The position numbers were made by a program, and so were the translations under genes. This document shows, one piece after another, positions 1 through 53,631 of a stretch of DNA of 53,631 bases (positions within the stretch are counted from its first letter, which is position 1; every line of letters begins with the position of its first letter). Below the pieces are notes generated by a model, which ran no database searches, was not told where the DNA came from, and saw only the letters and a program-made list of their open reading frames with translations. Location of the stretch: NCBI GenBank assembly GCA_016933215.1, contig JAFGBH010000043.1:1-53631 (forward strand), in the 5' to 3' direction. The stretch comes from Deltaproteobacteria bacterium (lineage in GTDB: Bacteria > Desulfobacterota > Syntrophia > Syntrophales > UBA2210).

Positions 1-686
1 ATTACACTGGTAAAGGCATCTCCCGTACCGGGATAGCTGGCAGGCAAATATTCGCAGATAACCTTCCAGAACCGGTTGTCCCTCTTGTTAAAGGCAATCA
101 CCGACGTTTTACTGCGATCCACAGTCTCATGGATGCCCGTGACTATGACGATCCGGGGACCCTTTTCCGCAAGTGTCGCAATCCAGTCTTTTATCTCGGG
201 CAGTGATATATGAGGAGTATAGGCTTTATCGAGAAGGAGGGCTGCCTCTGTCAGATTCGGCGTGATCACATCGGCTTTTCCTATCAGCGACTGCATTTCC
301 CGGACCATATCCGGACTAAGAGGACCATAGAGAGAACCGTCATCGCCAAGAACGGGATCCACCACAATCAGCTGATTCTCCTGTGAGAAATGACTCATGA
401 AATCCATGACCGTATTTATCTGCCGGTGGGATCCGAGAAACCCGCTGTAGATGGCATCAAACCTCAGACCCAGTTCCTTCCAGTGTCGGATATAGTCATC
501 CATCTGATCGGTCAGGTCCACAAAATGATAATTCTTGAATTTACTGTGGGTTGAAAGGACCGCCGTTGGCAAGGGACAGACTTGAATCCCCATGGTGGAT
601 AGTATGGGAATCACCACCGTCAATGAGGCTCGTCCGAAACCCGATAAATCATGAATGGCGGCCACTCTCTTGACAGGATTCTTCAT
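1..686 (-). CDS. Pyridoxal/pyridoxamine kinase, C-terminus cut by window edge
   Basis: Ribokinase-fold vitamin B6 kinase that phosphorylates pyridoxal or pyridoxamine with ATP in the cytoplasm. About 228 codons are visible from an ATG at 684-686. The N-terminus reads VAAIHDLSGFGRASL, the usual start of PdxY/PdxK-type kinases, followed by VLSTHSKF. The segments VVDPVLGDDG, DVITPNLTEAALL and, near the cut end, the anion-hole motif PGTGDAF are also visible. The remaining C-terminus lies outside the window. It is downstream of a PNPOx-fold protein and on the same strand as gabT, a PLP enzyme, but no shared regulation is visible. HMP-P kinase ThiD is the main alternative; the HDLSGFGRASL start favours a B6 kinase. 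Confidence 0.85.
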   Translation of the reverse strand, partial: MKNPVKRVAAIHDLSGFGRASLTVVIPILSTMGIQVCPLPTAVLSTHSKFKNYHFVDLTDQMDDYIRHWKELGLRFDAIYSGFLGSHRQINTVMDFMSHFSQENQLIVVDPVLGDDGSLYGPLSPDMVREMQSLIGKADVITPNLTEAALLLDKAYTPHISLPEIKDWIATLAEKGPRIVIVTGIHETVDRSKTSVIAFNKRDNRFWKVICEYLPASYPGTGDAFTSV

Positions 687-799
687 GGTTCTTTCGCCCC
701 CTTTTTTATCGCTTTTCGCATATTCCGAAAGCTGTGCTCAGGCTCTACATCTCTCTATCACGGATTATTATATTATACCAAGGCAAAGGGATCACGACC

Positions 800-1261
800 C
801 TATTTATACCCCGACATTTTCCCCGTTACCGTTCCTATGTCAACCCGTATGACGGCAGTCTTCTTTACTTTTTCTTCGGGATACTCAAAGGACTTCACCG
901 AATAATGCTTCATAATGATATCAAGTGCCCTGAGCTTGGAATCCATGTCCTCAAGAAGCCGCGCCTTTCCATAACCTATCACGCTCTTATATCTAACACT
1001 CCAGGAGCATGACTCGTCCGACGGAATGGGTTCACCATCACTATCAAATTCAAAGCATACATTAATGTTCTTTCTGAGGATGTCAATTTTTTTACCCGCC
1101 AAGGCACCGTGAAAATAGAGAGCAGTGCCATCATAGCCGAAAGTGAGCGGAACAATATAGGGCCTGTCATCTTGCGAAAGGGCCAGTCTGCAAAATGTCG
1201 ATTCATTAATAATGGAATCGATCACCTCTCTATCGGTGATCTCTTTGTCCTTTCTTCTCAT
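800..1261 (-). CDS. Pyridoxamine 5'-phosphate oxidase-fold flavoprotein (NimA-like)
   Basis: A 153-residue protein of the split-barrel FMN-binding family, in the branch annotated as NimA/5-nitroimidazole resistance proteins. MRRKDKEITD is followed by the typical STFCRLALSQDDRPYIVPL strand pair and LYFHGALAGKKIDIL, the segment that contacts the flavin phosphate. The C-terminal VIRVDIGTVTGK is also typical. Length matches the family, which is shorter than true PdxH at about 215 residues. It is 113 bases upstream of the B6 kinase and 9 bases downstream of a small membrane protein, so co-transcription is likely. The substrate is unknown; nitroreductase-like or general flavin roles are possible. 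Confidence 0.8.
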   Translation of the reverse strand: MRRKDKEITDREVIDSIINESTFCRLALSQDDRPYIVPLTFGYDGTALYFHGALAGKKIDILRKNINVCFEFDSDGEPIPSDESCSWSVRYKSVIGYGKARLLEDMDSKLRALDIIMKHYSVKSFEYPEEKVKKTAVIRVDIGTVTGKMSGYK

Positions 1262-1270
1262 ATCGTACCT

Positions 1271-1612
1271 CTATAGTTTCATTTTTCTTCTGATATACCA
1301 GACGAGAAAAACACTCATAGCAATAACCGAGAGGATTCGCAAGGGTGTCACATATCCCTTTGTATCCTGAGTGGGGGAAGTACCCTCCGTTATCTCCTTT
1401 ACATCCTTACCGCTTTTATAATCTCCGGCGTGGTGTTTTTCCGTATCCGCCGCATACACTGCTGCACCCCTCTCCATTACAAAAGTCTTTTTGCCGGATG
1501 TAGCGGTGATGTCCGATTGTTTTACGTTGACATAAACCATGGTGAGAACACAAAAGAGAAGGGTGCTTACGAGGACAATTCTGACAACTATGTTTTTTTC
1601 AGGTCGTTTCAT
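1271..1612 (-). CDS. Small protein with two membrane segments, unknown function
   Basis: A 113-residue protein I do not recognise. Residues 9-28 form a hydrophobic helix and residues 90-107 a second one followed by the basic tail WYIRRKMKL. A polar loop of about 60 residues rich in Lys, Asp, Thr and Gly lies between them. The positive ends suggest both termini face the cytoplasm with the loop outside. It sits 9 bases upstream of the NimA-like gene and after the hairpin that follows gdhA, so it is probably the first gene of a short operon with the flavoprotein and B6 kinase. The ORF is supported by position and membrane pattern, not by a family match. Confidence 0.55.
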   Translation of the reverse strand: MKRPEKNIVVRIVLVSTLLFCVLTMVYVNVKQSDITATSGKKTFVMERGAAVYAADTEKHHAGDYKSGKDVKEITEGTSPTQDTKGYVTPLRILSVIAMSVFLVWYIRRKMKL

Positions 1613-1641
1613 AGTCTGTCCATCAGAGGTAAAGAATGGCG

Positions 1642-1669
1642 GGCGGTTCTCCCCGTAGAGAGAACCGCC
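1642..1669 (-). terminator. Hairpin after gdhA
   Basis: A 10-bp perfect stem (GGCGGTTCTC paired with GAGAACCGCC, 8-base loop) lies 29 bases past the gdhA stop. In the minus direction the following bases are only weakly T-rich, so it may be a terminator or an mRNA 3'-end stabiliser. Confidence 0.6.
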
Positions 1670-1697
1670 GTCGTATAGTTTTTCGTGATATGTGGTG

Positions 1698-3047
1698 CTA
1701 CACGATTCCCTGTGCCATCATCGCCTTCGCAACCTTCACAAATCCGGCAATGTTCGCTCCGTTCACGTAATTGCCGGGAGTACCATACTCATCAGCCGCG
1801 CCTATACAGGCACTGTGAATACTCTTCATGATTCTCTTGAGATAATCATCCACTTCCTCACGGGTCCAGCTCAGACGGAGGCTGTTCTGCGTCATCTCAA
1901 GACCCGATACGGATACACCACCTGCATTTGACGCCTTGCCCGGTGCATACAATATCTTGTTTTCAAGGAAGATATTGACACCTTCGGGAACGGTCGGCAT
2001 GTTCGCGCCTTCGCTGACGACATTGACACCATTGGCGACGAGATTGGCCGCATCTTTTGCGTTAATCTCGTTCTGTGTCGCACAGGGGAAGGCACAGTCG
2101 GCCTTGTGATTCCAGAGAGGATTATAACCAAGGGCAGGATCAATCGCCGTATAAACCGCCTCGGGATACTTTTCAGCATATTCCTTGATACGTCCGCGCT
2201 CTACATTCTTAAGGTACATGACATAATCAAGTTTTTCACGGCTGATACCCGACTCATCGTAGATGTATCCCGAAGAATCGGAAAGGGTCAGCACTTTGCC
2301 TCCCAGCTCCAGCACCTTCTCGGCAGCATACTGCGCCACGTTCCCGGAACCGGAGATAAGGCAGGTCTTGCCTTCCAGCGCTTCATCTTTCGTTGCCAGC
2401 ATCTCGGAAGCAAAGTAAATGGTACCATAGCCGGTCGCCTCGGGACGAATCAGGCTTCCGCCCCACTCGAGACCCTTTCCCGTCAGAACGCCGGTAAATT
2501 CATTCCGGAGTTTTTTATACATTCCGAAGAGATATCCGATCTCCCTCGCGCCTACGCCGATGTCACCGGCGGGCACATCCGTATTCGGGCCGAGATGCCT
2601 GAATATCTCAGACATAAAACTGTGGCAGAAACGCATCACCTCATTGTCCGATTTTCCCTTGGGATCGAAGTTGGAACCGCCCTTACCGCCACCCATAGGA
2701 AGCGTCGTCAGGGCATTCTTATACACCTGCTCAAATCCCAGAAACTTCAATATGCTCAGGTTGACAGAGGGATGAAAACGGAAACCGCCCTTGTAGGGAC
2801 CGATGGCGCTGTTCATCTCGATGCGATACCCTCTATTGATCTGGACCTCACCTCTGTCATTAACCCAGGGAATCCGAAACAGTATGGTTCGTTCAGGCTC
2901 TACCATTCGCTCCAATACCTTTGCTGTACGATACTCAGGATGCTTATCAAGAACAGGCTTTACCGACTCTGCAACCTCGGCCACGGCCTGGAGAAACTCA
3001 ACCTCACCAGGATTGCACTCTTCACACATCTTAATAAATTCTTTCAT
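1698..3047 (-). CDS. gdhA: Glutamate dehydrogenase
   Basis: Hexameric glutamate dehydrogenase, 449 residues (E. coli GdhA has 447), interconverting glutamate with 2-oxoglutarate and ammonia. Visible signatures: RGYRIEMNSAIGPYKGGFRFHPSV (substrate-binding Lys), the catalytic-Lys segment TLPMGGGKGGSNFDPKGKS, DVPAGDIGVG, the nucleotide-binding SGSGNVAQYA and the C-terminal PGKASNAGGVSVSGLEM. The ATG at 3045-3047 is chosen because GGAG lies just upstream; an in-frame ATG 18 bases earlier has no ribosome-binding site. It follows the liv genes on the same strand after a long hairpin. In this setting it can oxidise the glutamate made by GabT and supply 2-oxoglutarate, or assimilate ammonia. Family resemblance suggests NADP use; this is not proven. 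Confidence 0.95.
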   Translation of the reverse strand: MKEFIKMCEECNPGEVEFLQAVAEVAESVKPVLDKHPEYRTAKVLERMVEPERTILFRIPWVNDRGEVQINRGYRIEMNSAIGPYKGGFRFHPSVNLSILKFLGFEQVYKNALTTLPMGGGKGGSNFDPKGKSDNEVMRFCHSFMSEIFRHLGPNTDVPAGDIGVGAREIGYLFGMYKKLRNEFTGVLTGKGLEWGGSLIRPEATGYGTIYFASEMLATKDEALEGKTCLISGSGNVAQYAAEKVLELGGKVLTLSDSSGYIYDESGISREKLDYVMYLKNVERGRIKEYAEKYPEAVYTAIDPALGYNPLWNHKADCAFPCATQNEINAKDAANLVANGVNVVSEGANMPTVPEGVNIFLENKILYAPGKASNAGGVSVSGLEMTQNSLRLSWTREEVDDYLKRIMKSIHSACIGAADEYGTPGNYVNGANIAGFVKVAKAMMAQGIV

Positions 3048-3246
3048 CTTTCCTTCTCCTATCATTGGACGTTTAATTTCTTGATCTCTTTATCTTTTTC
3101 GAATTGATCAGTTTGGTTTTTACAGCAAACTCTCCCTATCAAGCCTTGAAAAGAGACGAGCGACAATTGCAACGTTGTCTTTTCCGTCCCTCATCAAGTC
3201 AGCATAAAATAATGCAATTTTCTCTAGGGAGAACAATATGACCGTA

Positions 3247-3283
3247 ATCTCTCCAATCCCTCGGCCATAGGGATTGGAGAGAT
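3247..3283 (-). terminator. 15-bp perfect hairpin between livF and gdhA
   Basis: Positions 3247-3261 pair perfectly with 3269-3283 around a 7-base loop (arms ATCTCTCCAATCCCT / AGGGATTGGAGAGAT). It sits 25 bases past the livF stop and about 200 bases before gdhA. It has no clear T-run in the minus direction. It may end the liv transcript partly or protect its 3' end; gdhA probably has its own promoter in 3050-3240, but I could not pick a convincing one. Confidence 0.6.
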
Positions 3284-3308
3284 ATTATTTTCAGCTCAGC
3301 ATTTCTTA

Positions 3309-4019
3309 TTATATCCCGAGATATGCCTCACGAATATTCGCGTTTTCCAAAAGTTCCTTACCGGTCCCTTCCTGAACTATCCTTCCATGCTCGAGCACAT
3401 ATCCACGATCACTCATGCTGAGAGAATGCTGTACATCCTGCTCGACCATCAGTACCGTCAAACCCTTGTCGGCTATCTTTTTGACGGTCTGGAATATTTC
3501 CTGAATGAGAACAGGGGCAAGACCAAGGGACGGCTCATCGAGCATCAGGATTTTGGGATTGGCCATCAGTCCTCTCCCTACCGCAACCATCTGCTGCTCA
3601 CCGCCACTCATGGTAATGGCAAGCTGTTTTTCACGTTCCTTTAGTCGAGGGAGGAGTTTATATACCTCCTCAAAACCCTCGGCCATACGGGAATATGCCC
3701 TCGGATTGTGAGCTCCCACTTCCAGGTTTTCTTTGGACGTCATCAGGGTAAATAATTTCCTACCCTCTGGAACCTGCACAACCCCCCTATTAACAATCTT
3801 TTCGGGACGAAGGTTGTGTATCGGTTCACCGTCGAAGATAATCTCCCCCGATGTTGCCTTCACAAGACCGGATATGCATTTCAGGACAGTTGATTTACCG
3901 GCCCCGTTGGCTCCGATTATGCTGATAATTTCGCCTTCTTCTACATGCATGGAGACATCATAGACAACTTGAACGTCTCCGTAAAAGCAATCTATGTTTT
4001 TAATTTCCAGTAGCGACAT
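3309..4019 (-). CDS. livF: Branched-chain/amino-acid ABC transporter ATPase LivF
   Basis: Second ATPase of a HAAT-type (LIV-like) amino-acid importer, about 236 residues. Walker A is GANGAGKST, the signature is TMSGGEQQMVAVGRGLM, Walker B is ILMLDEPSLGL, and the switch His is in the D/H region after VLMVEQDVQ. The absence of the longer insert seen in LivG and the EHGRIVQEGTGKEL tail identify LivF. The start is taken at 4017-4019 because AGGAG stands at proper distance; an ATG 6 bases upstream abuts that site. It overlaps livG by 20 bases, so translation is probably coupled. It acts on the cytoplasmic face of the LivH/LivM channel. Substrate is not determined by this subunit. Confidence 0.93.
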   Translation of the reverse strand: MSLLEIKNIDCFYGDVQVVYDVSMHVEEGEIISIIGANGAGKSTVLKCISGLVKATSGEIIFDGEPIHNLRPEKIVNRGVVQVPEGRKLFTLMTSKENLEVGAHNPRAYSRMAEGFEEVYKLLPRLKEREKQLAITMSGGEQQMVAVGRGLMANPKILMLDEPSLGLAPVLIQEIFQTVKKIADKGLTVLMVEQDVQHSLSMSDRGYVLEHGRIVQEGTGKELLENANIREAYLGI

Positions 4020-4731
4020 AACCATCTCCTAAGTATGCTTTTATTACTCGCTCATCTGTGGACACCTCTTGAGGTGTCCCCTCTACGATCTTTTCTCCAA
4101 AGTGGATGACTGCAATGCGATCCGAAAGTGCCATAATCGCCCGCATAATATGCTCAATAACGAATATGGTAACGCCACTGTCCCTGATACCGCGAATAAC
4201 GTCGAGAATCTCATCGACTTCATTGGGTCTCAGCCCCGCCATACATTCATCCAGAAGAAGCATTTCAGGGTTGGTCGCCATTGCACGTGCAAGTTCAAGG
4301 CGCTTTCTGTCCGCAATGGTAAGGTTTTTGGCCAAGAGGTCTTTCTTGTCTGCAAGGTGCATCTTTTCAAGAACGTCGAGGGCCATATCCCTGACCTCTG
4401 CTGGATTGGTAGATCGTATATAGGAGCCTACCATCGTATTATAGAGTACCGTCTTCATCTTGAAGGGTTTGACCAGCTGAAATGTCCTGGCAATCCTCCT
4501 TTTGCAGATATCCCACGGTTTCATTGCCGTAATATCATCGCCTTTAAAAAAGACCTGCCCGTATGTGGGGGGGTAAACGCCGGCAACACAGTTAAAAAGT
4601 GTTGACTTGCCGGCACCGTTTGGCCCGATAAGGCCGAATATCTGTCCTTCCTCAATCGACAGATCTACCTGATCAACAGCCTTCAAACCACCAAAGTGTT
4701 TCGATACGTTTTTTATTTCAAGTTTTGCCAT
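4000..4731 (-). CDS. livG: Branched-chain/amino-acid ABC transporter ATPase LivG
   Basis: First ATPase of the LIV-like importer, 243 residues. Walker A GPNGAGKSTLFN, the LivG-specific IARTFQLVKPF segment, Walker B EMLLLDECMAGLRP and switch region FVIEHIMRAIM are all present. The signature region reads LTIADRKRLELARAM, in which the usual LSxGxQ is replaced by LTIADRK. The same divergence is common in LivG proteins of this type, since family members often read LTLxxRKRLELARAL. The start ATG overlaps the livM stop as TAATG, and its own end overlaps livF by 20 bases, so livM-livG-livF is one tightly coupled block. It powers import together with LivF. Confidence 0.93.
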   Translation of the reverse strand: MAKLEIKNVSKHFGGLKAVDQVDLSIEEGQIFGLIGPNGAGKSTLFNCVAGVYPPTYGQVFFKGDDITAMKPWDICKRRIARTFQLVKPFKMKTVLYNTMVGSYIRSTNPAEVRDMALDVLEKMHLADKKDLLAKNLTIADRKRLELARAMATNPEMLLLDECMAGLRPNEVDEILDVIRGIRDSGVTIFVIEHIMRAIMALSDRIAVIHFGEKIVEGTPQEVSTDERVIKAYLGDGYVATGN

Positions 4732-5744
4732 TACGACTTTACCCCCTTCTTCTCTATATTTCCGGTCGCCTTATCGAGGATCCAGTTGTAGAATTTATTC
4801 AACGGTTCCTGGATTCCCCGGGGCTGATAGATCATGACGAGTATCAGAACGAGACCATAGATAACCAGATGAAGGCCGGGCAAAAAACTGCTGAAGTAAA
4901 TACGCGAAAAATCACTAACCGGCCTCAGAATCAGTGCCCCAAGCACCGGACCTGCCAGTGTTCCACGTCCTCCGATCAGCGCAATAAAGGCGATTTCAAA
5001 GGAAAAATCAAGCCCCAGGATCGCCTTGGGATAGAAATAGAGCGCGAGCTGCGCATAGAACGTTCCCGCCAGACCTGTCATAAAACAGCTTATGGCCATG
5101 GCGATAACCTTATATTTTGCAACATTGACACCGAGTGCCTCCGCTGCTTCCGGTTCCTCACCGCCGGCATTAAGATAATATCCAATTCGTATACGTGACA
5201 TGTACCACGTCACAAAAAGCGCAGTACACAGCATAATAAGGATAATATAGTAATAGGGAACCTTGCTCATAAACTGAAAGTTCCAAAACGATTCACTGAG
5301 CGGAATACATATCCCGCGCGGCCCGTTCAAAACGAACGGCCCCAGTTTATCAGTGTTCTCGACAAACACCCTCACACCTTCACCAAATGCCATGGTCGCA
5401 AGTGCAAAGTATGCTCCTCTTAGTTTCAATGTCGGGATACCGATAATAGTTCCAACGATGGCAGCGAGAACTCCGCCGGCAAGCATCCCGATCCAGGGGC
5501 TCAGGCCATAATGCATAAACAGAATTGTTGAGGTATAAGCTCCGATTCCAACATACGCTGAATGTCCCAGCGGCAGGACGCCGGCCCATCCACCGACCAG
5601 ATTCCATGAAGTGGTAAGATATGCGTAGAAAAAGAGCAATATCAAAATCTGGAGGTACGTCGGACTGCTCATCCAGATCGGCAGGGTAAAGACACCGACT
5701 ATCAGAACAATCTTGAGTATTTTGTCCAATGTTTCTTTTGTCAT
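4731..5744 (-). CDS. livM: Branched-chain/amino-acid ABC transporter permease LivM
   Basis: Inner-membrane permease of the LIV-like system, 337 residues, with about eight to ten hydrophobic helices. The segment SWNLVGGWAGVLPLGHSAYVG is the usual LivM N-terminal signature. The cytoplasmic EAA-like loop that contacts the ATPases reads EEPEAAEALGVNVAKYKV, and FEIAFIALIGGRGTLAGPVLGALIL follows in the C-terminal half. The stop overlaps the livG start. It pairs with LivH 18 bases upstream. Length and topology are normal for the family. Confidence 0.93.
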   Translation of the reverse strand: MTKETLDKILKIVLIVGVFTLPIWMSSPTYLQILILLFFYAYLTTSWNLVGGWAGVLPLGHSAYVGIGAYTSTILFMHYGLSPWIGMLAGGVLAAIVGTIIGIPTLKLRGAYFALATMAFGEGVRVFVENTDKLGPFVLNGPRGICIPLSESFWNFQFMSKVPYYYIILIMLCTALFVTWYMSRIRIGYYLNAGGEEPEAAEALGVNVAKYKVIAMAISCFMTGLAGTFYAQLALYFYPKAILGLDFSFEIAFIALIGGRGTLAGPVLGALILRPVSDFSRIYFSSFLPGLHLVIYGLVLILVMIYQPRGIQEPLNKFYNWILDKATGNIEKKGVKS

Positions 5745-5762
5745 CTTCGTTTGTCTCCTTTC

Positions 5763-6647
5763 CTACCAGTCTCTCTTTTCTCCGAATAGTCCTGCCGGTT
5801 TGACAAAGAGTACCGCCAGAAATACCAGATAGACTATCAGCTCAGTCCATGTTGACGTCATAAACTGGGCTCCTATGGATTCAATGAGACCGATGATTAC
5901 ACCTCCTAACAGGGCACCGGGTATGCTTCCCAGTCCTCCCAGAACCACGATGATAAAGCACTTCACGTCAAAAATGACTCCCACCGTGGGAAATACATAA
6001 TAGAAGGGAATAAGAACGCATCCCACCACGCCCATAATGGCCGTTCCGATACCGAAGGCTATATTATAGACCCGGTACTGATTGATGCCCATGAGGCTTG
6101 CCGCTTCACGATCAAGACTTGCTGCCCGTATCGCCTTGCCCATCTTGGTATACTTGAGAAACCACACAAGGGCCACGGAAACGATTACCGTTGCGATTAA
6201 ACCGTAAAGCTTGGGAGTGGAGACAATGATTTCACCAATTTCAAATGCCTTTCCTGTGATAGACGTCTGAACAACCCTGTATTCCGCCCCGAATATCATC
6301 AGGGTTATATTATCAAGGATGTACCATACACCCGACGTTACAATAATAACTTCCGTTGGTTCCCTAACATCACTCTGCGCCTCCAGAACGGGCTTTATGA
6401 CGATATCCTGTAGAAAATACCCGAAGAAAAAGAGCAGGGGTACGACGACGATAAGTGCAAGGTAAGGATTCACACCGGTCAACATGACTACCCAGTATGC
6501 GGCATACATACCGACCATCAGGCAGGAACCGTGAGCGAAGTTGATCACCTTTATGACACCAAATATCAGGGTAAGTCCCAACGCAGCAAGACCGTAAATC
6601 GAGCCCATTAATGTCCCGCTAACGATTGCTTGAATTATAAAATCCAT
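5763..6647 (-). CDS. livH: Branched-chain/amino-acid ABC transporter permease LivH
   Basis: Inner-membrane permease of the LIV-like importer, 294 residues from the ATG at 6645-6647, which follows a GAGGT ribosome-binding site. A longer reading frame extends 18 codons upstream but has no such site and reaches into the livK-livH hairpin. The N-terminus SGTLMGSIYGLAALGLTLIFGVIKVINFAHG is the classic LivH start. The ATPase-contact loop reads AIRAASLDREAASLMGI and the C-terminal half has VVLGGLGSIPGALLGG. It forms the translocation path with LivM. Confidence 0.93.
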   Translation of the reverse strand: MDFIIQAIVSGTLMGSIYGLAALGLTLIFGVIKVINFAHGSCLMVGMYAAYWVVMLTGVNPYLALIVVVPLLFFFGYFLQDIVIKPVLEAQSDVREPTEVIIVTSGVWYILDNITLMIFGAEYRVVQTSITGKAFEIGEIIVSTPKLYGLIATVIVSVALVWFLKYTKMGKAIRAASLDREAASLMGINQYRVYNIAFGIGTAIMGVVGCVLIPFYYVFPTVGVIFDVKCFIIVVLGGLGSIPGALLGGVIIGLIESIGAQFMTSTWTELIVYLVFLAVLFVKPAGLFGEKRDW

Positions 6648-6672
6648 TTTTACCTCGTTTTCTCTATTTGCT

Positions 6673-6716
6673 GATGCGGGAGGGAAGCAGGATGTGCACA
6701 CCCCCCTTCCCGCATC
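6673..6716 (-). other. Intercistronic hairpin between livK and livH
   Basis: GATGCGGG at 6673-6680 pairs with CCCGCATC at 6709-6716, and the stem extends inward through GA/GGG-rich bases. It lies in the 103-base gap after the binding-protein gene. Hairpins here commonly protect the upstream binding-protein mRNA, giving more LivK than permease; that role is inferred. Confidence 0.6.
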
Positions 6717-6750
6717 TGATACTTTAACGGATTATTGTCTGTAACCCTTG

Positions 6751-8013
6751 TTATTTCTCTGGCATGGGAAAGACTGCTTCGAAACCCGCTCTCGCAGCAC
6801 TTTCAGGCCATACGGAAACTCTCTCCAGATTACCATCAACCATGCGGTACTGAACCATGACGAGCCCTGCGTTGATGTTCTGACCCGACTCGTCAAATTC
6901 GATTGCATCGTAGGAAACGATCATCGCCGGTCCGCTGTCGAGGTGCATACTTGCCAGCGCTTCCCTGAGTTTCTGGGCATCTGTTGAGGCTGCTCTCTCG
7001 AGGGCATCGGCAATTACGTATACGGAAGCATAGGCGTCAACAGATTCACCGGCCAGGTCAAAGCCGTGACGTTTCTTAAATTCCGCATTCAGCTCCGGAA
7101 TGCCGGGTTTGCTTAGATCGGCTTCCCACTCGACGACGTCGAACATGTATTCGGCGTTTGCCCCGCAATTTTTACGGAACATCGGATCGGCGTGACCGCC
7201 ACCCGTTCCGATAATCGCCTTGGCCTTGACTTTCATCTCCGCCATGGTGTTGGTGAGGAGAATTGCGTCCGACGCATTCGAGGTCAACAAAATGACGTCC
7301 GGTTTTGCCCTCTTGATCTTCATCACGACAGGCGTCAGGTCACTGGCGGTACTCGGATAGGGTTCATTGAGCACAACATCGTAACCATATTTCTCTGCCA
7401 GCTTTTCCCACTGTTCCGCCATACCCACACCCCAGTCACCATTCTCATAGACAAAGGCCATGGTCTTCAGATCCGCCCCGGATTTCTTCTTCATATCCTC
7501 GAGAAATTCAAACTGGTCACGGGTCCACCAGGCATCCTTCGCGGCAATCCTGAAGGTGTATTTGAATCCTCTTTCAGTAATGGTGTTACGGACAGACACG
7601 GGAACGATAAAGGGAACTCTGTATCTCTCGGCAACCTGTGTCGACGGATAGGTAACCGCCGAGTTCCAGCATCCCGAAAGGATATGCACCTTATTGGTGT
7701 TGATAAGGCGTTCCGCTGCGGTAACACCTACCGTGGGGTCGCTCTTGCTGTCGACGTAAATATTCTCGAGCTTTGCACCGCCCAGTGATTTGATGCCGCC
7801 GGCATTGTTAATCTGCTCGGTAGCCAATTCACGGGCATATTTGCCCTGGATGCCGACCGACGCAGACGGTCCCGAAAGTGGCAGGATGTTGCCGATCTTT
7901 ACCACCTTGTCCTTCGCCACTGCCGACGTACCGGCAGATAAAACCATGGCAAAGGCAAAGGTAAGCGCTACAACACACACAAAACCTGTTCGCCAAAAAC
8001 TTCCTCTCTTCAT
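6751..8013 (-). CDS. livK: Periplasmic amino-acid-binding protein of the LIV-like transporter
   Basis: Type I periplasmic binding protein of the HAAT family, 420 residues. The signal peptide has the basic start MKRGSFWRTG, a hydrophobic core and a likely cut after TSAVA near residue 33. The mature protein starts KDKVVKIGNILPLSGPSASVGIQGKYARELA, a typical Peripla_BP_6 N-terminus with the ligand-contacting SGPSAS turn. It begins after a strong AAGGAG site. It captures the substrate outside the inner membrane and delivers it to LivHM. Its position between the transporter genes and gabT, inside a GABA pathway operon, suggests GABA or a related amino acid as ligand. HAAT systems that carry GABA are known (the rhizobial Bra system), but the ligand cannot be read from sequence. 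Confidence 0.92.
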   Translation of the reverse strand: MKRGSFWRTGFVCVVALTFAFAMVLSAGTSAVAKDKVVKIGNILPLSGPSASVGIQGKYARELATEQINNAGGIKSLGGAKLENIYVDSKSDPTVGVTAAERLINTNKVHILSGCWNSAVTYPSTQVAERYRVPFIVPVSVRNTITERGFKYTFRIAAKDAWWTRDQFEFLEDMKKKSGADLKTMAFVYENGDWGVGMAEQWEKLAEKYGYDVVLNEPYPSTASDLTPVVMKIKRAKPDVILLTSNASDAILLTNTMAEMKVKAKAIIGTGGGHADPMFRKNCGANAEYMFDVVEWEADLSKPGIPELNAEFKKRHGFDLAGESVDAYASVYVIADALERAASTDAQKLREALASMHLDSGPAMIVSYDAIEFDESGQNINAGLVMVQYRMVDGNLERVSVWPESAARAGFEAVFPMPEK

Positions 8014-8231
8014 ACTTTTCTCCTTCCTTCCTATAGCTATAGTGAAGTTGTCCCCCTCCCTACGAGAGGGAAAATACTCCTTAACTTAGGAGCGGAAAAA
8101 CATCGATTCGTTCTTCTTTTGCCCTCAGAACACCCCCGATTTCTTTCCGGATCCCCAGTTTCGGATCTTCTGTTTCGGGAACCTTTTTCCCGAGAATTAT
8201 CAAAAAAACAAACGATGTGCTTCTTTCAGCT

Positions 8232-9530
8232 CTATCCCTTGAGAGACGCGAAGGCGTCATCCATTATCGCGAGTCCCCTGTCAAGCTGTTCGTCGGTGAT
8301 CACCAGCGGCATGAGGCAGCGAATCACGTTGCCGAAGGGACCACAGGAGAGAAGAATCATCCCATGCTCATAGGCGAATTTCACAATCGCCCCGGCCGAC
8401 TCACTATCCGGTTCCTTCGTGACACGATCCTTGACCAGTTCCATGCCAATCATGGGACCCTTTCCGCGCACATCGCCGATTACCTCATATTTCTTCTGCA
8501 TCTCTTCAAAGGCCGCCCACAGTTTCTTACCGAGGGCCTCGCTCTTCTCAAGCATGTTCTCCTCTTCGAATATATCCAGGACCGCATTTGCCGCAGCGCA
8601 GGCAACTGCATTACCACCATAGGTTCCGCCGATTCCACCCGGATGAACCGAATCCATGATCTCCTCTCTGCCGACAACGGCACTCAAGGGCATACCGGCG
8701 GCAAGGCTCTTCGCCGTGGTTATCATGTCAGGCACGACTCCCCAGTGCTCGATTGCAAAGAGTTTATTGCCAGTCCTTCCCATACCGGCCTGGATCTCGT
8801 CGGAGACAAAGAGTATCTCGTTATCCTTACAGATCTTGGCAAGTTTCGGGAAATATTCCGGCGGCGGTGTAATAAAACCACCCTCACCGAGAACGGGTTC
8901 CGCAATCAGGGCCGCCGTTGTCTCCGGAGGGGTCTCTATGAACTTTTCCTTCAGATAATCGGCACAGGCGATATTACATTTCGGGTACTCGAGACCGAAG
9001 GGGCACCGATAGCAGTAAGCACAGGGCATACGATAAATCTCCGAAGCAAAGGGACCAAACCCTAATTTGTACGGTTTGACCTTGCTTGTCATTGTCATGG
9101 TCAGGAGCGTTCTGCCGTGAAAGGCATGCTGAAAGACGATGATTCCGGTCTTTTTGGTATAGTATCGCGATATCTTGACGGCGTTCTCAACGGCCTCGGC
9201 CCCGGCATTGACAAAAAATGCCTTCTTTGCAAAATTACCGGGGGTAAGGGCACAGAGCCTTTCCGCCAGCTTCACGGCCGGTTCATAGGGTACCACCATA
9301 AAACAGGTGTGGGTAAACTTCTCTGCCTGCTCCTTAATAGCAGCCACCACTTTGGGGTGGGAATGACCTACATTCATCACGCCGATACCACCGGCAAAAT
9401 CTATATATTCCCTTCCATCGACATCGGTGAGCATCGCTCCCTTACCCGATTCGATGAAGGATGGCTTGCCACCGGCAAAGGATTTCGCCAGAAACTGTGA
9501 TCGAAGTTCGCTCAATGATTCATTACTCAT
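8232..9530 (-). CDS. gabT: 4-aminobutyrate aminotransferase (class III, PLP)
   Basis: Class III PLP aminotransferase, 432 residues, transferring the GABA amino group to 2-oxoglutarate to give succinate semialdehyde and glutamate. Visible: FAGGIGVMNVGHSHPKV, the NAGAEAVENAVK phosphate-binding turn, FHGRT, the PLP-ring Asp in FVSDEIQAGMGRTG and the Schiff-base Lys274 in TTAKSLAAGMPLSAV. A Cys-rich insert at 170-189 (five Cys: 170, 173, 176, 185, 189) occurs in some GabT-like enzymes of anaerobes. The start has a GAGGAGG site 8 bases upstream. Acetylornithine or other omega-amino acid aminotransferases are alternatives, but the neighbouring 4-hydroxybutyrate genes strongly favour GABA. Confidence 0.9.
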   Translation of the reverse strand: MSNESLSELRSQFLAKSFAGGKPSFIESGKGAMLTDVDGREYIDFAGGIGVMNVGHSHPKVVAAIKEQAEKFTHTCFMVVPYEPAVKLAERLCALTPGNFAKKAFFVNAGAEAVENAVKISRYYTKKTGIIVFQHAFHGRTLLTMTMTSKVKPYKLGFGPFASEIYRMPCAYCYRCPFGLEYPKCNIACADYLKEKFIETPPETTAALIAEPVLGEGGFITPPPEYFPKLAKICKDNEILFVSDEIQAGMGRTGNKLFAIEHWGVVPDMITTAKSLAAGMPLSAVVGREEIMDSVHPGGIGGTYGGNAVACAAANAVLDIFEEENMLEKSEALGKKLWAAFEEMQKKYEVIGDVRGKGPMIGMELVKDRVTKEPDSESAGAIVKFAYEHGMILLSCGPFGNVIRCLMPLVITDEQLDRGLAIMDDAFASLKG

Positions 9531-9579
9531 TCGTTTATCCTCCTCAATAGTAAATCAGTGTTTCACATGTTATTACATT

Positions 9580-9597
9580 CACCGGACAAGACCGGTG
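9580..9597 (-). other. Short hairpin between the 4-hydroxybutyrate dehydrogenase gene and gabT
   Basis: CACCGG (9580-9585) pairs with CCGGTG (9592-9597) around a six-base loop in the 95-base gap. It is one of a series of hairpins, one in most of the wider gaps of this operon. No T-run follows, so it is not a clear terminator. Confidence 0.45.
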
Positions 9598-9625
9598 GCC
9601 TATTTCATTGTGTAAAGATCTTTCG

Positions 9626-10777
9626 TTACAGCGCCGCCGTGTAAATGGCCTTTGCGTCTTCATAGTTCAGCGTTCTCGGGTTATTCGCCAGGAGTCTCGT
9701 TACCTTCATCACTCCCTCGGCGAGCATCGGAACATCTTTCTCCTTGACACCGAAATCGGCCAAGTGCCTCGGCACCCTGATATCGTCGGCCAGACGATCA
9801 ATCGCCGCTATAACACGATCGACTATCTGCAAATCATCAAGGCCCTCTGTCGGGATACCGAAGGGTTTGGCAAGGGCCGCAAACTTCGGAAGATTCCCGA
9901 GCACATTGTAGCGGATCACGTGGGGGAGCATCAGTGTATTTGCCACACCATGCGGTATGTGGAACTCGGCACCGATTGGATAGGCAAAAGCATGAACCGC
10001 CGTCACACCAGCATTGGCAAAACCGATGCCTGCCAGAAGTGCACCTTCCATCATGGCGCTGCGCGCCTCGATATTATCCCCCTTGGCATAGGCGATACGC
10101 AGATTGTTATAGATAAGCTTTATGGCCCTGATATTGAACATATCGGTAAGACCCGTCGCGTTTATGGAGGTATAGGCCTCGACCGCGTGGATGAGAGCGT
10201 CCATTCCGGTTGCCGCCGTTACATGAGGCGGAAGGCCGATCGTCATCTCCGCATCCAGGATACCCATAGAGGGATACATATGAGGACTGACCACACCCTT
10301 TTTCAGCTTTTCACCTTCGTCGGAAAGAATGGCGATGGGTGTGACTTCACTTCCCGTGCCGGCCGTTGTGGGCACCATAATGGTGGGCAAACCCGGGTTT
10401 GGTATCAGGTCGATCCCGAAATACTCAGAAATGGGGCCTTCGTTCGTCATCATAATCGCCGTTGTTTTCGTTATATCGATGGGGCTCCCGCCACCCAGAC
10501 CGATAAGGAGTTCCGCTTTCTCTTTCTCAACCATGGCAACACAGTCCGCCACAATTTCATAGCGCGGATCCGGTTCAACTCCGTCAAATATGGCAAACGC
10601 AATTCCCGCCTCTGTAAGAGAGGTTTCAACCGGTCCGGTTAGACCTGCACCGATGACACCCTTATCGGTGACGATCAGGACCTTGGCAATTCCTCTTTTT
10701 TTGACCTCACCACCTATTGTTTTGATAGCTCCGGGACCCATAATGATCTTGGGCGTGGTACTGAAAACTTGTGCCAT
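9626..10777 (-). CDS. Iron-type alcohol dehydrogenase, probable 4-hydroxybutyrate dehydrogenase
   Basis: Group III (Fe-ADH) NAD(P)-dependent dehydrogenase, 383 residues. The coenzyme-binding GLGGGSPIDITKTTAI, the family motif TAGTGSEVTPIAI and the metal-site region GVTAVHAFAYPIGAEFHIPHGVAN (Fe-ligand His residues) are present. In context it would reduce succinate semialdehyde from GabT to 4-hydroxybutyrate, the substrate of the adjacent CoA-transferase. Fe-ADHs in the GABA and succinate fermenters Clostridium kluyveri and C. aminobutyricum do this. It starts after a GGAGGAG site. The fold alone could equally fit another short-chain alcohol or lactaldehyde dehydrogenase; the assignment rests on context. 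Confidence 0.82.
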   Translation of the reverse strand: MAQVFSTTPKIIMGPGAIKTIGGEVKKRGIAKVLIVTDKGVIGAGLTGPVETSLTEAGIAFAIFDGVEPDPRYEIVADCVAMVEKEKAELLIGLGGGSPIDITKTTAIMMTNEGPISEYFGIDLIPNPGLPTIMVPTTAGTGSEVTPIAILSDEGEKLKKGVVSPHMYPSMGILDAEMTIGLPPHVTAATGMDALIHAVEAYTSINATGLTDMFNIRAIKLIYNNLRIAYAKGDNIEARSAMMEGALLAGIGFANAGVTAVHAFAYPIGAEFHIPHGVANTLMLPHVIRYNVLGNLPKFAALAKPFGIPTEGLDDLQIVDRVIAAIDRLADDIRVPRHLADFGVKEKDVPMLAEGVMKVTRLLANNPRTLNYEDAKAIYTAAL

Positions 10778-10852
10778 TTTTTACTCCTCCTCTCATCTTC
10801 GTAAGACGCACCTCCGAACGGCGTCGTTCCACGATAAAAAATTATTACTGAG

Positions 10853-10889
10853 GTGTCCTCGAGGCATACAAACTATGTCTCAAGGACAC
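10853..10889 (-). other. Long hairpin between 4-hydroxybutyrate CoA-transferase and dehydrogenase genes
   Basis: GTGTCCT (10853-10859) pairs with AGGACAC (10883-10889), continuing after one mismatch through eight more pairs (one G-U) to a CAAAC loop. It fills the 158-base gap and has no following T-run. It is more like a processing or stability element than a terminator. Confidence 0.55.
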
Positions 10890-10935
10890 TCACTCATAGA
10901 AAGGGTGCATTACAGAGGTAGCCTCGGTAATCTTT

Positions 10936-12231
10936 CTATTGGTTATATATCCTTGCAAAATCCTTTTTCAGGTCTGCCCTGAAATCGGGATGTGCGATAT
11001 TTATCAATTCCTTTGCGCGCTGCGGTACCGATTTTCCCCGCAGATCGGCGATTCCGTATTCGGTCACCACGAAGTGAATATCCGTGCGTGTCGTCGTTAC
11101 AATCGCACCTTCGTCAAGACAGGGAACGATTCTGGAGAGTGTCCCCTTTGCCGCTGTTGAGTGGAAGGCAAGGATCGAACGTCCTCCCTTCGACCAGGCT
11201 GCACCTCGGATAAAGTCGGCCTGGCCGCCTGTACCGCTGAACTGTTTATGACCGATTGACTCGGAACAGGCCTGACCCGTCAGGTCGATCTGCAGCGTGG
11301 AATTAACCGAAACCATCTTGTCGTTTCTGGCGATAATGGCCGGGTTGTTCGTGTAATCGACGGTGAACATCTCCACGATCGGATTATTATGGACGAAGCG
11401 GTACAACTTCTCCGTGCCCATAAAGAAGGTGGCAACCATCTTGTTGGTATGAAAGTTTTTCCGCCCGCAGGTGATCACACCTTCGTTCACCAGATCGACC
11501 ACCCCGTCGGAAAACATCTCCGTGTGGATACCCAGATCCTTCTTGTCTTTGAGAAAACCGAGAATCGAATCGGGAACAGCACCAATCCCGAGCTGCAGGC
11601 AGGCACCGTCTTCTATCAGTTCGGCAGAGTATCCGCCTATCTTCTCGTCAGTTTCCGAAATCTTAGGGGGATTCAGAACGATCGGTTTCGAATCGCACTC
11701 GATAATATGATCGATCTTGGAAACATGGATGAAGGCGTCTCCCAGAGTCCTCGGCATGTGCGGTGTCACCTCGGCGATAACGATCTTTGAACTCTCCGCC
11801 GCCGGTTTTGTATAGTCCACCGATATGCCGAATGAACAGTACCCATGTTCGTCCGGCGTGGACACCATACAGAGGGTTACGTCAACGGGAAGAATCTTCT
11901 CCGTAAACAGGCGCGGAATCTGGCTGAAATGGCTTGCCGTAAAACACGCCCTCCCCTCATGAATGGCCTTTCTGCTTGTGCCACCGGCAAAGAGAGAATT
12001 GTGGACAAAATGGGCTGAGTTTTCGGGAAGACAATACTCTGAGGGTCCCATTGCAACCATATGAACTATTTCAACATTTTCATAGGCATCTTTATTTTCA
12101 ACCATAGCCTTCAGGACAACCTCAGGTGATCCAGAGGCATGCCCCACGACAACCCTGTCTCCTGATTTTATATGCGTAACTGCTTTTTGTGCGGTAGTTA
12201 GTCTCTCTTTATATAGTTCTTCCCATTGCAT
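10936..12231 (-). CDS. abfT: 4-hydroxybutyrate CoA-transferase
   Basis: Family I CoA-transferase of the acetyl-CoA hydrolase/Cat2 type, 431 residues. It exchanges CoA from acetyl-CoA (or butyryl-CoA) to 4-hydroxybutyrate in the cytoplasm. The catalytic glutamate falls at residue 238 in GIHTEMFSDGVVDL, the same number as the active-site Glu238 known in Clostridium aminobutyricum AbfT. Other family marks are GIGAVPDSILGFL, QIDLTGQACSES, FSGTGGQADFIRGA and VTEYGIADLRGKS. The start lies 7 bases past the stop of the small CGGC gene, with the GGAGG ribosome site overlapping that gene's last codons. Acetyl-CoA hydrolase or butyrate CoA-transferase are alternatives; the dehydratase next door supports 4-hydroxybutyrate. 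Confidence 0.92.
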   Translation of the reverse strand: MQWEELYKERLTTAQKAVTHIKSGDRVVVGHASGSPEVVLKAMVENKDAYENVEIVHMVAMGPSEYCLPENSAHFVHNSLFAGGTSRKAIHEGRACFTASHFSQIPRLFTEKILPVDVTLCMVSTPDEHGYCSFGISVDYTKPAAESSKIVIAEVTPHMPRTLGDAFIHVSKIDHIIECDSKPIVLNPPKISETDEKIGGYSAELIEDGACLQLGIGAVPDSILGFLKDKKDLGIHTEMFSDGVVDLVNEGVITCGRKNFHTNKMVATFFMGTEKLYRFVHNNPIVEMFTVDYTNNPAIIARNDKMVSVNSTLQIDLTGQACSESIGHKQFSGTGGQADFIRGAAWSKGGRSILAFHSTAAKGTLSRIVPCLDEGAIVTTTRTDIHFVVTEYGIADLRGKSVPQRAKELINIAHPDFRADLKKDFARIYNQ

Positions 12232-12238
12232 CTAATTA

Positions 12239-12505
12239 CTAACCTCCTTGTCTCTTTTTTACTTCATCGATAAAGGTCTCGGCCTCTTCTCTGCTCTTTA
12301 TGAAACGTATGGGACGGTTACCAAAGGGTTCAATATCGACACAGGCGGTTTTGCATCCAGTCACTACCAACACCATGTCAACATCTTCGCCGTCGGGAGA
12401 CACGAATTCAATCGTGTCCCCCACACGTCTTTTGATCTCTTCAACAGTTTTCACCCGATCATACTGGGCCCTGCAGCCGCCACAGTATTTCAGCCCTACC
12501 TTCAG
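12239..12505 (-). CDS. Small CGGC-motif protein of unknown function, probable CTG start
   Basis: I do not recognise a named family. A GTG start at 12452-12454 would give 71 residues. The open frame continues upstream with conserved-looking sequence KVGLKYCGGCRAQYDRVKTVEE, giving 88 residues if translation begins at a CTG at 12503-12505. That CTG overlaps the abfD stop TGA as CTGA, the same geometry as an ATGA coupled start, and GGGAG lies 10 bases upstream. No ATG, GTG or TTG exists between the last in-frame stop and the CGGC motif. Cys residues: two in CGGC, then VTGCKTACVD, four in all, suggesting a metal or redox site. It is flanked by abfD and abfT, so it probably serves the 4-hydroxybutyrate pathway. 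Confidence 0.75.
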   Translation of the reverse strand: MKVGLKYCGGCRAQYDRVKTVEEIKRRVGDTIEFVSPDGEDVDMVLVVTGCKTACVDIEPFGNRPIRFIKSREEAETFIDEVKKRQGG

Positions 12506-13971
12506 CTGAGGTGATCTCCCTTCTCGATCCCGCAGAGTTCTTTCGCGATCTGCTTCTTCTCATTCATGTTAATCAAACGGGTAATCATGATCCGCTGGGC
12601 CTGGGGAGAACCGGCACCATGCATGGATTCCGTCAGATACCCGACTGCCGCCGTACCGAGCGTGATGTTTTCGATCAGCCTCAAGATACGCATACGATAC
12701 TCGGTCGGAATGTCTTCCTTCGTCTTATAGTATTTCTCCAGCCACTTGCCTATCTCGGGAGATTTGAAATCGGCCTCTGAAGGGAGTGTCACCATCAGGC
12801 CGCCGGCGATATCCTGGGCCAGTCTGGCAATCTGATAGGGAAAGCGGGTTACATTGTGCTTGTGAATGTTGGCAAGCAGGACATCAACAAGATAGGTCCC
12901 GCATGGTTCTTTGTGACCCTCGGAGGCACAGGCGATACATCCGCAATAGAGCGTCTCATTAAGATGATTCATCTCAACGATTTTATCCTTTACATGCGAT
13001 GCCCTCTCGGCTCCGTTGTACTCGGCAATTGTCTGGGATGCACCGATCAGAACGTCTCCCACACCAACTTTACAGGCATAACTCTGTCGATGATAGGCCG
13101 CGAAATTTTCCACGAGCTGAGTCGAAAACTCGTATTCCTTGTACATGAAAATACGCTCCCAGGGGACAAAGACATGATCAAAGACACAAAGTGCCTCGTG
13201 ACCACCGTAGTGCATGTTTCCCCTGTCAATAGTCATCCCTTCGCTCTTCCTGGTATCGCAGGACTGACGCCCTATTATGTAGGTGATGCCTTCCGTGTCA
13301 CTCGGCAGTGCAAAGGATATTGCGTAATCCTTATCCTCTTCCCTCATCGTTATGGTGGGCATTATGATAATCTCATGGGAATTGACGGCACCTGTCTGAT
13401 GGGCCTTGGAACCGCATACCACGATGCCATCGGGTTTCTCCTCCACAACGTGCATGAACATGTCGGGATCGGGCTGTTTGTGCGGTGGAAGGGACCTGTC
13501 ACCCTTGGTATCTGTCATGGCGCCGTCACAAGTAAGATCGTTCTCCTGAACATATTCGAGATATTTGAGAAAACGTTTGTTGTATTCGGTCCCGTGTTTG
13601 GCATCGATATCGAAGGTGGTAATGGAAAGGGCATTCAATGCATCCATTCCCACACATCTCTGGAAACAGCAGCCCGTTTTGGCTCCCAAAAGCCGACCCA
13701 TCTTGCTCTTTTTCAGCAAATCATCCCTGCTCTGGTGAATATTGCAGAAACGGTTGACCTTTTTCCCGGTGATGTGGGAGGTTGCCGTCATCAGGTCTTC
13801 ATATTCAGGTCTATGGGCGAGTTCATACGTTGCCGCAACGGCATTCATCGAGGGACGAATGATCGGATCGTCGACGGGGTTTTCCACCTTCTTTCCGAAC
13901 ATGTACACCTGTAAATTAAGCTTCCTTAAGCTTTCCTCATATTCCTTTGCATTCATTAATTTACTCATCAT
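12502..13971 (-). CDS. abfD: 4-hydroxybutyryl-CoA dehydratase / vinylacetyl-CoA isomerase
   Basis: FAD and [4Fe-4S] enzyme of the 4-hydroxyphenylacetate hydroxylase fold, 489 residues. It dehydrates 4-hydroxybutyryl-CoA to crotonyl-CoA through a radical mechanism and is oxygen-sensitive. The cluster ligands are recognisable: Cys102 and Cys106 in CCFQRCVGMD and His294 and Cys300 in YHRQSYACKVG, matching Cys99, Cys103, His292 and Cys299 of C. aminobutyricum. The His-Cys spacing is six here rather than seven. Other marks: AMTDTKGDRS, GSKAHQTGAVNSHE, TRFPYQIARLAQDIAGG, ESMHGAGSPQAQR. AAAGGAG precedes two adjacent ATGs (13971 or 13968). It is the first gene after the sigma-54 promoter. A paralogous HpaB-family member acting on a related CoA ester is the alternative. 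Confidence 0.92.
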   Translation of the reverse strand: MMSKLMNAKEYEESLRKLNLQVYMFGKKVENPVDDPIIRPSMNAVAATYELAHRPEYEDLMTATSHITGKKVNRFCNIHQSRDDLLKKSKMGRLLGAKTGCCFQRCVGMDALNALSITTFDIDAKHGTEYNKRFLKYLEYVQENDLTCDGAMTDTKGDRSLPPHKQPDPDMFMHVVEEKPDGIVVCGSKAHQTGAVNSHEIIIMPTITMREEDKDYAISFALPSDTEGITYIIGRQSCDTRKSEGMTIDRGNMHYGGHEALCVFDHVFVPWERIFMYKEYEFSTQLVENFAAYHRQSYACKVGVGDVLIGASQTIAEYNGAERASHVKDKIVEMNHLNETLYCGCIACASEGHKEPCGTYLVDVLLANIHKHNVTRFPYQIARLAQDIAGGLMVTLPSEADFKSPEIGKWLEKYYKTKEDIPTEYRMRILRLIENITLGTAAVGYLTESMHGAGSPQAQRIMITRLINMNEKKQIAKELCGIEKGDHLS

Positions 13972-14060
13972 GAATCTCCTTTAAAAAATAGTTCACGTTG
14001 TGCGTTTATTACAATCCGGGCCATGCTGCGCGCCGGCACATATTGACAAACGCCCGTTAA

Positions 14061-14078
14061 CCAGCAACTTCCATGCCA
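14061..14078 (-). promoter_or_regulatory. Sigma-54 (-24/-12) promoter of the GABA operon
   Basis: Read on the minus strand: TGGCAT, five bases, TTGCTG. GG and GC are separated by exactly ten bases, as in the TGGCAC-N5-TTGCW consensus. It is about 90 bases upstream of abfD and faces it. A sigma-54 activator gene is the next gene upstream. Expected transcript start is near 14050. Confidence 0.85.
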
Positions 14079-14186
14079 GACACATTTCGAGTCCCTTGTA
14101 ATATGAAAGGCACTTCAATAACAGGGCGTTACATAATATTATTGCCCGTAAGGTACAAGACAGGGACTCAAATTGTCCCCACCGAA

Positions 14187-14204
14187 TGATGCATATCTGC
14201 ATCA
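14187..14204. promoter_or_regulatory. Palindrome, probable activator site 1
   Basis: Perfect 7+4+7 inverted repeat TGATGCA-TATC-TGCATCA. It is about 110 bases upstream of the -24 element, a typical distance for an enhancer-binding protein site. Its arms are identical to those of the palindrome at 14367-14384, exactly 180 bp away. Confidence 0.8.
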
Positions 14205-14267
14205 ATCGCAATACCGAATATTTTTATGCTACTGAATTATATATCAGATAATGAATTTTACACAAAA

Positions 14268-14285
14268 AAATGCGATCATGCATCA
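14268..14285. promoter_or_regulatory. Degenerate palindrome, possible weak activator site
   Basis: The right arm TGCATCA at 14279-14285 is perfect; the left arm AAATGCG keeps only the central ATGC. It lies between the two perfect sites. Confidence 0.4.
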
Positions 14286-14366
14286 CCCACATAATCTACC
14301 ACACCATAAGCAATACAACTTTCTGATTTTATTGATATTAAAGCATAAAACAGGGGTCGCTGGCTC

Positions 14367-14384
14367 TGATGCATTATTGCATCA
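14367..14384. promoter_or_regulatory. Palindrome, probable activator site 2
   Basis: Perfect inverted repeat TGATGCA-TTAT-TGCATCA, the same arms as at 14187-14204 with a different 4-base spacer. A further weak match (ATATGCC-ATAA-TGCATTA) is at 14445-14462. Confidence 0.8.
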
Positions 14385-14617
14385 GCTGCTTGGAGGGGGG
14401 CTGAGACAGTCGGCGGTTCTCATTTTGCGTCATATTGGCACACCATATGCCATAATGCATTACAAGGCTTATACTTTGATATTACTGCTATTGTCAATTT
14501 CTCATTCATACGGATGTGCCAGTTAGGCATAGATGAAGTTACGATCACCGAAGCGTGTTCCCCGTGAGATCGCGACGACCGGAGGCTGGTTTCGATTGTA
14601 CGGGTTCACTCTTCAGT

Positions 14618-16378
14618 TCACAATCTTCCGTTCATTTTCTTGAGCTTACGGGTAATGGTTGATGAATCGACACCCAGATAGGGCGAGGCCTTGCGGGCGC
14701 TTCCATGTCGCTTTACCGCACTCTGAATGAGCGACAACTCCACTTTTTCAAGATGCTCTTTCAGAGTCAAACCCGAATTAACCGACTCATACCGTGACCC
14801 GTCACAGAGTTCAAGGGGAAGGTGGTGAGGAAATACAACGTTGTCGGGCGTGACAACAATCAGCCGCTCGATTACATTCGATACCTCCCTGACATTTCCC
14901 GGCCACGAATATTGCAGGAGCATACTGAGCGCCTCTCTGCTCAGTATCCTGTCCGTTCCATGTTTTTGATTAAACTGATTGACAAAGAGATTAATGAGAT
15001 AGGGAATGTCATCGCGCCTCTCGCGGAGAGGAGGAATATAAATGGGAACCACATTCAGGCGGTAGTAAAGGTCGGCACGAAATTCCTTCTTTTCGATTAA
15101 GATCTTGAGATCCTGATTTGACGCACAGATGAGACGAACGTCGACCTTTTTAGGGACCGTTCCTCCCACACGGGTTATTTCAAAATTCTGCAGGACCCTG
15201 AGCAGCTTGGATTGCAATACCAGACTCATCGACTCGACTTCATCGAGAAAGAGGGTACCCCCGTTTGCAACTTCAAAGAGTCCCGTCTTCCCTTCCTTGC
15301 TCGCTCCCGTAAAGGCCCCCTTTTCATATCCAAAAAGTTCACTTTCCAGCAAGGTCTCAGGAATTGCCCCGCAATTAATCTTCACGAAAATCCCACTTTC
15401 CGAGCGATTCGACTGATCGTGTATCTCTTCGGCAATCCTGTCCTTCCCGACCCCCGTTTCTCCATATAACAGTACCGTTGCATCGGTTTTACTGACCCGT
15501 TCAACAAGATCATAAATCCGCAACATAGACTCGGATACCATAATGAGATCGCTCCCTCTCGTGGCGGACCGCTGGAGTTCCTGCAACTTCTCTTTATACG
15601 CCGATGTGAGCCCCAGCGAGGTCTCAAGACGCCGGTTCAGCTCGACCAGGTCTGTCATATCGCGTACATTGGTAACGATCATCTTGATAGTGCCCATCTC
15701 ATCATAGATCGGGTTACCGGTGACAAGAATCTCCTTTCCCGATTTCAGATTCTGTCGTATCGTAACGCTATCTCTGGTTTCCAGGACCTTAAGCGACACG
15801 CTCTCACTGTAAAACCCCTCCCTGACAAGATCCCTCATATTGCGCCCCATTACCTGCGAGGCCTGGATTCCGGTAATTTTTTCATAGGCAGAATTCACCC
15901 AGATGGTATTGGCATCCCCATCGGTCACATATATTCCGTCATAGGAAGATTCTATAATTGCCTTAATCTCCTCTGCGTATTCCCGCACTTCAAAAAGGTC
16001 CTTTGAGAGCTTCTCATATGCCTTCATTTCCTGGAACACGCCCATCACGCCCACCAATTTGTCATTACACATAATCGGCGTTCTCTGGGCTACCAGCGTG
16101 CGGCCACCATAGGTTGCAGGGACATTCAGCTGCGGCTTTCCCGTTTCTATAATCTTCTTATAACCGAGCCAGATATCATAAGCCATGTCGGCCATTTTGA
16201 TCGTATGTGGCACCACCTCGTCATGATAATCAAGAAGCTCCTTTGCCGCCTCGTTGGCAAATATAATGTACCCCTTTTTGTCGACTGCTATGATGCCGAA
16301 GTAGGTGGAATTGATTACCGCCTCACACATATCTTCGGCAGTCAGTTCCATCTCGGAATCATGATATTTTTTTATCAT
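14618..16378 (-). CDS. Sigma-54-dependent activator with two PAS domains
   Basis: Bacterial enhancer-binding protein, 586 residues. It contains PAS domain 1 (about 17-120), PAS domain 2 (about 138-245), a short coiled linker (245-272), an AAA+ ATPase (about 278-515) and a Fis-type helix-turn-helix (about 545-582). Walker A is GETGVGKD at 306-313, the sigma-54 contact loop GAFTGA is at 354-359, Walker B is GGTLFLDE, and the sensor/arginine region is FRADLYYRLNV. There is no receiver domain, so the signal is probably sensed by the PAS domains or a bound metabolite. The next genes downstream start from a -24/-12 promoter with twin palindromes, so this protein very likely activates the GABA operon. 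A GGAAGGA site precedes the ATG. Confidence 0.92.
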   Translation of the reverse strand: MIKKYHDSEMELTAEDMCEAVINSTYFGIIAVDKKGYIIFANEAAKELLDYHDEVVPHTIKMADMAYDIWLGYKKIIETGKPQLNVPATYGGRTLVAQRTPIMCNDKLVGVMGVFQEMKAYEKLSKDLFEVREYAEEIKAIIESSYDGIYVTDGDANTIWVNSAYEKITGIQASQVMGRNMRDLVREGFYSESVSLKVLETRDSVTIRQNLKSGKEILVTGNPIYDEMGTIKMIVTNVRDMTDLVELNRRLETSLGLTSAYKEKLQELQRSATRGSDLIMVSESMLRIYDLVERVSKTDATVLLYGETGVGKDRIAEEIHDQSNRSESGIFVKINCGAIPETLLESELFGYEKGAFTGASKEGKTGLFEVANGGTLFLDEVESMSLVLQSKLLRVLQNFEITRVGGTVPKKVDVRLICASNQDLKILIEKKEFRADLYYRLNVVPIYIPPLRERRDDIPYLINLFVNQFNQKHGTDRILSREALSMLLQYSWPGNVREVSNVIERLIVVTPDNVVFPHHLPLELCDGSRYESVNSGLTLKEHLEKVELSLIQSAVKRHGSARKASPYLGVDSSTITRKLKKMNGRL

Positions 16379-16626
16379 CTTCTACCATCCTTCCATTCTC
16401 TCGATTATTCTACGGACGCCACCTTATTAGATCATAGAGCGGCAGTCAATTAGAAAGTATCCACCAATACTTACAGAACGCGACAGCTGCTCTCTTAACT
16501 GAAACGCAACAAATATGCCACATTTCATGGAGTGATTGTATAAAGATATTTGACGAAGAAATACTTTTTGGATATAGTTCATCTCCTTCCACCGATATCA
16601 CGCACACTGTTAACAGGAGGCAGAAG

Positions 16627-17952
16627 ATGGCAAATGTACTATTGATCGGTAACGGTGCCCGGGAACACGTGATCGCCGAAGCCGTAATGCGCTCAAAACA
16701 TAACCCGAAGCTCTTTCCCTATATGAAATCAAACAATCCCGGCATAGCGTCGCTATCAGAGAGCACAACGATAGGAAGCTACAGCGACCTCGAGGGAATA
16801 AATATGTTTGCCCGGAAACACACTATCGATTTCGCCATAATCGGTCCCGAAGATCCTCTCGCTAACGGTGTGGTCGATTCACTCAATACCATCGGGATCC
16901 CTTCGGTGGGCCCCACAAAGGATCTGGCACGCCTGGAGACATCGAAAACCTTCACCAGAGATCTCCTGCAAAAATATACTATACCGGGCAACCCCCGATA
17001 CAGGGTCTTTTCCTCACTTGAAGGAATAAGAGACTTTATAGGTGAACTGGACGGTATCGTGATAAAACCGGACGGTCTCACGGGCGGCAAAGGCGTCATG
17101 GTGCAGGGAGATCATTTTGCAACGAGAGACGAGGCAATTGAAAAGTGCCGGGAAATTCTTGATGAACACTCATCGGTCATCGTGGAAGAGAAATTTGACG
17201 GCGAGGAATTTTCACTTCAGTGCCTCTGTGACGGCATCACGGTAGTTGCCACACCTCCCGTACAAGACCACAAGAGAAGATTCGTGGGAGACAAGGGGCC
17301 AAACACAGGGGGAATGGGTTCCTATTCGTTAGAGGATCACAGTCTTCCCTTCATGGAAAAGTCTGATATTGCGGTCGGCCTTGCCATCACGCAGAAAGTC
17401 GCCGAGGCAATCTATAAAGAAACGGGGGAATATTACAGGGGAGTCATGTACGGCGGATTTATCATCACAAAGAAGGGGGTACAGCTTCTGGAATATAATG
17501 CCCGTTTCGGAGACCCTGAAGCCATGAACATCCTGCCTCTTCTTAAAACAGACTTTATCGACATATGCCGGGCGATTATCACGGGAACCCTACAGGACAT
17601 CGAAATCGAGTTCGATACAAAGGCAACGGTCTGTAAGTACGTGGTTCCAAGAGGATACGGCCTTCCGAAAGATCATCCCGATGCCCGGTCAACCGCATCA
17701 AAAATTGAGGTCGATGATGTTCAGGATGTACATCTCTACTACTCATCGGTCGATAAAAGAGCAGACGGCCTCTACATGACGACGTCACGGGCCATCGGGG
17801 TGGTGGGAATCGCCCCCGATCTTGATGGTGCCGAAAGGAAAGCCGAGAAAGCGATATCGGCAATAAAGGGCTCCGTGGACCACAGGCCGGATGTGGGGAC
17901 AAAGGAATTGATAGAAAAGCGGATTCAACACATGAAAGAGATTCGAGGATAA
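16627..17952 (+). CDS. purD: Phosphoribosylamine-glycine ligase
   Basis: ATP-grasp enzyme of de novo purine synthesis (GAR synthetase), 441 residues. It makes GAR from phosphoribosylamine, glycine and ATP. The N-terminal LLIGNGAREHVIAEA nucleotide-fold start, DFAIIGPEDPLANGVVD, IVIKPDGLTGGKGVMV (ATP-binding Lys loop), the PNTGGMGSY motif and LEYNARFGDPEA (metal-binding) are all visible. AGGAGG precedes the ATG. It is the first gene of a plus-strand purine cluster, divergent from the sigma-54 activator across a 248-base gap. purH follows after 18 bases. Confidence 0.95.
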   Translation: MANVLLIGNGAREHVIAEAVMRSKHNPKLFPYMKSNNPGIASLSESTTIGSYSDLEGINMFARKHTIDFAIIGPEDPLANGVVDSLNTIGIPSVGPTKDLARLETSKTFTRDLLQKYTIPGNPRYRVFSSLEGIRDFIGELDGIVIKPDGLTGGKGVMVQGDHFATRDEAIEKCREILDEHSSVIVEEKFDGEEFSLQCLCDGITVVATPPVQDHKRRFVGDKGPNTGGMGSYSLEDHSLPFMEKSDIAVGLAITQKVAEAIYKETGEYYRGVMYGGFIITKKGVQLLEYNARFGDPEAMNILPLLKTDFIDICRAIITGTLQDIEIEFDTKATVCKYVVPRGYGLPKDHPDARSTASKIEVDDVQDVHLYYSSVDKRADGLYMTTSRAIGVVGIAPDLDGAERKAEKAISAIKGSVDHRPDVGTKELIEKRIQHMKEIRG

Positions 17953-17970
17953 ACCAAAGGAGAGAATGGA

Positions 17971-19536
17971 ATGGCAAACAAGATTACGAGGGCGCTCATC
18001 AGTGTGACCGATAAAAGCGGCATTGTGGAATTTGCGAAGGAACTGAAAAGGTTTGACGTGGAGATACTATCAACGGGCGGAACGGCGGTGCAGTTGAGAG
18101 AAGGCGGAGTTGACGTGATTGACGTTTCAGATTACACCGGGTTTCCCGAGATGATGGACGGACGATTAAAAACACTGCATCCCAAGATTCACGGCGGGCT
18201 TCTCGCACTCAGGGACAATGAGGCACACATGGAGGCCCTGAAGAAACAGAATATCGGCCTTATCGATATGGTGGTTATCAACCTTTACAAATTCGAGGAT
18301 ACCGTGGCAAAACCCGACTGCTCACTCGATGAGGCAATCGAAAATATCGATATCGGCGGTCCCACCATGCTCCGCGCCGCCGCCAAAAATCATCATTTTG
18401 TCACCGTGGTGACGGACCCGGAGGATTACTCAACAGTACTCAAGGAAATGGAAGAGCGAGGCGGCGCAATCTCGGAAGAGACAAATTTTGCCCTCGCCAC
18501 GAAGACCTTTCAGCTCACCGCCCGATACGACGCGGCAATTTCCAACTACCTGGGGAGTATCACCCTGAAGGAAGAAAAAAGGGAGTTTCCCGACACCTAC
18601 ACGGTCCAGTTCGAAAAGATTCAGGATCTCCGTTACGGCGAGAATCCGCATCAGAAGGCCGTCTTTTACGGGGAGAGAGACCTTTCTCTCTCATCGATAC
18701 CGAATGCCCGGCAGTTGCAAGGCAAGGAACTCTCTTACAATAACATTATGGACAGTGACGCGGCGTGGCAGATGGTAACCGAATTTACCTTACCCACCGC
18801 TATTATCATGAAACATTCCAATCCCTGCGGTGCGGCAACCTCTGCCGGTGACATTAAAGAGGCCTATATAAAGGCACTGCAAACCGATCCCGTATCCGCC
18901 TTCGGAGGAATCGTAAGCTTCAACAGGCCCGTGGACAGAGAAACGGCAGAAGAACTGGCAAAGATATTCCTCGAGGTCATCATAGCCCCCGGTTTCGACA
19001 GAGAGGCCCTGGAAATTCTGGGAGCAAAAAAGAACGTTCGGCTCTTGGCAACACTGCCGCCGAAGGGTTCAAGGGCGGGAGAACTTGATTTCAGAAGAGT
19101 CGCCGGCGGTCTCCTGGTTCAGGAGAGGGACCTGGGGGGCGACAATATACGAAATGCACAGGTGGTGACAAAACGAAGGCCCACGGAAGAGGAGTATCAG
19201 GCCCTCGACTTCGCCTGGAAGGTGGTAAAGAACGTTAAATCGAATGCCATCGTTTTTACAACCAAAGACCAGCTTGTGGCAGTGGGGGCAGGACAGATGA
19301 GCAGGGTCGATTCGGTAAAGATAGCCATCATGAAGGCAAATATGCCCACAAAAGGGACAGTACTCGCCTCCGACGCATTTTTCCCCTTCCGCGACGGCGT
19401 GGATATTGCCGCCGAGGCAGGTGTCACTGCAATTGTACAGCCGGGAGGCTCCATACGCGACGAGGAATCCATAACAGCGGCCGACGAACACGATATCGCC
19501 ATGATATTCACGTGGAAAAGGCATTTCAGACACTAA
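17971..19536 (+). CDS. purH: Bifunctional AICAR transformylase / IMP cyclohydrolase
   Basis: Catalyses the last two steps of IMP synthesis, 521 residues. The N-terminal MGS-like cyclohydrolase domain starts ALISVTDKSGIVEFAKEL and holds GGTAVQLREGG, PEMMDGRLKTLHPKIHGGLL and IDIGGPTMLRAAAKN. The transformylase domain contains RYGENPHQKA, the catalytic KHSNPCGAA and SDAFFPFRDGVD. An AAAGGAG site stands 9-10 bases before the ATG. Length is normal. It is 18 bases downstream of purD and certainly in the same transcript. Confidence 0.96.
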   Translation: MANKITRALISVTDKSGIVEFAKELKRFDVEILSTGGTAVQLREGGVDVIDVSDYTGFPEMMDGRLKTLHPKIHGGLLALRDNEAHMEALKKQNIGLIDMVVINLYKFEDTVAKPDCSLDEAIENIDIGGPTMLRAAAKNHHFVTVVTDPEDYSTVLKEMEERGGAISEETNFALATKTFQLTARYDAAISNYLGSITLKEEKREFPDTYTVQFEKIQDLRYGENPHQKAVFYGERDLSLSSIPNARQLQGKELSYNNIMDSDAAWQMVTEFTLPTAIIMKHSNPCGAATSAGDIKEAYIKALQTDPVSAFGGIVSFNRPVDRETAEELAKIFLEVIIAPGFDREALEILGAKKNVRLLATLPPKGSRAGELDFRRVAGGLLVQERDLGGDNIRNAQVVTKRRPTEEEYQALDFAWKVVKNVKSNAIVFTTKDQLVAVGAGQMSRVDSVKIAIMKANMPTKGTVLASDAFFPFRDGVDIAAEAGVTAIVQPGGSIRDEESITAADEHDIAMIFTWKRHFRH

Positions 19537-19643
19537 AAGAACAGTTTGAAGTTTGAAAACAGCAGTTTCGTAATCAATAGTTGCCTGATACGTCAGGCGC
19601 GGCGGCAGTAGGCAGCTGATACATCAACGGGCTACAGAACCTT

Positions 19644-19756
19644 GGAGCTCCCCGCAACAAGTTGCGGAGAATCTCCGATTGTTAAAGAAGATGTTAGTTT
19701 TTCATTCGCTCGCTCACCCCGCTGCAAGCAGCGAGGAATGTGCTCACTGTTCAATT
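19644..19756 (+). repeat. Intergenic hairpin repeat, copy A (short form)
   Basis: Short form of a repeat seen five times in this window. The left module is GAGCTCCCCGCAAC-AA-GTTGCGG followed by AATCTCCGATTGTTAA. The right module is TTCGCTCGCT, then CCCCGCTGCAAGCAGCG, then a TTCAATTCAA-like end. Both modules can fold into hairpins. It fills most of the 255-base gap between purH and purE and may also end or stabilise the purDH transcript. Confidence 0.85.
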
Positions 19757-19791
19757 CAATGACTGCTTGTTAAAAAAGGGGATCGCCAATT

Positions 19792-20289
19792 ATGGACAAA
19801 AAATCCAATCTTCTTGTCAGTGTTGTTATCGGAAGCGATTCTGATCTTCCCATAATGAAAGAGTCGGTCTCCATTCTGGAGAAACTGGATATTCCGCACG
19901 AAGTTTTCCTCACCTCCGCCCATCGCTCACCGGAAAGAACACTCTCCTTCGCAAAGAAAGCGGCAAAAAGGGGAATAAAGATCATTATCGTGGGAGCCGG
20001 GGCTGCTGCTCATCTCGCAGGCGTCATCGCATCCAACACACATCTTCCCGTGATCGGAGTTCCCATCGATTCTTCACCCTTGAATGGTCTCGACGCCCTC
20101 TTGTCAACCCTTCAGATGCCTGGCGGTGTTCCCGTTGCCACAATGGCGATAGGAAAATCGGGGGCGAAAAACGCCGCGCTTCTGGCCGCCAGAATACTCG
20201 CACTGGAAGATAATAATCTCCGGAAGAAACTGGATGCGTACGTCAAAGCTATGGCAGAAACCATCGAAGAAAAACAGAAAAATCTCTAA
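19792..20289 (+). CDS. purE: N5-carboxyaminoimidazole ribonucleotide mutase
   Basis: Purine-synthesis mutase converting N5-CAIR to CAIR, 165 residues (normal for class I PurE). It shows VVIGSDSDLPIMKE, the catalytic-His segment FLTSAHRSPERT, IVGAGAAAHLAGVIAS and LDALLSTLQMPGGVPVATMAIGKSGAKNAA. It begins with ATG after a weak upstream AAAAAGGGG site following the repeat copy. No purK lies in the window. It ends directly against tsaC (no gap), suggesting co-translation. Confidence 0.95.
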   Translation: MDKKSNLLVSVVIGSDSDLPIMKESVSILEKLDIPHEVFLTSAHRSPERTLSFAKKAAKRGIKIIIVGAGAAAHLAGVIASNTHLPVIGVPIDSSPLNGLDALLSTLQMPGGVPVATMAIGKSGAKNAALLAARILALEDNNLRKKLDAYVKAMAETIEEKQKNL

Positions 20290-20931
20290 ATGCCGAAAAT
20301 TATAAAAATAGATCCCCTCTATCCCGAGCCATCTCTGATAGAAAAAGCAACGGGAATCCTGAAGCGAGGGGGTGTTATTGCCTACCCCACAGAGACATTC
20401 TACGGGCTCGGAGGCGATGCGACAAATGAAAGGGCAATCAAAAAAATCTACACCATCAAGGGGAGGGAAGACAGAAAGCCGATCTCAATCATTATCGGTT
20501 CGGCACAAGATGTTGATACTTTTGCCATAAACATCAGCGAGGGAAGCAGAAAACTGATGGAAAGGTTATGGCCGGGGGGATTGACCCTCGTATTCAAAGC
20601 ATCCCCTACTATCCCGGAAATGCTCACAGCAGAGGCGGGAACAATCGGTATCAGATACTCCAGTCACGCCATTGCCGCAGATCTGGCTCGCAATCTCCCG
20701 GGAGCCCTCAGTGCAACCAGTGCAAACATATCGGGGGAAAAAGAATGTACATCGGCCGGTGAGGTAATTAATACCCTGGGTGACAGGATAGATGCGATCA
20801 TCGATGGCGGCATTACACCGGGGGAATTGGGATCCACCATCGTCGATGTATCGAAGGAACCACCCGTTATCCTGAGAGAAGGCATCATACCTTCATCTCT
20901 GATAGATGAAATTATTGGGTGCAGTCCCTAA
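20290..20931 (+). CDS. tsaC: Threonylcarbamoyl-AMP synthase (YrdC/Sua5 family)
   Basis: Makes threonylcarbamoyl-AMP from threonine, bicarbonate and ATP for t6A37 modification of ANN-decoding tRNAs. 213 residues, single YrdC domain without the extra Sua5 C-terminal domain. Signatures: GGVIAYPTETFYGLGGDATN, IYTIKGREDRKPISII, LWPGGLTLVFKA, IGIRYSSHAIA and ALSATSANISGE. The ATG follows purE's stop with no spacer. Confidence 0.93.
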   Translation: MPKIIKIDPLYPEPSLIEKATGILKRGGVIAYPTETFYGLGGDATNERAIKKIYTIKGREDRKPISIIIGSAQDVDTFAINISEGSRKLMERLWPGGLTLVFKASPTIPEMLTAEAGTIGIRYSSHAIAADLARNLPGALSATSANISGEKECTSAGEVINTLGDRIDAIIDGGITPGELGSTIVDVSKEPPVILREGIIPSSLIDEIIGCSP

Positions 20932-20952
20932 ATAAAAAGGGGGAAATCTACC

Positions 20953-22326
20953 ATGCAAGAAGCTGAAAAATATGCCCACAAGATAGTGAAAAAGCTTCGG
21001 ATCAGACTGCCTGATTTACCGAGCGCCTTTGGAAGAGTCGCCATGGAACTCGGCAATCAGGGGGCTATGCTGGGAGACATCAGAAAGGTGCATGTAACCT
21101 CTCATTATATAACCCGCGATATCATCATTTTTTTCGACAAAGAAAAACAAATCTCTGACTCTGTCTTCGCCATAGAAAAGCTCAAGGGGTACAGGGTACT
21201 TTCCATCGATGATGTGGTCATGGAGATCCATGAGGGAGGAAAAATTGCCATGACCCCCCGGGTTAAGATGGAAACATTGAGTGATCTGAGAATGATTTAT
21301 ACCCCCGGCGTCGCGCAGGCATGCAACTATATACTGGAAAATCCCGAAGCGGCCCGCAAATATACGTCGATCGGGAATACTGTCTGCATAGCGACCAACG
21401 GCTCCGCCGTCCTCGGTCTGGGCAATATCGGTGTTCTGGCGGGAATGCCCGTTATGGAAGGCAAGTCGGTCATACTCAATAAAATGGCCGGTGTAAGCTG
21501 TATCCCGATACTGATAGACAGCAACGATGCCGACCGAATCGTCGATACCCTCGAGACTATATCGAAGACCTTCGGGATCATCATGATCGAAGACATCGGG
21601 GCACCGCTCTGCTTTGAAGTCGAGGAAAAATTGGAGGAGAGAGTTTCCATTCCTGTCTTTCACGACGATCAGCATGGTACTGCAACGGTAATCCTCGCAG
21701 CCCTTATAAAAACGCTGAAAGTGACAGGAAAGAAGATGGAAAAGGTTCGAATCATCATAAACGGAGCCGGTGCCGCAGGCATTGCAACCTGCAGAATGCT
21801 TCTCGAATACGGCTTTATGAACATCGTCATCTGTGACAGAAAGGGGGCTCTTTACAGAGGCAGGAAAGAAAATATGAACCCCTACAAGAAGGCCATCGCC
21901 GCTCTCACGAACGAGGCATGCGAGAGAGGAACACTCAAAGAGGTAATAGAAAAAAAAGATATATTTATCGGAGTCTCTTCACCCAATCTTGTCTCGAAAG
22001 ATATGGTGCGAAGCATGAACAAAGCCCCTATCGTCTTTGCCCTCGCAAACCCGGTACCCGAGATATTCATCCAGGATGCCACCGATGCAGGAGCTGCCAT
22101 GGCCCTCGACGGAAGAACGATTAACAACTGCCTCGTATTCCCCGGCCTTATTCGCGGAGCCCTTGACGCCTGTGCGTCACGGATCACCTATTCCATGAAA
22201 TTTCGTGCCGCAGAGGTGTTGGCGTCCCTGGCGGGCAAGCATGAAATTGTTCCTAATTTTATGCTCCAGACGATTCACCGAAGGATTGCCGAGGAGGTCA
22301 GAGGTGCCGCTCTCGAGACATGTTGA
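20953..22326 (+). CDS. NAD(P)-dependent malic enzyme with N-terminal ACT-like domain
   Basis: Oxidative decarboxylation of malate to pyruvate, 457 residues. Residues about 10-75 resemble an ACT regulatory domain (RLPDLPSAFGRVAMELGNQGAMLGDI). The malic enzyme core follows: MIYTPGVAQACNYI (catalytic Tyr), TNGSAVLGLGNIG, PVMEGKSVILNKMAGV (catalytic Lys), IEDIGAPLCFEVEE and FHDDQHGTATV (metal ligands), then the nucleotide site INGAGAAGIAT. The ACT-like start suggests allosteric control by a small ligand, possibly an amino acid. The gene is last in the purD-to-malic-enzyme run and meets the potassium channel gene tail to tail. mdh is 13 kb away. Confidence 0.93.
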   Translation: MQEAEKYAHKIVKKLRIRLPDLPSAFGRVAMELGNQGAMLGDIRKVHVTSHYITRDIIIFFDKEKQISDSVFAIEKLKGYRVLSIDDVVMEIHEGGKIAMTPRVKMETLSDLRMIYTPGVAQACNYILENPEAARKYTSIGNTVCIATNGSAVLGLGNIGVLAGMPVMEGKSVILNKMAGVSCIPILIDSNDADRIVDTLETISKTFGIIMIEDIGAPLCFEVEEKLEERVSIPVFHDDQHGTATVILAALIKTLKVTGKKMEKVRIIINGAGAAGIATCRMLLEYGFMNIVICDRKGALYRGRKENMNPYKKAIAALTNEACERGTLKEVIEKKDIFIGVSSPNLVSKDMVRSMNKAPIVFALANPVPEIFIQDATDAGAAMALDGRTINNCLVFPGLIRGALDACASRITYSMKFRAAEVLASLAGKHEIVPNFMLQTIHRRIAEEVRGAALETC

Positions 22327-22358
22327 CCGATGGTACATTCCGCTTCCGAATTACCCGA

Positions 22359-23357
22359 TCATGCCTGACAGATTTCCGAAAAATCCGCCAGATTCTTTTC
22401 CTCGCCGAGGGCGATCAGTTTATCCATCTTTTCTATTATATAGGAAGCAGCCGGATTGAATATCATTTTCCCCGACTCCTTTTTTACTGCCACGACGATG
22501 AGCCCATATTTCTGTCGTAATCCCGACTCCTCAAGCGTCTTCCCCACGGGAGCAGAATTGTCGCATACTGTCAGTTCCTCCATGCGAAGTTCCAGAGACT
22601 GACGCTGCGTCGTCAATTCTATAAAATCGAGCATGTCGGGTTTGAGAATCGCCATGACCATCCTCATAGCGCCTTCTTTGTAGGGAGACATAACCCTGTC
22701 CGCCCCTACCTTCATGAGTCTGTGTTCCGAGGCATCATCCTCTGACCTTGAGAGAACGAAGATATCAGGATTTTTCTCTTTTGCAGCAAGGATTACATAG
22801 AGGTTGTGTGCATCCGTCGGGAGGGCGCAGACTATCCCCTTTGCCCGCTCGACACCGGCATCGATAAGTGTTTTATCCTCTGCGGCACTCCCCTTTATAT
22901 AGAAAAACTCTTCCTCGGCAATCTCCAAGATGACAGCGGGGTCATTCTCTATCACGACAAACTCGATACCTTCGCGGGACAGTTCTCTACATATCAGGCA
23001 GCCCATCTTCCCAAATCCACAAATGATGTAATGCCCGTTCATCTTTTTTATCTGTCTTTCCAATTTGCCCCTCCCAAAAATCTGGCTCAGCCGACCCTCA
23101 AGAAAATATTCCATTGCCAGCGCAAAGGTATAGGCCATTGCACCAACACCAAAAACTATGAGAAAAATGGCAAAGAGTCTCCCCTCCATGCTTCTGGGGT
23201 AATAATCTCCATACCCCACAGTACCGAGAGTGACGATCGTTGCATAGAACGATTCAAGAATCGACCACCCCTCAATGAGATGGTACCCCACGGTTCCCGT
23301 CACAACGATGAGGAAGAGAATAGCAAAGGCATATCTGATTTTACGTTCCTGGATCAA
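22359..23357 (-). CDS. Potassium channel with RCK (TrkA-N) domain, TTG start
   Basis: Two-helix K+ channel fused to a cytoplasmic regulator of K+ conductance domain, about 332 residues. Membrane helix 1 is at about 9-27, the pore helix and filter TVGYGD at 46-51, and helix 2 follows RSMEGRLFAIFLIVFGVGAMAYTFA. The RCK domain shows IICGFGKMGCLICREL and an NAD/ligand-binding fold, ending in a TrkA-C-like region. The frame stays open 66 codons further upstream, into the DUF3426 gene, but those residues are not channel-like. A TTG at 23355-23357 after GGGGGG is the best start, 34 bases past the upstream gene's stop. It resembles MthK-type channels. Confidence 0.88.
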   Translation of the reverse strand: MIQERKIRYAFAILFLIVVTGTVGYHLIEGWSILESFYATIVTLGTVGYGDYYPRSMEGRLFAIFLIVFGVGAMAYTFALAMEYFLEGRLSQIFGRGKLERQIKKMNGHYIICGFGKMGCLICRELSREGIEFVVIENDPAVILEIAEEEFFYIKGSAAEDKTLIDAGVERAKGIVCALPTDAHNLYVILAAKEKNPDIFVLSRSEDDASEHRLMKVGADRVMSPYKEGAMRMVMAILKPDMLDFIELTTQRQSLELRMEELTVCDNSAPVGKTLEESGLRQKYGLIVVAVKKESGKMIFNPAASYIIEKMDKLIALGEEKNLADFSEICQA

Positions 23358-23391
23358 GCAGCCCCCCTGAAAAGTTACAGGATACCTTCCT

Positions 23392-24285
23392 TTACCATTT
23401 CTCTTCTTCCACACCTGCAAGTTCAACGGTAAATTCGCTGGCGCCTTCGGCAGGATTGGTAAATACCAGCATAAAGGGTATCTTTCCCCCGTAGGGTATA
23501 TCCTTGTTGGGAAAACCGCTCCCGTAAGGATTCGAAAGCTCCTGCCTGATTTCAATCTCTGTCAGGTTTGACAACTCCTCATCGCTGATGATAGTGCCAC
23601 AGTATGATTCCACTTCCATAATAGAATCACCCGACCCATTGAGCACCTTTCCTCTGACCCTGATCTTGGAAACGGAATAGTCGTTGTTATTGACGGCAAT
23701 CCCTTCAACCACGAGGAGATTGCCGATCACCCAGTTTTCTATATATTTTTCTTCTATATCAGTGATCTCTACGGCCGATTTTTCTACATCAACGCCCTGG
23801 CTTTCCTCATCAGTTCCTACAATCCTCTCGAAAACGGGAAGTGTCTTAATCCTGTCGACAACTCTCATTCTAAAATCAGGGAAGAGCCACATATAAACAC
23901 CCCCCACAACGAGAATCACAACGATGAGATAGGCAACGAGTTCAGGAGGCGACCAGAGCACCTTTTTCTTCTTGAGCGTTATTTTCTCTTCCGGGGGTTC
24001 ATCTCTTTCTTCGGGAGCGTAAATATCTTCGATTTTTTCACTTATTTTCCCTTCGCCACCCTTCTGAATTTCATCGATGATCACGCTCAAATCATCTAAA
24101 ATCTGTTCATCCTCTTCTTCCTCCGGCTCAACCAGACCCACGGGGGGGGAAGTACTATCTGCCGAGGGATTCTCCTGGAAAAAGACATTTTCGCAGCGGG
24201 TACACCGTACCCAGAACCCCTCACCTTCGATCGTGCTTTCATCGAAGTTATATTTCGTCTCGCACCTTTCGCATTGTATGATCAA
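23392..24285 (-). CDS. Zinc-ribbon (MJ0042) protein with membrane anchor and DUF3426 domain
   Basis: A 297-residue protein. It opens with the MJ0042-type zinc ribbon MIIQCERCETKYNFDESTIEGEGFWVRCTRC (two CxxC pairs). An acidic linker of about 75 residues follows, then KKKK and one membrane helix at about residues 116-135. The outer C-terminal part is typical of DUF3426 (WVIGNLLVVEGIAVNNNDYSVSKIRVRG). The ribbon would be cytoplasmic and the DUF3426 domain periplasmic. Function is unknown; such proteins are common in Desulfobacterota. It lies 4 bases after hpt. Confidence 0.88.
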   Translation of the reverse strand: MIIQCERCETKYNFDESTIEGEGFWVRCTRCENVFFQENPSADSTSPPVGLVEPEEEEDEQILDDLSVIIDEIQKGGEGKISEKIEDIYAPEERDEPPEEKITLKKKKVLWSPPELVAYLIVVILVVGGVYMWLFPDFRMRVVDRIKTLPVFERIVGTDEESQGVDVEKSAVEITDIEEKYIENWVIGNLLVVEGIAVNNNDYSVSKIRVRGKVLNGSGDSIMEVESYCGTIISDEELSNLTEIEIRQELSNPYGSGFPNKDIPYGGKIPFMLVFTNPAEGASEFTVELAGVEEEKW

Positions 24286-24289
24286 ATTA

Positions 24290-24817
24290 CTACTCCTCTA
24301 TTAGGTACACTGAGGGAAGACACCGGAAACGCTCATCAAAATCGAGGCCATATCCAACAACGAATCCTTCATCCAGATCAAACCCCACATAATCGGCATC
24401 GATCTCGACAAGCCTTCTCTCTTTTTTATCTATCAATGTACATATTTTCAAAGAAGCGGGGTTTCTTTTTTCCAGCATATCCCTCAGATAAACAAGGGTT
24501 GTCCCCGTATCCACGATATCCTCAAGGATAATGACATCCCGTCCCTCAACCGAAACCTCGATATCCTTTGTCACAGTAACTATACCTGAACTCTCCGATT
24601 GAGAACCGTAGCTTCTCAGCCTGACAAAATCCACCACATAGGATATCCCAAGATATCGTGTGAGGTCTGCCAGAAAAATAAAGGCACCCTTTAAAACACA
24701 GACGATGACAACGTCTTTTCCCTTGTAGTCATGTGAGAGGGTGTCGGCAAGTTCCTTCACACGCCTGTCAATAATTTCCTCTGAGTAAAGTAACCTTTTT
24801 TTACGATCTTTCACCAC
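24290..24817 (-). CDS. hpt: Hypoxanthine phosphoribosyltransferase
   Basis: Purine salvage enzyme, 175 residues, making IMP (and usually GMP) from PRPP and the base. The PRPP loop is VIILEDIVDTGTTLVYL. IVCVLKGAFIFLADL holds the early substrate loop, SYGSQSESSG is the flexible catalytic loop, and VGFDLDEGFVVGYGLDFDERFR is the base-binding end. The best start is GTG at 24815-24817, with CGGAG six bases before it; a second GTG follows at once. It is between the Cys-rich protein and the DUF3426 gene, and complements the purine genes on the opposite strand. Confidence 0.95.
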   Translation of the reverse strand: MVKDRKKRLLYSEEIIDRRVKELADTLSHDYKGKDVVIVCVLKGAFIFLADLTRYLGISYVVDFVRLRSYGSQSESSGIVTVTKDIEVSVEGRDVIILEDIVDTGTTLVYLRDMLEKRNPASLKICTLIDKKERRLVEIDADYVGFDLDEGFVVGYGLDFDERFRCLPSVYLIEE

Positions 24818-24863
24818 TCTATACTCCGATTCCTTGAAACACTAACTGAAACATCAAAAAGTG

Positions 24864-25679
24864 TCAACATTTCTCACAATAACAGGATATGAACTCGTCG
24901 ATATTCCTCTGAATGGTATCCTCAGCCTCTTTTAATTCCTCGAGGCTCGTGAAGCGGGAACTGAGAGATAAAAATATCTTGTCATACCTCGATCGTTCGG
25001 CACCGAGCGAATCGTAATCTATATGACTTATCATGTACTGGGAGCCGTCAAAATAGTATTTGCCGAAACGGTTCGACTCGGGCGATCTGAAGGGCCATGA
25101 TACCTTGAGGGAAAAAAACGCGAGGGCTATTTCCCTCAGCTTACCCTCACAGAGTCTCTCGGGATCGGGCACCTCGCATATACCTTCGCTGATAAAGCGA
25201 AAATATTCCTTGACGATGTCGATATCGGTAACGCAGAGTCCGTAAAGGTACCAATCATCGATTATATTGATGAGAGACTGTTTTTCCTCACGCGAGAGAT
25301 GGTGGTAGCTGGGACAAAAGTGCCCGTCGCAGAGCTCCCTCCCGTAGAAGGATACATCTCTCAGATCGACACCGTCATTTTGAAGAGGGTGGAGAAGACA
25401 CCCCACTCTCTTCTCCTCGTTATCGAGAAATCCGAGGTATTCACAACAATAGATTACCTCGTAGAGTTTATCCTGCGACTCTGCTTTTCTGATCATATCG
25501 GAAAAGGCCGCCAGATCACCCTTCCCTTTAACAGTGTTGCGGAAGAGTTCAGTCCTTCTTCTCAAACGCAGAAGGAGCGATTCCCTCCTGCTGTCGGCAT
25601 AGTTGTACAATCCGCAACAGGCTCCGCAGGACTTGCATGAATCAGGCTGGCAGAGATGGATGAATTCTTTTTCCTTCAT
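24864..25679 (-). CDS. Cys-rich protein of unknown function (CxxCGACC motif)
   Basis: A 271-residue protein that I cannot name. Near the N-terminus it has HLCQPDSCKSCGACCGLYNYADSRRE, a pattern reminiscent of CxxCxxCC zinc or Fe-S binding proteins (YkgJ/UPF0153-like). More Cys occur in YCCEYLGFL, RVGCLLHP, GRELCDGHFCPSYHH and at the very end (FISCYCEKC). The HPxxNDG and CPSYHHLSREE segments look conserved. It is predicted cytoplasmic, with no signal or membrane helix. It heads a minus-strand run with hpt. A metal-binding role is inferred from the Cys pattern only. Confidence 0.8.
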   Translation of the reverse strand: MKEKEFIHLCQPDSCKSCGACCGLYNYADSRRESLLLRLRRRTELFRNTVKGKGDLAAFSDMIRKAESQDKLYEVIYCCEYLGFLDNEEKRVGCLLHPLQNDGVDLRDVSFYGRELCDGHFCPSYHHLSREEKQSLINIIDDWYLYGLCVTDIDIVKEYFRFISEGICEVPDPERLCEGKLREIALAFFSLKVSWPFRSPESNRFGKYYFDGSQYMISHIDYDSLGAERSRYDKIFLSLSSRFTSLEELKEAEDTIQRNIDEFISCYCEKC

Positions 25680-25699
25680 TCCCTATCAACTTCCCATGG

Positions 25700-25920
25700 A
25701 ATTGAAGCTCCCCGCAATCCCGTATAAGCGGGACCTCCGCTTTGCTCTGACACGTTGCAGGGAATTTCCGATTGTTTAATAAGTTAGGATTTATTTTCTG
25801 TGTTTTCTGGCAGAAAATAAATTCGTTAACGCACTTATCCCGATTGTCGGGATAAAGGAAAATGTTTGTTTTCTATTCTCGCTCCCCCGCCGCAGAGAGC
25901 GGGGAATGCTCGCTTCTCAA
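25700..25920 (+). repeat. Intergenic hairpin repeat, copy B1 (long form)
   Basis: Long form of the repeat. It has AATTGAAGCTCCCCGCAA at the left, then a central module. The central module has two internal hairpins: TTATTTTCTG-TGTTTT-CTGGCAGAAAATAA and TTATCCCGA-TTGT-CGGGATAA. The right module is TCGCTCCCCCGCCGCAGAGAGCGGGG, ending GCTTCTCAATT. The same central module occurs in copy D. Copy B2 begins within the last bases of B1. Confidence 0.85.
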
Positions 25921-26033
25921 TTGAAGCTCCCCGCAACTTGTTGCGGGGAATCTCCGATTGTTAAGGAAGATGTTTATTTTATATTCGCTCGCTAACCCCG
26001 CCGCAAGCAGCGGGGCATGCGCTGTTCAATTCA
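25919..26033 (+). repeat. Intergenic hairpin repeat, copy B2 (short form)
   Basis: Short form, head-to-tail with B1 and sharing the AATTGA boundary. The left hairpin is CCCCGCAAC-TT-GTTGCGGGG, the right hairpin CCCCGCCGCAAGCAGCGGGG, and the end is GTTCAATTCA. It ends about 175 bases before sufC. With B1 it fills most of the 529-base gap 25680-26208; I see no gene in the gap. Confidence 0.88.
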
Positions 26034-26208
26034 GGCTGTCATCTATAGTGAAGGAAGGGGTAAAAGGCAAGAAATATCATCAAAATTTCCTTACCAGGAA
26101 TGGTTTGGTATAGAGAGTATCGACCCCAGAGAAGAGAAGATTTAACTTGACATTTTACGGTAAAGGCAGGAGAAGGGATGTTTCAAAAACCTGAAGAAGG
26201 CATAAAAA

Positions 26209-26964
26209 ATGTTATTAATTGAAGACTTAAAAGTTAAACTGGGAAAGAGAGAAATTCTCAGACATATTGATCTTGAAATTCGACCGGGAGAGACCCATAT
26301 CCTTTTCGGCCCCAACGGCTCGGGTAAAACATCCCTTCTGATGACCATCATGGGATATCCTCAATATAAGGTGGTTTCGGGCAAGATAACCTTCAAAGGC
26401 GAGGACATTACCCACATGAGCATTAATGAAAGGGCAGAACTGGGTATCGGAATGTCCTACCAGCGTCCGCCAAGCATACAGGGTCTGAAGACGAGACAAC
26501 TTATCGATATCTGCTGCAACAACGGCGGGGATACGGAGGCCCTGGCAGAGGAACTCAACTTCTCTGAGTTCCTGGGACGTGATATCAATGTTGGATTCTC
26601 CGGGGGCGAAATCAAAAAATCGGAGCTGTTGCAGCTGATGGCACAGGACCCGGACCTCTACCTCTTTGATGAACCGGAATCCGGTGTCGATCTCGAAAAT
26701 ATTTCGCTCATCGGAAATACGATAAATCATCTTCTCCGGAAAAACCTTCACTCGACAGCCGACAAGTCGAAAAAAGAGGTCGTGAAGGAAAGGCCCAAGA
26801 TGGGACTCATCATTACCCATACCGGGTTTATCCTCGATTACGTTACGGCTGACAGGGGCCAGGTTCTCTACAACGGCGTGCTGGCCTGCAGGAGCAATCC
26901 CTCGGCAATTTTCAGGCAGATAAAGGACGAAGGGTATGGAGAGTGTGTACGATGCGCGATTTAG
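26209..26964 (+). CDS. sufC: SufC-type Fe-S assembly ATPase (SMS-like)
   Basis: Soluble ABC ATPase of a SUF-type Fe-S cluster scaffold, 251 residues. Walker A GPNGSGKTS at 34-42, the SufC-like YQRPPSIQGLK Q-loop region, signature GFSGGEIKKSELLQL, Walker B LYLFDEPESGVDLEN and switch IITHTG are present. About 25 extra residues (KNLHSTADKSKKEVVKERPK) stand between Walker B and the switch His, absent from E. coli SufC. Such inserts occur in the minimal two-gene systems of archaea and anaerobes. It overlaps sufB by 13 bases. No sufS, sufD, sufE or sufU lies nearby. Confidence 0.9.
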   Translation: MLLIEDLKVKLGKREILRHIDLEIRPGETHILFGPNGSGKTSLLMTIMGYPQYKVVSGKITFKGEDITHMSINERAELGIGMSYQRPPSIQGLKTRQLIDICCNNGGDTEALAEELNFSEFLGRDINVGFSGGEIKKSELLQLMAQDPDLYLFDEPESGVDLENISLIGNTINHLLRKNLHSTADKSKKEVVKERPKMGLIITHTGFILDYVTADRGQVLYNGVLACRSNPSAIFRQIKDEGYGECVRCAI

Positions 26965-28163
26965 ATAATAAGGCCTCAGAGGCAAAGGATAAAAAAGCGG
27001 CGATAGGACCTGATGTCGAACTGGATGCATACTCAGTCGAGCCCCCGGCGCATGAAACCATACAGGACCTAAAGAGTCTCCCCGAGGAGGACAAAGAGCG
27101 GATGCTCCTCGCCGGAATCGACACAGAAGAAAGCGAAAGATCGGGGACCTATATCCAGAAGGATTCATCCTCCATTTACGCTTTTTCCCACGAGGAAGGC
27201 CTGGAAGTGATTCCCATAAGGGAGGCCCTTGAAAAACTTGACTGGGTCAAAGAGTATTACTGGAAGCTCGCCTCGGTCGACCAGGATAAATATACGGCCC
27301 GCGCCCATCTCGATCTCCATGATGGGTACGTCATCAGGGCCCTTCCCGGAAGCAAAATATCCTTTCCCGTTCAGGCCTGTCTCTATCTGGAGAGAGAAGG
27401 TTCCACCCAGAATGTTCATAATATTATTATTGCCGAGGAAGATTCGGAACTTCATGTTATTACCGGTTGTGCAACTGCTGCCCACGTAACGGAGGGGCTT
27501 CATATCGGCATCTCGGAGTTTTTTGTAAAGAAGAATGCAAAATTGAGCTTTACCATGATTCATCACTGGGCCGATAACATGATCGTACGCCCCCGGTCAG
27601 TTGCAAAAGTAGAGGAAGGAGGACTCTTCCTCAGTAATTACGTAAGCATGAAACCGATAAAATCAATTCAATCCTATCCCACAACCTATCTCGACGGCAA
27701 GGGGGCGGTGGCCCGTTTTTACAGCCTTCTCGTCGGAAGTCCGGGTTCGGAACTTGATATTGGCGGCCGCGTCTACCTGAGAGGCAAAGATACGAGAGCC
27801 GAGATTATCTCGCGCGCTATCACGAACGGCGGAAATATTATTGCACGGGGAGATCTGATAGGTGAGAAACCGGGCGTCAAGGGACATCTTGAATGTCACG
27901 GTCTCATCCTGAAAGGCGGCTTTATGCACGCAATACCGGAGCTTACCGGCACGGTTGACGGTGTTGAAATGTCGCATGAAGCTGCAGTGGGAAAGATAGC
28001 CCAGGAAGAAATATACTATCTTATGTCACGCGGTCTCACAGAAGAAGAGGCAACGGCAACAATCGTTCGAGGCTTCCTTAACGTCGACATTCCGGGCCTT
28101 CCCCCGAAATTAAAATCCGAAATAGATCGGGCAGTGGAACTGAGCCAGCAGGAATTCATGTAG
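26952..28163 (+). CDS. sufB: SufB/SufD-family Fe-S scaffold protein (SMS-like)
   Basis: Partner of SufC; about 403 residues from the ATG at 26952, which lies inside the end of sufC after GGAG. A variable N-terminus is followed by the right-handed beta-helix core. C-terminal marks: RGDLIGEKPGVKGHLECHGLIL, whose Cys matches the scaffold Cys of SufB, and MSHEAAVGKIAQEEIYYLMSRGLTEEEA, the conserved SufB/D tail with the HEA motif. With only one B/D-type protein, the scaffold is probably a B2C2 homodimeric core rather than BC2D. It acts in the cytoplasm and should matter for the many Fe-S enzymes here (AbfD, Fdh, HdrBC). Confidence 0.9.
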   Translation: MRDLDNKASEAKDKKAAIGPDVELDAYSVEPPAHETIQDLKSLPEEDKERMLLAGIDTEESERSGTYIQKDSSSIYAFSHEEGLEVIPIREALEKLDWVKEYYWKLASVDQDKYTARAHLDLHDGYVIRALPGSKISFPVQACLYLEREGSTQNVHNIIIAEEDSELHVITGCATAAHVTEGLHIGISEFFVKKNAKLSFTMIHHWADNMIVRPRSVAKVEEGGLFLSNYVSMKPIKSIQSYPTTYLDGKGAVARFYSLLVGSPGSELDIGGRVYLRGKDTRAEIISRAITNGGNIIARGDLIGEKPGVKGHLECHGLILKGGFMHAIPELTGTVDGVEMSHEAAVGKIAQEEIYYLMSRGLTEEEATATIVRGFLNVDIPGLPPKLKSEIDRAVELSQQEFM

Positions 28164-28251
28164 CCAATTGTGCGCCTTCCAAACATATCGTTTGACATTC
28201 GCACGCATCTAACATTTATGTAGTCTCTACGTCCCTATATGCCGGCACAAT

Positions 28252-28475
28252 GAATTGAAGATCGTCGCAACACGTTGCGGGAAATCTCCGACCGGAGGCG
28301 CAACCGCAAGCCCCGCCTTGTAGGCGGGGTCAAGGGGCATACCATAATTAAAATTCCTTACCGGGGAGCCCTACCCTGTGGGCGGGATGCTTCATTGCTA
28401 AGGAAAATGTTTATCGTATATTCGCTCGCTAATCCCGTCGCAGAGAGCGGAAAATGCTCTCGCTTACCAATTCAA
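28252..28475 (+). repeat. Intergenic hairpin repeat, copy C (variant insert)
   Basis: It has the shared left end (GAATTGAAG, then CGCAACACGTTGCGGGAAATCTCCGA) and shared right end (ATTCGCTCGCTAATCCCG, GAGAGCGG, CGCTTACCAATTCAA). The middle differs from B1 and D: a CCCCGCCTTGTAGGCGGGG hairpin and a unique stretch containing CCTACCCTGTGGGCGGG. It is the most divergent copy and shows that the element is modular. It occupies the first half of the 580-base gap before the CoA-transferase genes. Confidence 0.8.
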
Positions 28476-28476
28476 T

Positions 28477-28491
28477 GTGCGAACATCGCAC
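28477..28491. promoter_or_regulatory. Palindrome upstream of the CoA-transferase promoter
   Basis: Perfect 6+3+6 inverted repeat GTGCGA-ACA-TCGCAC, 140 bases upstream of the -24 element. This is a position suited to a sigma-54 activator site. It differs from the TGATGCA palindromes of the GABA operon, so a different activator would be expected. An A/T palindrome GTTTTTAAAAAC also occurs at 28546-28557. Confidence 0.45.
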
Positions 28492-28630
28492 CTTTTCACA
28501 AAAGTCCTGATACCGACAGCCCGTTCTCAACAAGAAATCAAAACTGTTTTTAAAAACTATTCTTTGTAAGTATCTCTATTCCCGGCCTAAATTACTGCGT
28601 TATTTTCTCAGATGCAATTCGTGCCTCCCG

Positions 28631-28646
28631 TGGCACCTTTTTTGCG
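28631..28646 (+). promoter_or_regulatory. Sigma-54 (-24/-12) promoter of the CoA-transferase operon
   Basis: TGGCAC, five bases, TTGCG: a full match to the -24/-12 consensus with GG and GC ten bases apart. It points at the CoA-transferase gene whose ATG is 98 bases downstream. Expected transcript start is near 28657. Confidence 0.82.
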
Positions 28647-28743
28647 TATCGCTGTTGGGTTTTTGCAAATCGGCGCCGAATGCAAATTCACCAATTAACT
28701 GCCAATATTTTCATAGTGTTATATCAATCATAAGGAGACTCTC

Positions 28744-29841
28744 ATGAGCAAATTCAGTTACAACCAGGAAGCCCTCAAGAATCTCAACATTGAGGACACC
28801 TCAATCCTGGATAGTTTAGTTGATTTTGAATCGGCAAGAGCTGCTCATCTGAAAAAGCCTCGCAGCAAAGTCGACAAGAGGATATCGTTGAAAGAGGCCG
28901 TGGCCGAGTACGTAAGTGACGGCGATGTATTGAGCGATGCAGGTTTTGCCTATGTTCGAACTCCCCATCAGGCCTATTTTGAGATGATGCGTCAGGGGAA
29001 GAAAGGGCTTCAGGTCATCGGGGCACCGAACACAAATCAGAGCTATATGATCAATTACGGAACTGCCTCATATTCTCACAATTCCTATATCGGTGCTGAG
29101 ATGAGGGGAACCGACCGGAACTATTCCCGCCAGCTTAAAGAGGGAAAGGTGAAGATCCTCTCAGAATGGAGTCACGGCGGTGTTGCCCTCGGTCTCAAGG
29201 CTGCTCAGCTTGGAGCACCCGGACTCATGAGCAAGCAGATGCTCGGTTCCGACATCATGAAACACAACCCCTATGTCTCGACGATACAAAATCCATTGAG
29301 AAACGATCCGGATCCCGTGGCATTTATTCCGGCCCTCTATCCTGACGTGGTTGTTATCCATGCGCAGGTTGCCGATAAATTCGGAAATGCCTTTATCTAC
29401 GGACCCGTGGTAAACGATAGCGCCCTTGCAGTTGCTGCAAAGAAGCTCATTATCACGGCGGAAGAGATCGTGCCTGAATCTTCGCTCCGCTACGGCAACG
29501 GCAAAAAGGGTATCGTAATTCCCTTTATATATGCCGATGCGGTCGTCGAGCTCCCCTTTGGGGCGGTTCCAGGCAACATGCCGGGCTACTATTACTGGTC
29601 GCGCCAGTGGTGGGAAAAAACACTGCGTTACGCCAGCCCGGTTGAGGAAAAGTTCATAGAACATTTTAACGAATGGGTCATGGACACGAAGGACCAGTTT
29701 GAATTTGTCGAGAAACTGGGAGGAGCGAAGTGGGTTGCCGAGGCCAGACGCCAGACAAAGGCGGCAGAAAACGACAATGAAGATATAGATTTCGCCTATC
29801 AGGAATTCACTGTCGATAACGACCCGGGAATCTATTATTAA
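28744..29841 (+). CDS. CoA-transferase subunit A (glutaconate CoA-transferase-like)
   Basis: Alpha-type subunit of a family I CoA-transferase, 365 residues, somewhat longer than the roughly 320 of glutaconate CoA-transferase A. The core resembles GctA: RISLKEAVAEYVSDGDVLSDAGF, PYVSTIQNPLRND, IPALYPDVVVIHAQVADKFGNAFIYGP, KKLIITAEEIVPESSLR and YADAVVELPFGAVPGNMPGYYYWS. It has an extra 45-residue N-terminal extension and an acidic C-terminal tail. AAGGAG precedes the ATG. The beta gene follows after 25 bases. The acid and donor are unknown; a dicarboxylic or 3-oxo acid is possible. Control by a sigma-54 promoter suggests a catabolic, inducible role. Confidence 0.85.
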   Translation: MSKFSYNQEALKNLNIEDTSILDSLVDFESARAAHLKKPRSKVDKRISLKEAVAEYVSDGDVLSDAGFAYVRTPHQAYFEMMRQGKKGLQVIGAPNTNQSYMINYGTASYSHNSYIGAEMRGTDRNYSRQLKEGKVKILSEWSHGGVALGLKAAQLGAPGLMSKQMLGSDIMKHNPYVSTIQNPLRNDPDPVAFIPALYPDVVVIHAQVADKFGNAFIYGPVVNDSALAVAAKKLIITAEEIVPESSLRYGNGKKGIVIPFIYADAVVELPFGAVPGNMPGYYYWSRQWWEKTLRYASPVEEKFIEHFNEWVMDTKDQFEFVEKLGGAKWVAEARRQTKAAENDNEDIDFAYQEFTVDNDPGIYY

Positions 29842-29866
29842 AAGATTGACAAGGAGGTAACAACAC

Positions 29867-30652
29867 ATGAAAAGCGATACACCGGCAAATCCGCTGGAAA
29901 TGCTTGCCTATATAATTTCTCTGCAGATTGAGAATGACTCTGTCGTGTATGTGGGGACGGGACTTCCCATGGTGGCTGCCATCCTGGCACGAAAGACACA
30001 TGCACCCAATATTACCATCGTGTATGAATCGGGCGGACAGGACCCGATACCGGGAGATATGCCCTGGTCGGTCGGGTGTCCCCTTACCTGGCGCAAATCT
30101 GCCGTATTGATGGAAATGGCCTATTCCTTCGGTCAATCCTTTAACGGCTATGTTGATATTGCCTTCCTGGGATTCGCACAGGTCGATATGTATGGAAACG
30201 TGAACACGCATCATATAGGAAAAGACCTGACCAATCCAAAGGCCCGGTTAACCGGCTCAGGCGGAAACAACGACCTGTCGTCACTCACGGAGAAAATGGT
30301 CCTCGTGGGACTCCAGACCCCTGAAAGATTCCCCGAAAAAGTTGACTTCATCACCTCTGTCGGTCATCTCGAAGGCGGAAATTCAAGGAAGGAAGCGGGA
30401 CTTATTGGGCAGGGTCCCGTGGCAGTCATAAGCCCGTGGGGCATTTACGACTTTGAACCGGAAACGAAACGTATGCGTGTAAAAACCCTCACTCCGGGCA
30501 TCCCATTTGAGATTGCACAGCAGACCACCGGTTTCGAACTCCTGAAACCGGAGGGTGAAATACCTGAATCACCGATGATTACTCCAGAGGCACTCCACAT
30601 TCTTCGTACCGATGTGGATCCAAACGGCGTGTTCACCACAATGCCGTCATAA
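29867..30652 (+). CDS. CoA-transferase subunit B (glutaconate CoA-transferase-like)
   Basis: Beta subunit, 261 residues. The probable catalytic glutamate is Glu54 in TIVYESGGQDPIPGDMPWSVG, the same residue number as the known active-site Glu54 of Acidaminococcus fermentans GctB. Other marks are VYVGTGLPMVAAILARKTHAPN, GYVDIAFLGFAQVDMYGNVNTHHIG, LTGSGGNND and LRTDVDPNGVF. AAGGAGG precedes the ATG. The gene ends just before a strong hairpin, so the operon is two genes. Together with the upstream subunit it would form an A/B heterotetramer or octamer activating a carboxylic acid. Confidence 0.88.
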   Translation: MKSDTPANPLEMLAYIISLQIENDSVVYVGTGLPMVAAILARKTHAPNITIVYESGGQDPIPGDMPWSVGCPLTWRKSAVLMEMAYSFGQSFNGYVDIAFLGFAQVDMYGNVNTHHIGKDLTNPKARLTGSGGNNDLSSLTEKMVLVGLQTPERFPEKVDFITSVGHLEGGNSRKEAGLIGQGPVAVISPWGIYDFEPETKRMRVKTLTPGIPFEIAQQTTGFELLKPEGEIPESPMITPEALHILRTDVDPNGVFTTMPS

Positions 30653-30660
30653 TAAAAAAC

Positions 30661-30690
30661 AACAATGCCCCGGCCCTCCGGGGCATTGTT
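30661..30690 (+). terminator. Hairpin terminator after the CoA-transferase genes
   Basis: A 13-bp perfect stem AACAATGCCCCGG / CCGGGGCATTGTT with a CCCT loop starts 8 bases past the stop. Only a short CTCT tract follows, so termination strength is uncertain. An A-rich tract on the other side would serve opposite-strand transcripts. Confidence 0.75.
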
Positions 30691-30754
30691 CTCTATAACA
30701 GTGATTTCGCTTTTTGACATATCATCCAGGAACAGGATATCTGACAAAGCTGTA

Positions 30755-30950
30755 AATTGAAGCTCCCCGCAACACGTTGCGGGAAATCTCCAACTGTTCA
30801 GTAAGTTAGGAATTATTTTCTCTGTTTTTCTGGCAGAAAATAATTTCGTCAACGCACTTATCCCGTTTATCGGGATTAAGGAAAAAAGTATTCTTTATTC
30901 GCTCGTTAACCATACCCAGAGAGCGGGGAATGCGCTCGCTTACCAGTTCA
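30755..30950 (+). repeat. Intergenic hairpin repeat, copy D (long form)
   Basis: Long form: AATTGAAGCTCCCCGCAAC-AC-GTTGCGGG, the same central module as B1 (TAAGTTAGGA, CTGGCAGAAAATAA, CGTCAACGCACTTATCCCG, CGGGAT), then TTCGCTCG, GAGAGCGGGG and CGCTCGCTTACCAGTTCA. It lies between the terminator and the acyl-CoA synthetase operators. Confidence 0.87.
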
Positions 30951-31001
30951 AGCTTGGCAAGGGGGGAATAGGCTGAACGTCCCTATAGGAAATGTGCATA
31001 G

Positions 31002-31019
31002 TAAATCCCACGGGATTTA
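31002..31019. promoter_or_regulatory. Palindromic operator 1 upstream of acyl-CoA synthetase
   Basis: Perfect inverted repeat TAAATCCC-AC-GGGATTTA (8+2+8), 40 bases before the start codon. It probably overlaps the promoter or transcript start; the size suits a dimeric repressor such as a TetR or GntR member. Confidence 0.6.
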
Positions 31020-31024
31020 AAATA

Positions 31025-31038
31025 ATTAAGCGCTTAAT
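31025..31038. promoter_or_regulatory. Palindromic operator 2 upstream of acyl-CoA synthetase
   Basis: Perfect 14-bp palindrome ATTAAGCGCTTAAT, 5 bases after operator 1 and just before the GAGGGGAGG ribosome-binding site. A site here would block elongation or initiation. Confidence 0.55.
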
Positions 31039-31058
31039 AAAAAGAGGGGAGGTTTTAC

Positions 31059-32855
31059 ATGGAGTATTCAGAAAAGTCAATCGCCGGCATTTTCCACAAC
31101 AGGGCACAACAGTACAGACATGAAGCCTGTGTACGGTACAAGGAGAATGGTAAATTCACCGATATCAGCTGGGATGAGATGCAAAAAAGAGTCACGAATC
31201 TCGGGCTCGGACTCATCGCACTCGGTGTAAAAAAAGGTGACATGGTAGCGATTTTTTCCGACAACAGGTGGGAGTGGCTGATCGCGGATCTTGCCATTCT
31301 TTCAATCGCTGCGTCAGATGCACCAATCTATGCGACCAATTCGGGACCGGAAGCAGCATACATCATCAACGATTCCGGCTCAAAGATCGTTTTTATCTCC
31401 GACCAGGACCATCTGGAAAGGACGCTTGCCTCCAAAGGCGAAATGGCGGGCCTGGAAACGATCATAACCTTTGATCCTATCGCCACGGATGATACCAACA
31501 TCCTCACCCTCGATCAGGTTATGGAGATGGGGGCACAATCAAAAGATAAAGCTGCTTTTGATGAGCGCCTCAACGCCATCGATTCCGAAGACCTCGCAAC
31601 ACTGATCTATACCTCGGGAACCACCGGTCAGCCGAAGGGCGTTATGCTCACCCATAACAACTTTGTGGCCAACATAAAACAGTGCTATGAAAGCCATCCA
31701 ACCATCGGACACCACGATGTGGCCCTTTCCTTTCTTCCCTGGAGTCATTCCCTGGGAAGGACAGTCAGTGTCTACCTCATGCTCGATATCGGAGCGGTTA
31801 ATTATCTTGCCGAGAGTTTTCAGACAATCCTCGAAGACATGCAGGCTTCACGCCCCACGCTGGTGGTCAGCGTCCCCCGTCTCTTTGAAAAGATACACTC
31901 CGGTCTGCTCTCAAAGGTGGAAAAGGCCCCCCCGACCAAAAAGAAACTCTTTGGCTGGGCGACGAGCGTTGCCGACAGGGCCGTCGATTTCCGCGTACAG
32001 CGAGAGCCTGTGCCATTCTTTCTCAATATTCAGTACAAGATCGCAGAAAAGCTTGTGTTTTCAAAGATGCGCGACGCCCTTGGAATGGATAACATCAGGA
32101 TTTTCATCAGCGGTGGCGGCGCGATTGCCACAGAGATCGACCGCTTCTTCAATGGTATCGGTATCAGTGTGCACAACGGCTACGGCCTGACCGAAACCAC
32201 GCCGGTAACAAATGCCAACACCTTTGAGGTTTTCTCATTCGGTTCAGTGGGCCCTCCATTCCCCAGAACGGATATTATAATCGCCAAAGACGGAGAGATT
32301 CTCATCAAGGGCCCCCAGGTCATGAAGGGGTACTATAACAAACCGGAAGAAACGAAGGCGGTCTTTACGGAAGACGGCTGGTTCATGACGGGAGACATCG
32401 GCTTCATAGACGAAAGGGGATGTCTCCACATCACGGACAGAAAGAAGGATCTTATCGTGACCGCCGGAGGCAAGAACATTTCGCCCCAGAATATAGAAAA
32501 CACGCTTTCCGCCGACCTCCATATCGAGCAGGCCGTGACTATCGGCGAAGGCAAGAAATATCTGAGTGCGATTATCGTGCCCAACTTTATCGAGCTTGCC
32601 TCATACGCGAAGAGTCAGGGCATATCATTCACCGGCAACGAAGATCTCATTGAGAATCCGGCAATCGTTAAGTTCTACGATGAAAAGATAAAGGATCTGA
32701 TGAAGGACTATGCCAGGGTGGAACAGATACGAAAATTCACCCTTCTCCCCCATGAATTCAGTATCGAAACGGGAGAGCTTACTCCAACACTGAAGCTGAA
32801 GAGAAAGGTGATCAACGAAAAATATTCACCCGTAATCGACGGCATGTACGCGTAA
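31059..32855 (+). CDS. Long-chain acyl-CoA synthetase (AMP-forming)
   Basis: ANL-superfamily ligase, 598 residues, activating a fatty acid to acyl-CoA with ATP. The P-loop is LIYTSGTTGQPKGVMLTHNN. Also visible are FLPWSHSLGR, the A5 motif GYGLTETTP, the A7/A8 Asp and Arg region MTGDIGFIDERGCLHITDRKKDLIVTAGGKNISPQNIE and the C-terminal catalytic Lys region TPTLKLKRKVI. Length and the ITDRKKD hinge fit the FAA1/FadD15 branch of long-chain synthetases. It starts after GGGGAGG. Twin palindromes upstream suggest a fatty-acid-responsive repressor. It ends before a hairpin. Confidence 0.93.
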   Translation: MEYSEKSIAGIFHNRAQQYRHEACVRYKENGKFTDISWDEMQKRVTNLGLGLIALGVKKGDMVAIFSDNRWEWLIADLAILSIAASDAPIYATNSGPEAAYIINDSGSKIVFISDQDHLERTLASKGEMAGLETIITFDPIATDDTNILTLDQVMEMGAQSKDKAAFDERLNAIDSEDLATLIYTSGTTGQPKGVMLTHNNFVANIKQCYESHPTIGHHDVALSFLPWSHSLGRTVSVYLMLDIGAVNYLAESFQTILEDMQASRPTLVVSVPRLFEKIHSGLLSKVEKAPPTKKKLFGWATSVADRAVDFRVQREPVPFFLNIQYKIAEKLVFSKMRDALGMDNIRIFISGGGAIATEIDRFFNGIGISVHNGYGLTETTPVTNANTFEVFSFGSVGPPFPRTDIIIAKDGEILIKGPQVMKGYYNKPEETKAVFTEDGWFMTGDIGFIDERGCLHITDRKKDLIVTAGGKNISPQNIENTLSADLHIEQAVTIGEGKKYLSAIIVPNFIELASYAKSQGISFTGNEDLIENPAIVKFYDEKIKDLMKDYARVEQIRKFTLLPHEFSIETGELTPTLKLKRKVINEKYSPVIDGMYA

Positions 32856-32875
32856 CGGAAATTTTGGAAACTGAA

Positions 32876-32905
32876 GAAGATGCCCCGCATCGGCGGGGCA
32901 TCTTC
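32876..32905 (+). terminator. Hairpin after acyl-CoA synthetase gene
   Basis: A 13-bp perfect stem GAAGATGCCCCGC / GCGGGGCATCTTC with a 4-base loop, 20 bases past the stop. There is no long T-run after it. It has the same GC-core architecture as the hairpin at 30661. Confidence 0.65.
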
Positions 32906-33001
32906 CCATCTGGGGAAATTTTTAACGTGGCAATCCCCCTGTCTTTATGTTACACCACAGCCCACTGCTTATTGTGAACCTTTTAAAAACCTTTACGAGA
33001 G

Positions 33002-33832
33002 ATGGATTCGGTGCAGAATTTTCCTGACAAGATCATTGATTTTCATGTACATCTCTTTCCGGATAAACTCTTCGACGCAATTTGGAAATACTTCGCCTCA
33101 ACCTACGGATTTAACATACTCCATGAGATCCATTACCAGGAGTGCATCGACTATCTGACCAAACAGGGTGTGGAATATATCGTCTATTCCAATTATGCCC
33201 ACAAAAAAGGAATAGCGAAGGATCTCAACAAGTGGAATCTCAAGGTCCTGGATGAGTATCCGGGGCTTTACTGCTTTGCCGCATATCACCCCGACGACGA
33301 TGATGCACTTGCCATGGCGAGAGACCTTCTCGATCATCCCAGGATACTGGGCTTCAAGCTTCAGCTCCTCGTGCAGATGTTTTACCCTGATGATGAGCGG
33401 CTCTTCCCTCTCTACGAAATGATCATGGAAAAGGGCAAGCGGCTCCTCCTCCACGTCGGAAACGGACCGGTCGGGAACAGCTATGTCGGTATCGAAAATT
33501 TCAGAAGGCTTCTCGAGAGGTATCCCGATCTTCCCGCAAACGTGGCACATATGGGAGCGATGGAATATGGTGCGTTTACGGAGCTTCTTGACCGATTCCC
33601 CGGAATCTTCCTGGATACGACCTGGGCATTCCTCCCCAGGTCGGGTCTGATGTTTGATCAAAAGGTTGAAGTCCTTGAGAATCACAAAGAGAGGATACTC
33701 TACGGATCCGATTTCCCCAATCTCATCTATCCCAGAGAGGAAGAGATCAACTGTCTGAAAGGGTTCTACCTTTCAAACGACTTCTACCAGCGGGTATTTC
33801 GAGACAACGGCCTTCAACTCTTGGGAAAATGA
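33002..33832 (+). CDS. Metal-dependent amidohydrolase family 2 protein
   Basis: TIM-barrel hydrolase of the amidohydrolase-2 (ACMSD/PF04909-like) family, 276 residues. The first metal motif is IIDFHVHLFPD. The strand-5 and strand-6 ligands are LLLHVGNG and NVAHMGAMEY, and the last Asp lies in ILYGSDFPNL. Start choice is uncertain: the ATG at 33002 has GAGAG right against it, while an in-frame GTG at 33011 has better spacing. The substrate is unknown; decarboxylase and C-C hydrolase activities occur in the family. It follows the acyl-CoA synthetase after a hairpin, so it may be a separate transcript. It meets purU tail to tail. Confidence 0.85.
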   Translation: MDSVQNFPDKIIDFHVHLFPDKLFDAIWKYFASTYGFNILHEIHYQECIDYLTKQGVEYIVYSNYAHKKGIAKDLNKWNLKVLDEYPGLYCFAAYHPDDDDALAMARDLLDHPRILGFKLQLLVQMFYPDDERLFPLYEMIMEKGKRLLLHVGNGPVGNSYVGIENFRRLLERYPDLPANVAHMGAMEYGAFTELLDRFPGIFLDTTWAFLPRSGLMFDQKVEVLENHKERILYGSDFPNLIYPREEEINCLKGFYLSNDFYQRVFRDNGLQLLGK

Positions 33833-33859
33833 TAGGAAGTCCCGGATGGTATCCCCTGC

Positions 33860-34717
33860 TCAATCAAAAATTACCGTCTTCGATCCGTAGACCAGTATCC
33901 TGTTTTCGAGGTGCAGCCTCACCGCCTTGGCAAGAACGGTCCTTTCCAGATCTTTCCCCTTGAGCTTCATCGTCTCGACGGAATCCTTATGGGATATCTC
34001 GTTAACATCCTGGGCGATAATCGGCCCCTCATCGAGCTTTTCCGTCACGTAGTGACTGGTGGCACCGATTATCTTGACTCCCCTGTCATAGGCCTGCTGA
34101 TAGGGCCTTCCTCCCGCAAAGGCGGGGAGAAAGGAATGGTGAATGTTTATGATGCGGTTCCGGTACTCATCGACAAATCGCCCGCTCAGTATCTGCATAT
34201 ACCGGGCAAGAATAACGAGATCAATCTTGCGTTTCTTAAGCTCTTTCAGTTCTCTTTCTTCCTGTTCGAGTCTGTTTTCCTTTGTGATCGGGTAATGCCT
34301 GAATTTCATCCCCATCTGCTCGGCAAGGAGTTTCAGATCAAGGTGGTTGCTTATGACGAGCGATATGTCCCCCCGAAAGTCTCCCATTCGATGCCGCAGG
34401 ATAAGGTCATGAAAACAGTAAGTCTGTCGGGAAACGAAAATTGCGATCTTCGGTTCATAATCAGAAAAGCGAAGGTCCCATTTCATCGAAAATTTTTCCG
34501 CTAATGGAGAAAAGGCCTTCGCTATTTCCCCACGGGGTATGGAAAACCCCTCAAGTTCCCACTCAATCCTCATGAGAAAAATATTTTCGGGCTGAGCGGA
34601 ATACTGGGCGGCATCAAGAATATTACCGTTATTCTGAAAGATGAAATTGGATATCGTCGCGACGATCCCCTTTTGATCGGGACATGAAAGAAGTATGATG
34701 GCAGTCGGTTTTTCCAT
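33860..34717 (-). CDS. purU: Formyltetrahydrofolate deformylase
   Basis: Hydrolyses 10-formyl-THF to formate and THF, 285 residues (E. coli PurU has 280). An N-terminal ACT domain opens AIILLSCPDQKGIVATISNFIFQNNGNILDA. The formyltransferase domain has VILARYMQILSG, the catalytic-region IINIHHSFLPAFAGGRPYQQAYDRGVKIIGATSHYVTEKLDEGPIIAQD and the closing GKDLERTVLAKAVRLHLENRILVYGSKTVIF. It balances one-carbon units and feeds formate, perhaps relevant to the formate dehydrogenase 6 kb away. It is a single minus-strand gene between plus-strand neighbours. Confidence 0.95.
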   Translation of the reverse strand: MEKPTAIILLSCPDQKGIVATISNFIFQNNGNILDAAQYSAQPENIFLMRIEWELEGFSIPRGEIAKAFSPLAEKFSMKWDLRFSDYEPKIAIFVSRQTYCFHDLILRHRMGDFRGDISLVISNHLDLKLLAEQMGMKFRHYPITKENRLEQEERELKELKKRKIDLVILARYMQILSGRFVDEYRNRIINIHHSFLPAFAGGRPYQQAYDRGVKIIGATSHYVTEKLDEGPIIAQDVNEISHKDSVETMKLKGKDLERTVLAKAVRLHLENRILVYGSKTVIFD

Positions 34718-34864
34718 AACAGTAGAACTCCACTACGTTTTTAATTCGTAGAGCTCAATATATGAAATAGCCCTTTCAAGTCAAGATTTAATCACTTTGC
34801 CAAAACCGACTCCTGTGATATAGAAGCTGAGATTTTTAGAGAGAGTTGAGGTCAGTGAGCACAA

Positions 34865-35245
34865 ATGGGTCTTGTTAAAGAAATACCCCTTTCGAATCAT
34901 CTGGTGGTAGAGGTGTGGGATCATTCCCGTGCAATTGCCACCGATACGACGAAGGTTGAACTGGCAATAAAAATCAACGTCGTCGTCAAAAACGAGTATT
35001 TCGACAATCCTGAGCATTTCGATATGGTCACCAGGATATTTGGGAAAGAGATATCCTATGAATATAAAAAGGAACGAACCTTCGTACACAGGGAAGAAAA
35101 AGAGAAGATTTTCAGTGAACTCTTGGACGATTTCATAATAAGTACAATCCCCTACATCGAAAAACCCGATTTTCCATCGCGATTCGTCCTTTCGAAATTG
35201 AGTGACATCCAGAAACGCCCTCACCGATACGGCAATCCTTTGTAG
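34865..35245 (+). CDS. Hypothetical protein, 126 residues
   Basis: I do not recognise the family. The sequence is mixed alpha/beta with a strand-like start SNHLVVEVWDHSRAIATDTTKVELAIKINVVVK, a charged middle (FGKEISYEYKKERTFVHREEKEKIF) and a helix LLDDFIISTIPYIEKPDFPSRFVLSKLSDI. No Cys, signal peptide or membrane helix is present. It is probably cytoplasmic. An overlapping minus-strand frame (34781-35257) is longer, but its residue make-up (Cys, Phe and Tyr scattered) looks like a shadow. The ribosome-binding site is weak. mdh begins 112 bases downstream. Confidence 0.6.
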   Translation: MGLVKEIPLSNHLVVEVWDHSRAIATDTTKVELAIKINVVVKNEYFDNPEHFDMVTRIFGKEISYEYKKERTFVHREEKEKIFSELLDDFIISTIPYIEKPDFPSRFVLSKLSDIQKRPHRYGNPL

Positions 35246-35357
35246 AAGAGTTTTCACAACCTCTCCGGTATGGCTGTTAGCGGCACCTTTTCACCACCGC
35301 CCTTTTGTGTTATATTTCTTTGTTACAAATTATCAATAAAATGAGGGAGCAGGGACA

Positions 35358-36287
35358 ATGCACAGCAAGGTTTCTATTATAGGATCGGGCTTCGTTGGCA
35401 CGATGGCCGCACAGAGAACGGTGGAAAAAAACCTGGCCGATGTCGTCCTCTACGATATTGTTGAAGATCTTCCCCAGGGGAAGGCCCTCGACATATCGCA
35501 GTCGGCTTCGATAGAAAAATTTGACGGCAGGGTCACCGGTACCAACTTGCTTTCTGACATAGAAGGCTCGGATATCGTTGTCTTCACAGCGGGGTTCCCC
35601 AGAACCCCTGGAATGACACGGGAGGAGCTGGCCCTTAAAAACGCCGGCATCATAAAGACGGTCACTGAAAAGATCGGTGACTATGCACCTGATGCTATCA
35701 TCATAATGGTCACAAACCCCCTCGATGTGATGACCCATCTTGCCTGGCGGGTGTGCGGATTTCCCCCTTCACGGGTCATGGGGATGGGGGGCATTCTTGA
35801 TACGGCCAGATATAAATATTTTCTTTCCCGCGAACTCGATGTTTCAGTGAAGGATATCGAAACGATGGTACTCGGCAGCCACGGGGAGTCGATGGTTCCT
35901 GTCGACAGTTATACAACGCTTAAAGGGATTCCCGTAAGCAATTACATACAAAAGGAACGTCTCGACGAGATAATCGAAAGGACAAAGAAGGGGGGCGCCG
36001 AAATTGTCAACCTCCTGAAAAAGGGAAGTGCCTGGCACGCGCCATCGGCATCGGTGACAGCAATGATCGAGGCGATTATCAACGACAGCAAGCGGCTATT
36101 TCCCGTTTCGACCTATCTTAGCGGCGAGTATGGAATAAACGGAACTCATATCGGCGTGCCGGTACTGCTCGGTGCTTCGGGCGTGGAAAAGATATTCGAA
36201 ATTACACTGTCTCCGGAGGAACTCGCAGCCCTCCGTGAGTCAGCAGATATCATGAAGAAAACATTTGAAGGCCTCACAATTTTATAA
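35358..36287 (+). CDS. mdh: Malate dehydrogenase
   Basis: NAD-dependent malate dehydrogenase of the lactate-dehydrogenase-like type, 309 residues. The Rossmann motif is VSIIGSGFVGTMAAQ, the coenzyme-binding Asp ends VVLYDIVE, VFTAGFPRTPGMTREEL holds the substrate Arg loop, MVTNPLDVMTHLAWR follows, and the catalytic His is in VLGSHGESMVP. RVMGMGGILDTARYKYFLSRELDV carries the Asp of the relay. AGGGAGCAGGG precedes the ATG. It oxidises malate to oxaloacetate in the TCA cycle. The radical SAM gene follows 3 bases after the stop. Confidence 0.95.
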   Translation: MHSKVSIIGSGFVGTMAAQRTVEKNLADVVLYDIVEDLPQGKALDISQSASIEKFDGRVTGTNLLSDIEGSDIVVFTAGFPRTPGMTREELALKNAGIIKTVTEKIGDYAPDAIIIMVTNPLDVMTHLAWRVCGFPPSRVMGMGGILDTARYKYFLSRELDVSVKDIETMVLGSHGESMVPVDSYTTLKGIPVSNYIQKERLDEIIERTKKGGAEIVNLLKKGSAWHAPSASVTAMIEAIINDSKRLFPVSTYLSGEYGINGTHIGVPVLLGASGVEKIFEITLSPEELAALRESADIMKKTFEGLTIL

Positions 36288-36289
36288 CA

Positions 36290-38791
36290 ATGAATGAGAA
36301 CGATACGATCCTCTCCCTGGTTCAAAAGCCAAGCAGGTACATGGGAGGAGAGGTAAATTCGATAGAGAAAGACCGGGAAAAATGCAGGCTTTCCTTTGCC
36401 CTCGCATTTCCCGATGCCTATGAAGTGGGGATGTCTCATCTGGGCCTCCAGATCCTCTATACGATCCTCAACAATCAGCGCGCTATCGCGGCCGAGCGGG
36501 TCTATGCCCCCTGGCCCGATATGGAATTTCAGATGAGAAAAAGGGGGATCCCTCTTACCTCCATGGAATCAGGCACCCCGCTCAACCGGTTCGATATTGT
36601 GGGATTCTCGCTCCAGTATGAACTTTCCTATACCAATGTATTAACTATGCTCGAACTCGGCGGAATTCCCCTCCATGGGCAAGCACGGGGCGATGGGGTA
36701 CCCATAATCGTCGCCGGAGGCCCCTCGGCCTTTAACCCCGATCCAATGGTTCCTTTCATCGACGCCTTTGCCATAGGGGAAGGGGAAGAGGTTATCCTGG
36801 AAATATCTCGCGCCGTCATGGAAGGAAAGAAAAAGAACTACGGCAGAGTTGGACTCCTTTCGTCCCTCGCAGATATCGAGGGGGTTTATGTCCCCTCCAT
36901 ACACGGGAAAGAGAAGATAATAGTAAAGAGAGCCGTGACGGACCTGAATAAATCGTGTCTCCCCCTGAAACCTGTGGTACCACTCATGAAGACCATACAC
37001 GACCGTGTTACCCTGGAAATAGCGAGGGGCTGCACCAGGGGATGCCGGTTCTGTCAGGCGGGCATGGTATGGCGGCCCGCACGTGAGAGAAATCCTGAAA
37101 CCCTGAAAGAGGTAGCAGAGGAAATGCTCGCTTCAACGGGCTATGACGAACTCTCGCTCCTTTCACTCAGTTCGGGAGATTATTCACAGATTGAGCCGCT
37201 TCTCGCTTCACTCATGGATAAATACTACGAACAAAGAATCGCCCTTGCCCTCCCCTCCCTCAGGGTGGAAACCCTGACGGAAAAGCTGATAGACCAGGTA
37301 AAGCGGGTACGGAAGACGAGCTTCACGCTGGCTCCCGAGGCGGGGACTCAGAGGATGAGAAATGTTATCAACAAGGGAAACACGGAAGAGGATCTTCTCA
37401 AAACTGCTCGTCGCGTCTTCGACGCCGGCTGGCGGTCAATTAAGCTCTATTTCATGATCGGACTCCCCACGGAACGTCTGGAAGACCTCGAGGGAATCGT
37501 GGACCTTGCCTACAAAGTACTGCGGGAGGGAAATAACAGAAGGCAGGTTACGGTCAGTCTCTCCACATTCATCCCGAAACCTCACACCCCCTTCCAGTGG
37601 CAAAGACAGATCGGCATTGATGAGATAATCGAGCGGCAGGCGTTTTTTAAGAAAACTATCCGTCATAAAAATCTGAAACTGAAATGGCACGACGGGAGAA
37701 TGAGCCTTCTTGAAGGGTTGCTCTCCCGTGGAGATGAAAGAACGGGTGCCCTTGTGGAACGGGTCTTTTCCCGAGGCTCCCGCTTTGACGGATGGAGCGA
37801 TCAGCTCACTTTTCATCGCTGGGAAGAGGCCATGAAGGACCTCACGATAAATGTCGATGACTACCTGAGGCAGAGGGAGTTCATCGAGACCCTTCCCTGG
37901 GACAACATAGACTGCGGTGTCACACGGGATTTCCTCGTGGCGGAGGCGGAAAAGTTTAGCCGGGGCGAACTCACGGAAGATTGCCGGTTTGGAAACTGTC
38001 ACAACTGCGGCGCCTGCCGGGGTAATCTGAAAATGGTCCTTGCCGAAAAGGATAAGGCCGTAACGGTAAAACGGGAAGAAGAAGAGGCGCCGAATGAGGC
38101 GGCAAAATTCAGGATCAGATTCGCCAAAGAAAAAACGGCACGTCTTCTTTCCCATCTCGAGACATCGACAGCCATGATACGGGCCATAAACATGAGCGGC
38201 CTCACCTTTTACTTTTCAGAGGGGTTTCATCCACACCCGAAGATATCCTTTCCCTTCGCCACCTCCGTGGGTATCGAGAGCAGAGACGAATATGCGGACA
38301 TACAGGTGAGAAGGCCCGAGGAAGATATAGAAAATTATACCGTCACAATCAATTCATTCCTTCCCTCGGGACTTGAAATCCTGCAAATCGAAGAGGTACC
38401 GTGTGAAAGCGAGTCCCTGTCACTCTTCATTTCAGGACATGAATACGAGATCTATCTTCCCGGAGAATGTGCCGATATATTCCTCTCATCGATGAACGAA
38501 AAAATAGAGAGCTTCCTCAACCTTGACAGCTTCGTCATAACAAGAGAAAGAAAGGGAAAGTACAGGGAACGGGATATACGCCACTTTGTCAGTGCCATGT
38601 CACTTGACCGCGGCGGACCAAAGATCGACCTCTCGATACAATTCAATTCAGAGGGAAGTGTGAAGCCGACTGAAATTCTAAAAGAGGTCATGGGATTCGA
38701 TGTCGAGGCGGCAAAAGTGGCCAGAATCGTCAAGAGAAAAACCATATTCTCAAAGGAGAGCGTTTTCAATGCCAAAAGAAATCATCGTTAA
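36290..38791 (+). CDS. B12-binding-type radical SAM protein fused to DUF2344 (TIGR03960/TIGR03936)
   Basis: 833-residue fusion. The N-terminal part (about 1-190) resembles a cobalamin-binding-like domain: FPDAYEVGMSHLGLQILYTILN and GFSLQYELSYTNVLTMLELGG. The radical SAM domain holds the cluster motif ARGCTRGCRFCQAGM (CxxxCxxC) at about residue 245, with SLSSGDYSQIEPLL and LAPEAGTQRMRNVINK. A small CxxCxxC cluster (CHNCGACRGN) lies near 580. The C-terminal DUF2344 domain (about 605-800) starts FRIRFAKEKTARLLSHLETSTAMIRA. The family is widespread and always near rng; its substrate is unknown, with a tRNA or ribosome-related role suspected. It overlaps rng by 23 bases, so expression is coupled. 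Confidence 0.9.
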   Translation: MNENDTILSLVQKPSRYMGGEVNSIEKDREKCRLSFALAFPDAYEVGMSHLGLQILYTILNNQRAIAAERVYAPWPDMEFQMRKRGIPLTSMESGTPLNRFDIVGFSLQYELSYTNVLTMLELGGIPLHGQARGDGVPIIVAGGPSAFNPDPMVPFIDAFAIGEGEEVILEISRAVMEGKKKNYGRVGLLSSLADIEGVYVPSIHGKEKIIVKRAVTDLNKSCLPLKPVVPLMKTIHDRVTLEIARGCTRGCRFCQAGMVWRPARERNPETLKEVAEEMLASTGYDELSLLSLSSGDYSQIEPLLASLMDKYYEQRIALALPSLRVETLTEKLIDQVKRVRKTSFTLAPEAGTQRMRNVINKGNTEEDLLKTARRVFDAGWRSIKLYFMIGLPTERLEDLEGIVDLAYKVLREGNNRRQVTVSLSTFIPKPHTPFQWQRQIGIDEIIERQAFFKKTIRHKNLKLKWHDGRMSLLEGLLSRGDERTGALVERVFSRGSRFDGWSDQLTFHRWEEAMKDLTINVDDYLRQREFIETLPWDNIDCGVTRDFLVAEAEKFSRGELTEDCRFGNCHNCGACRGNLKMVLAEKDKAVTVKREEEEAPNEAAKFRIRFAKEKTARLLSHLETSTAMIRAINMSGLTFYFSEGFHPHPKISFPFATSVGIESRDEYADIQVRRPEEDIENYTVTINSFLPSGLEILQIEEVPCESESLSLFISGHEYEIYLPGECADIFLSSMNEKIESFLNLDSFVITRERKGKYRERDIRHFVSAMSLDRGGPKIDLSIQFNSEGSVKPTEILKEVMGFDVEAAKVARIVKRKTIFSKESVFNAKRNHR

Positions 38792-40277
38792 CCATACGGA
38801 ACACGAAACGCGGATTGCACTGCTCGACAATGCCGATCTCTCCAATCTCTTTGTAGAGAGGGCCACTGAGCGGTCCATCGCAGGGAACATATATCTGGGA
38901 AAGGTGGTGCGGGTGCTCCCCGGCATGCAGGCAGCCTTTGTCGATATCGGCCTTGACCGTACCGCATTTCTCTATGTGGCCGATGCCTCCCACGATCTTT
39001 CAGATTTCGAATTTATGGTAGACGAAGATGACGACAGTCCCGATTTTGAAGAAAAATGGCACAGAAGGGAAATTTTGCACTCAATAGAAGAGATAATAAA
39101 GGAAGGCCAGGAGGTCTTCGTTCAGGTCTCGAAAGAGCCCTTTGGTAGCAAGGGCGCGAGGATTACCACCCATATATCCCTTGCCGGGAGAAATCTCGTC
39201 CTGATGCCCACCTTAAATCACATCGGAGTTTCCAGAAAGATTAAGGACGAAAAGGAACGGGAGCGTCTTCAGGAAATCATAGAGCGACTGAGTCCCGAGG
39301 GATACGGGTTTATCGCACGGACTGTCAGCGAGGGGAAGGAAGAGGATGAACTGAGGGGCGATTTCGAATATCTTACAAGGCTCTGGGAAACGATAAAGAA
39401 GAAAAAGAGCGAAGCAGGTGTGCCCGATCTCGTTCATGAAGAACTTGGCGTTACCCTTCGAACCATGCGCGATCTCTATACAGAAGACGTGGAAAAAATC
39501 GTCGTGGATTCAAAAGAAGAGTACGAAAAGATTTCGCAATTCATAAGCGAATTCATGCCAGATACGGAACATGTCCTCGATCTCTATGAAAAGGATGAAC
39601 CCATATTTGATCACTACGGCATCGAGCTTGATATCGAAAGGGTATTGAATAGAAAGGTCTGGTTAAAATCGGGAGGGTACATAACAATAGAGGAAACGGA
39701 AGCCCTGACGGCAATTGATGTTAATACAGGCAAATACACGGGAAAGAAAAACCTTGAGGAAACGATCCTGAAAACCAATCTGGAAGCGGTAAAAGAGATC
39801 GCCTACCAGCTTCCGGTACGTAATATCGGCGGAATCATCATAATAGATTTCATTGACATGGAAATCGAGGCAAACCGCGACAAGGTATTTAATGCTCTCA
39901 GTGAGGAACTCGAAAAAGACAGGAACAAGACCAATATACAGAAGATATCAGAAATGGGACTCATTGAGATGACGAGGCAGAGAACCGGGAAAAGTCTTGG
40001 GAAGATACTCTGCGAAATCTGTCCTTACTGCGACGGAAGCGGGGGCTTAAAGTCAAGAAAGACAATATGCAACGCCATCTTCAGAAAACTGGAACGGGAA
40101 AGGATAAACGAGCTTACCGAGGCAGTCTGCATTACCGTTCACAAAGACATCGCCGATTGCCTCCTCGAAGAGGAGAGGGGTGCGATAGAAGTCCTGGAAT
40201 CACGACTCAACAAAAAAATAAATATCAAGGTGAATAATTACTTTCACCGGGAGCACTTTGAAATAACCTATCTATGA
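38769..40277 (+). CDS. rng: Ribonuclease G
   Basis: Endoribonuclease of the RNase E/G family, 502 residues from the ATG at 38769, which follows AAAGGAG inside the radical SAM gene. The S1 RNA-binding domain (about 35-135) shows NIYLGKVVRVLPGMQAAFVDIGLDRTAFLYV. The catalytic DNase I-like part has TALTAIDVNTGKYTGKKNLEETILKTN and GGIIIIDFIDME, with the two Mg-binding Asp. The Zn-link is CEICPYCDGSG. Its role is maturation of 16S rRNA 5' ends and mRNA decay. It ends 6 bases inside the convergent PQ-loop gene. Confidence 0.95.
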   Translation: MPKEIIVNHTEHETRIALLDNADLSNLFVERATERSIAGNIYLGKVVRVLPGMQAAFVDIGLDRTAFLYVADASHDLSDFEFMVDEDDDSPDFEEKWHRREILHSIEEIIKEGQEVFVQVSKEPFGSKGARITTHISLAGRNLVLMPTLNHIGVSRKIKDEKERERLQEIIERLSPEGYGFIARTVSEGKEEDELRGDFEYLTRLWETIKKKKSEAGVPDLVHEELGVTLRTMRDLYTEDVEKIVVDSKEEYEKISQFISEFMPDTEHVLDLYEKDEPIFDHYGIELDIERVLNRKVWLKSGGYITIEETEALTAIDVNTGKYTGKKNLEETILKTNLEAVKEIAYQLPVRNIGGIIIIDFIDMEIEANRDKVFNALSEELEKDRNKTNIQKISEMGLIEMTRQRTGKSLGKILCEICPYCDGSGGLKSRKTICNAIFRKLERERINELTEAVCITVHKDIADCLLEEERGAIEVLESRLNKKINIKVNNYFHREHFEITYL

Positions 40278-40541
40278 GGCCGTTGCCTCCAAAAGGCGTT
40301 TATTCCTGTGATAGAGAAAAACATCGGTAAAGACCATGACGCCGTTCAAGATATATAAAAAAATCACAAGGTCAAAATTGTAGAACACCTTATGGAGAGT
40401 TCCGGCAATATATCCCGCACCGACGACGTATAAAAAGAGGACGCTCTTTCCAGCGATACTCTTCGATGTATACGATTTATATATGGAAAAAGGCCATGCG
40501 GCCCCGAAACAGACAAGCATTACTATCTCGAAAAAACTCAT
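40272..40541 (-). CDS. Small three-helix membrane protein, PQ-loop/SemiSWEET-like
   Basis: An 89-residue membrane protein with three hydrophobic helices (about 3-18, 31-47 and 54-75). MLVCFGAAWPFSIYKSYTSKS resembles the PQ-loop/SemiSWEET first helix, where a Pro and Trp kink the helix before a polar SxxSKS turn. The topology fits a triple-helix bundle that would dimerise. Its ATG overlaps the formate dehydrogenase stop as ATGA, so it is translated with that gene. A transport role for a small metabolite is possible but no substrate can be named. Confidence 0.75.
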   Translation of the reverse strand: MSFFEIVMLVCFGAAWPFSIYKSYTSKSIAGKSVLFLYVVGAGYIAGTLHKVFYNFDLVIFLYILNGVMVFTDVFLYHRNKRLLEATAS

Positions 40542-42631
40542 TCTTTCATCTCTCCATTACTCTTTTTGATTTCATTGAGTGTCGTTAATTCTTCCCTTTT
40601 CATCTTCACGGCTGAGACCTTGAGTTCGGGAATCTTGGATTTCGGATCCAGCGTCCGCAAGGTCAGGATGTTCGCAGCCGCCTCGGCAAAGTGAAAGGGG
40701 ATGAAAACCGTACCGGGAGAAACTCTCTCCGTGATACGGGCCGCGACACGAATGATTCCCCTTCTCGATTCAACTGCAATTTTCATTCCATCGGTAATCC
40801 CGAGTGTTTTTGCATCACCGGGGTTGACCTCGGCGTAGGCCTCATCCAGCTGACCCTGAAGCGTAGGAGAACGCCGCGTCATTGTTCCCGTGTGGAATTG
40901 AAAAAGCGACCGTCCCGTCATAAGGATAAGGGGGTAGTCATCGTCGGACACTTCAGGCGGCGGATTGTAGTGAACGGAGATGAAGCACCCTTTTCCCCTC
41001 GCAAATCCACCTGAATGAAGAAGGGGAGTCCCCGGATGATTTACGCCGGGACAGGGCCACTGAATCCCCGTCCCCTCAAGCCGTTCGTAGGACATGCCCC
41101 GATAGATCGGTGTAACGCCCGCTATCTCCGAGAACACTTCTCGGGCAGATTGCCACTCCATTTCTTCATATCCCATCCTCCCGGCCAGATCACCGATAGC
41201 CTTCCATTCGGGCCGAGCTTCACCCACCGGTTCTAGCGCCTTTCGGATGCGCTGAACCCTTCGTTCCGTCGAGGTAAAGGTGCCGTCCTTTTCCGCGTAA
41301 CTTGCACCGGGGAGAACGACGTTAGCAAAGGCCGCCGTTTCAGTGAGAAATATATCGTGGACCACGAGGAAGTCTATGTTTTCCAGCGCACGGCGCACAT
41401 GAACGGAATCGGGGTCCGAAAGGGTGGGATTTTCGCCCATGATGTACATCCATCTCGTCCGTTTTTCGAAGATAGCCTCCGTCATCTCGCAGAGGGTAAG
41501 TCCGTTCTTTTCGGGAAGACGATCCGTATTCCAGGACTTTGAGAAATAATCCCGGACATCTGGATCTTCCGCGGACTGGTATCCGGGAAAGAAATCGGGA
41601 AGTACGCCCACATCGCAGGCACCCTGGACATTGTTCTGCCCCCGGAGGGGATTGATTCCTGTCCCCTTTCTCCCTACATTTCCCGTCGCCATGGAAAGAT
41701 TCGCGAGGGCAACGACATTGTCCGTACCCGATACGTGCTGCGTTATTCCCATGGCATAGATGATGGACGCTTTTTCGGCACCGGCATACATACGCGCAGC
41801 CTCGACGATCTGACGAGAGGGAACGCCCGTAATCGCCTCCAAGTGTTCGGGTGCATAATCACCGAGAGATTTCGCCACCGCTTCAAATCCTTTGGTATTC
41901 TCTTCAATGAATTTCCGGTCTTCCCTCCCCTCCTGAATTATCACGTGGAGGATTCCGTTTATGAGGGCCGTATCAGTGCCGGGACGATGCCGCAGATGGA
42001 GACGGGAGACCTCGACAAGATCAATCCGACGGGGATCGGCCACAATCAGGGCAGCCCCTTTTTCCTTAACCGTTTTTATGATCCTCCGCCCGATAAGGGG
42101 ATGCTGCTCAGAGGTGTTTGATCCTATAAGGAGTATGACATTTGCATCCTCGATATCATCAATGCTGTTGGTCATGGCCCCGCTTCCGAAAGACATTGAA
42201 AGTCCCGTCACCGTGGATGCATGGCAGAGCCGGGCACAATGGTCGATATGCGACGTCCCCACAACAGCCCTTGCAAATTTTTGAAGGGCATAGTTGTCTT
42301 CATTCGTACACTTGGCGGAACCGAGAAAATTCACTGCATCGGGGCCATTGTTTTCAAGGACCGCTTCGAGACGACATTTGATAACGGCAAGCGCCTCATC
42401 CCAGGAGACTTCGCGAAATTCCCGCGAGCGATCTTCTCGGAGAAGTGGCCGGGAAAGCCGCTCAGGGTGATGAATAAATTCATGAGCACTCCACCCCTTG
42501 ATGCAGAGCTTCCCTTCATTCACCCCTTCCTCAGAGGGATAGAGGGCCTCCACCTTTTCATCATAAACCCGAAGGACAATTCGGCAGCCGACTCCGCAGA
42601 AGGGACACAGTGTCTCCACGTCTCTCCACAT
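40538..42631 (-). CDS. Molybdopterin formate dehydrogenase catalytic subunit (Cys form)
   Basis: Mo/W-bis-MGD oxidoreductase, 697 residues, of the FdhA/FdhF size class. The N-terminal 4Fe-4S ligands are Cys9, Cys12, Cys16 and Cys43. The active-site residue is Cys136 in CARLCHASTVTGL, coded TGC, so this is not a selenoprotein. Further marks are NVILLIGSNTSEQHPLIGRRI, GNVGRKGTGINPLRGQNNVQGACDVG, MGENPTLSDPD, VVLPGASYAEKDGTFTSTERR and a C-terminal molydopterin-dinucleotide domain. No signal peptide is present, so it is cytoplasmic. It follows hdrC-hdrB-like genes by 1 base, suggesting that electrons pass between formate and the HdrB/HdrC pair. A nitrate reductase-like activity is a less likely alternative. 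Confidence 0.9.
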   Translation of the reverse strand: MWRDVETLCPFCGVGCRIVLRVYDEKVEALYPSEEGVNEGKLCIKGWSAHEFIHHPERLSRPLLREDRSREFREVSWDEALAVIKCRLEAVLENNGPDAVNFLGSAKCTNEDNYALQKFARAVVGTSHIDHCARLCHASTVTGLSMSFGSGAMTNSIDDIEDANVILLIGSNTSEQHPLIGRRIIKTVKEKGAALIVADPRRIDLVEVSRLHLRHRPGTDTALINGILHVIIQEGREDRKFIEENTKGFEAVAKSLGDYAPEHLEAITGVPSRQIVEAARMYAGAEKASIIYAMGITQHVSGTDNVVALANLSMATGNVGRKGTGINPLRGQNNVQGACDVGVLPDFFPGYQSAEDPDVRDYFSKSWNTDRLPEKNGLTLCEMTEAIFEKRTRWMYIMGENPTLSDPDSVHVRRALENIDFLVVHDIFLTETAAFANVVLPGASYAEKDGTFTSTERRVQRIRKALEPVGEARPEWKAIGDLAGRMGYEEMEWQSAREVFSEIAGVTPIYRGMSYERLEGTGIQWPCPGVNHPGTPLLHSGGFARGKGCFISVHYNPPPEVSDDDYPLILMTGRSLFQFHTGTMTRRSPTLQGQLDEAYAEVNPGDAKTLGITDGMKIAVESRRGIIRVAARITERVSPGTVFIPFHFAEAAANILTLRTLDPKSKIPELKVSAVKMKREELTTLNEIKKSNGEMKE

Positions 42632-42632
42632 A

Positions 42633-43550
42633 TCAGATTCCCTCCCTCAAGCGGGCCTCGAGTATCTCTCTTTCCCCCTTTATTTTGTGCTCACGAAATC
42701 CGATTTCATCCAGGCTCCATCCCATGGCAAGCGCCAGTAACTCGAGAAAATGAAAAACGGGAAGCTGTATCGCGGTCAGGTCCTTTCGCACCGCCATTAC
42801 CTGGCCGATTTCAAACTGCTGGAAACAGGAGGTACATCCCACGGCCAGGGCCTCGGCACCGAAGCGGCTCATATCCTCCACTTTTCTCACCACGGCATGA
42901 AGAGAATCGTCCATTTTTCCGTCAAGGGTCAGCGGCGAACCGCAACATTGTGACTTTTCACGGTAGTCCACGACTTTAACACCGAGCGCGTCGAGGAGTT
43001 CTTCCGTCTTTTGGGGATTAAAGGGGTTGTCAAACCGCATTATCTCGGGTGGATTATTCTCGTGACATCCGCTGTGGTAGGAAATGCGGAAATCAGAAAG
43101 CGGCCTTTTTACCATCTTTCGAAGCCGCTCCGGACCGATATCCTCATAGAACACCTTCAGGAAATGTCTGACGGAAACGGTCTTTTCAAGTTTACGGCCG
43201 ACATCGTTGAGTGTTTCATTCACCTTTTTTAAAAGCTCGGGTTTTTTCTGAAGCTCAAGACTTGCCGTCGCGAGTGTCATGGTACAGGCGGGGCAGAGCG
43301 TCAAAATGGAAAGATTTTCCTCCGCTGCGATGGCAAGATTTCGTGCAGCGAGCGCAAGCCAGGCGAACTGGTCCGCCCCCCTGAACCGAACAGGATCGGG
43401 GCAGCAGGAAAACCCTTCAAGGTCGACCAGTTCCATCCCAAACTCGGGGAAGAGCCGTCTCGCCAGATACTCGAACCGGGGAAAACGGGCGGGAATGAGG
43501 CATCCGAGAAAAAGGGCATATCGAAGTCTGGTATTGTTTCTCTCCATCAT
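42633..43550 (-). CDS. HdrB-like protein with two CCG domains
   Basis: 305-residue homologue of heterodisulfide reductase subunit B. Two Cys-rich CCG modules are complete. Module 1 has Cys17, Cys49-Cys50, Cys86 and Cys89 (FLGC, SCCPDP, CPAC). Module 2 has Cys162, Cys202-Cys203, Cys239 and Cys242 (SGC, QCCGSP, GCTSC). In HdrB these bind the two non-cubane [4Fe-4S] clusters that reduce a disulfide. It is 22 bases after the HdrC-like gene and 1 base before the formate dehydrogenase. No HdrA flavoprotein is encoded here, so partner and substrate disulfide are unknown. Confidence 0.88.
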   Translation of the reverse strand: MMERNNTRLRYALFLGCLIPARFPRFEYLARRLFPEFGMELVDLEGFSCCPDPVRFRGADQFAWLALAARNLAIAAEENLSILTLCPACTMTLATASLELQKKPELLKKVNETLNDVGRKLEKTVSVRHFLKVFYEDIGPERLRKMVKRPLSDFRISYHSGCHENNPPEIMRFDNPFNPQKTEELLDALGVKVVDYREKSQCCGSPLTLDGKMDDSLHAVVRKVEDMSRFGAEALAVGCTSCFQQFEIGQVMAVRKDLTAIQLPVFHFLELLALAMGWSLDEIGFREHKIKGEREILEARLREGI

Positions 43551-43572
43551 TTGTTCCCGGTTTTCTTACCCT

Positions 43573-44037
43573 TCAATTTTTTTCCAATCCCGTTAGATCT
43601 GCAATACGCTTTACTTCATCAATACCCTTCGCCTCCGGCGGCGGGAGGCCGAGTTTATCACGGTCCTTGATGGTCTTTTTTGTCACCGGAAAGGCCATCC
43701 CCGTTTCAAGGACAAGGGAAACGAGGTCATACACATAGGACGGGGCATCCCCCTCTTCGAAAGACTGCTCCTGAAGACTGACGATAACCTTTAAGGGATC
43801 GACTTCCTGGGGACAGACCTCGGCGCATTTGTGACAGCCTGAACAGGCCCAGAGCGCCTCGTGGATCTGCGGCGCTTCGGAGGAGAAAAGATCATAGACA
43901 AAGGTCTTTCTGCCGCCGTATCCCTCCCTGTTTTGAATGACACAGTGGAGACTGCACACGCTGCATTCGAAACAGCACTCGCAAAGCTCTCCGTAATCGT
44001 AAAGGTTTTTACGGCCCTTGAAATTGATTGTAATCAT
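43573..44037 (-). CDS. HdrC-like iron-sulfur protein
   Basis: 154 residues with two Cys groups typical of HdrC-type double [4Fe-4S] ferredoxin domains. The first lies within residues 19-32 (Cys19, 21, 22, 25, 28, 32) and the second is CSGCHKCAEVC (Cys65, 68, 71, 75). The first group has two more Cys than a standard motif, so which four bind the cluster is not obvious. The short helical tail LVSLVLETGMAFPVTKKTIKDRD is typical of HdrC proteins. It would carry electrons between the formate dehydrogenase and HdrB-like protein. It lies 18 bases after the COG3044 ATPase gene. Confidence 0.87.
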   Translation of the reverse strand: MITINFKGRKNLYDYGELCECCFECSVCSLHCVIQNREGYGGRKTFVYDLFSSEAPQIHEALWACSGCHKCAEVCPQEVDPLKVIVSLQEQSFEEGDAPSYVYDLVSLVLETGMAFPVTKKTIKDRDKLGLPPPEAKGIDEVKRIADLTGLEKN

Positions 44038-44055
44038 AACAATCTCTTCATAAAC

Positions 44056-45768
44056 TTACCGCATCTTGACCTTCAGTGTCCGCAGGCGATTGATGGCAGC
44101 GGCAAGCTCAAGCCCCCTGAAGGCGGCATAATTTCCCACAAGACTGTTATCGAGGACATCGAGACCCTTTTCCTCTATTTTTTGAAGCACCGCATCAACG
44201 ATTGTCTTCAGTGTTGTCTCTCCTTCCATGAAGCCTGTGGCAAAATGAATGGCATCTCCGATAGCCCTTGTCTGGCTCATATCAACCAGCTGCTCCAGGG
44301 CACCCATATCTATAGTATGCGTGCCGAAGGCGATGGACTGGAGGCCCTTTGACGATATCTTGACCTCCCGTTTTCCCCTGCTGGGATCGAAACTTTTTGC
44401 GAGGGGAATCCGCTCCGAACTCTCTCCGAATGATTCGCCCACTTCCGGTGTCCGTTCGGCACTGTATTTTTCCGCTATCTTTCGCGCCTCTTCTGTCACT
44501 TCGAAGGGCCGGTACTCGATCATGCAGATCACCCTGTCTGCTACATCAAAATAATCACCCGAACCCCCGATGGCAAGGACCGTCGAGATTCCCCTCTCCC
44601 GGTAAAGCTGCCTGATCTTATCGATGAAAGGGGTAATCGGCTCCTTGTCCTTGGAGACAAGCTCCTGCATCCGGTGATCCCTGATCATAAAGTTGGTGGC
44701 CGAGGTATCCTCATCGATGAGAAGCACTGTACCCCCCGCCTCCATTGCCTCGATTATATTTGCCGCCTGTGAGGTACTTCCGCTGGCGTCGTCGGTGGAA
44801 AAATCCGCCGTCCGTTTGCCGAAGGGAAGATTGTTGATAAAGGGAGAGATGTTCACCTTTTCGATCCGGCGGCCATCTTCGGCCCGTATCTTCATCGTCG
44901 CGGGGTTTGTCACGACATATTCCCGACCGTCCCCCGGAATGTGCTTATAAACGCCCAGTTCGAGGGCCCGCAAAAGCGTGGATTTTCCGTGGTATCCACC
45001 CCCCACGATGAGAGTAACCCCCTTCGGTATTCCCATCCCCTTTATGGCACCATGGTTCGGGAGTTTAATTTCCACTTTGAGGGATTCCGGAGTCTCAAAG
45101 GGGATGATCGTTCCCTCTTTCATGGGAAGGGGATTGATACCGCTCGCCCGGGGAAGAATGGATCCATCGGCCACAAAGGCAACCAGTCCCATCTCATCCA
45201 GCTTATTCCTCAGAGAATCGGCATCTTCCGCCGTCTCGATATGACGATAGAGATCATCTCTTGAAAGGTTGGCAAATAAGAGCGAGGCCTTCACGATTGC
45301 CGGGAGTTCCTCAAAGAACATCGCTTCGGCATGTCGTCCCGCAATCTTCCTCCCGAAGGCGGGAAGCCCCATCACAAATCGCGCCTCCACATAGTCATCG
45401 GCGACGAAGGCCGACGTCCGTTCCAGTATCTCCTGTCCCGGTCTGTCTATTAGAATTACGCCGCTTTTCCCCGTTCCCTTGTTTCCCTTGGTAAATTTTC
45501 TCGCCGCCTCAAAGAATCGACGCGTGAGAAAATCACGAAGGGCGATCTCTCGGCTTTTTGACTCCCGCGTATCTTCGTGAAATCGAGCGATTTTCTGATC
45601 AAGGCGCACACGAACCCTGCTGGGATCGGCGAAGGGATCTCCCTGGACATGATCGATGATAAGGGCAAATTCAGCGAAATCGTACTCGCCCTTGATGTCC
45701 TTGTAGGCCTTGTATCCCCTGCCGTCAATTCTTTGCAGTATTCCCCTGAGGTCGTGCGCGGTTCTCAT
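44056..45768 (-). CDS. Predicted ATPase of the ABC class (COG3044)
   Basis: 570-residue P-loop ATPase. The family-type start is LRGILQRIDGRGYKAYKDIKGEYDF. Walker A is VGGGYHGKSTLLRALELGVY, with GDGREYVVTNPATMKIRAEDGR following. The signature-like region is FSTDDASGSTSQAANIIEAMEAG, and Walker B is VLLIDEDTSATNFMIRDHRM. There are no membrane helices. The biological role of COG3044 proteins is not known to me. It precedes the HdrC/HdrB/Fdh genes on the same strand with 18-base spacing, and follows the DUF3795 gene by 14 bases, so it may be in one operon with them. Confidence 0.88.
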   Translation of the reverse strand: MRTAHDLRGILQRIDGRGYKAYKDIKGEYDFAEFALIIDHVQGDPFADPSRVRVRLDQKIARFHEDTRESKSREIALRDFLTRRFFEAARKFTKGNKGTGKSGVILIDRPGQEILERTSAFVADDYVEARFVMGLPAFGRKIAGRHAEAMFFEELPAIVKASLLFANLSRDDLYRHIETAEDADSLRNKLDEMGLVAFVADGSILPRASGINPLPMKEGTIIPFETPESLKVEIKLPNHGAIKGMGIPKGVTLIVGGGYHGKSTLLRALELGVYKHIPGDGREYVVTNPATMKIRAEDGRRIEKVNISPFINNLPFGKRTADFSTDDASGSTSQAANIIEAMEAGGTVLLIDEDTSATNFMIRDHRMQELVSKDKEPITPFIDKIRQLYRERGISTVLAIGGSGDYFDVADRVICMIEYRPFEVTEEARKIAEKYSAERTPEVGESFGESSERIPLAKSFDPSRGKREVKISSKGLQSIAFGTHTIDMGALEQLVDMSQTRAIGDAIHFATGFMEGETTLKTIVDAVLQKIEEKGLDVLDNSLVGNYAAFRGLELAAAINRLRTLKVKMR

Positions 45769-45782
45769 TTTCCCCCTTCGTT

Positions 45783-46232
45783 TTAATCGAGATCGACTTC
45801 CTCTTTACAGTTTCTGCATCTCCTCGCTCCCCTGAAGAGAGGAGTACCGCAGTGGGGACAGCTGTATCGTTTCTCTTCCTCTTCTATCCAGCGTTCTGTT
45901 CCCAGTTCCCTCCAGGCGGGAATCGAACGCAACATCACCTTTTTTCCCACGGGAATGGGGAAATCCTCGATAATCTTGCAGGGAAACTCATCGCACTCGT
46001 GGCATCCCTCATAGCCCTTTTCCCTTGTGCAGTCTTTAATGGGACATACCTTGCAGTAAAAAAAGACGTCATCAGAGAGGCATCCTTCACACCGTAAATC
46101 TTCTGGTTTTACCCCGTACATAGGCGCCAGTTTTTCTTTGAATTTTTCATTGTTGTCCCTGTGAGCAATCCGTATGGCGCACACGCCGCAGTAGAGTCCG
46201 CATGGAGCTGCAAGTTCTCGTTTCACTTCCAT
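45783..46232 (-). CDS. DUF3795 Cys-rich protein
   Basis: 149 residues. The N-terminal part APCGLYCGVCAIR, then RCEGCLSDDVFFYCKVCPIKDCTREKGYEGCHECDEFPC, is the standard DUF3795 pattern of about ten Cys. A C-terminal zinc ribbon (CPHCGTPLFRGARRCRNC) is added, which many DUF3795 proteins lack. Function is unknown; metal or Fe-S binding is likely from the Cys layout. It starts with ATG after GGAGAGG, 42 bases past the threonine synthase stop. Confidence 0.88.
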   Translation of the reverse strand: MEVKRELAAPCGLYCGVCAIRIAHRDNNEKFKEKLAPMYGVKPEDLRCEGCLSDDVFFYCKVCPIKDCTREKGYEGCHECDEFPCKIIEDFPIPVGKKVMLRSIPAWRELGTERWIEEEEKRYSCPHCGTPLFRGARRCRNCKEEVDLD

Positions 46233-46274
46233 TTTCCTCTCCTTTATTTCATTTTTTATCTCGCACCGAAAGGG

Positions 46275-47483
46275 TCAGAGCCTCTTTCTGACAAAATCGG
46301 CAAGATTTTCAATCCTGCATTCAGCCGTTTTCAAATTGTGTTTCTCAAGGGCAGCAGTGTATTTCAAACCGCCCCCCGTCACGATGCAGAGAACCGTGTT
46401 TTCTTCATCGATTTTTCTATCCTCTCTCAACTTCGCGAGCGCCGCAAGGGGAACAGCACCGGCGGGCTGGGCAAAGATCCCCTCTTCCGCAAGCCTTTTC
46501 TGCGCCCGAAGGATTTCATCATCCGTGACGGCGACAAAAATCCCCCCGTTTTCCCGTATCCTTCTCAGGACCTCATTTCCACTCGGCGGGAAGGGGTTTT
46601 CGATGGCATGGGCAATTGTATCGGGGTCCTGAAAAGGGGATACCTTTTCGTTATTTTCCGAATAGGCTTTGCATATGGGCGCGCAACCGCTTGCCTGGGC
46701 GCAGATAAATCTGGGCACTTTCTTTATAAGGCCGCAGTCTTTAAATTCTTCAAACCCCTTCATGATGCCCCGCAGATTCCCCCCTGAGCTCGTCGGCACG
46801 ATAACAAAATCGGGTGGTTCAAAATTCATCTCCTCGCAGACCTCAAAGGCGATTGTCTTTGATCCCTCCACCCTGAAAGGCACATCTGAATTGATGAAAT
46901 AGATGTCGCGTTCTTTGCCGATTGCAAGGCTTTGAAAATAGAGATCCCCGTAATCACCATCGACCCGTATCAAAAGAGGGTCATAGATGGCAATCGGGTC
47001 CAGCTTTTCAGGGGGAATATTTACGCTCACAAATATAACGGTCTTGAGTTTCGCCCGTGCGCCATAGGCAGCGACGGAAACGGCCATGTTGCCGCTCGAC
47101 ACCGTCCCGATCCTTTCATATCCCAAAGACAGGGCGTGATTAACGCCCGATACGGTTCCCCTGTCCTTGAAAGACCAGGTGGGATTCTGGCTTTCGTTTT
47201 TAAAGAAGAGTGATTTTACCCGCAATTCGAAGGCAAGCCGCGATGATTTAACAAGAGGGGTAAAACCCTCCCGAAGGGAGATTGTCCTTTCGCCTTCGGA
47301 AAAGGGGAAAAAATCGGCGTAGCGCTCAAGAATAGTTTGACGAAGAATGTCACCATCGATGATTGTTCCAGATGTTACCCTTTGAACTTCCAAGGGCTCG
47401 GCGCATGAATCACAGCGAGGATAAATCCTGTCGATGGGAAAGGTTTTTTTGCAGTTTGTACAGATAAGATTTGTATTCTTCAT
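46275..47483 (-). CDS. thrC: Threonine synthase
   Basis: PLP enzyme converting O-phosphohomoserine to threonine, 402 residues. The N-terminal zinc-ribbon-like start has CTNCKKTF and CDSCAEPL. SLREGFTPLVKS, the PLP-Lys motif NPTWSFKDRGT, VSSGNMAVSVAAYGARA, PTSSGGNLRGIMKGFEE (phosphate-binding) and CIVTGGGLKYT follow. This is the shorter, ribbon-bearing class II form common in archaea and deeply branching bacteria. Other fold-type II enzymes (cysteate synthase) share these marks. It is the first gene of the minus-strand run; its promoter lies in 47484-47800 but I could not place it. Confidence 0.88.
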   Translation of the reverse strand: MKNTNLICTNCKKTFPIDRIYPRCDSCAEPLEVQRVTSGTIIDGDILRQTILERYADFFPFSEGERTISLREGFTPLVKSSRLAFELRVKSLFFKNESQNPTWSFKDRGTVSGVNHALSLGYERIGTVSSGNMAVSVAAYGARAKLKTVIFVSVNIPPEKLDPIAIYDPLLIRVDGDYGDLYFQSLAIGKERDIYFINSDVPFRVEGSKTIAFEVCEEMNFEPPDFVIVPTSSGGNLRGIMKGFEEFKDCGLIKKVPRFICAQASGCAPICKAYSENNEKVSPFQDPDTIAHAIENPFPPSGNEVLRRIRENGGIFVAVTDDEILRAQKRLAEEGIFAQPAGAVPLAALAKLREDRKIDEENTVLCIVTGGGLKYTAALEKHNLKTAECRIENLADFVRKRL

Positions 47484-47802
47484 TTTTTCGCTACCTTAGC
47501 TACGAATAATCATTACGACAATACCGAGAAGAGATAGCAAAAAAGAGAGGCTCTATAAAGCAATAATTTATGAAGGGGCAGATACTTCTCTATAAGATTT
47601 TCTGTTTCACCTGTTGTACCAGTCTATCTTTCCAAATCATTCGAAATCTCCGAGAGACTGTGAAAGCCTTATCGGCTTTATATGTAGACAGGCATCTCAC
47701 AAGCAAAGATAACCCTTTCTCTGAATATCGAGCAGAATCGGTAATATTCTCTCTTCCTATGACGCCGGCAAATTTCCTGTGTCAAATTTCACACTGACCG
47801 TG

Positions 47803-47831
47803 TGATACGTATCATAGTACTGTATTATAAT
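47803..47831 (+). promoter_or_regulatory. Candidate promoter with palindrome over the -35 region
   Basis: A perfect -10 TATAAT lies at 47826-47831. Seventeen bases upstream the -35 position reads TGATAC, a weak match lying in a perfect 12-bp palindrome TGATACGTATCA (47803-47814). A second inverted repeat CACAC-TGACC-GTGTG overlaps its left side (47790-47804). Weak -35 plus palindromes suggests a regulator acts here. The start site would be near 47838, about 50 bases before the riboswitch. Confidence 0.5.
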
Positions 47832-47890
47832 TTTTTGGTAGTCAAATACATACCACAATTAAAAATTTTTCTTCATGAACAACGATCTTT

Positions 47891-47978
47891 AAAAACCGAC
47901 AAAGGCAAACTGCTCGTGAGGGTAGGACGCAAAGCCATGGGTCACAAATCTGGTGATCGCCAGGCTACCGAAGTTTTT
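47891..47978 (+). ncRNA. Cyclic di-GMP-I (GEMM-I) riboswitch
   Basis: Class I c-di-GMP aptamer. P1 closes as AAAAAC/GTTTTT (47891-47896 with 47973-47978). GGCAAAC (47904-47910) leads into a stem capped by a GTGA tetraloop at 47916-47919, a GNRA loop as required for the receptor contact. GGACGCAAAGCC (47925-47936) is the conserved core. GGTCAC/GTGATC forms the second arm, and CAGGCTACCG closes the core. Aligned with V. cholerae Vc2, the base at the G20 position is G, which predicts c-di-GMP rather than cGAMP. It lies 236 bases upstream of the exported protein gene. No clear terminator hairpin is visible, so the output mechanism is open. Confidence 0.85.
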
Positions 47979-48213
47979 ATCACTGTATTATCCCCAAACA
48001 GAATCCCACTGAAACAAATTTTCGCGATTTCTACAGAGCTTACCTATTCCAGAAATATTGGGGACTCCAAGAGCTTCACTCCTATCAACAATTACCCCAC
48101 GAGTTTTTTATCCATGAATTGCCCGGTGAGGTCACAAAAGCTTCCTTCGTAGGAAAAGGAGACACACGGTACTACTGCAGAATAAAAATTTAGGATTAAA
48201 AGAGGCTACCATC

Positions 48214-48936
48214 ATGAAATCAAAAAGGTCGATAAGAAGAACATATCTTATCTTATTCTTTTTCGTTTTAGTTTCTCTTATTTTTCTTGTGTTACCGCTT
48301 TCGTCTCTCGCCAAGTTACGACCACTGGATGACAATTTTTCTCTGAGCTGGGGGATAGCACCGCCAGGGTGGTTCAGAATAAATTCAGTTCCGACGAGAC
48401 CGACTCCGGTCTGGTTTGATGTTGATGTTACAAACTCGGGAACCGAAGAAGATCGTCCCGTAGCAAAAATTAGATCTGAAGAAGACCCCTCAATGAGAGA
48501 AATTACCGTCAAAGGTCTCCTTGCACTATTTCCTCCTGAAACACCTTTTTTGGATGTGCACGATTATGATTATTGTTGGTGTGACGAAGATGGACTGGCC
48601 GATAAAGGAGGACAAATCTTTCCCGCTAATACAACGACCGCAGGATGTGTCGCGGTCGAAACCCATGCTGAAAAAGTTACAAGAAGCGGAGATGCTGTAG
48701 TAGAAACTCCACCTGGAAGTGGAGGTATCTATTGGAATACTGACGGCGCACCTTTCATTAAGATTTACTTCCCGGAAGAGGTAACTGCAACTTTTTCCGA
48801 ATGGGACGCAAAAATAAATTATGGGAATGATTGCTCGAATCTGAGCAATCATAACACACTCGGCACACTCCATGTGTCTAACATGAGGATCAAAATATAT
48901 CCTGGTGGATGGACACAAATCTGGGTTCGAAAATAA
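48214..48936 (+). CDS. Exported protein of unknown function, riboswitch-controlled
   Basis: A 240-residue protein with no family I recognise. MKSKRSIRRTYLILFFFVLVSLIFLVLPL is a strong signal peptide or anchor, with a likely cut near SSLAK (about residue 34). The rest is polar, beta-rich and aromatic, with Cys in YCWCDED, TAGCVAV and NDCSN. Several DVH/DYD/DED clusters could bind Ca2+. It has no membrane helices after the start, so it is probably periplasmic, outer-surface or secreted. It is the only gene between the riboswitch and the OMP gene, so c-di-GMP should control it. Surface attachment or a lectin-like role is speculation. Confidence 0.75.
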   Translation: MKSKRSIRRTYLILFFFVLVSLIFLVLPLSSLAKLRPLDDNFSLSWGIAPPGWFRINSVPTRPTPVWFDVDVTNSGTEEDRPVAKIRSEEDPSMREITVKGLLALFPPETPFLDVHDYDYCWCDEDGLADKGGQIFPANTTTAGCVAVETHAEKVTRSGDAVVETPPGSGGIYWNTDGAPFIKIYFPEEVTATFSEWDAKINYGNDCSNLSNHNTLGTLHVSNMRIKIYPGGWTQIWVRK

Positions 48937-48947
48937 ACAATGACGAG

Positions 48948-49201
48948 CAATTTGTTATTGTGGCATCATGAATAATCTAAAAAGTCAACCACTCAAATAA
49001 TTTCGGCACAAGAGATACGAAAACTTCTCATATGAACGCATGAACTTTGGAGTAAAAGCGGAGAGAAGCAGCGCTTCGAAAGCGAAAAAGTGAATATATC
49101 GCCTGCCGAATCTTTAGAATCAGTCGAATGCCGAATCCCACTATTATCAATAGAAATATTCAATGACAGGAAAATCCGTTGACAATTTATTATTGTGCCA
49201 T
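48948..49201 (+). repeat. Imperfect direct repeat flanking the gap downstream of the exported protein gene
   Basis: CAATTTGTTATTGTGGCAT at 48948-48966 recurs as CAATTTATTATTGTGCCAT at 49183-49201, 17 of 19 bases identical. The second copy overlaps a TTGACA (49179-49184), a possible -35 element for the beta-barrel gene 108 bases downstream. I see nothing else I can name in the 372-base gap 48937-49308. Confidence 0.5.
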
Positions 49202-49308
49202 GTATGTATGGCTTATGTGGCTCACTGGTGGGGATAGCGATATTTGGCAAAACAAAGGTGTTCTCTGTTTAGTTATGAATTCCCATTTCACAATCAGGAG
49301 GTGACAGG

Positions 49309-49893
49309 ATGAAAAGAGTAATGAGAATATTCTTAGTGGTTGCATTTGTGTTTTTTTCGACTATGTCTATGTTTTCCACTCCTGTAAATGCCATAGAACC
49401 TGAGCAAAAAGCCCCTCTTGGGACTGGCAACTTTGCCCTGAAGCTGGATTATATAACCTTTACTGACGATGAATGGTCCAATGTTGACGATGACGGCCTC
49501 TACCTGGGAGTTGAAGGATATTGGAAGGTTGATCCGAACGTGTACGTCGGGGGAGAGATCGGCGAAGCTATTAATGTTAGTATATTAGGAGATGATATCT
49601 CTTTTATCCCCGTTGAACTCAACGTGAAGTATGCAACAGAGATTGCCCCCAATATTATCGCCGACTTCGGTGCCGGTGCTTCATTCTCCTATGCTGAAGT
49701 TACTGATCCCTGGTCGGAAGAATCAGAGGATGATTGGCTATTCGGCGGACAAGTTTTTGGAGACTTGACTTACAAGATCAAAAGTTTCTCCATCGGTGTC
49801 AATGCAAAGTATCAAATGACCCAAGATTTCAAAGACTCGGATGTTGATTTGAGTAACTGGAGGCTTGGTCTGCAGCTGGGCGTAGTGTTTTGA
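49309..49893 (+). CDS. Outer-membrane beta-barrel protein
   Basis: 194 residues with a signal peptide (MKRVMRIFLVVAFVFFSTMSMFS, cut near VNA-IEP). Alternating strands follow, such as NFALKLDYITFTDD, GLYLGVEGYWKVDPNVYVGGEIG and FIPVELNVKYATEIAPNIIADFGAGASFSYAEV, and it ends in a C-terminal Phe (LGLQLGVVF). This is the usual outer-membrane barrel pattern recognised by the BAM complex. Size suggests an 8-strand barrel of the OmpW/OmpA-barrel type. The strong AGGAGG ribosome site indicates high expression. It may be co-regulated with the exported protein upstream, although a hairpin terminator follows only this gene. Confidence 0.85.
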   Translation: MKRVMRIFLVVAFVFFSTMSMFSTPVNAIEPEQKAPLGTGNFALKLDYITFTDDEWSNVDDDGLYLGVEGYWKVDPNVYVGGEIGEAINVSILGDDISFIPVELNVKYATEIAPNIIADFGAGASFSYAEVTDPWSEESEDDWLFGGQVFGDLTYKIKSFSIGVNAKYQMTQDFKDSDVDLSNWRLGLQLGVVF

Positions 49894-50028
49894 GATATTC
49901 TCACACTGTTTCTGTTTTATGAACTCGAATCGGTCATCATATTTCTTTTAGTATTGCTTGGTATAATCGGTCTGTCAGGATTCGGGATAAAATATAGAGA
50001 CTGTCATTAACGAGCAGAAAAGATTGAG

Positions 50029-50063
50029 AAGGCAGGGCTATCAGCAGGGCACTGCCTTTTTTT
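50029..50063 (+). terminator. Rho-independent terminator after the beta-barrel gene
   Basis: AAGGCAG (50029-50035) pairs with CTGCCTT (50052-50058), followed by a T-run to 50063. It lies about 135 bases past the stop. The rest of the 654-base gap 49894-50547 shows no gene or element I can recognise. Confidence 0.75.
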
Positions 50064-50547
50064 ATTCTGACAATTAACATTTGTAATATTGTATTTGAGA
50101 GCAAAAGTATAAAAGCAACAGTACGGTCAACAATCGATGATTACCAAGATGATTGGGCAGTTTTTTTAAAGAATTGATCCCAATGTTGGCGGCTTCTTCT
50201 GCCCTTCCATCTGCAAATCAACAGAATTATTTAGTGTTAATTTATCGATTACCATTTGAAGTATTGATATTGTATATGGGAAGTTCAATAAGTAATCTGT
50301 TCTCGACGCCACCTACAAGTCTCGCACCTTAGGCCCAGGCGAAAACTGAAAAATTGCAATAGAAAATCGGAACGCTGACTTAACGTATTTGGGGCAGGTC
50401 CTGGAATTTAAATTGTCGACTGATAGTTAGATGATTTTATATTATGCCGGATAGTGGGAACAACCAAACTCCTTCCTTAAAGCGTGCATGAGGCTCTTTT
50501 CACCAAAATACATACTTCCAACCATTATAAACATTCAATGCTTCTGG

Positions 50548-51489
50548 CTAAACCGGTTGATAGGCATTTATTTCTTCCATATGATCCAGCATCCTGAGAT
50601 ACAGTCGATCACGCTTATTAAGAATCTCTTCCTCGCTTCTCCCATTATAGTCATAAACACCCTTGGATGTTTTCGCACCCAGATGACCTTGTTTCACCTT
50701 TTGCTCGATGTATGTATTGCTCGCTCCATAACTCTTCATGACATCCAAGACTAAATCAAGACCCGTGAAATCCATATTCTGAACGACACCAACTATGGGC
50801 AGCCTGATACCTAAACTGGTTTTCACTGCCAGATCGATGTCCTCAGCGGTTGCCCATCCATTTTCCAGTATTTCAAAATAAGCAATGGCAATATAATTCT
50901 GGATTCTATTCACAATGAAGGAACGGACAAATTCTTTCATTACTACTGGTTTTTTGCCCAAACGTTTCATTAGGTCTGCGGTAACATGAACAACCTCCTG
51001 AGCAGTTTTCGGCCCGGGAACGACCTCGACCAGCGGTATAATATGCGCCGGAGCAAACCAGTGAGCTATTACCAATCTCTCTGGTCTCTTGATCTCTGCA
51101 AAACTGAAAATGTCTAATCCTGAGGTGTTGCTTGCAATGATTACATCGTCGGGAATCACGTCAGCCAGATCTGAAAAGACTTTCTTTTTTACATCTTCAA
51201 CTTCAACAACCACCTCCATTGCGAAATCAGCACCGCGGGCAGAAGATTCCATGTCTGTAGAAACCTGTATCCGTTCAATGATTGAAGGTATCTCTTCGCT
51301 GGCGATGCTTCCATGGTCTGCCAGCGTATTCAGACTTGACCGCATGAGCCTTACTGCACGATCGAGAGATTCTTTATTTACATCCACAAGGGCGACTTCA
51401 ATACCGGCCTTTGCAAAAGTAAGGGCAATGGAATTTCCCATTACGCCGGCTCCGACAATAATTGTTTTTTTAATATCATCTGATTTCAT
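50548..51489 (-). CDS. 3-hydroxyacyl-CoA dehydrogenase family protein
   Basis: NAD-dependent dehydrogenase of the HCDH family, 313 residues. The Rossmann motif is TIIVGAGVMGNSIALTFAKAGIEVALVDVN. SNTSGLDIFSFAEI, the catalytic His-Glu pair in HWFAPAHIIPLVEVVPG, and the C-terminal domain KFVRSFIVNRIQ-like segment (EFVRSFIVNRIQNYI) with SLGIRLPIVGVVQNMDFTGLDL follow. The HWFAPA rather than HFFNP form is more usual in the carnitine/gulonate dehydrogenase-like branch than in fatty-acid HCDH, so the substrate may not be an acyl-CoA. It is the last gene of the run, 27 bases after the DUF362 gene. Confidence 0.85.
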   Translation of the reverse strand: MKSDDIKKTIIVGAGVMGNSIALTFAKAGIEVALVDVNKESLDRAVRLMRSSLNTLADHGSIASEEIPSIIERIQVSTDMESSARGADFAMEVVVEVEDVKKKVFSDLADVIPDDVIIASNTSGLDIFSFAEIKRPERLVIAHWFAPAHIIPLVEVVPGPKTAQEVVHVTADLMKRLGKKPVVMKEFVRSFIVNRIQNYIAIAYFEILENGWATAEDIDLAVKTSLGIRLPIVGVVQNMDFTGLDLVLDVMKSYGASNTYIEQKVKQGHLGAKTSKGVYDYNGRSEEEILNKRDRLYLRMLDHMEEINAYQPV

Positions 51490-51516
51490 ATTAAAATCCT
51501 CCAGACTATCAGCCGT

Positions 51517-52806
51517 TTATTTGTTTTCTTGTCGTTTGTCCCATTCAGCCTTGAGTTTTATCATGTGCTCAATTAATGGAGCCGCTTCCTCGTCCATCCT
51601 GGCCCTGACAATTTTCAATATCTCAGGATCAGTGAGATCAACCTCATCCGCCGATACTGTCATCCGATCTACAATCGCCCAGTGAGGGGCCGGTTCACCC
51701 GGAGGACAACCCTCCACGTGAATACCTTTCTTTCTAAACTTTTTCAGGCAATCGCCAATGAGAATAAGCTTATCGGGCGGGATGTTTTCGGGAATTTTCT
51801 TTTTTCGACCGACTAGAATCGTCACTTCGCTGTTGTCATCATATTGGTTGAGGGATTTAAGCCTTTCCATGGTCAGGCCAACCAGGGACAGGCAACTGCT
51901 GCAGGCTCCCGTAGTATCGATCGTATATTCCGGGTACTTGTCAAAGCTTTCCAGGTAGGGAAACCATAAGACGCGTCGGGTTTCTTCGATACTGCGTCCC
52001 CGGATTTCTATCTGATTTTTTTTGAAATTTCCGAGGCCGCGCTTGTGAGCAGGGCCGAAATAAGGAACATTATCCAGGTCCAGGCCGGTCAGCCTGCATG
52101 CCGTGGCGTCTACTGCCACCGGATCTCTACCGGCAATAACACACCCGAAATCAGTGGGCATGGTAAAATGCGGACCGAACCCTTCGGCCGGACGGATCAT
52201 ATCTACAATATTCAGGTCAGCTTTGATAACCGACCAGATATCCATCATGGCTTCAGCCAAATTTGTCTGATGCATCTGGTAATGAACCTTATCCTGAACC
52301 ACTCCTTTCATGTTTTTCAAGGCACAGGTAAAAACCATGCTGCAGTGAGATTTGAAAATCGGCAGATTCACAATATGTTCCGCTTCGAGCAGAAACCGGG
52401 GCAGCAGCACTTTTTGAATAGCGGACCTGGCATCCCTGATAGGAATCTTGAGCAGGTCCTTGTCGCTTTTGATATCCACGATATCATCCACACCCGCCTC
52501 GACGGCTGCCTGCTTAATCCCGCTTGTTTCCAGGCATTCCATTGTGTCGCAGCCAATGGCGGCCGCTTCGGCCAGAATGATTTTTTTGGGATTCGCTTTC
52601 TGAATCGTTTTAATCACTGCTGAGACGAAATCCGGGCTGGTGTTTATAGCCGTCTCGGCAGATCCGGGATGACCGGCGTTTGGCTTTAAGACCACGGTTG
52701 AACCTTTTTTGATTAAAGATGTGACACCACCAAGATGATCCAGAACGTCTTCAACCATCTTTACAGGATCATCTCCCTTTACAATTGAAACGACTGATTT
52801 TGCCAT
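51517..52806 (-). CDS. DUF362 domain protein
   Basis: About 429 residues from the ATG at 52804-52806, with GGGGAG upstream; the frame extends 13 residues earlier without a site. The DUF362 core shows IKKGSTVVLKPNAGHP, KKIILAEAAAIGCDTMECLE, LPIFKSHCSMVFTCALKNMKGVVQDKVHYQMHQTNLAEAMMDIW, LNIVDMIRPAEGFGPH and GCVIAGRDPVAVDATACRLTGLD. No ferredoxin domain is fused. Two further Cys segments, GACSSCLSL and the late HVEGCPPGEPAPHW, may bind a cluster or substrate. The family function is not established. It lies 17 bases after the M24 gene and 27 bases before the HCDH gene. Confidence 0.85.
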   Translation of the reverse strand: MAKSVVSIVKGDDPVKMVEDVLDHLGGVTSLIKKGSTVVLKPNAGHPGSAETAINTSPDFVSAVIKTIQKANPKKIILAEAAAIGCDTMECLETSGIKQAAVEAGVDDIVDIKSDKDLLKIPIRDARSAIQKVLLPRFLLEAEHIVNLPIFKSHCSMVFTCALKNMKGVVQDKVHYQMHQTNLAEAMMDIWSVIKADLNIVDMIRPAEGFGPHFTMPTDFGCVIAGRDPVAVDATACRLTGLDLDNVPYFGPAHKRGLGNFKKNQIEIRGRSIEETRRVLWFPYLESFDKYPEYTIDTTGACSSCLSLVGLTMERLKSLNQYDDNSEVTILVGRKKKIPENIPPDKLILIGDCLKKFRKKGIHVEGCPPGEPAPHWAIVDRMTVSADEVDLTDPEILKIVRARMDEEAAPLIEHMIKLKAEWDKRQENK

Positions 52807-52823
52807 GGTACTTCTCCCCTTTT

Positions 52824-53631
52824 TTAATTGTATGGGATCCAGCATTCCATCAGCTCTTTGATCGGCCAGCGCGACAGGACCTCGTACCCATCTTTCGTAA
52901 CCAGAACATCTTCTTCCAGTCTAACGCCGTGTTTCCCGCCTTTACGACCGGCATAGGTTTCCAGAGCCAGGACCATTCCCTCTTTCAGCTCAATAGGAGG
53001 CATGCCCATGGCTTTGGCATAAGCACTGATACCAGGAGGGTCATGGAGGGTTAATCCCAGGCCATGACCAACCGCATATGGCATCACTTCAGCCCAGTCA
53101 CTAAAACCCCAATAATCCGGAGATTGCGGCCATTTTGTCAGCACATCGTGATCAGTAGCCCCGTCTTTGATCATGCTGATCCCTCCGTAAAGCATTTCGT
53201 AGCACTCCTGATAGAGATCCTTCTGTTCCTGGGTCGCCTTGCCGCAGCAGAATGTCCGATAAACACAGGATTTGTACCCTTGGTAGGAGTTTCCATCTAC
53301 ATCGATATAAACAAGATCCCCAGGCCGCAGTGGTTTGTCAGTAAAGGACCAACCATAAGGATTGGTATTGTATCCGGACATGCAAACCAGATCCTCGGTA
53401 TGATCGGCGCCTTCTTCGTAGAGGGCCTTGATGCCGATGCCGACCAGATCACATTCCCGAATACCGGGACGAATTGCATCCACAATAGCGGCAAAGGCAG
53501 ATTCAGAGTTTCCACAGGTGATCCGCATCAACTCGATCTCATCCTGGGTTTTAATCATACGGGCTTTATCCATAATCGGTTTGCCGTGTACTGTCTTGAT
53601 GCCTACTTTTTCGAATGCCCGACTGAACAGC
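52824..53631 (-). CDS. M24-family (Xaa-Pro peptidase-like) protein, N-terminus cut by window edge
   Basis: Pita-bread fold protein of peptidase family M24. Reading continues in frame to the window edge, so the N-terminus is missing; the visible part is about 268 residues. Metal-site residues expected in active M24 peptidases are D, D, H, E, E. Here the first Asp (VYIDVDG), the His (GHGLGLTLHDPP) and the two Glu (ALETYAG and RLEEDVL) are present. The second Asp position, normally in SDxTRT, reads SCVYRTF, so Asp is replaced by Cys. It may therefore be a non-peptidase relative such as creatinase, ectoine hydrolase or DMSP lyase (DddP). It starts the run M24-DUF362-HCDH. Confidence 0.85.
   Translation of the reverse strand, partial: LFSRAFEKVGIKTVHGKPIMDKARMIKTQDEIELMRITCGNSESAFAAIVDAIRPGIRECDLVGIGIKALYEEGADHTEDLVCMSGYNTNPYGWSFTDKPLRPGDLVYIDVDGNSYQGYKSCVYRTFCCGKATQEQKDLYQECYEMLYGGISMIKDGATDHDVLTKWPQSPDYWGFSDWAEVMPYAVGHGLGLTLHDPPGISAYAKAMGMPPIELKEGMVLALETYAGRKGGKHGVRLEEDVLVTKDGYEVLSRWPIKELMECWIPYN

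Follow-up and report, generated by a model that had tools for sequence, protein, structure and literature searches.

The window analyzed here is a stretch of 53,631 nucleotides from a 2.69-Mb genome of a Deltaproteobacteria bacterium. The region of interest within it lies between two minus-strand genes, that of a PAS-type sigma-54 activator (EBP, 14618–16378) and abfD (12502–13971), and contains a full-consensus sigma-54 promoter and three dyads that are candidate enhancer sites. The promoter, TGGCATGGAAGTTGCTG, is on the minus strand at 14062–14078, with GG at −24 and GC at −12 (14065–14064). It agrees exactly, at 14078–14062, with the TGGCAT-N5-TTGCTG element that a first-pass annotation had placed before abfD, and with its GG-N10-GC spacing it is the sole exact match within the window. 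The dyads, which are assigned no strand, are the proximal S3 (TGATGCATATCTGCATCA, 14187–14204), the middle S2 (TGATGCATGATCGCATTT in minus-strand letters, 14268–14285), which is degenerate here, and the distal S1 (TGATGCATTATTGCATCA, 14367–14384). From the usual promoter spacing, the abfD transcript would be expected to start near 14052.

The abfD product was identified as 4-hydroxybutyryl-CoA dehydratase from its Pfam domains (HpaB_N/HpaB) and its best PDB match, 1u8v. Within the HpaB superfamily it was nearest to that enzyme, with an E value of 4e-206 versus 1e-42 or weaker for hydroxylases; the second-best match was vinylacetyl-CoA isomerase 6vjr (3e-190). The genes after abfD, all on the minus strand, encode a 4-hydroxybutyrate CoA-transferase (abfT-like, 10936–12231; PDB 3eh7, E value 6e-158, also 3gk7), an iron-containing alcohol dehydrogenase (9626–10777, Pfam Fe-ADH) that from its context is probably a 4-hydroxybutyrate dehydrogenase, and a class III aminotransferase (8232–9530, Pfam Aminotran_3), probably a GABA transaminase, whose position is kept in relatives. 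They are followed by five genes for a branched-chain-amino-acid-type ABC transporter (LivKHMGF-like, 3309–8013), possibly for GABA uptake, and by a gene of the glutamate dehydrogenase family (ELFV, 1698–3065); the transporter genes have the same order, and the dehydrogenase gene the same place, in genome G003. The whole order from EBP through abfD, CoA-transferase, Fe-ADH, aminotransferase, and LivKHMGF to GDH is complete in G003 and partial, within the DNA covered, in G005 and G355. A gap of 270 bases (12232–12501) separates abfD from the CoA-transferase gene, and gaps of similar size are found there in G005, G003, and G355. GABA is fermented via succinate semialdehyde and 4-hydroxybutyrate, and then the CoA ester of the latter, to crotonyl-CoA. 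With predicted uptake, transaminase, dehydrogenase, CoA-transferase, and AbfD, the gene set fits GABA/4-hydroxybutyrate fermentation, and the metabolic setting proposed earlier is thus matched by the gene content of the operon.

The EBP gene encodes 586 amino acids, as judged from the Pfam matches and the translation. Its product has PAS domains at about 16–117 and at 137–241, an AAA+ sigma-54 interaction domain at 279–446 (PF00158, 7e-67) in which the GAFTGA motif could be seen in the translation, and a C-terminal helix-turn-helix at 538–581 (PF18024, HTH_50; 36.8 bits against a 27-bit cut-off). It is therefore the sigma-54 activator with PAS domains that had been reported just upstream. The AAA+ domain resembles the structures of FleQ, NtrC, and PspF, and the first PAS domain the cytoplasmic PAS domains of DcuS and CitA. 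The nearest NCBIfam family, PrdR (NF041552), was rejected as an identity for the protein; the score was 418 bits against a 795-bit cut-off, and the target of PrdR differs as well. The minus strand also has a near-consensus sigma-54 element, TGGCATATTTGTTGCGT, at 16504–16520, 142 bases before the EBP start. G005 has a similar one at another position, and none that strong was found in five other relatives; because the element lacks a conserved place, autoregulation of the EBP gene is not supported.

S1 and S3 are both exact 18-mers of the form TGATGCA-N4-TGCATCA, 180 bp apart from start to start, as first reported; their distances to the promoter, given then as about 110 and 290 bases, were measured as 109 and 289. 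A search of the whole genome gave no exact dyad besides S1 and S3; with 14 fixed bases, about 0.01 occurrences would be expected. In the phylum, 394 other genomes lacked the pair pattern (ATGCA-N4-TGCAT twice, with a gap of 155–175). A genome-wide search for other members of the regulon gave four single degenerate dyads, a number near chance, with the sigma-54 consensus absent from the 3-kb locus around each. The region also contains a direct repeat, CACACCATAAGCAATA and CACACCATATGCCATA, at 14300–14315 and 14439–14454, 139 bp apart.

Some of the EBP orthologs (58–72% identity) come from the same family and order, others from a second class. In all 13 genomes that have an ortholog and readable DNA, three dyads and then a sigma-54-type promoter precede abfD, giving 39 sites in two classes (the window plus G005, G003, G145, G012, G010, G355, G543, G540, G544, G542, G436, and G282; G221 stands outside the count, as its promoter falls in a gap of Ns). 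These genomes are not independent samples, and G355 and G543 are closely related. The sites share the consensus YRATGCA-N4-TGCATYR, and 39/39 have its inner GC and GC; those of G436 drift somewhat from it (TTGCA arms). For each genome, none of 300 dinucleotide shuffles gave an equally good triplet, even under wide spacing limits. The spacing ranges of the first test were picked after the first arrays had been seen, and a search with wider ranges recovered the same triplets. A possible IHF site in the S3–promoter interval was rejected as part of the array, being present in only two of the 13 genomes.

The place of S1 is kept in the 12 further genomes. In 12 of the 13, S1 and S2 are 87–100 bp apart (mean 95.2, SD 3.6), S2 and S3 are 78–81 bp apart (mean 79.6, SD 1.1), and S3 is 124–127 bp from the −24 element (mean 125.5, SD 1.0). 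The exception is G282, which has three dyads at spacings of 102, 103, and 113 bp and a poor −12 element. The S2–S3 spacers of the three closest genomes are equal in length and have just 20–25 of 63 bases identical, compared with 11–13 of 14 in S1 and S3, and abfD starts anywhere from 56 to about 190 bases from the −24 element. Because the spacers are fixed in length while drifted in sequence, and the promoter-to-abfD distance varies, the lengths within the array look selected. The conserved unit is accordingly a triplet, with its S2–S3 and S3–promoter distances, and not the pair 180 bp apart that had been put forward. The idea that this pair spans close to 17 helical turns and places two dimers on the same DNA face also failed: the S1–S3 distances were 166, 171, 173, 173, 173, 174, 174, 176, 177, 179, 180, and 181 bp, and 205 bp in G282, and since they cover all helical phases, helical phasing is not a conserved feature.

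Two degenerate matches, at 14268 and 14445, had been suggested as weaker sites. The match at 14268 is S2, 99 bp from S1 and 81 bp from S3; relatives have a site at the same position, from which we conclude that it is a true third site. The match at 14445 had no counterpart in the relatives, is probably due to chance, and was rejected as a regulator site. S2 of the window has three mismatches, and its imperfect right arm (CGCATTT) would suit a reading in which S1 and S3 alone work and S2 has decayed to a relic here. We consider this unlikely, because the position and left arm of S2 are conserved, S2 is the best of the three sites in G145 and G282, and weak sites commonly accompany strong ones in sigma-54 enhancers.

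The array follows the EBP ortholog. It was present at 13/13 abfD promoters in genomes with the ortholog and at 0/30 in genomes without it, the controls being abfD genes with upstream DNA in genomes whose best EBP matches, if any, were 40–42% identical; AbfD itself is common in these taxa, mostly without this EBP. Fisher's test gives about 3e-11 for this comparison, a value that ignores kinship among the genomes and was scaled by hand from 1.4e-11 (13/13 versus 0/32), because two of 32 genomes had no upstream DNA. The partial EBP of G542 (67% identity), on the same contig as abfD, was found by a search with looser limits. More than 2 kb separates the EBP gene from abfD in G355 and G543, with an oppositely oriented symporter-like reading frame in between in G355, and about 25 kb separates them in G436; in all three the array is at the abfD promoter. 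The DNA-binding helix is conserved among the EBP orthologs of array-bearing genomes. The earlier proposal of TGATGCA-N4-TGCATCA as a candidate binding motif for the EBP has thus passed a conservation check.

Dimeric repressors, too, typically have perfect dyads of this length as their sites, and binding by the EBP is itself a prediction; the sites could therefore belong to another regulator, either a repressor or a global factor. The joint occurrence of array and ortholog makes this improbable, as does the locking of dyad spacing to the sigma-54 promoter. The same is argued by more distant EBPs (39–50% identity) with other targets, which have variant dyads near their own genes, with the same TGC-N6-GCA heart and in some cases the form GTTGCA-N4-TGCAAC. 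Judged from the sites themselves, this pattern fits an activator family in which the outer bases of the site change with the regulator. It is less probable still that the dyads act as RNA hairpins in the EBP transcript, where they would cause termination or mRNA processing. Both perfect dyads would fold as RNA (−13.8 and −12.3 kcal/mol), but a T-run terminator was not found at the dyads, the conservation extends to letters and not to pairing alone, the pairing is broken in S2 of the window, and the array of G436 lies about 25 kb from the EBP gene.

A gene for the sigma-54 DNA-binding domain (PF04552) is present in all 13 array genomes. The −24 half of the abfD promoter is at or near consensus, and the −12 GC, which is nearly invariant in sigma-54 promoters, is kept in four of the 13. 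The other nine (loci L035, L036, L128, L150–L152, L181, L182, and L129) have GT or GA at this position, for example TGGCACCAGTCTTGTA; in most relatives the promoter is thus close to the consensus without matching it fully.

Taken together, these results make it very probable that the region is an EBP-driven enhancer-promoter of a GABA/4-hydroxybutyrate fermentation operon. By analogy with other activators of this type, we infer that EBP dimers would dock at the three copies of YRATGCA-N4-TGCATYR, and that the six subunits of three dimers would make up one AAA+ hexamer, an assembly also proposed for NorR. GABA, succinate semialdehyde, or 4-hydroxybutyrate may be the inducer that lifts inhibition by the PAS domains. 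Through looping of the DNA, the AAA+ ring would then reach sigma-54 polymerase at −24/−12, some 125 bp from S3, and opening of the promoter would lead to expression of abfD and probably also of the genes after it. Sigma-54 enhancers are usually assumed to act through a flexible loop. In two classes, the long spacers hold their lengths of about 80 and 125 bp to within about 1 bp even though their letters have changed. The promoter and the three bound dimers could thus instead be parts of a single rigid nucleoprotein of defined geometry, with DNA wrapped on the hexamer, for instance; we offer this as a tentative and rather doubtful possibility.

The enhancer-promoter reading with three dimers and looping can be compared with several known activators. 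XanR of Clostridium is a sigma-54 EBP with a distinct site motif of its own, and its control of an abfD-led operon has been predicted (Nie et al. 2019, PMC6615313). The predicted control of such an operon is alike; on the basis of operon and phylum, which are the terms of this comparison, XanR differs, its operon being abfD-nifU-hyp-ach-golB in another phylum. GabR of Bacillus thuringiensis is a PAS-AAA+-HTH activator that works together with sigma-54 at a promoter for GABA catabolism (Peng et al. 2014, PMC4279683). Its inducers are GABA and succinic semialdehyde, and its PAS domain is repressive when ligand is absent (PMC4279683). Unlike the EBP, GabR has one PAS domain, serves the GABA shunt (gabT/gabD) and not AbfD fermentation, and protects one 96-bp region close to the promoter, whereas here three dyads are spread out. 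AdhR of Clostridium beijerinckii binds three upstream sites, and the promoter loses much of its activity if any one of them is missing (PMC7017808). The number of sites is the same as here, but AdhR has GAF and PAS domains, an alcohol dehydrogenase target, and a different type of motif, TGT-N10-12-ACA (PMC6615313). NorR of Escherichia coli uses three enhancer sites ahead of a sigma-54 promoter, which are needed for activation and scaffold a ring-shaped hexamer (Bush et al. 2010, PMC2941729). Here the likeness is in the number and the predicted role of the sites, whereas the GAF domain of NorR senses NO, its target is another, and all its sites lie within a 266-bp fragment. When the literature was searched for the motif letters alone, no bacterial enhancer turned up among the matches listed. 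The type of switch is ordinary for bacteria; this regulator and its docking site appear to be undescribed.

The EBP and its dyad would constitute a new regulator-motif pair, and the functional guess of the first-pass annotation largely holds. The analysis provides a concrete site motif and layout for seemingly undescribed activators predicted to act over GABA/4-hydroxybutyrate fermentation in anaerobic bacteria. The 13 arrays of nearly fixed spacing form a natural set for asking whether a single AAA+ hexamer is nucleated by three dimer sites and whether sigma-54 transcription depends on the geometry of the enhancer.

Some further sites were seen near related EBP genes. Loci L046, L049, and L050 have EBPs of 44–46% identity, with GATGC[AC]-N4-TGCATC dyads shortly after their genes. 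Named by a look at their sequence only, the genes that these dyads precede are a CoA-transferase-like and an HpaB-family gene in L046 and an aldehyde ferredoxin oxidoreductase-like gene in L049 and L050. Near the EBP ortholog of G436 there is a second target-like site (L126, 7300–7507), with dyads at 7300 and 7387 and a full-consensus sigma-54 promoter at 7491. It precedes a gene set that looks by sequence like a 5-oxoprolinase of the LamB/YcsF (pxpA) type, which suggests a link to glutamate or lactam metabolism.
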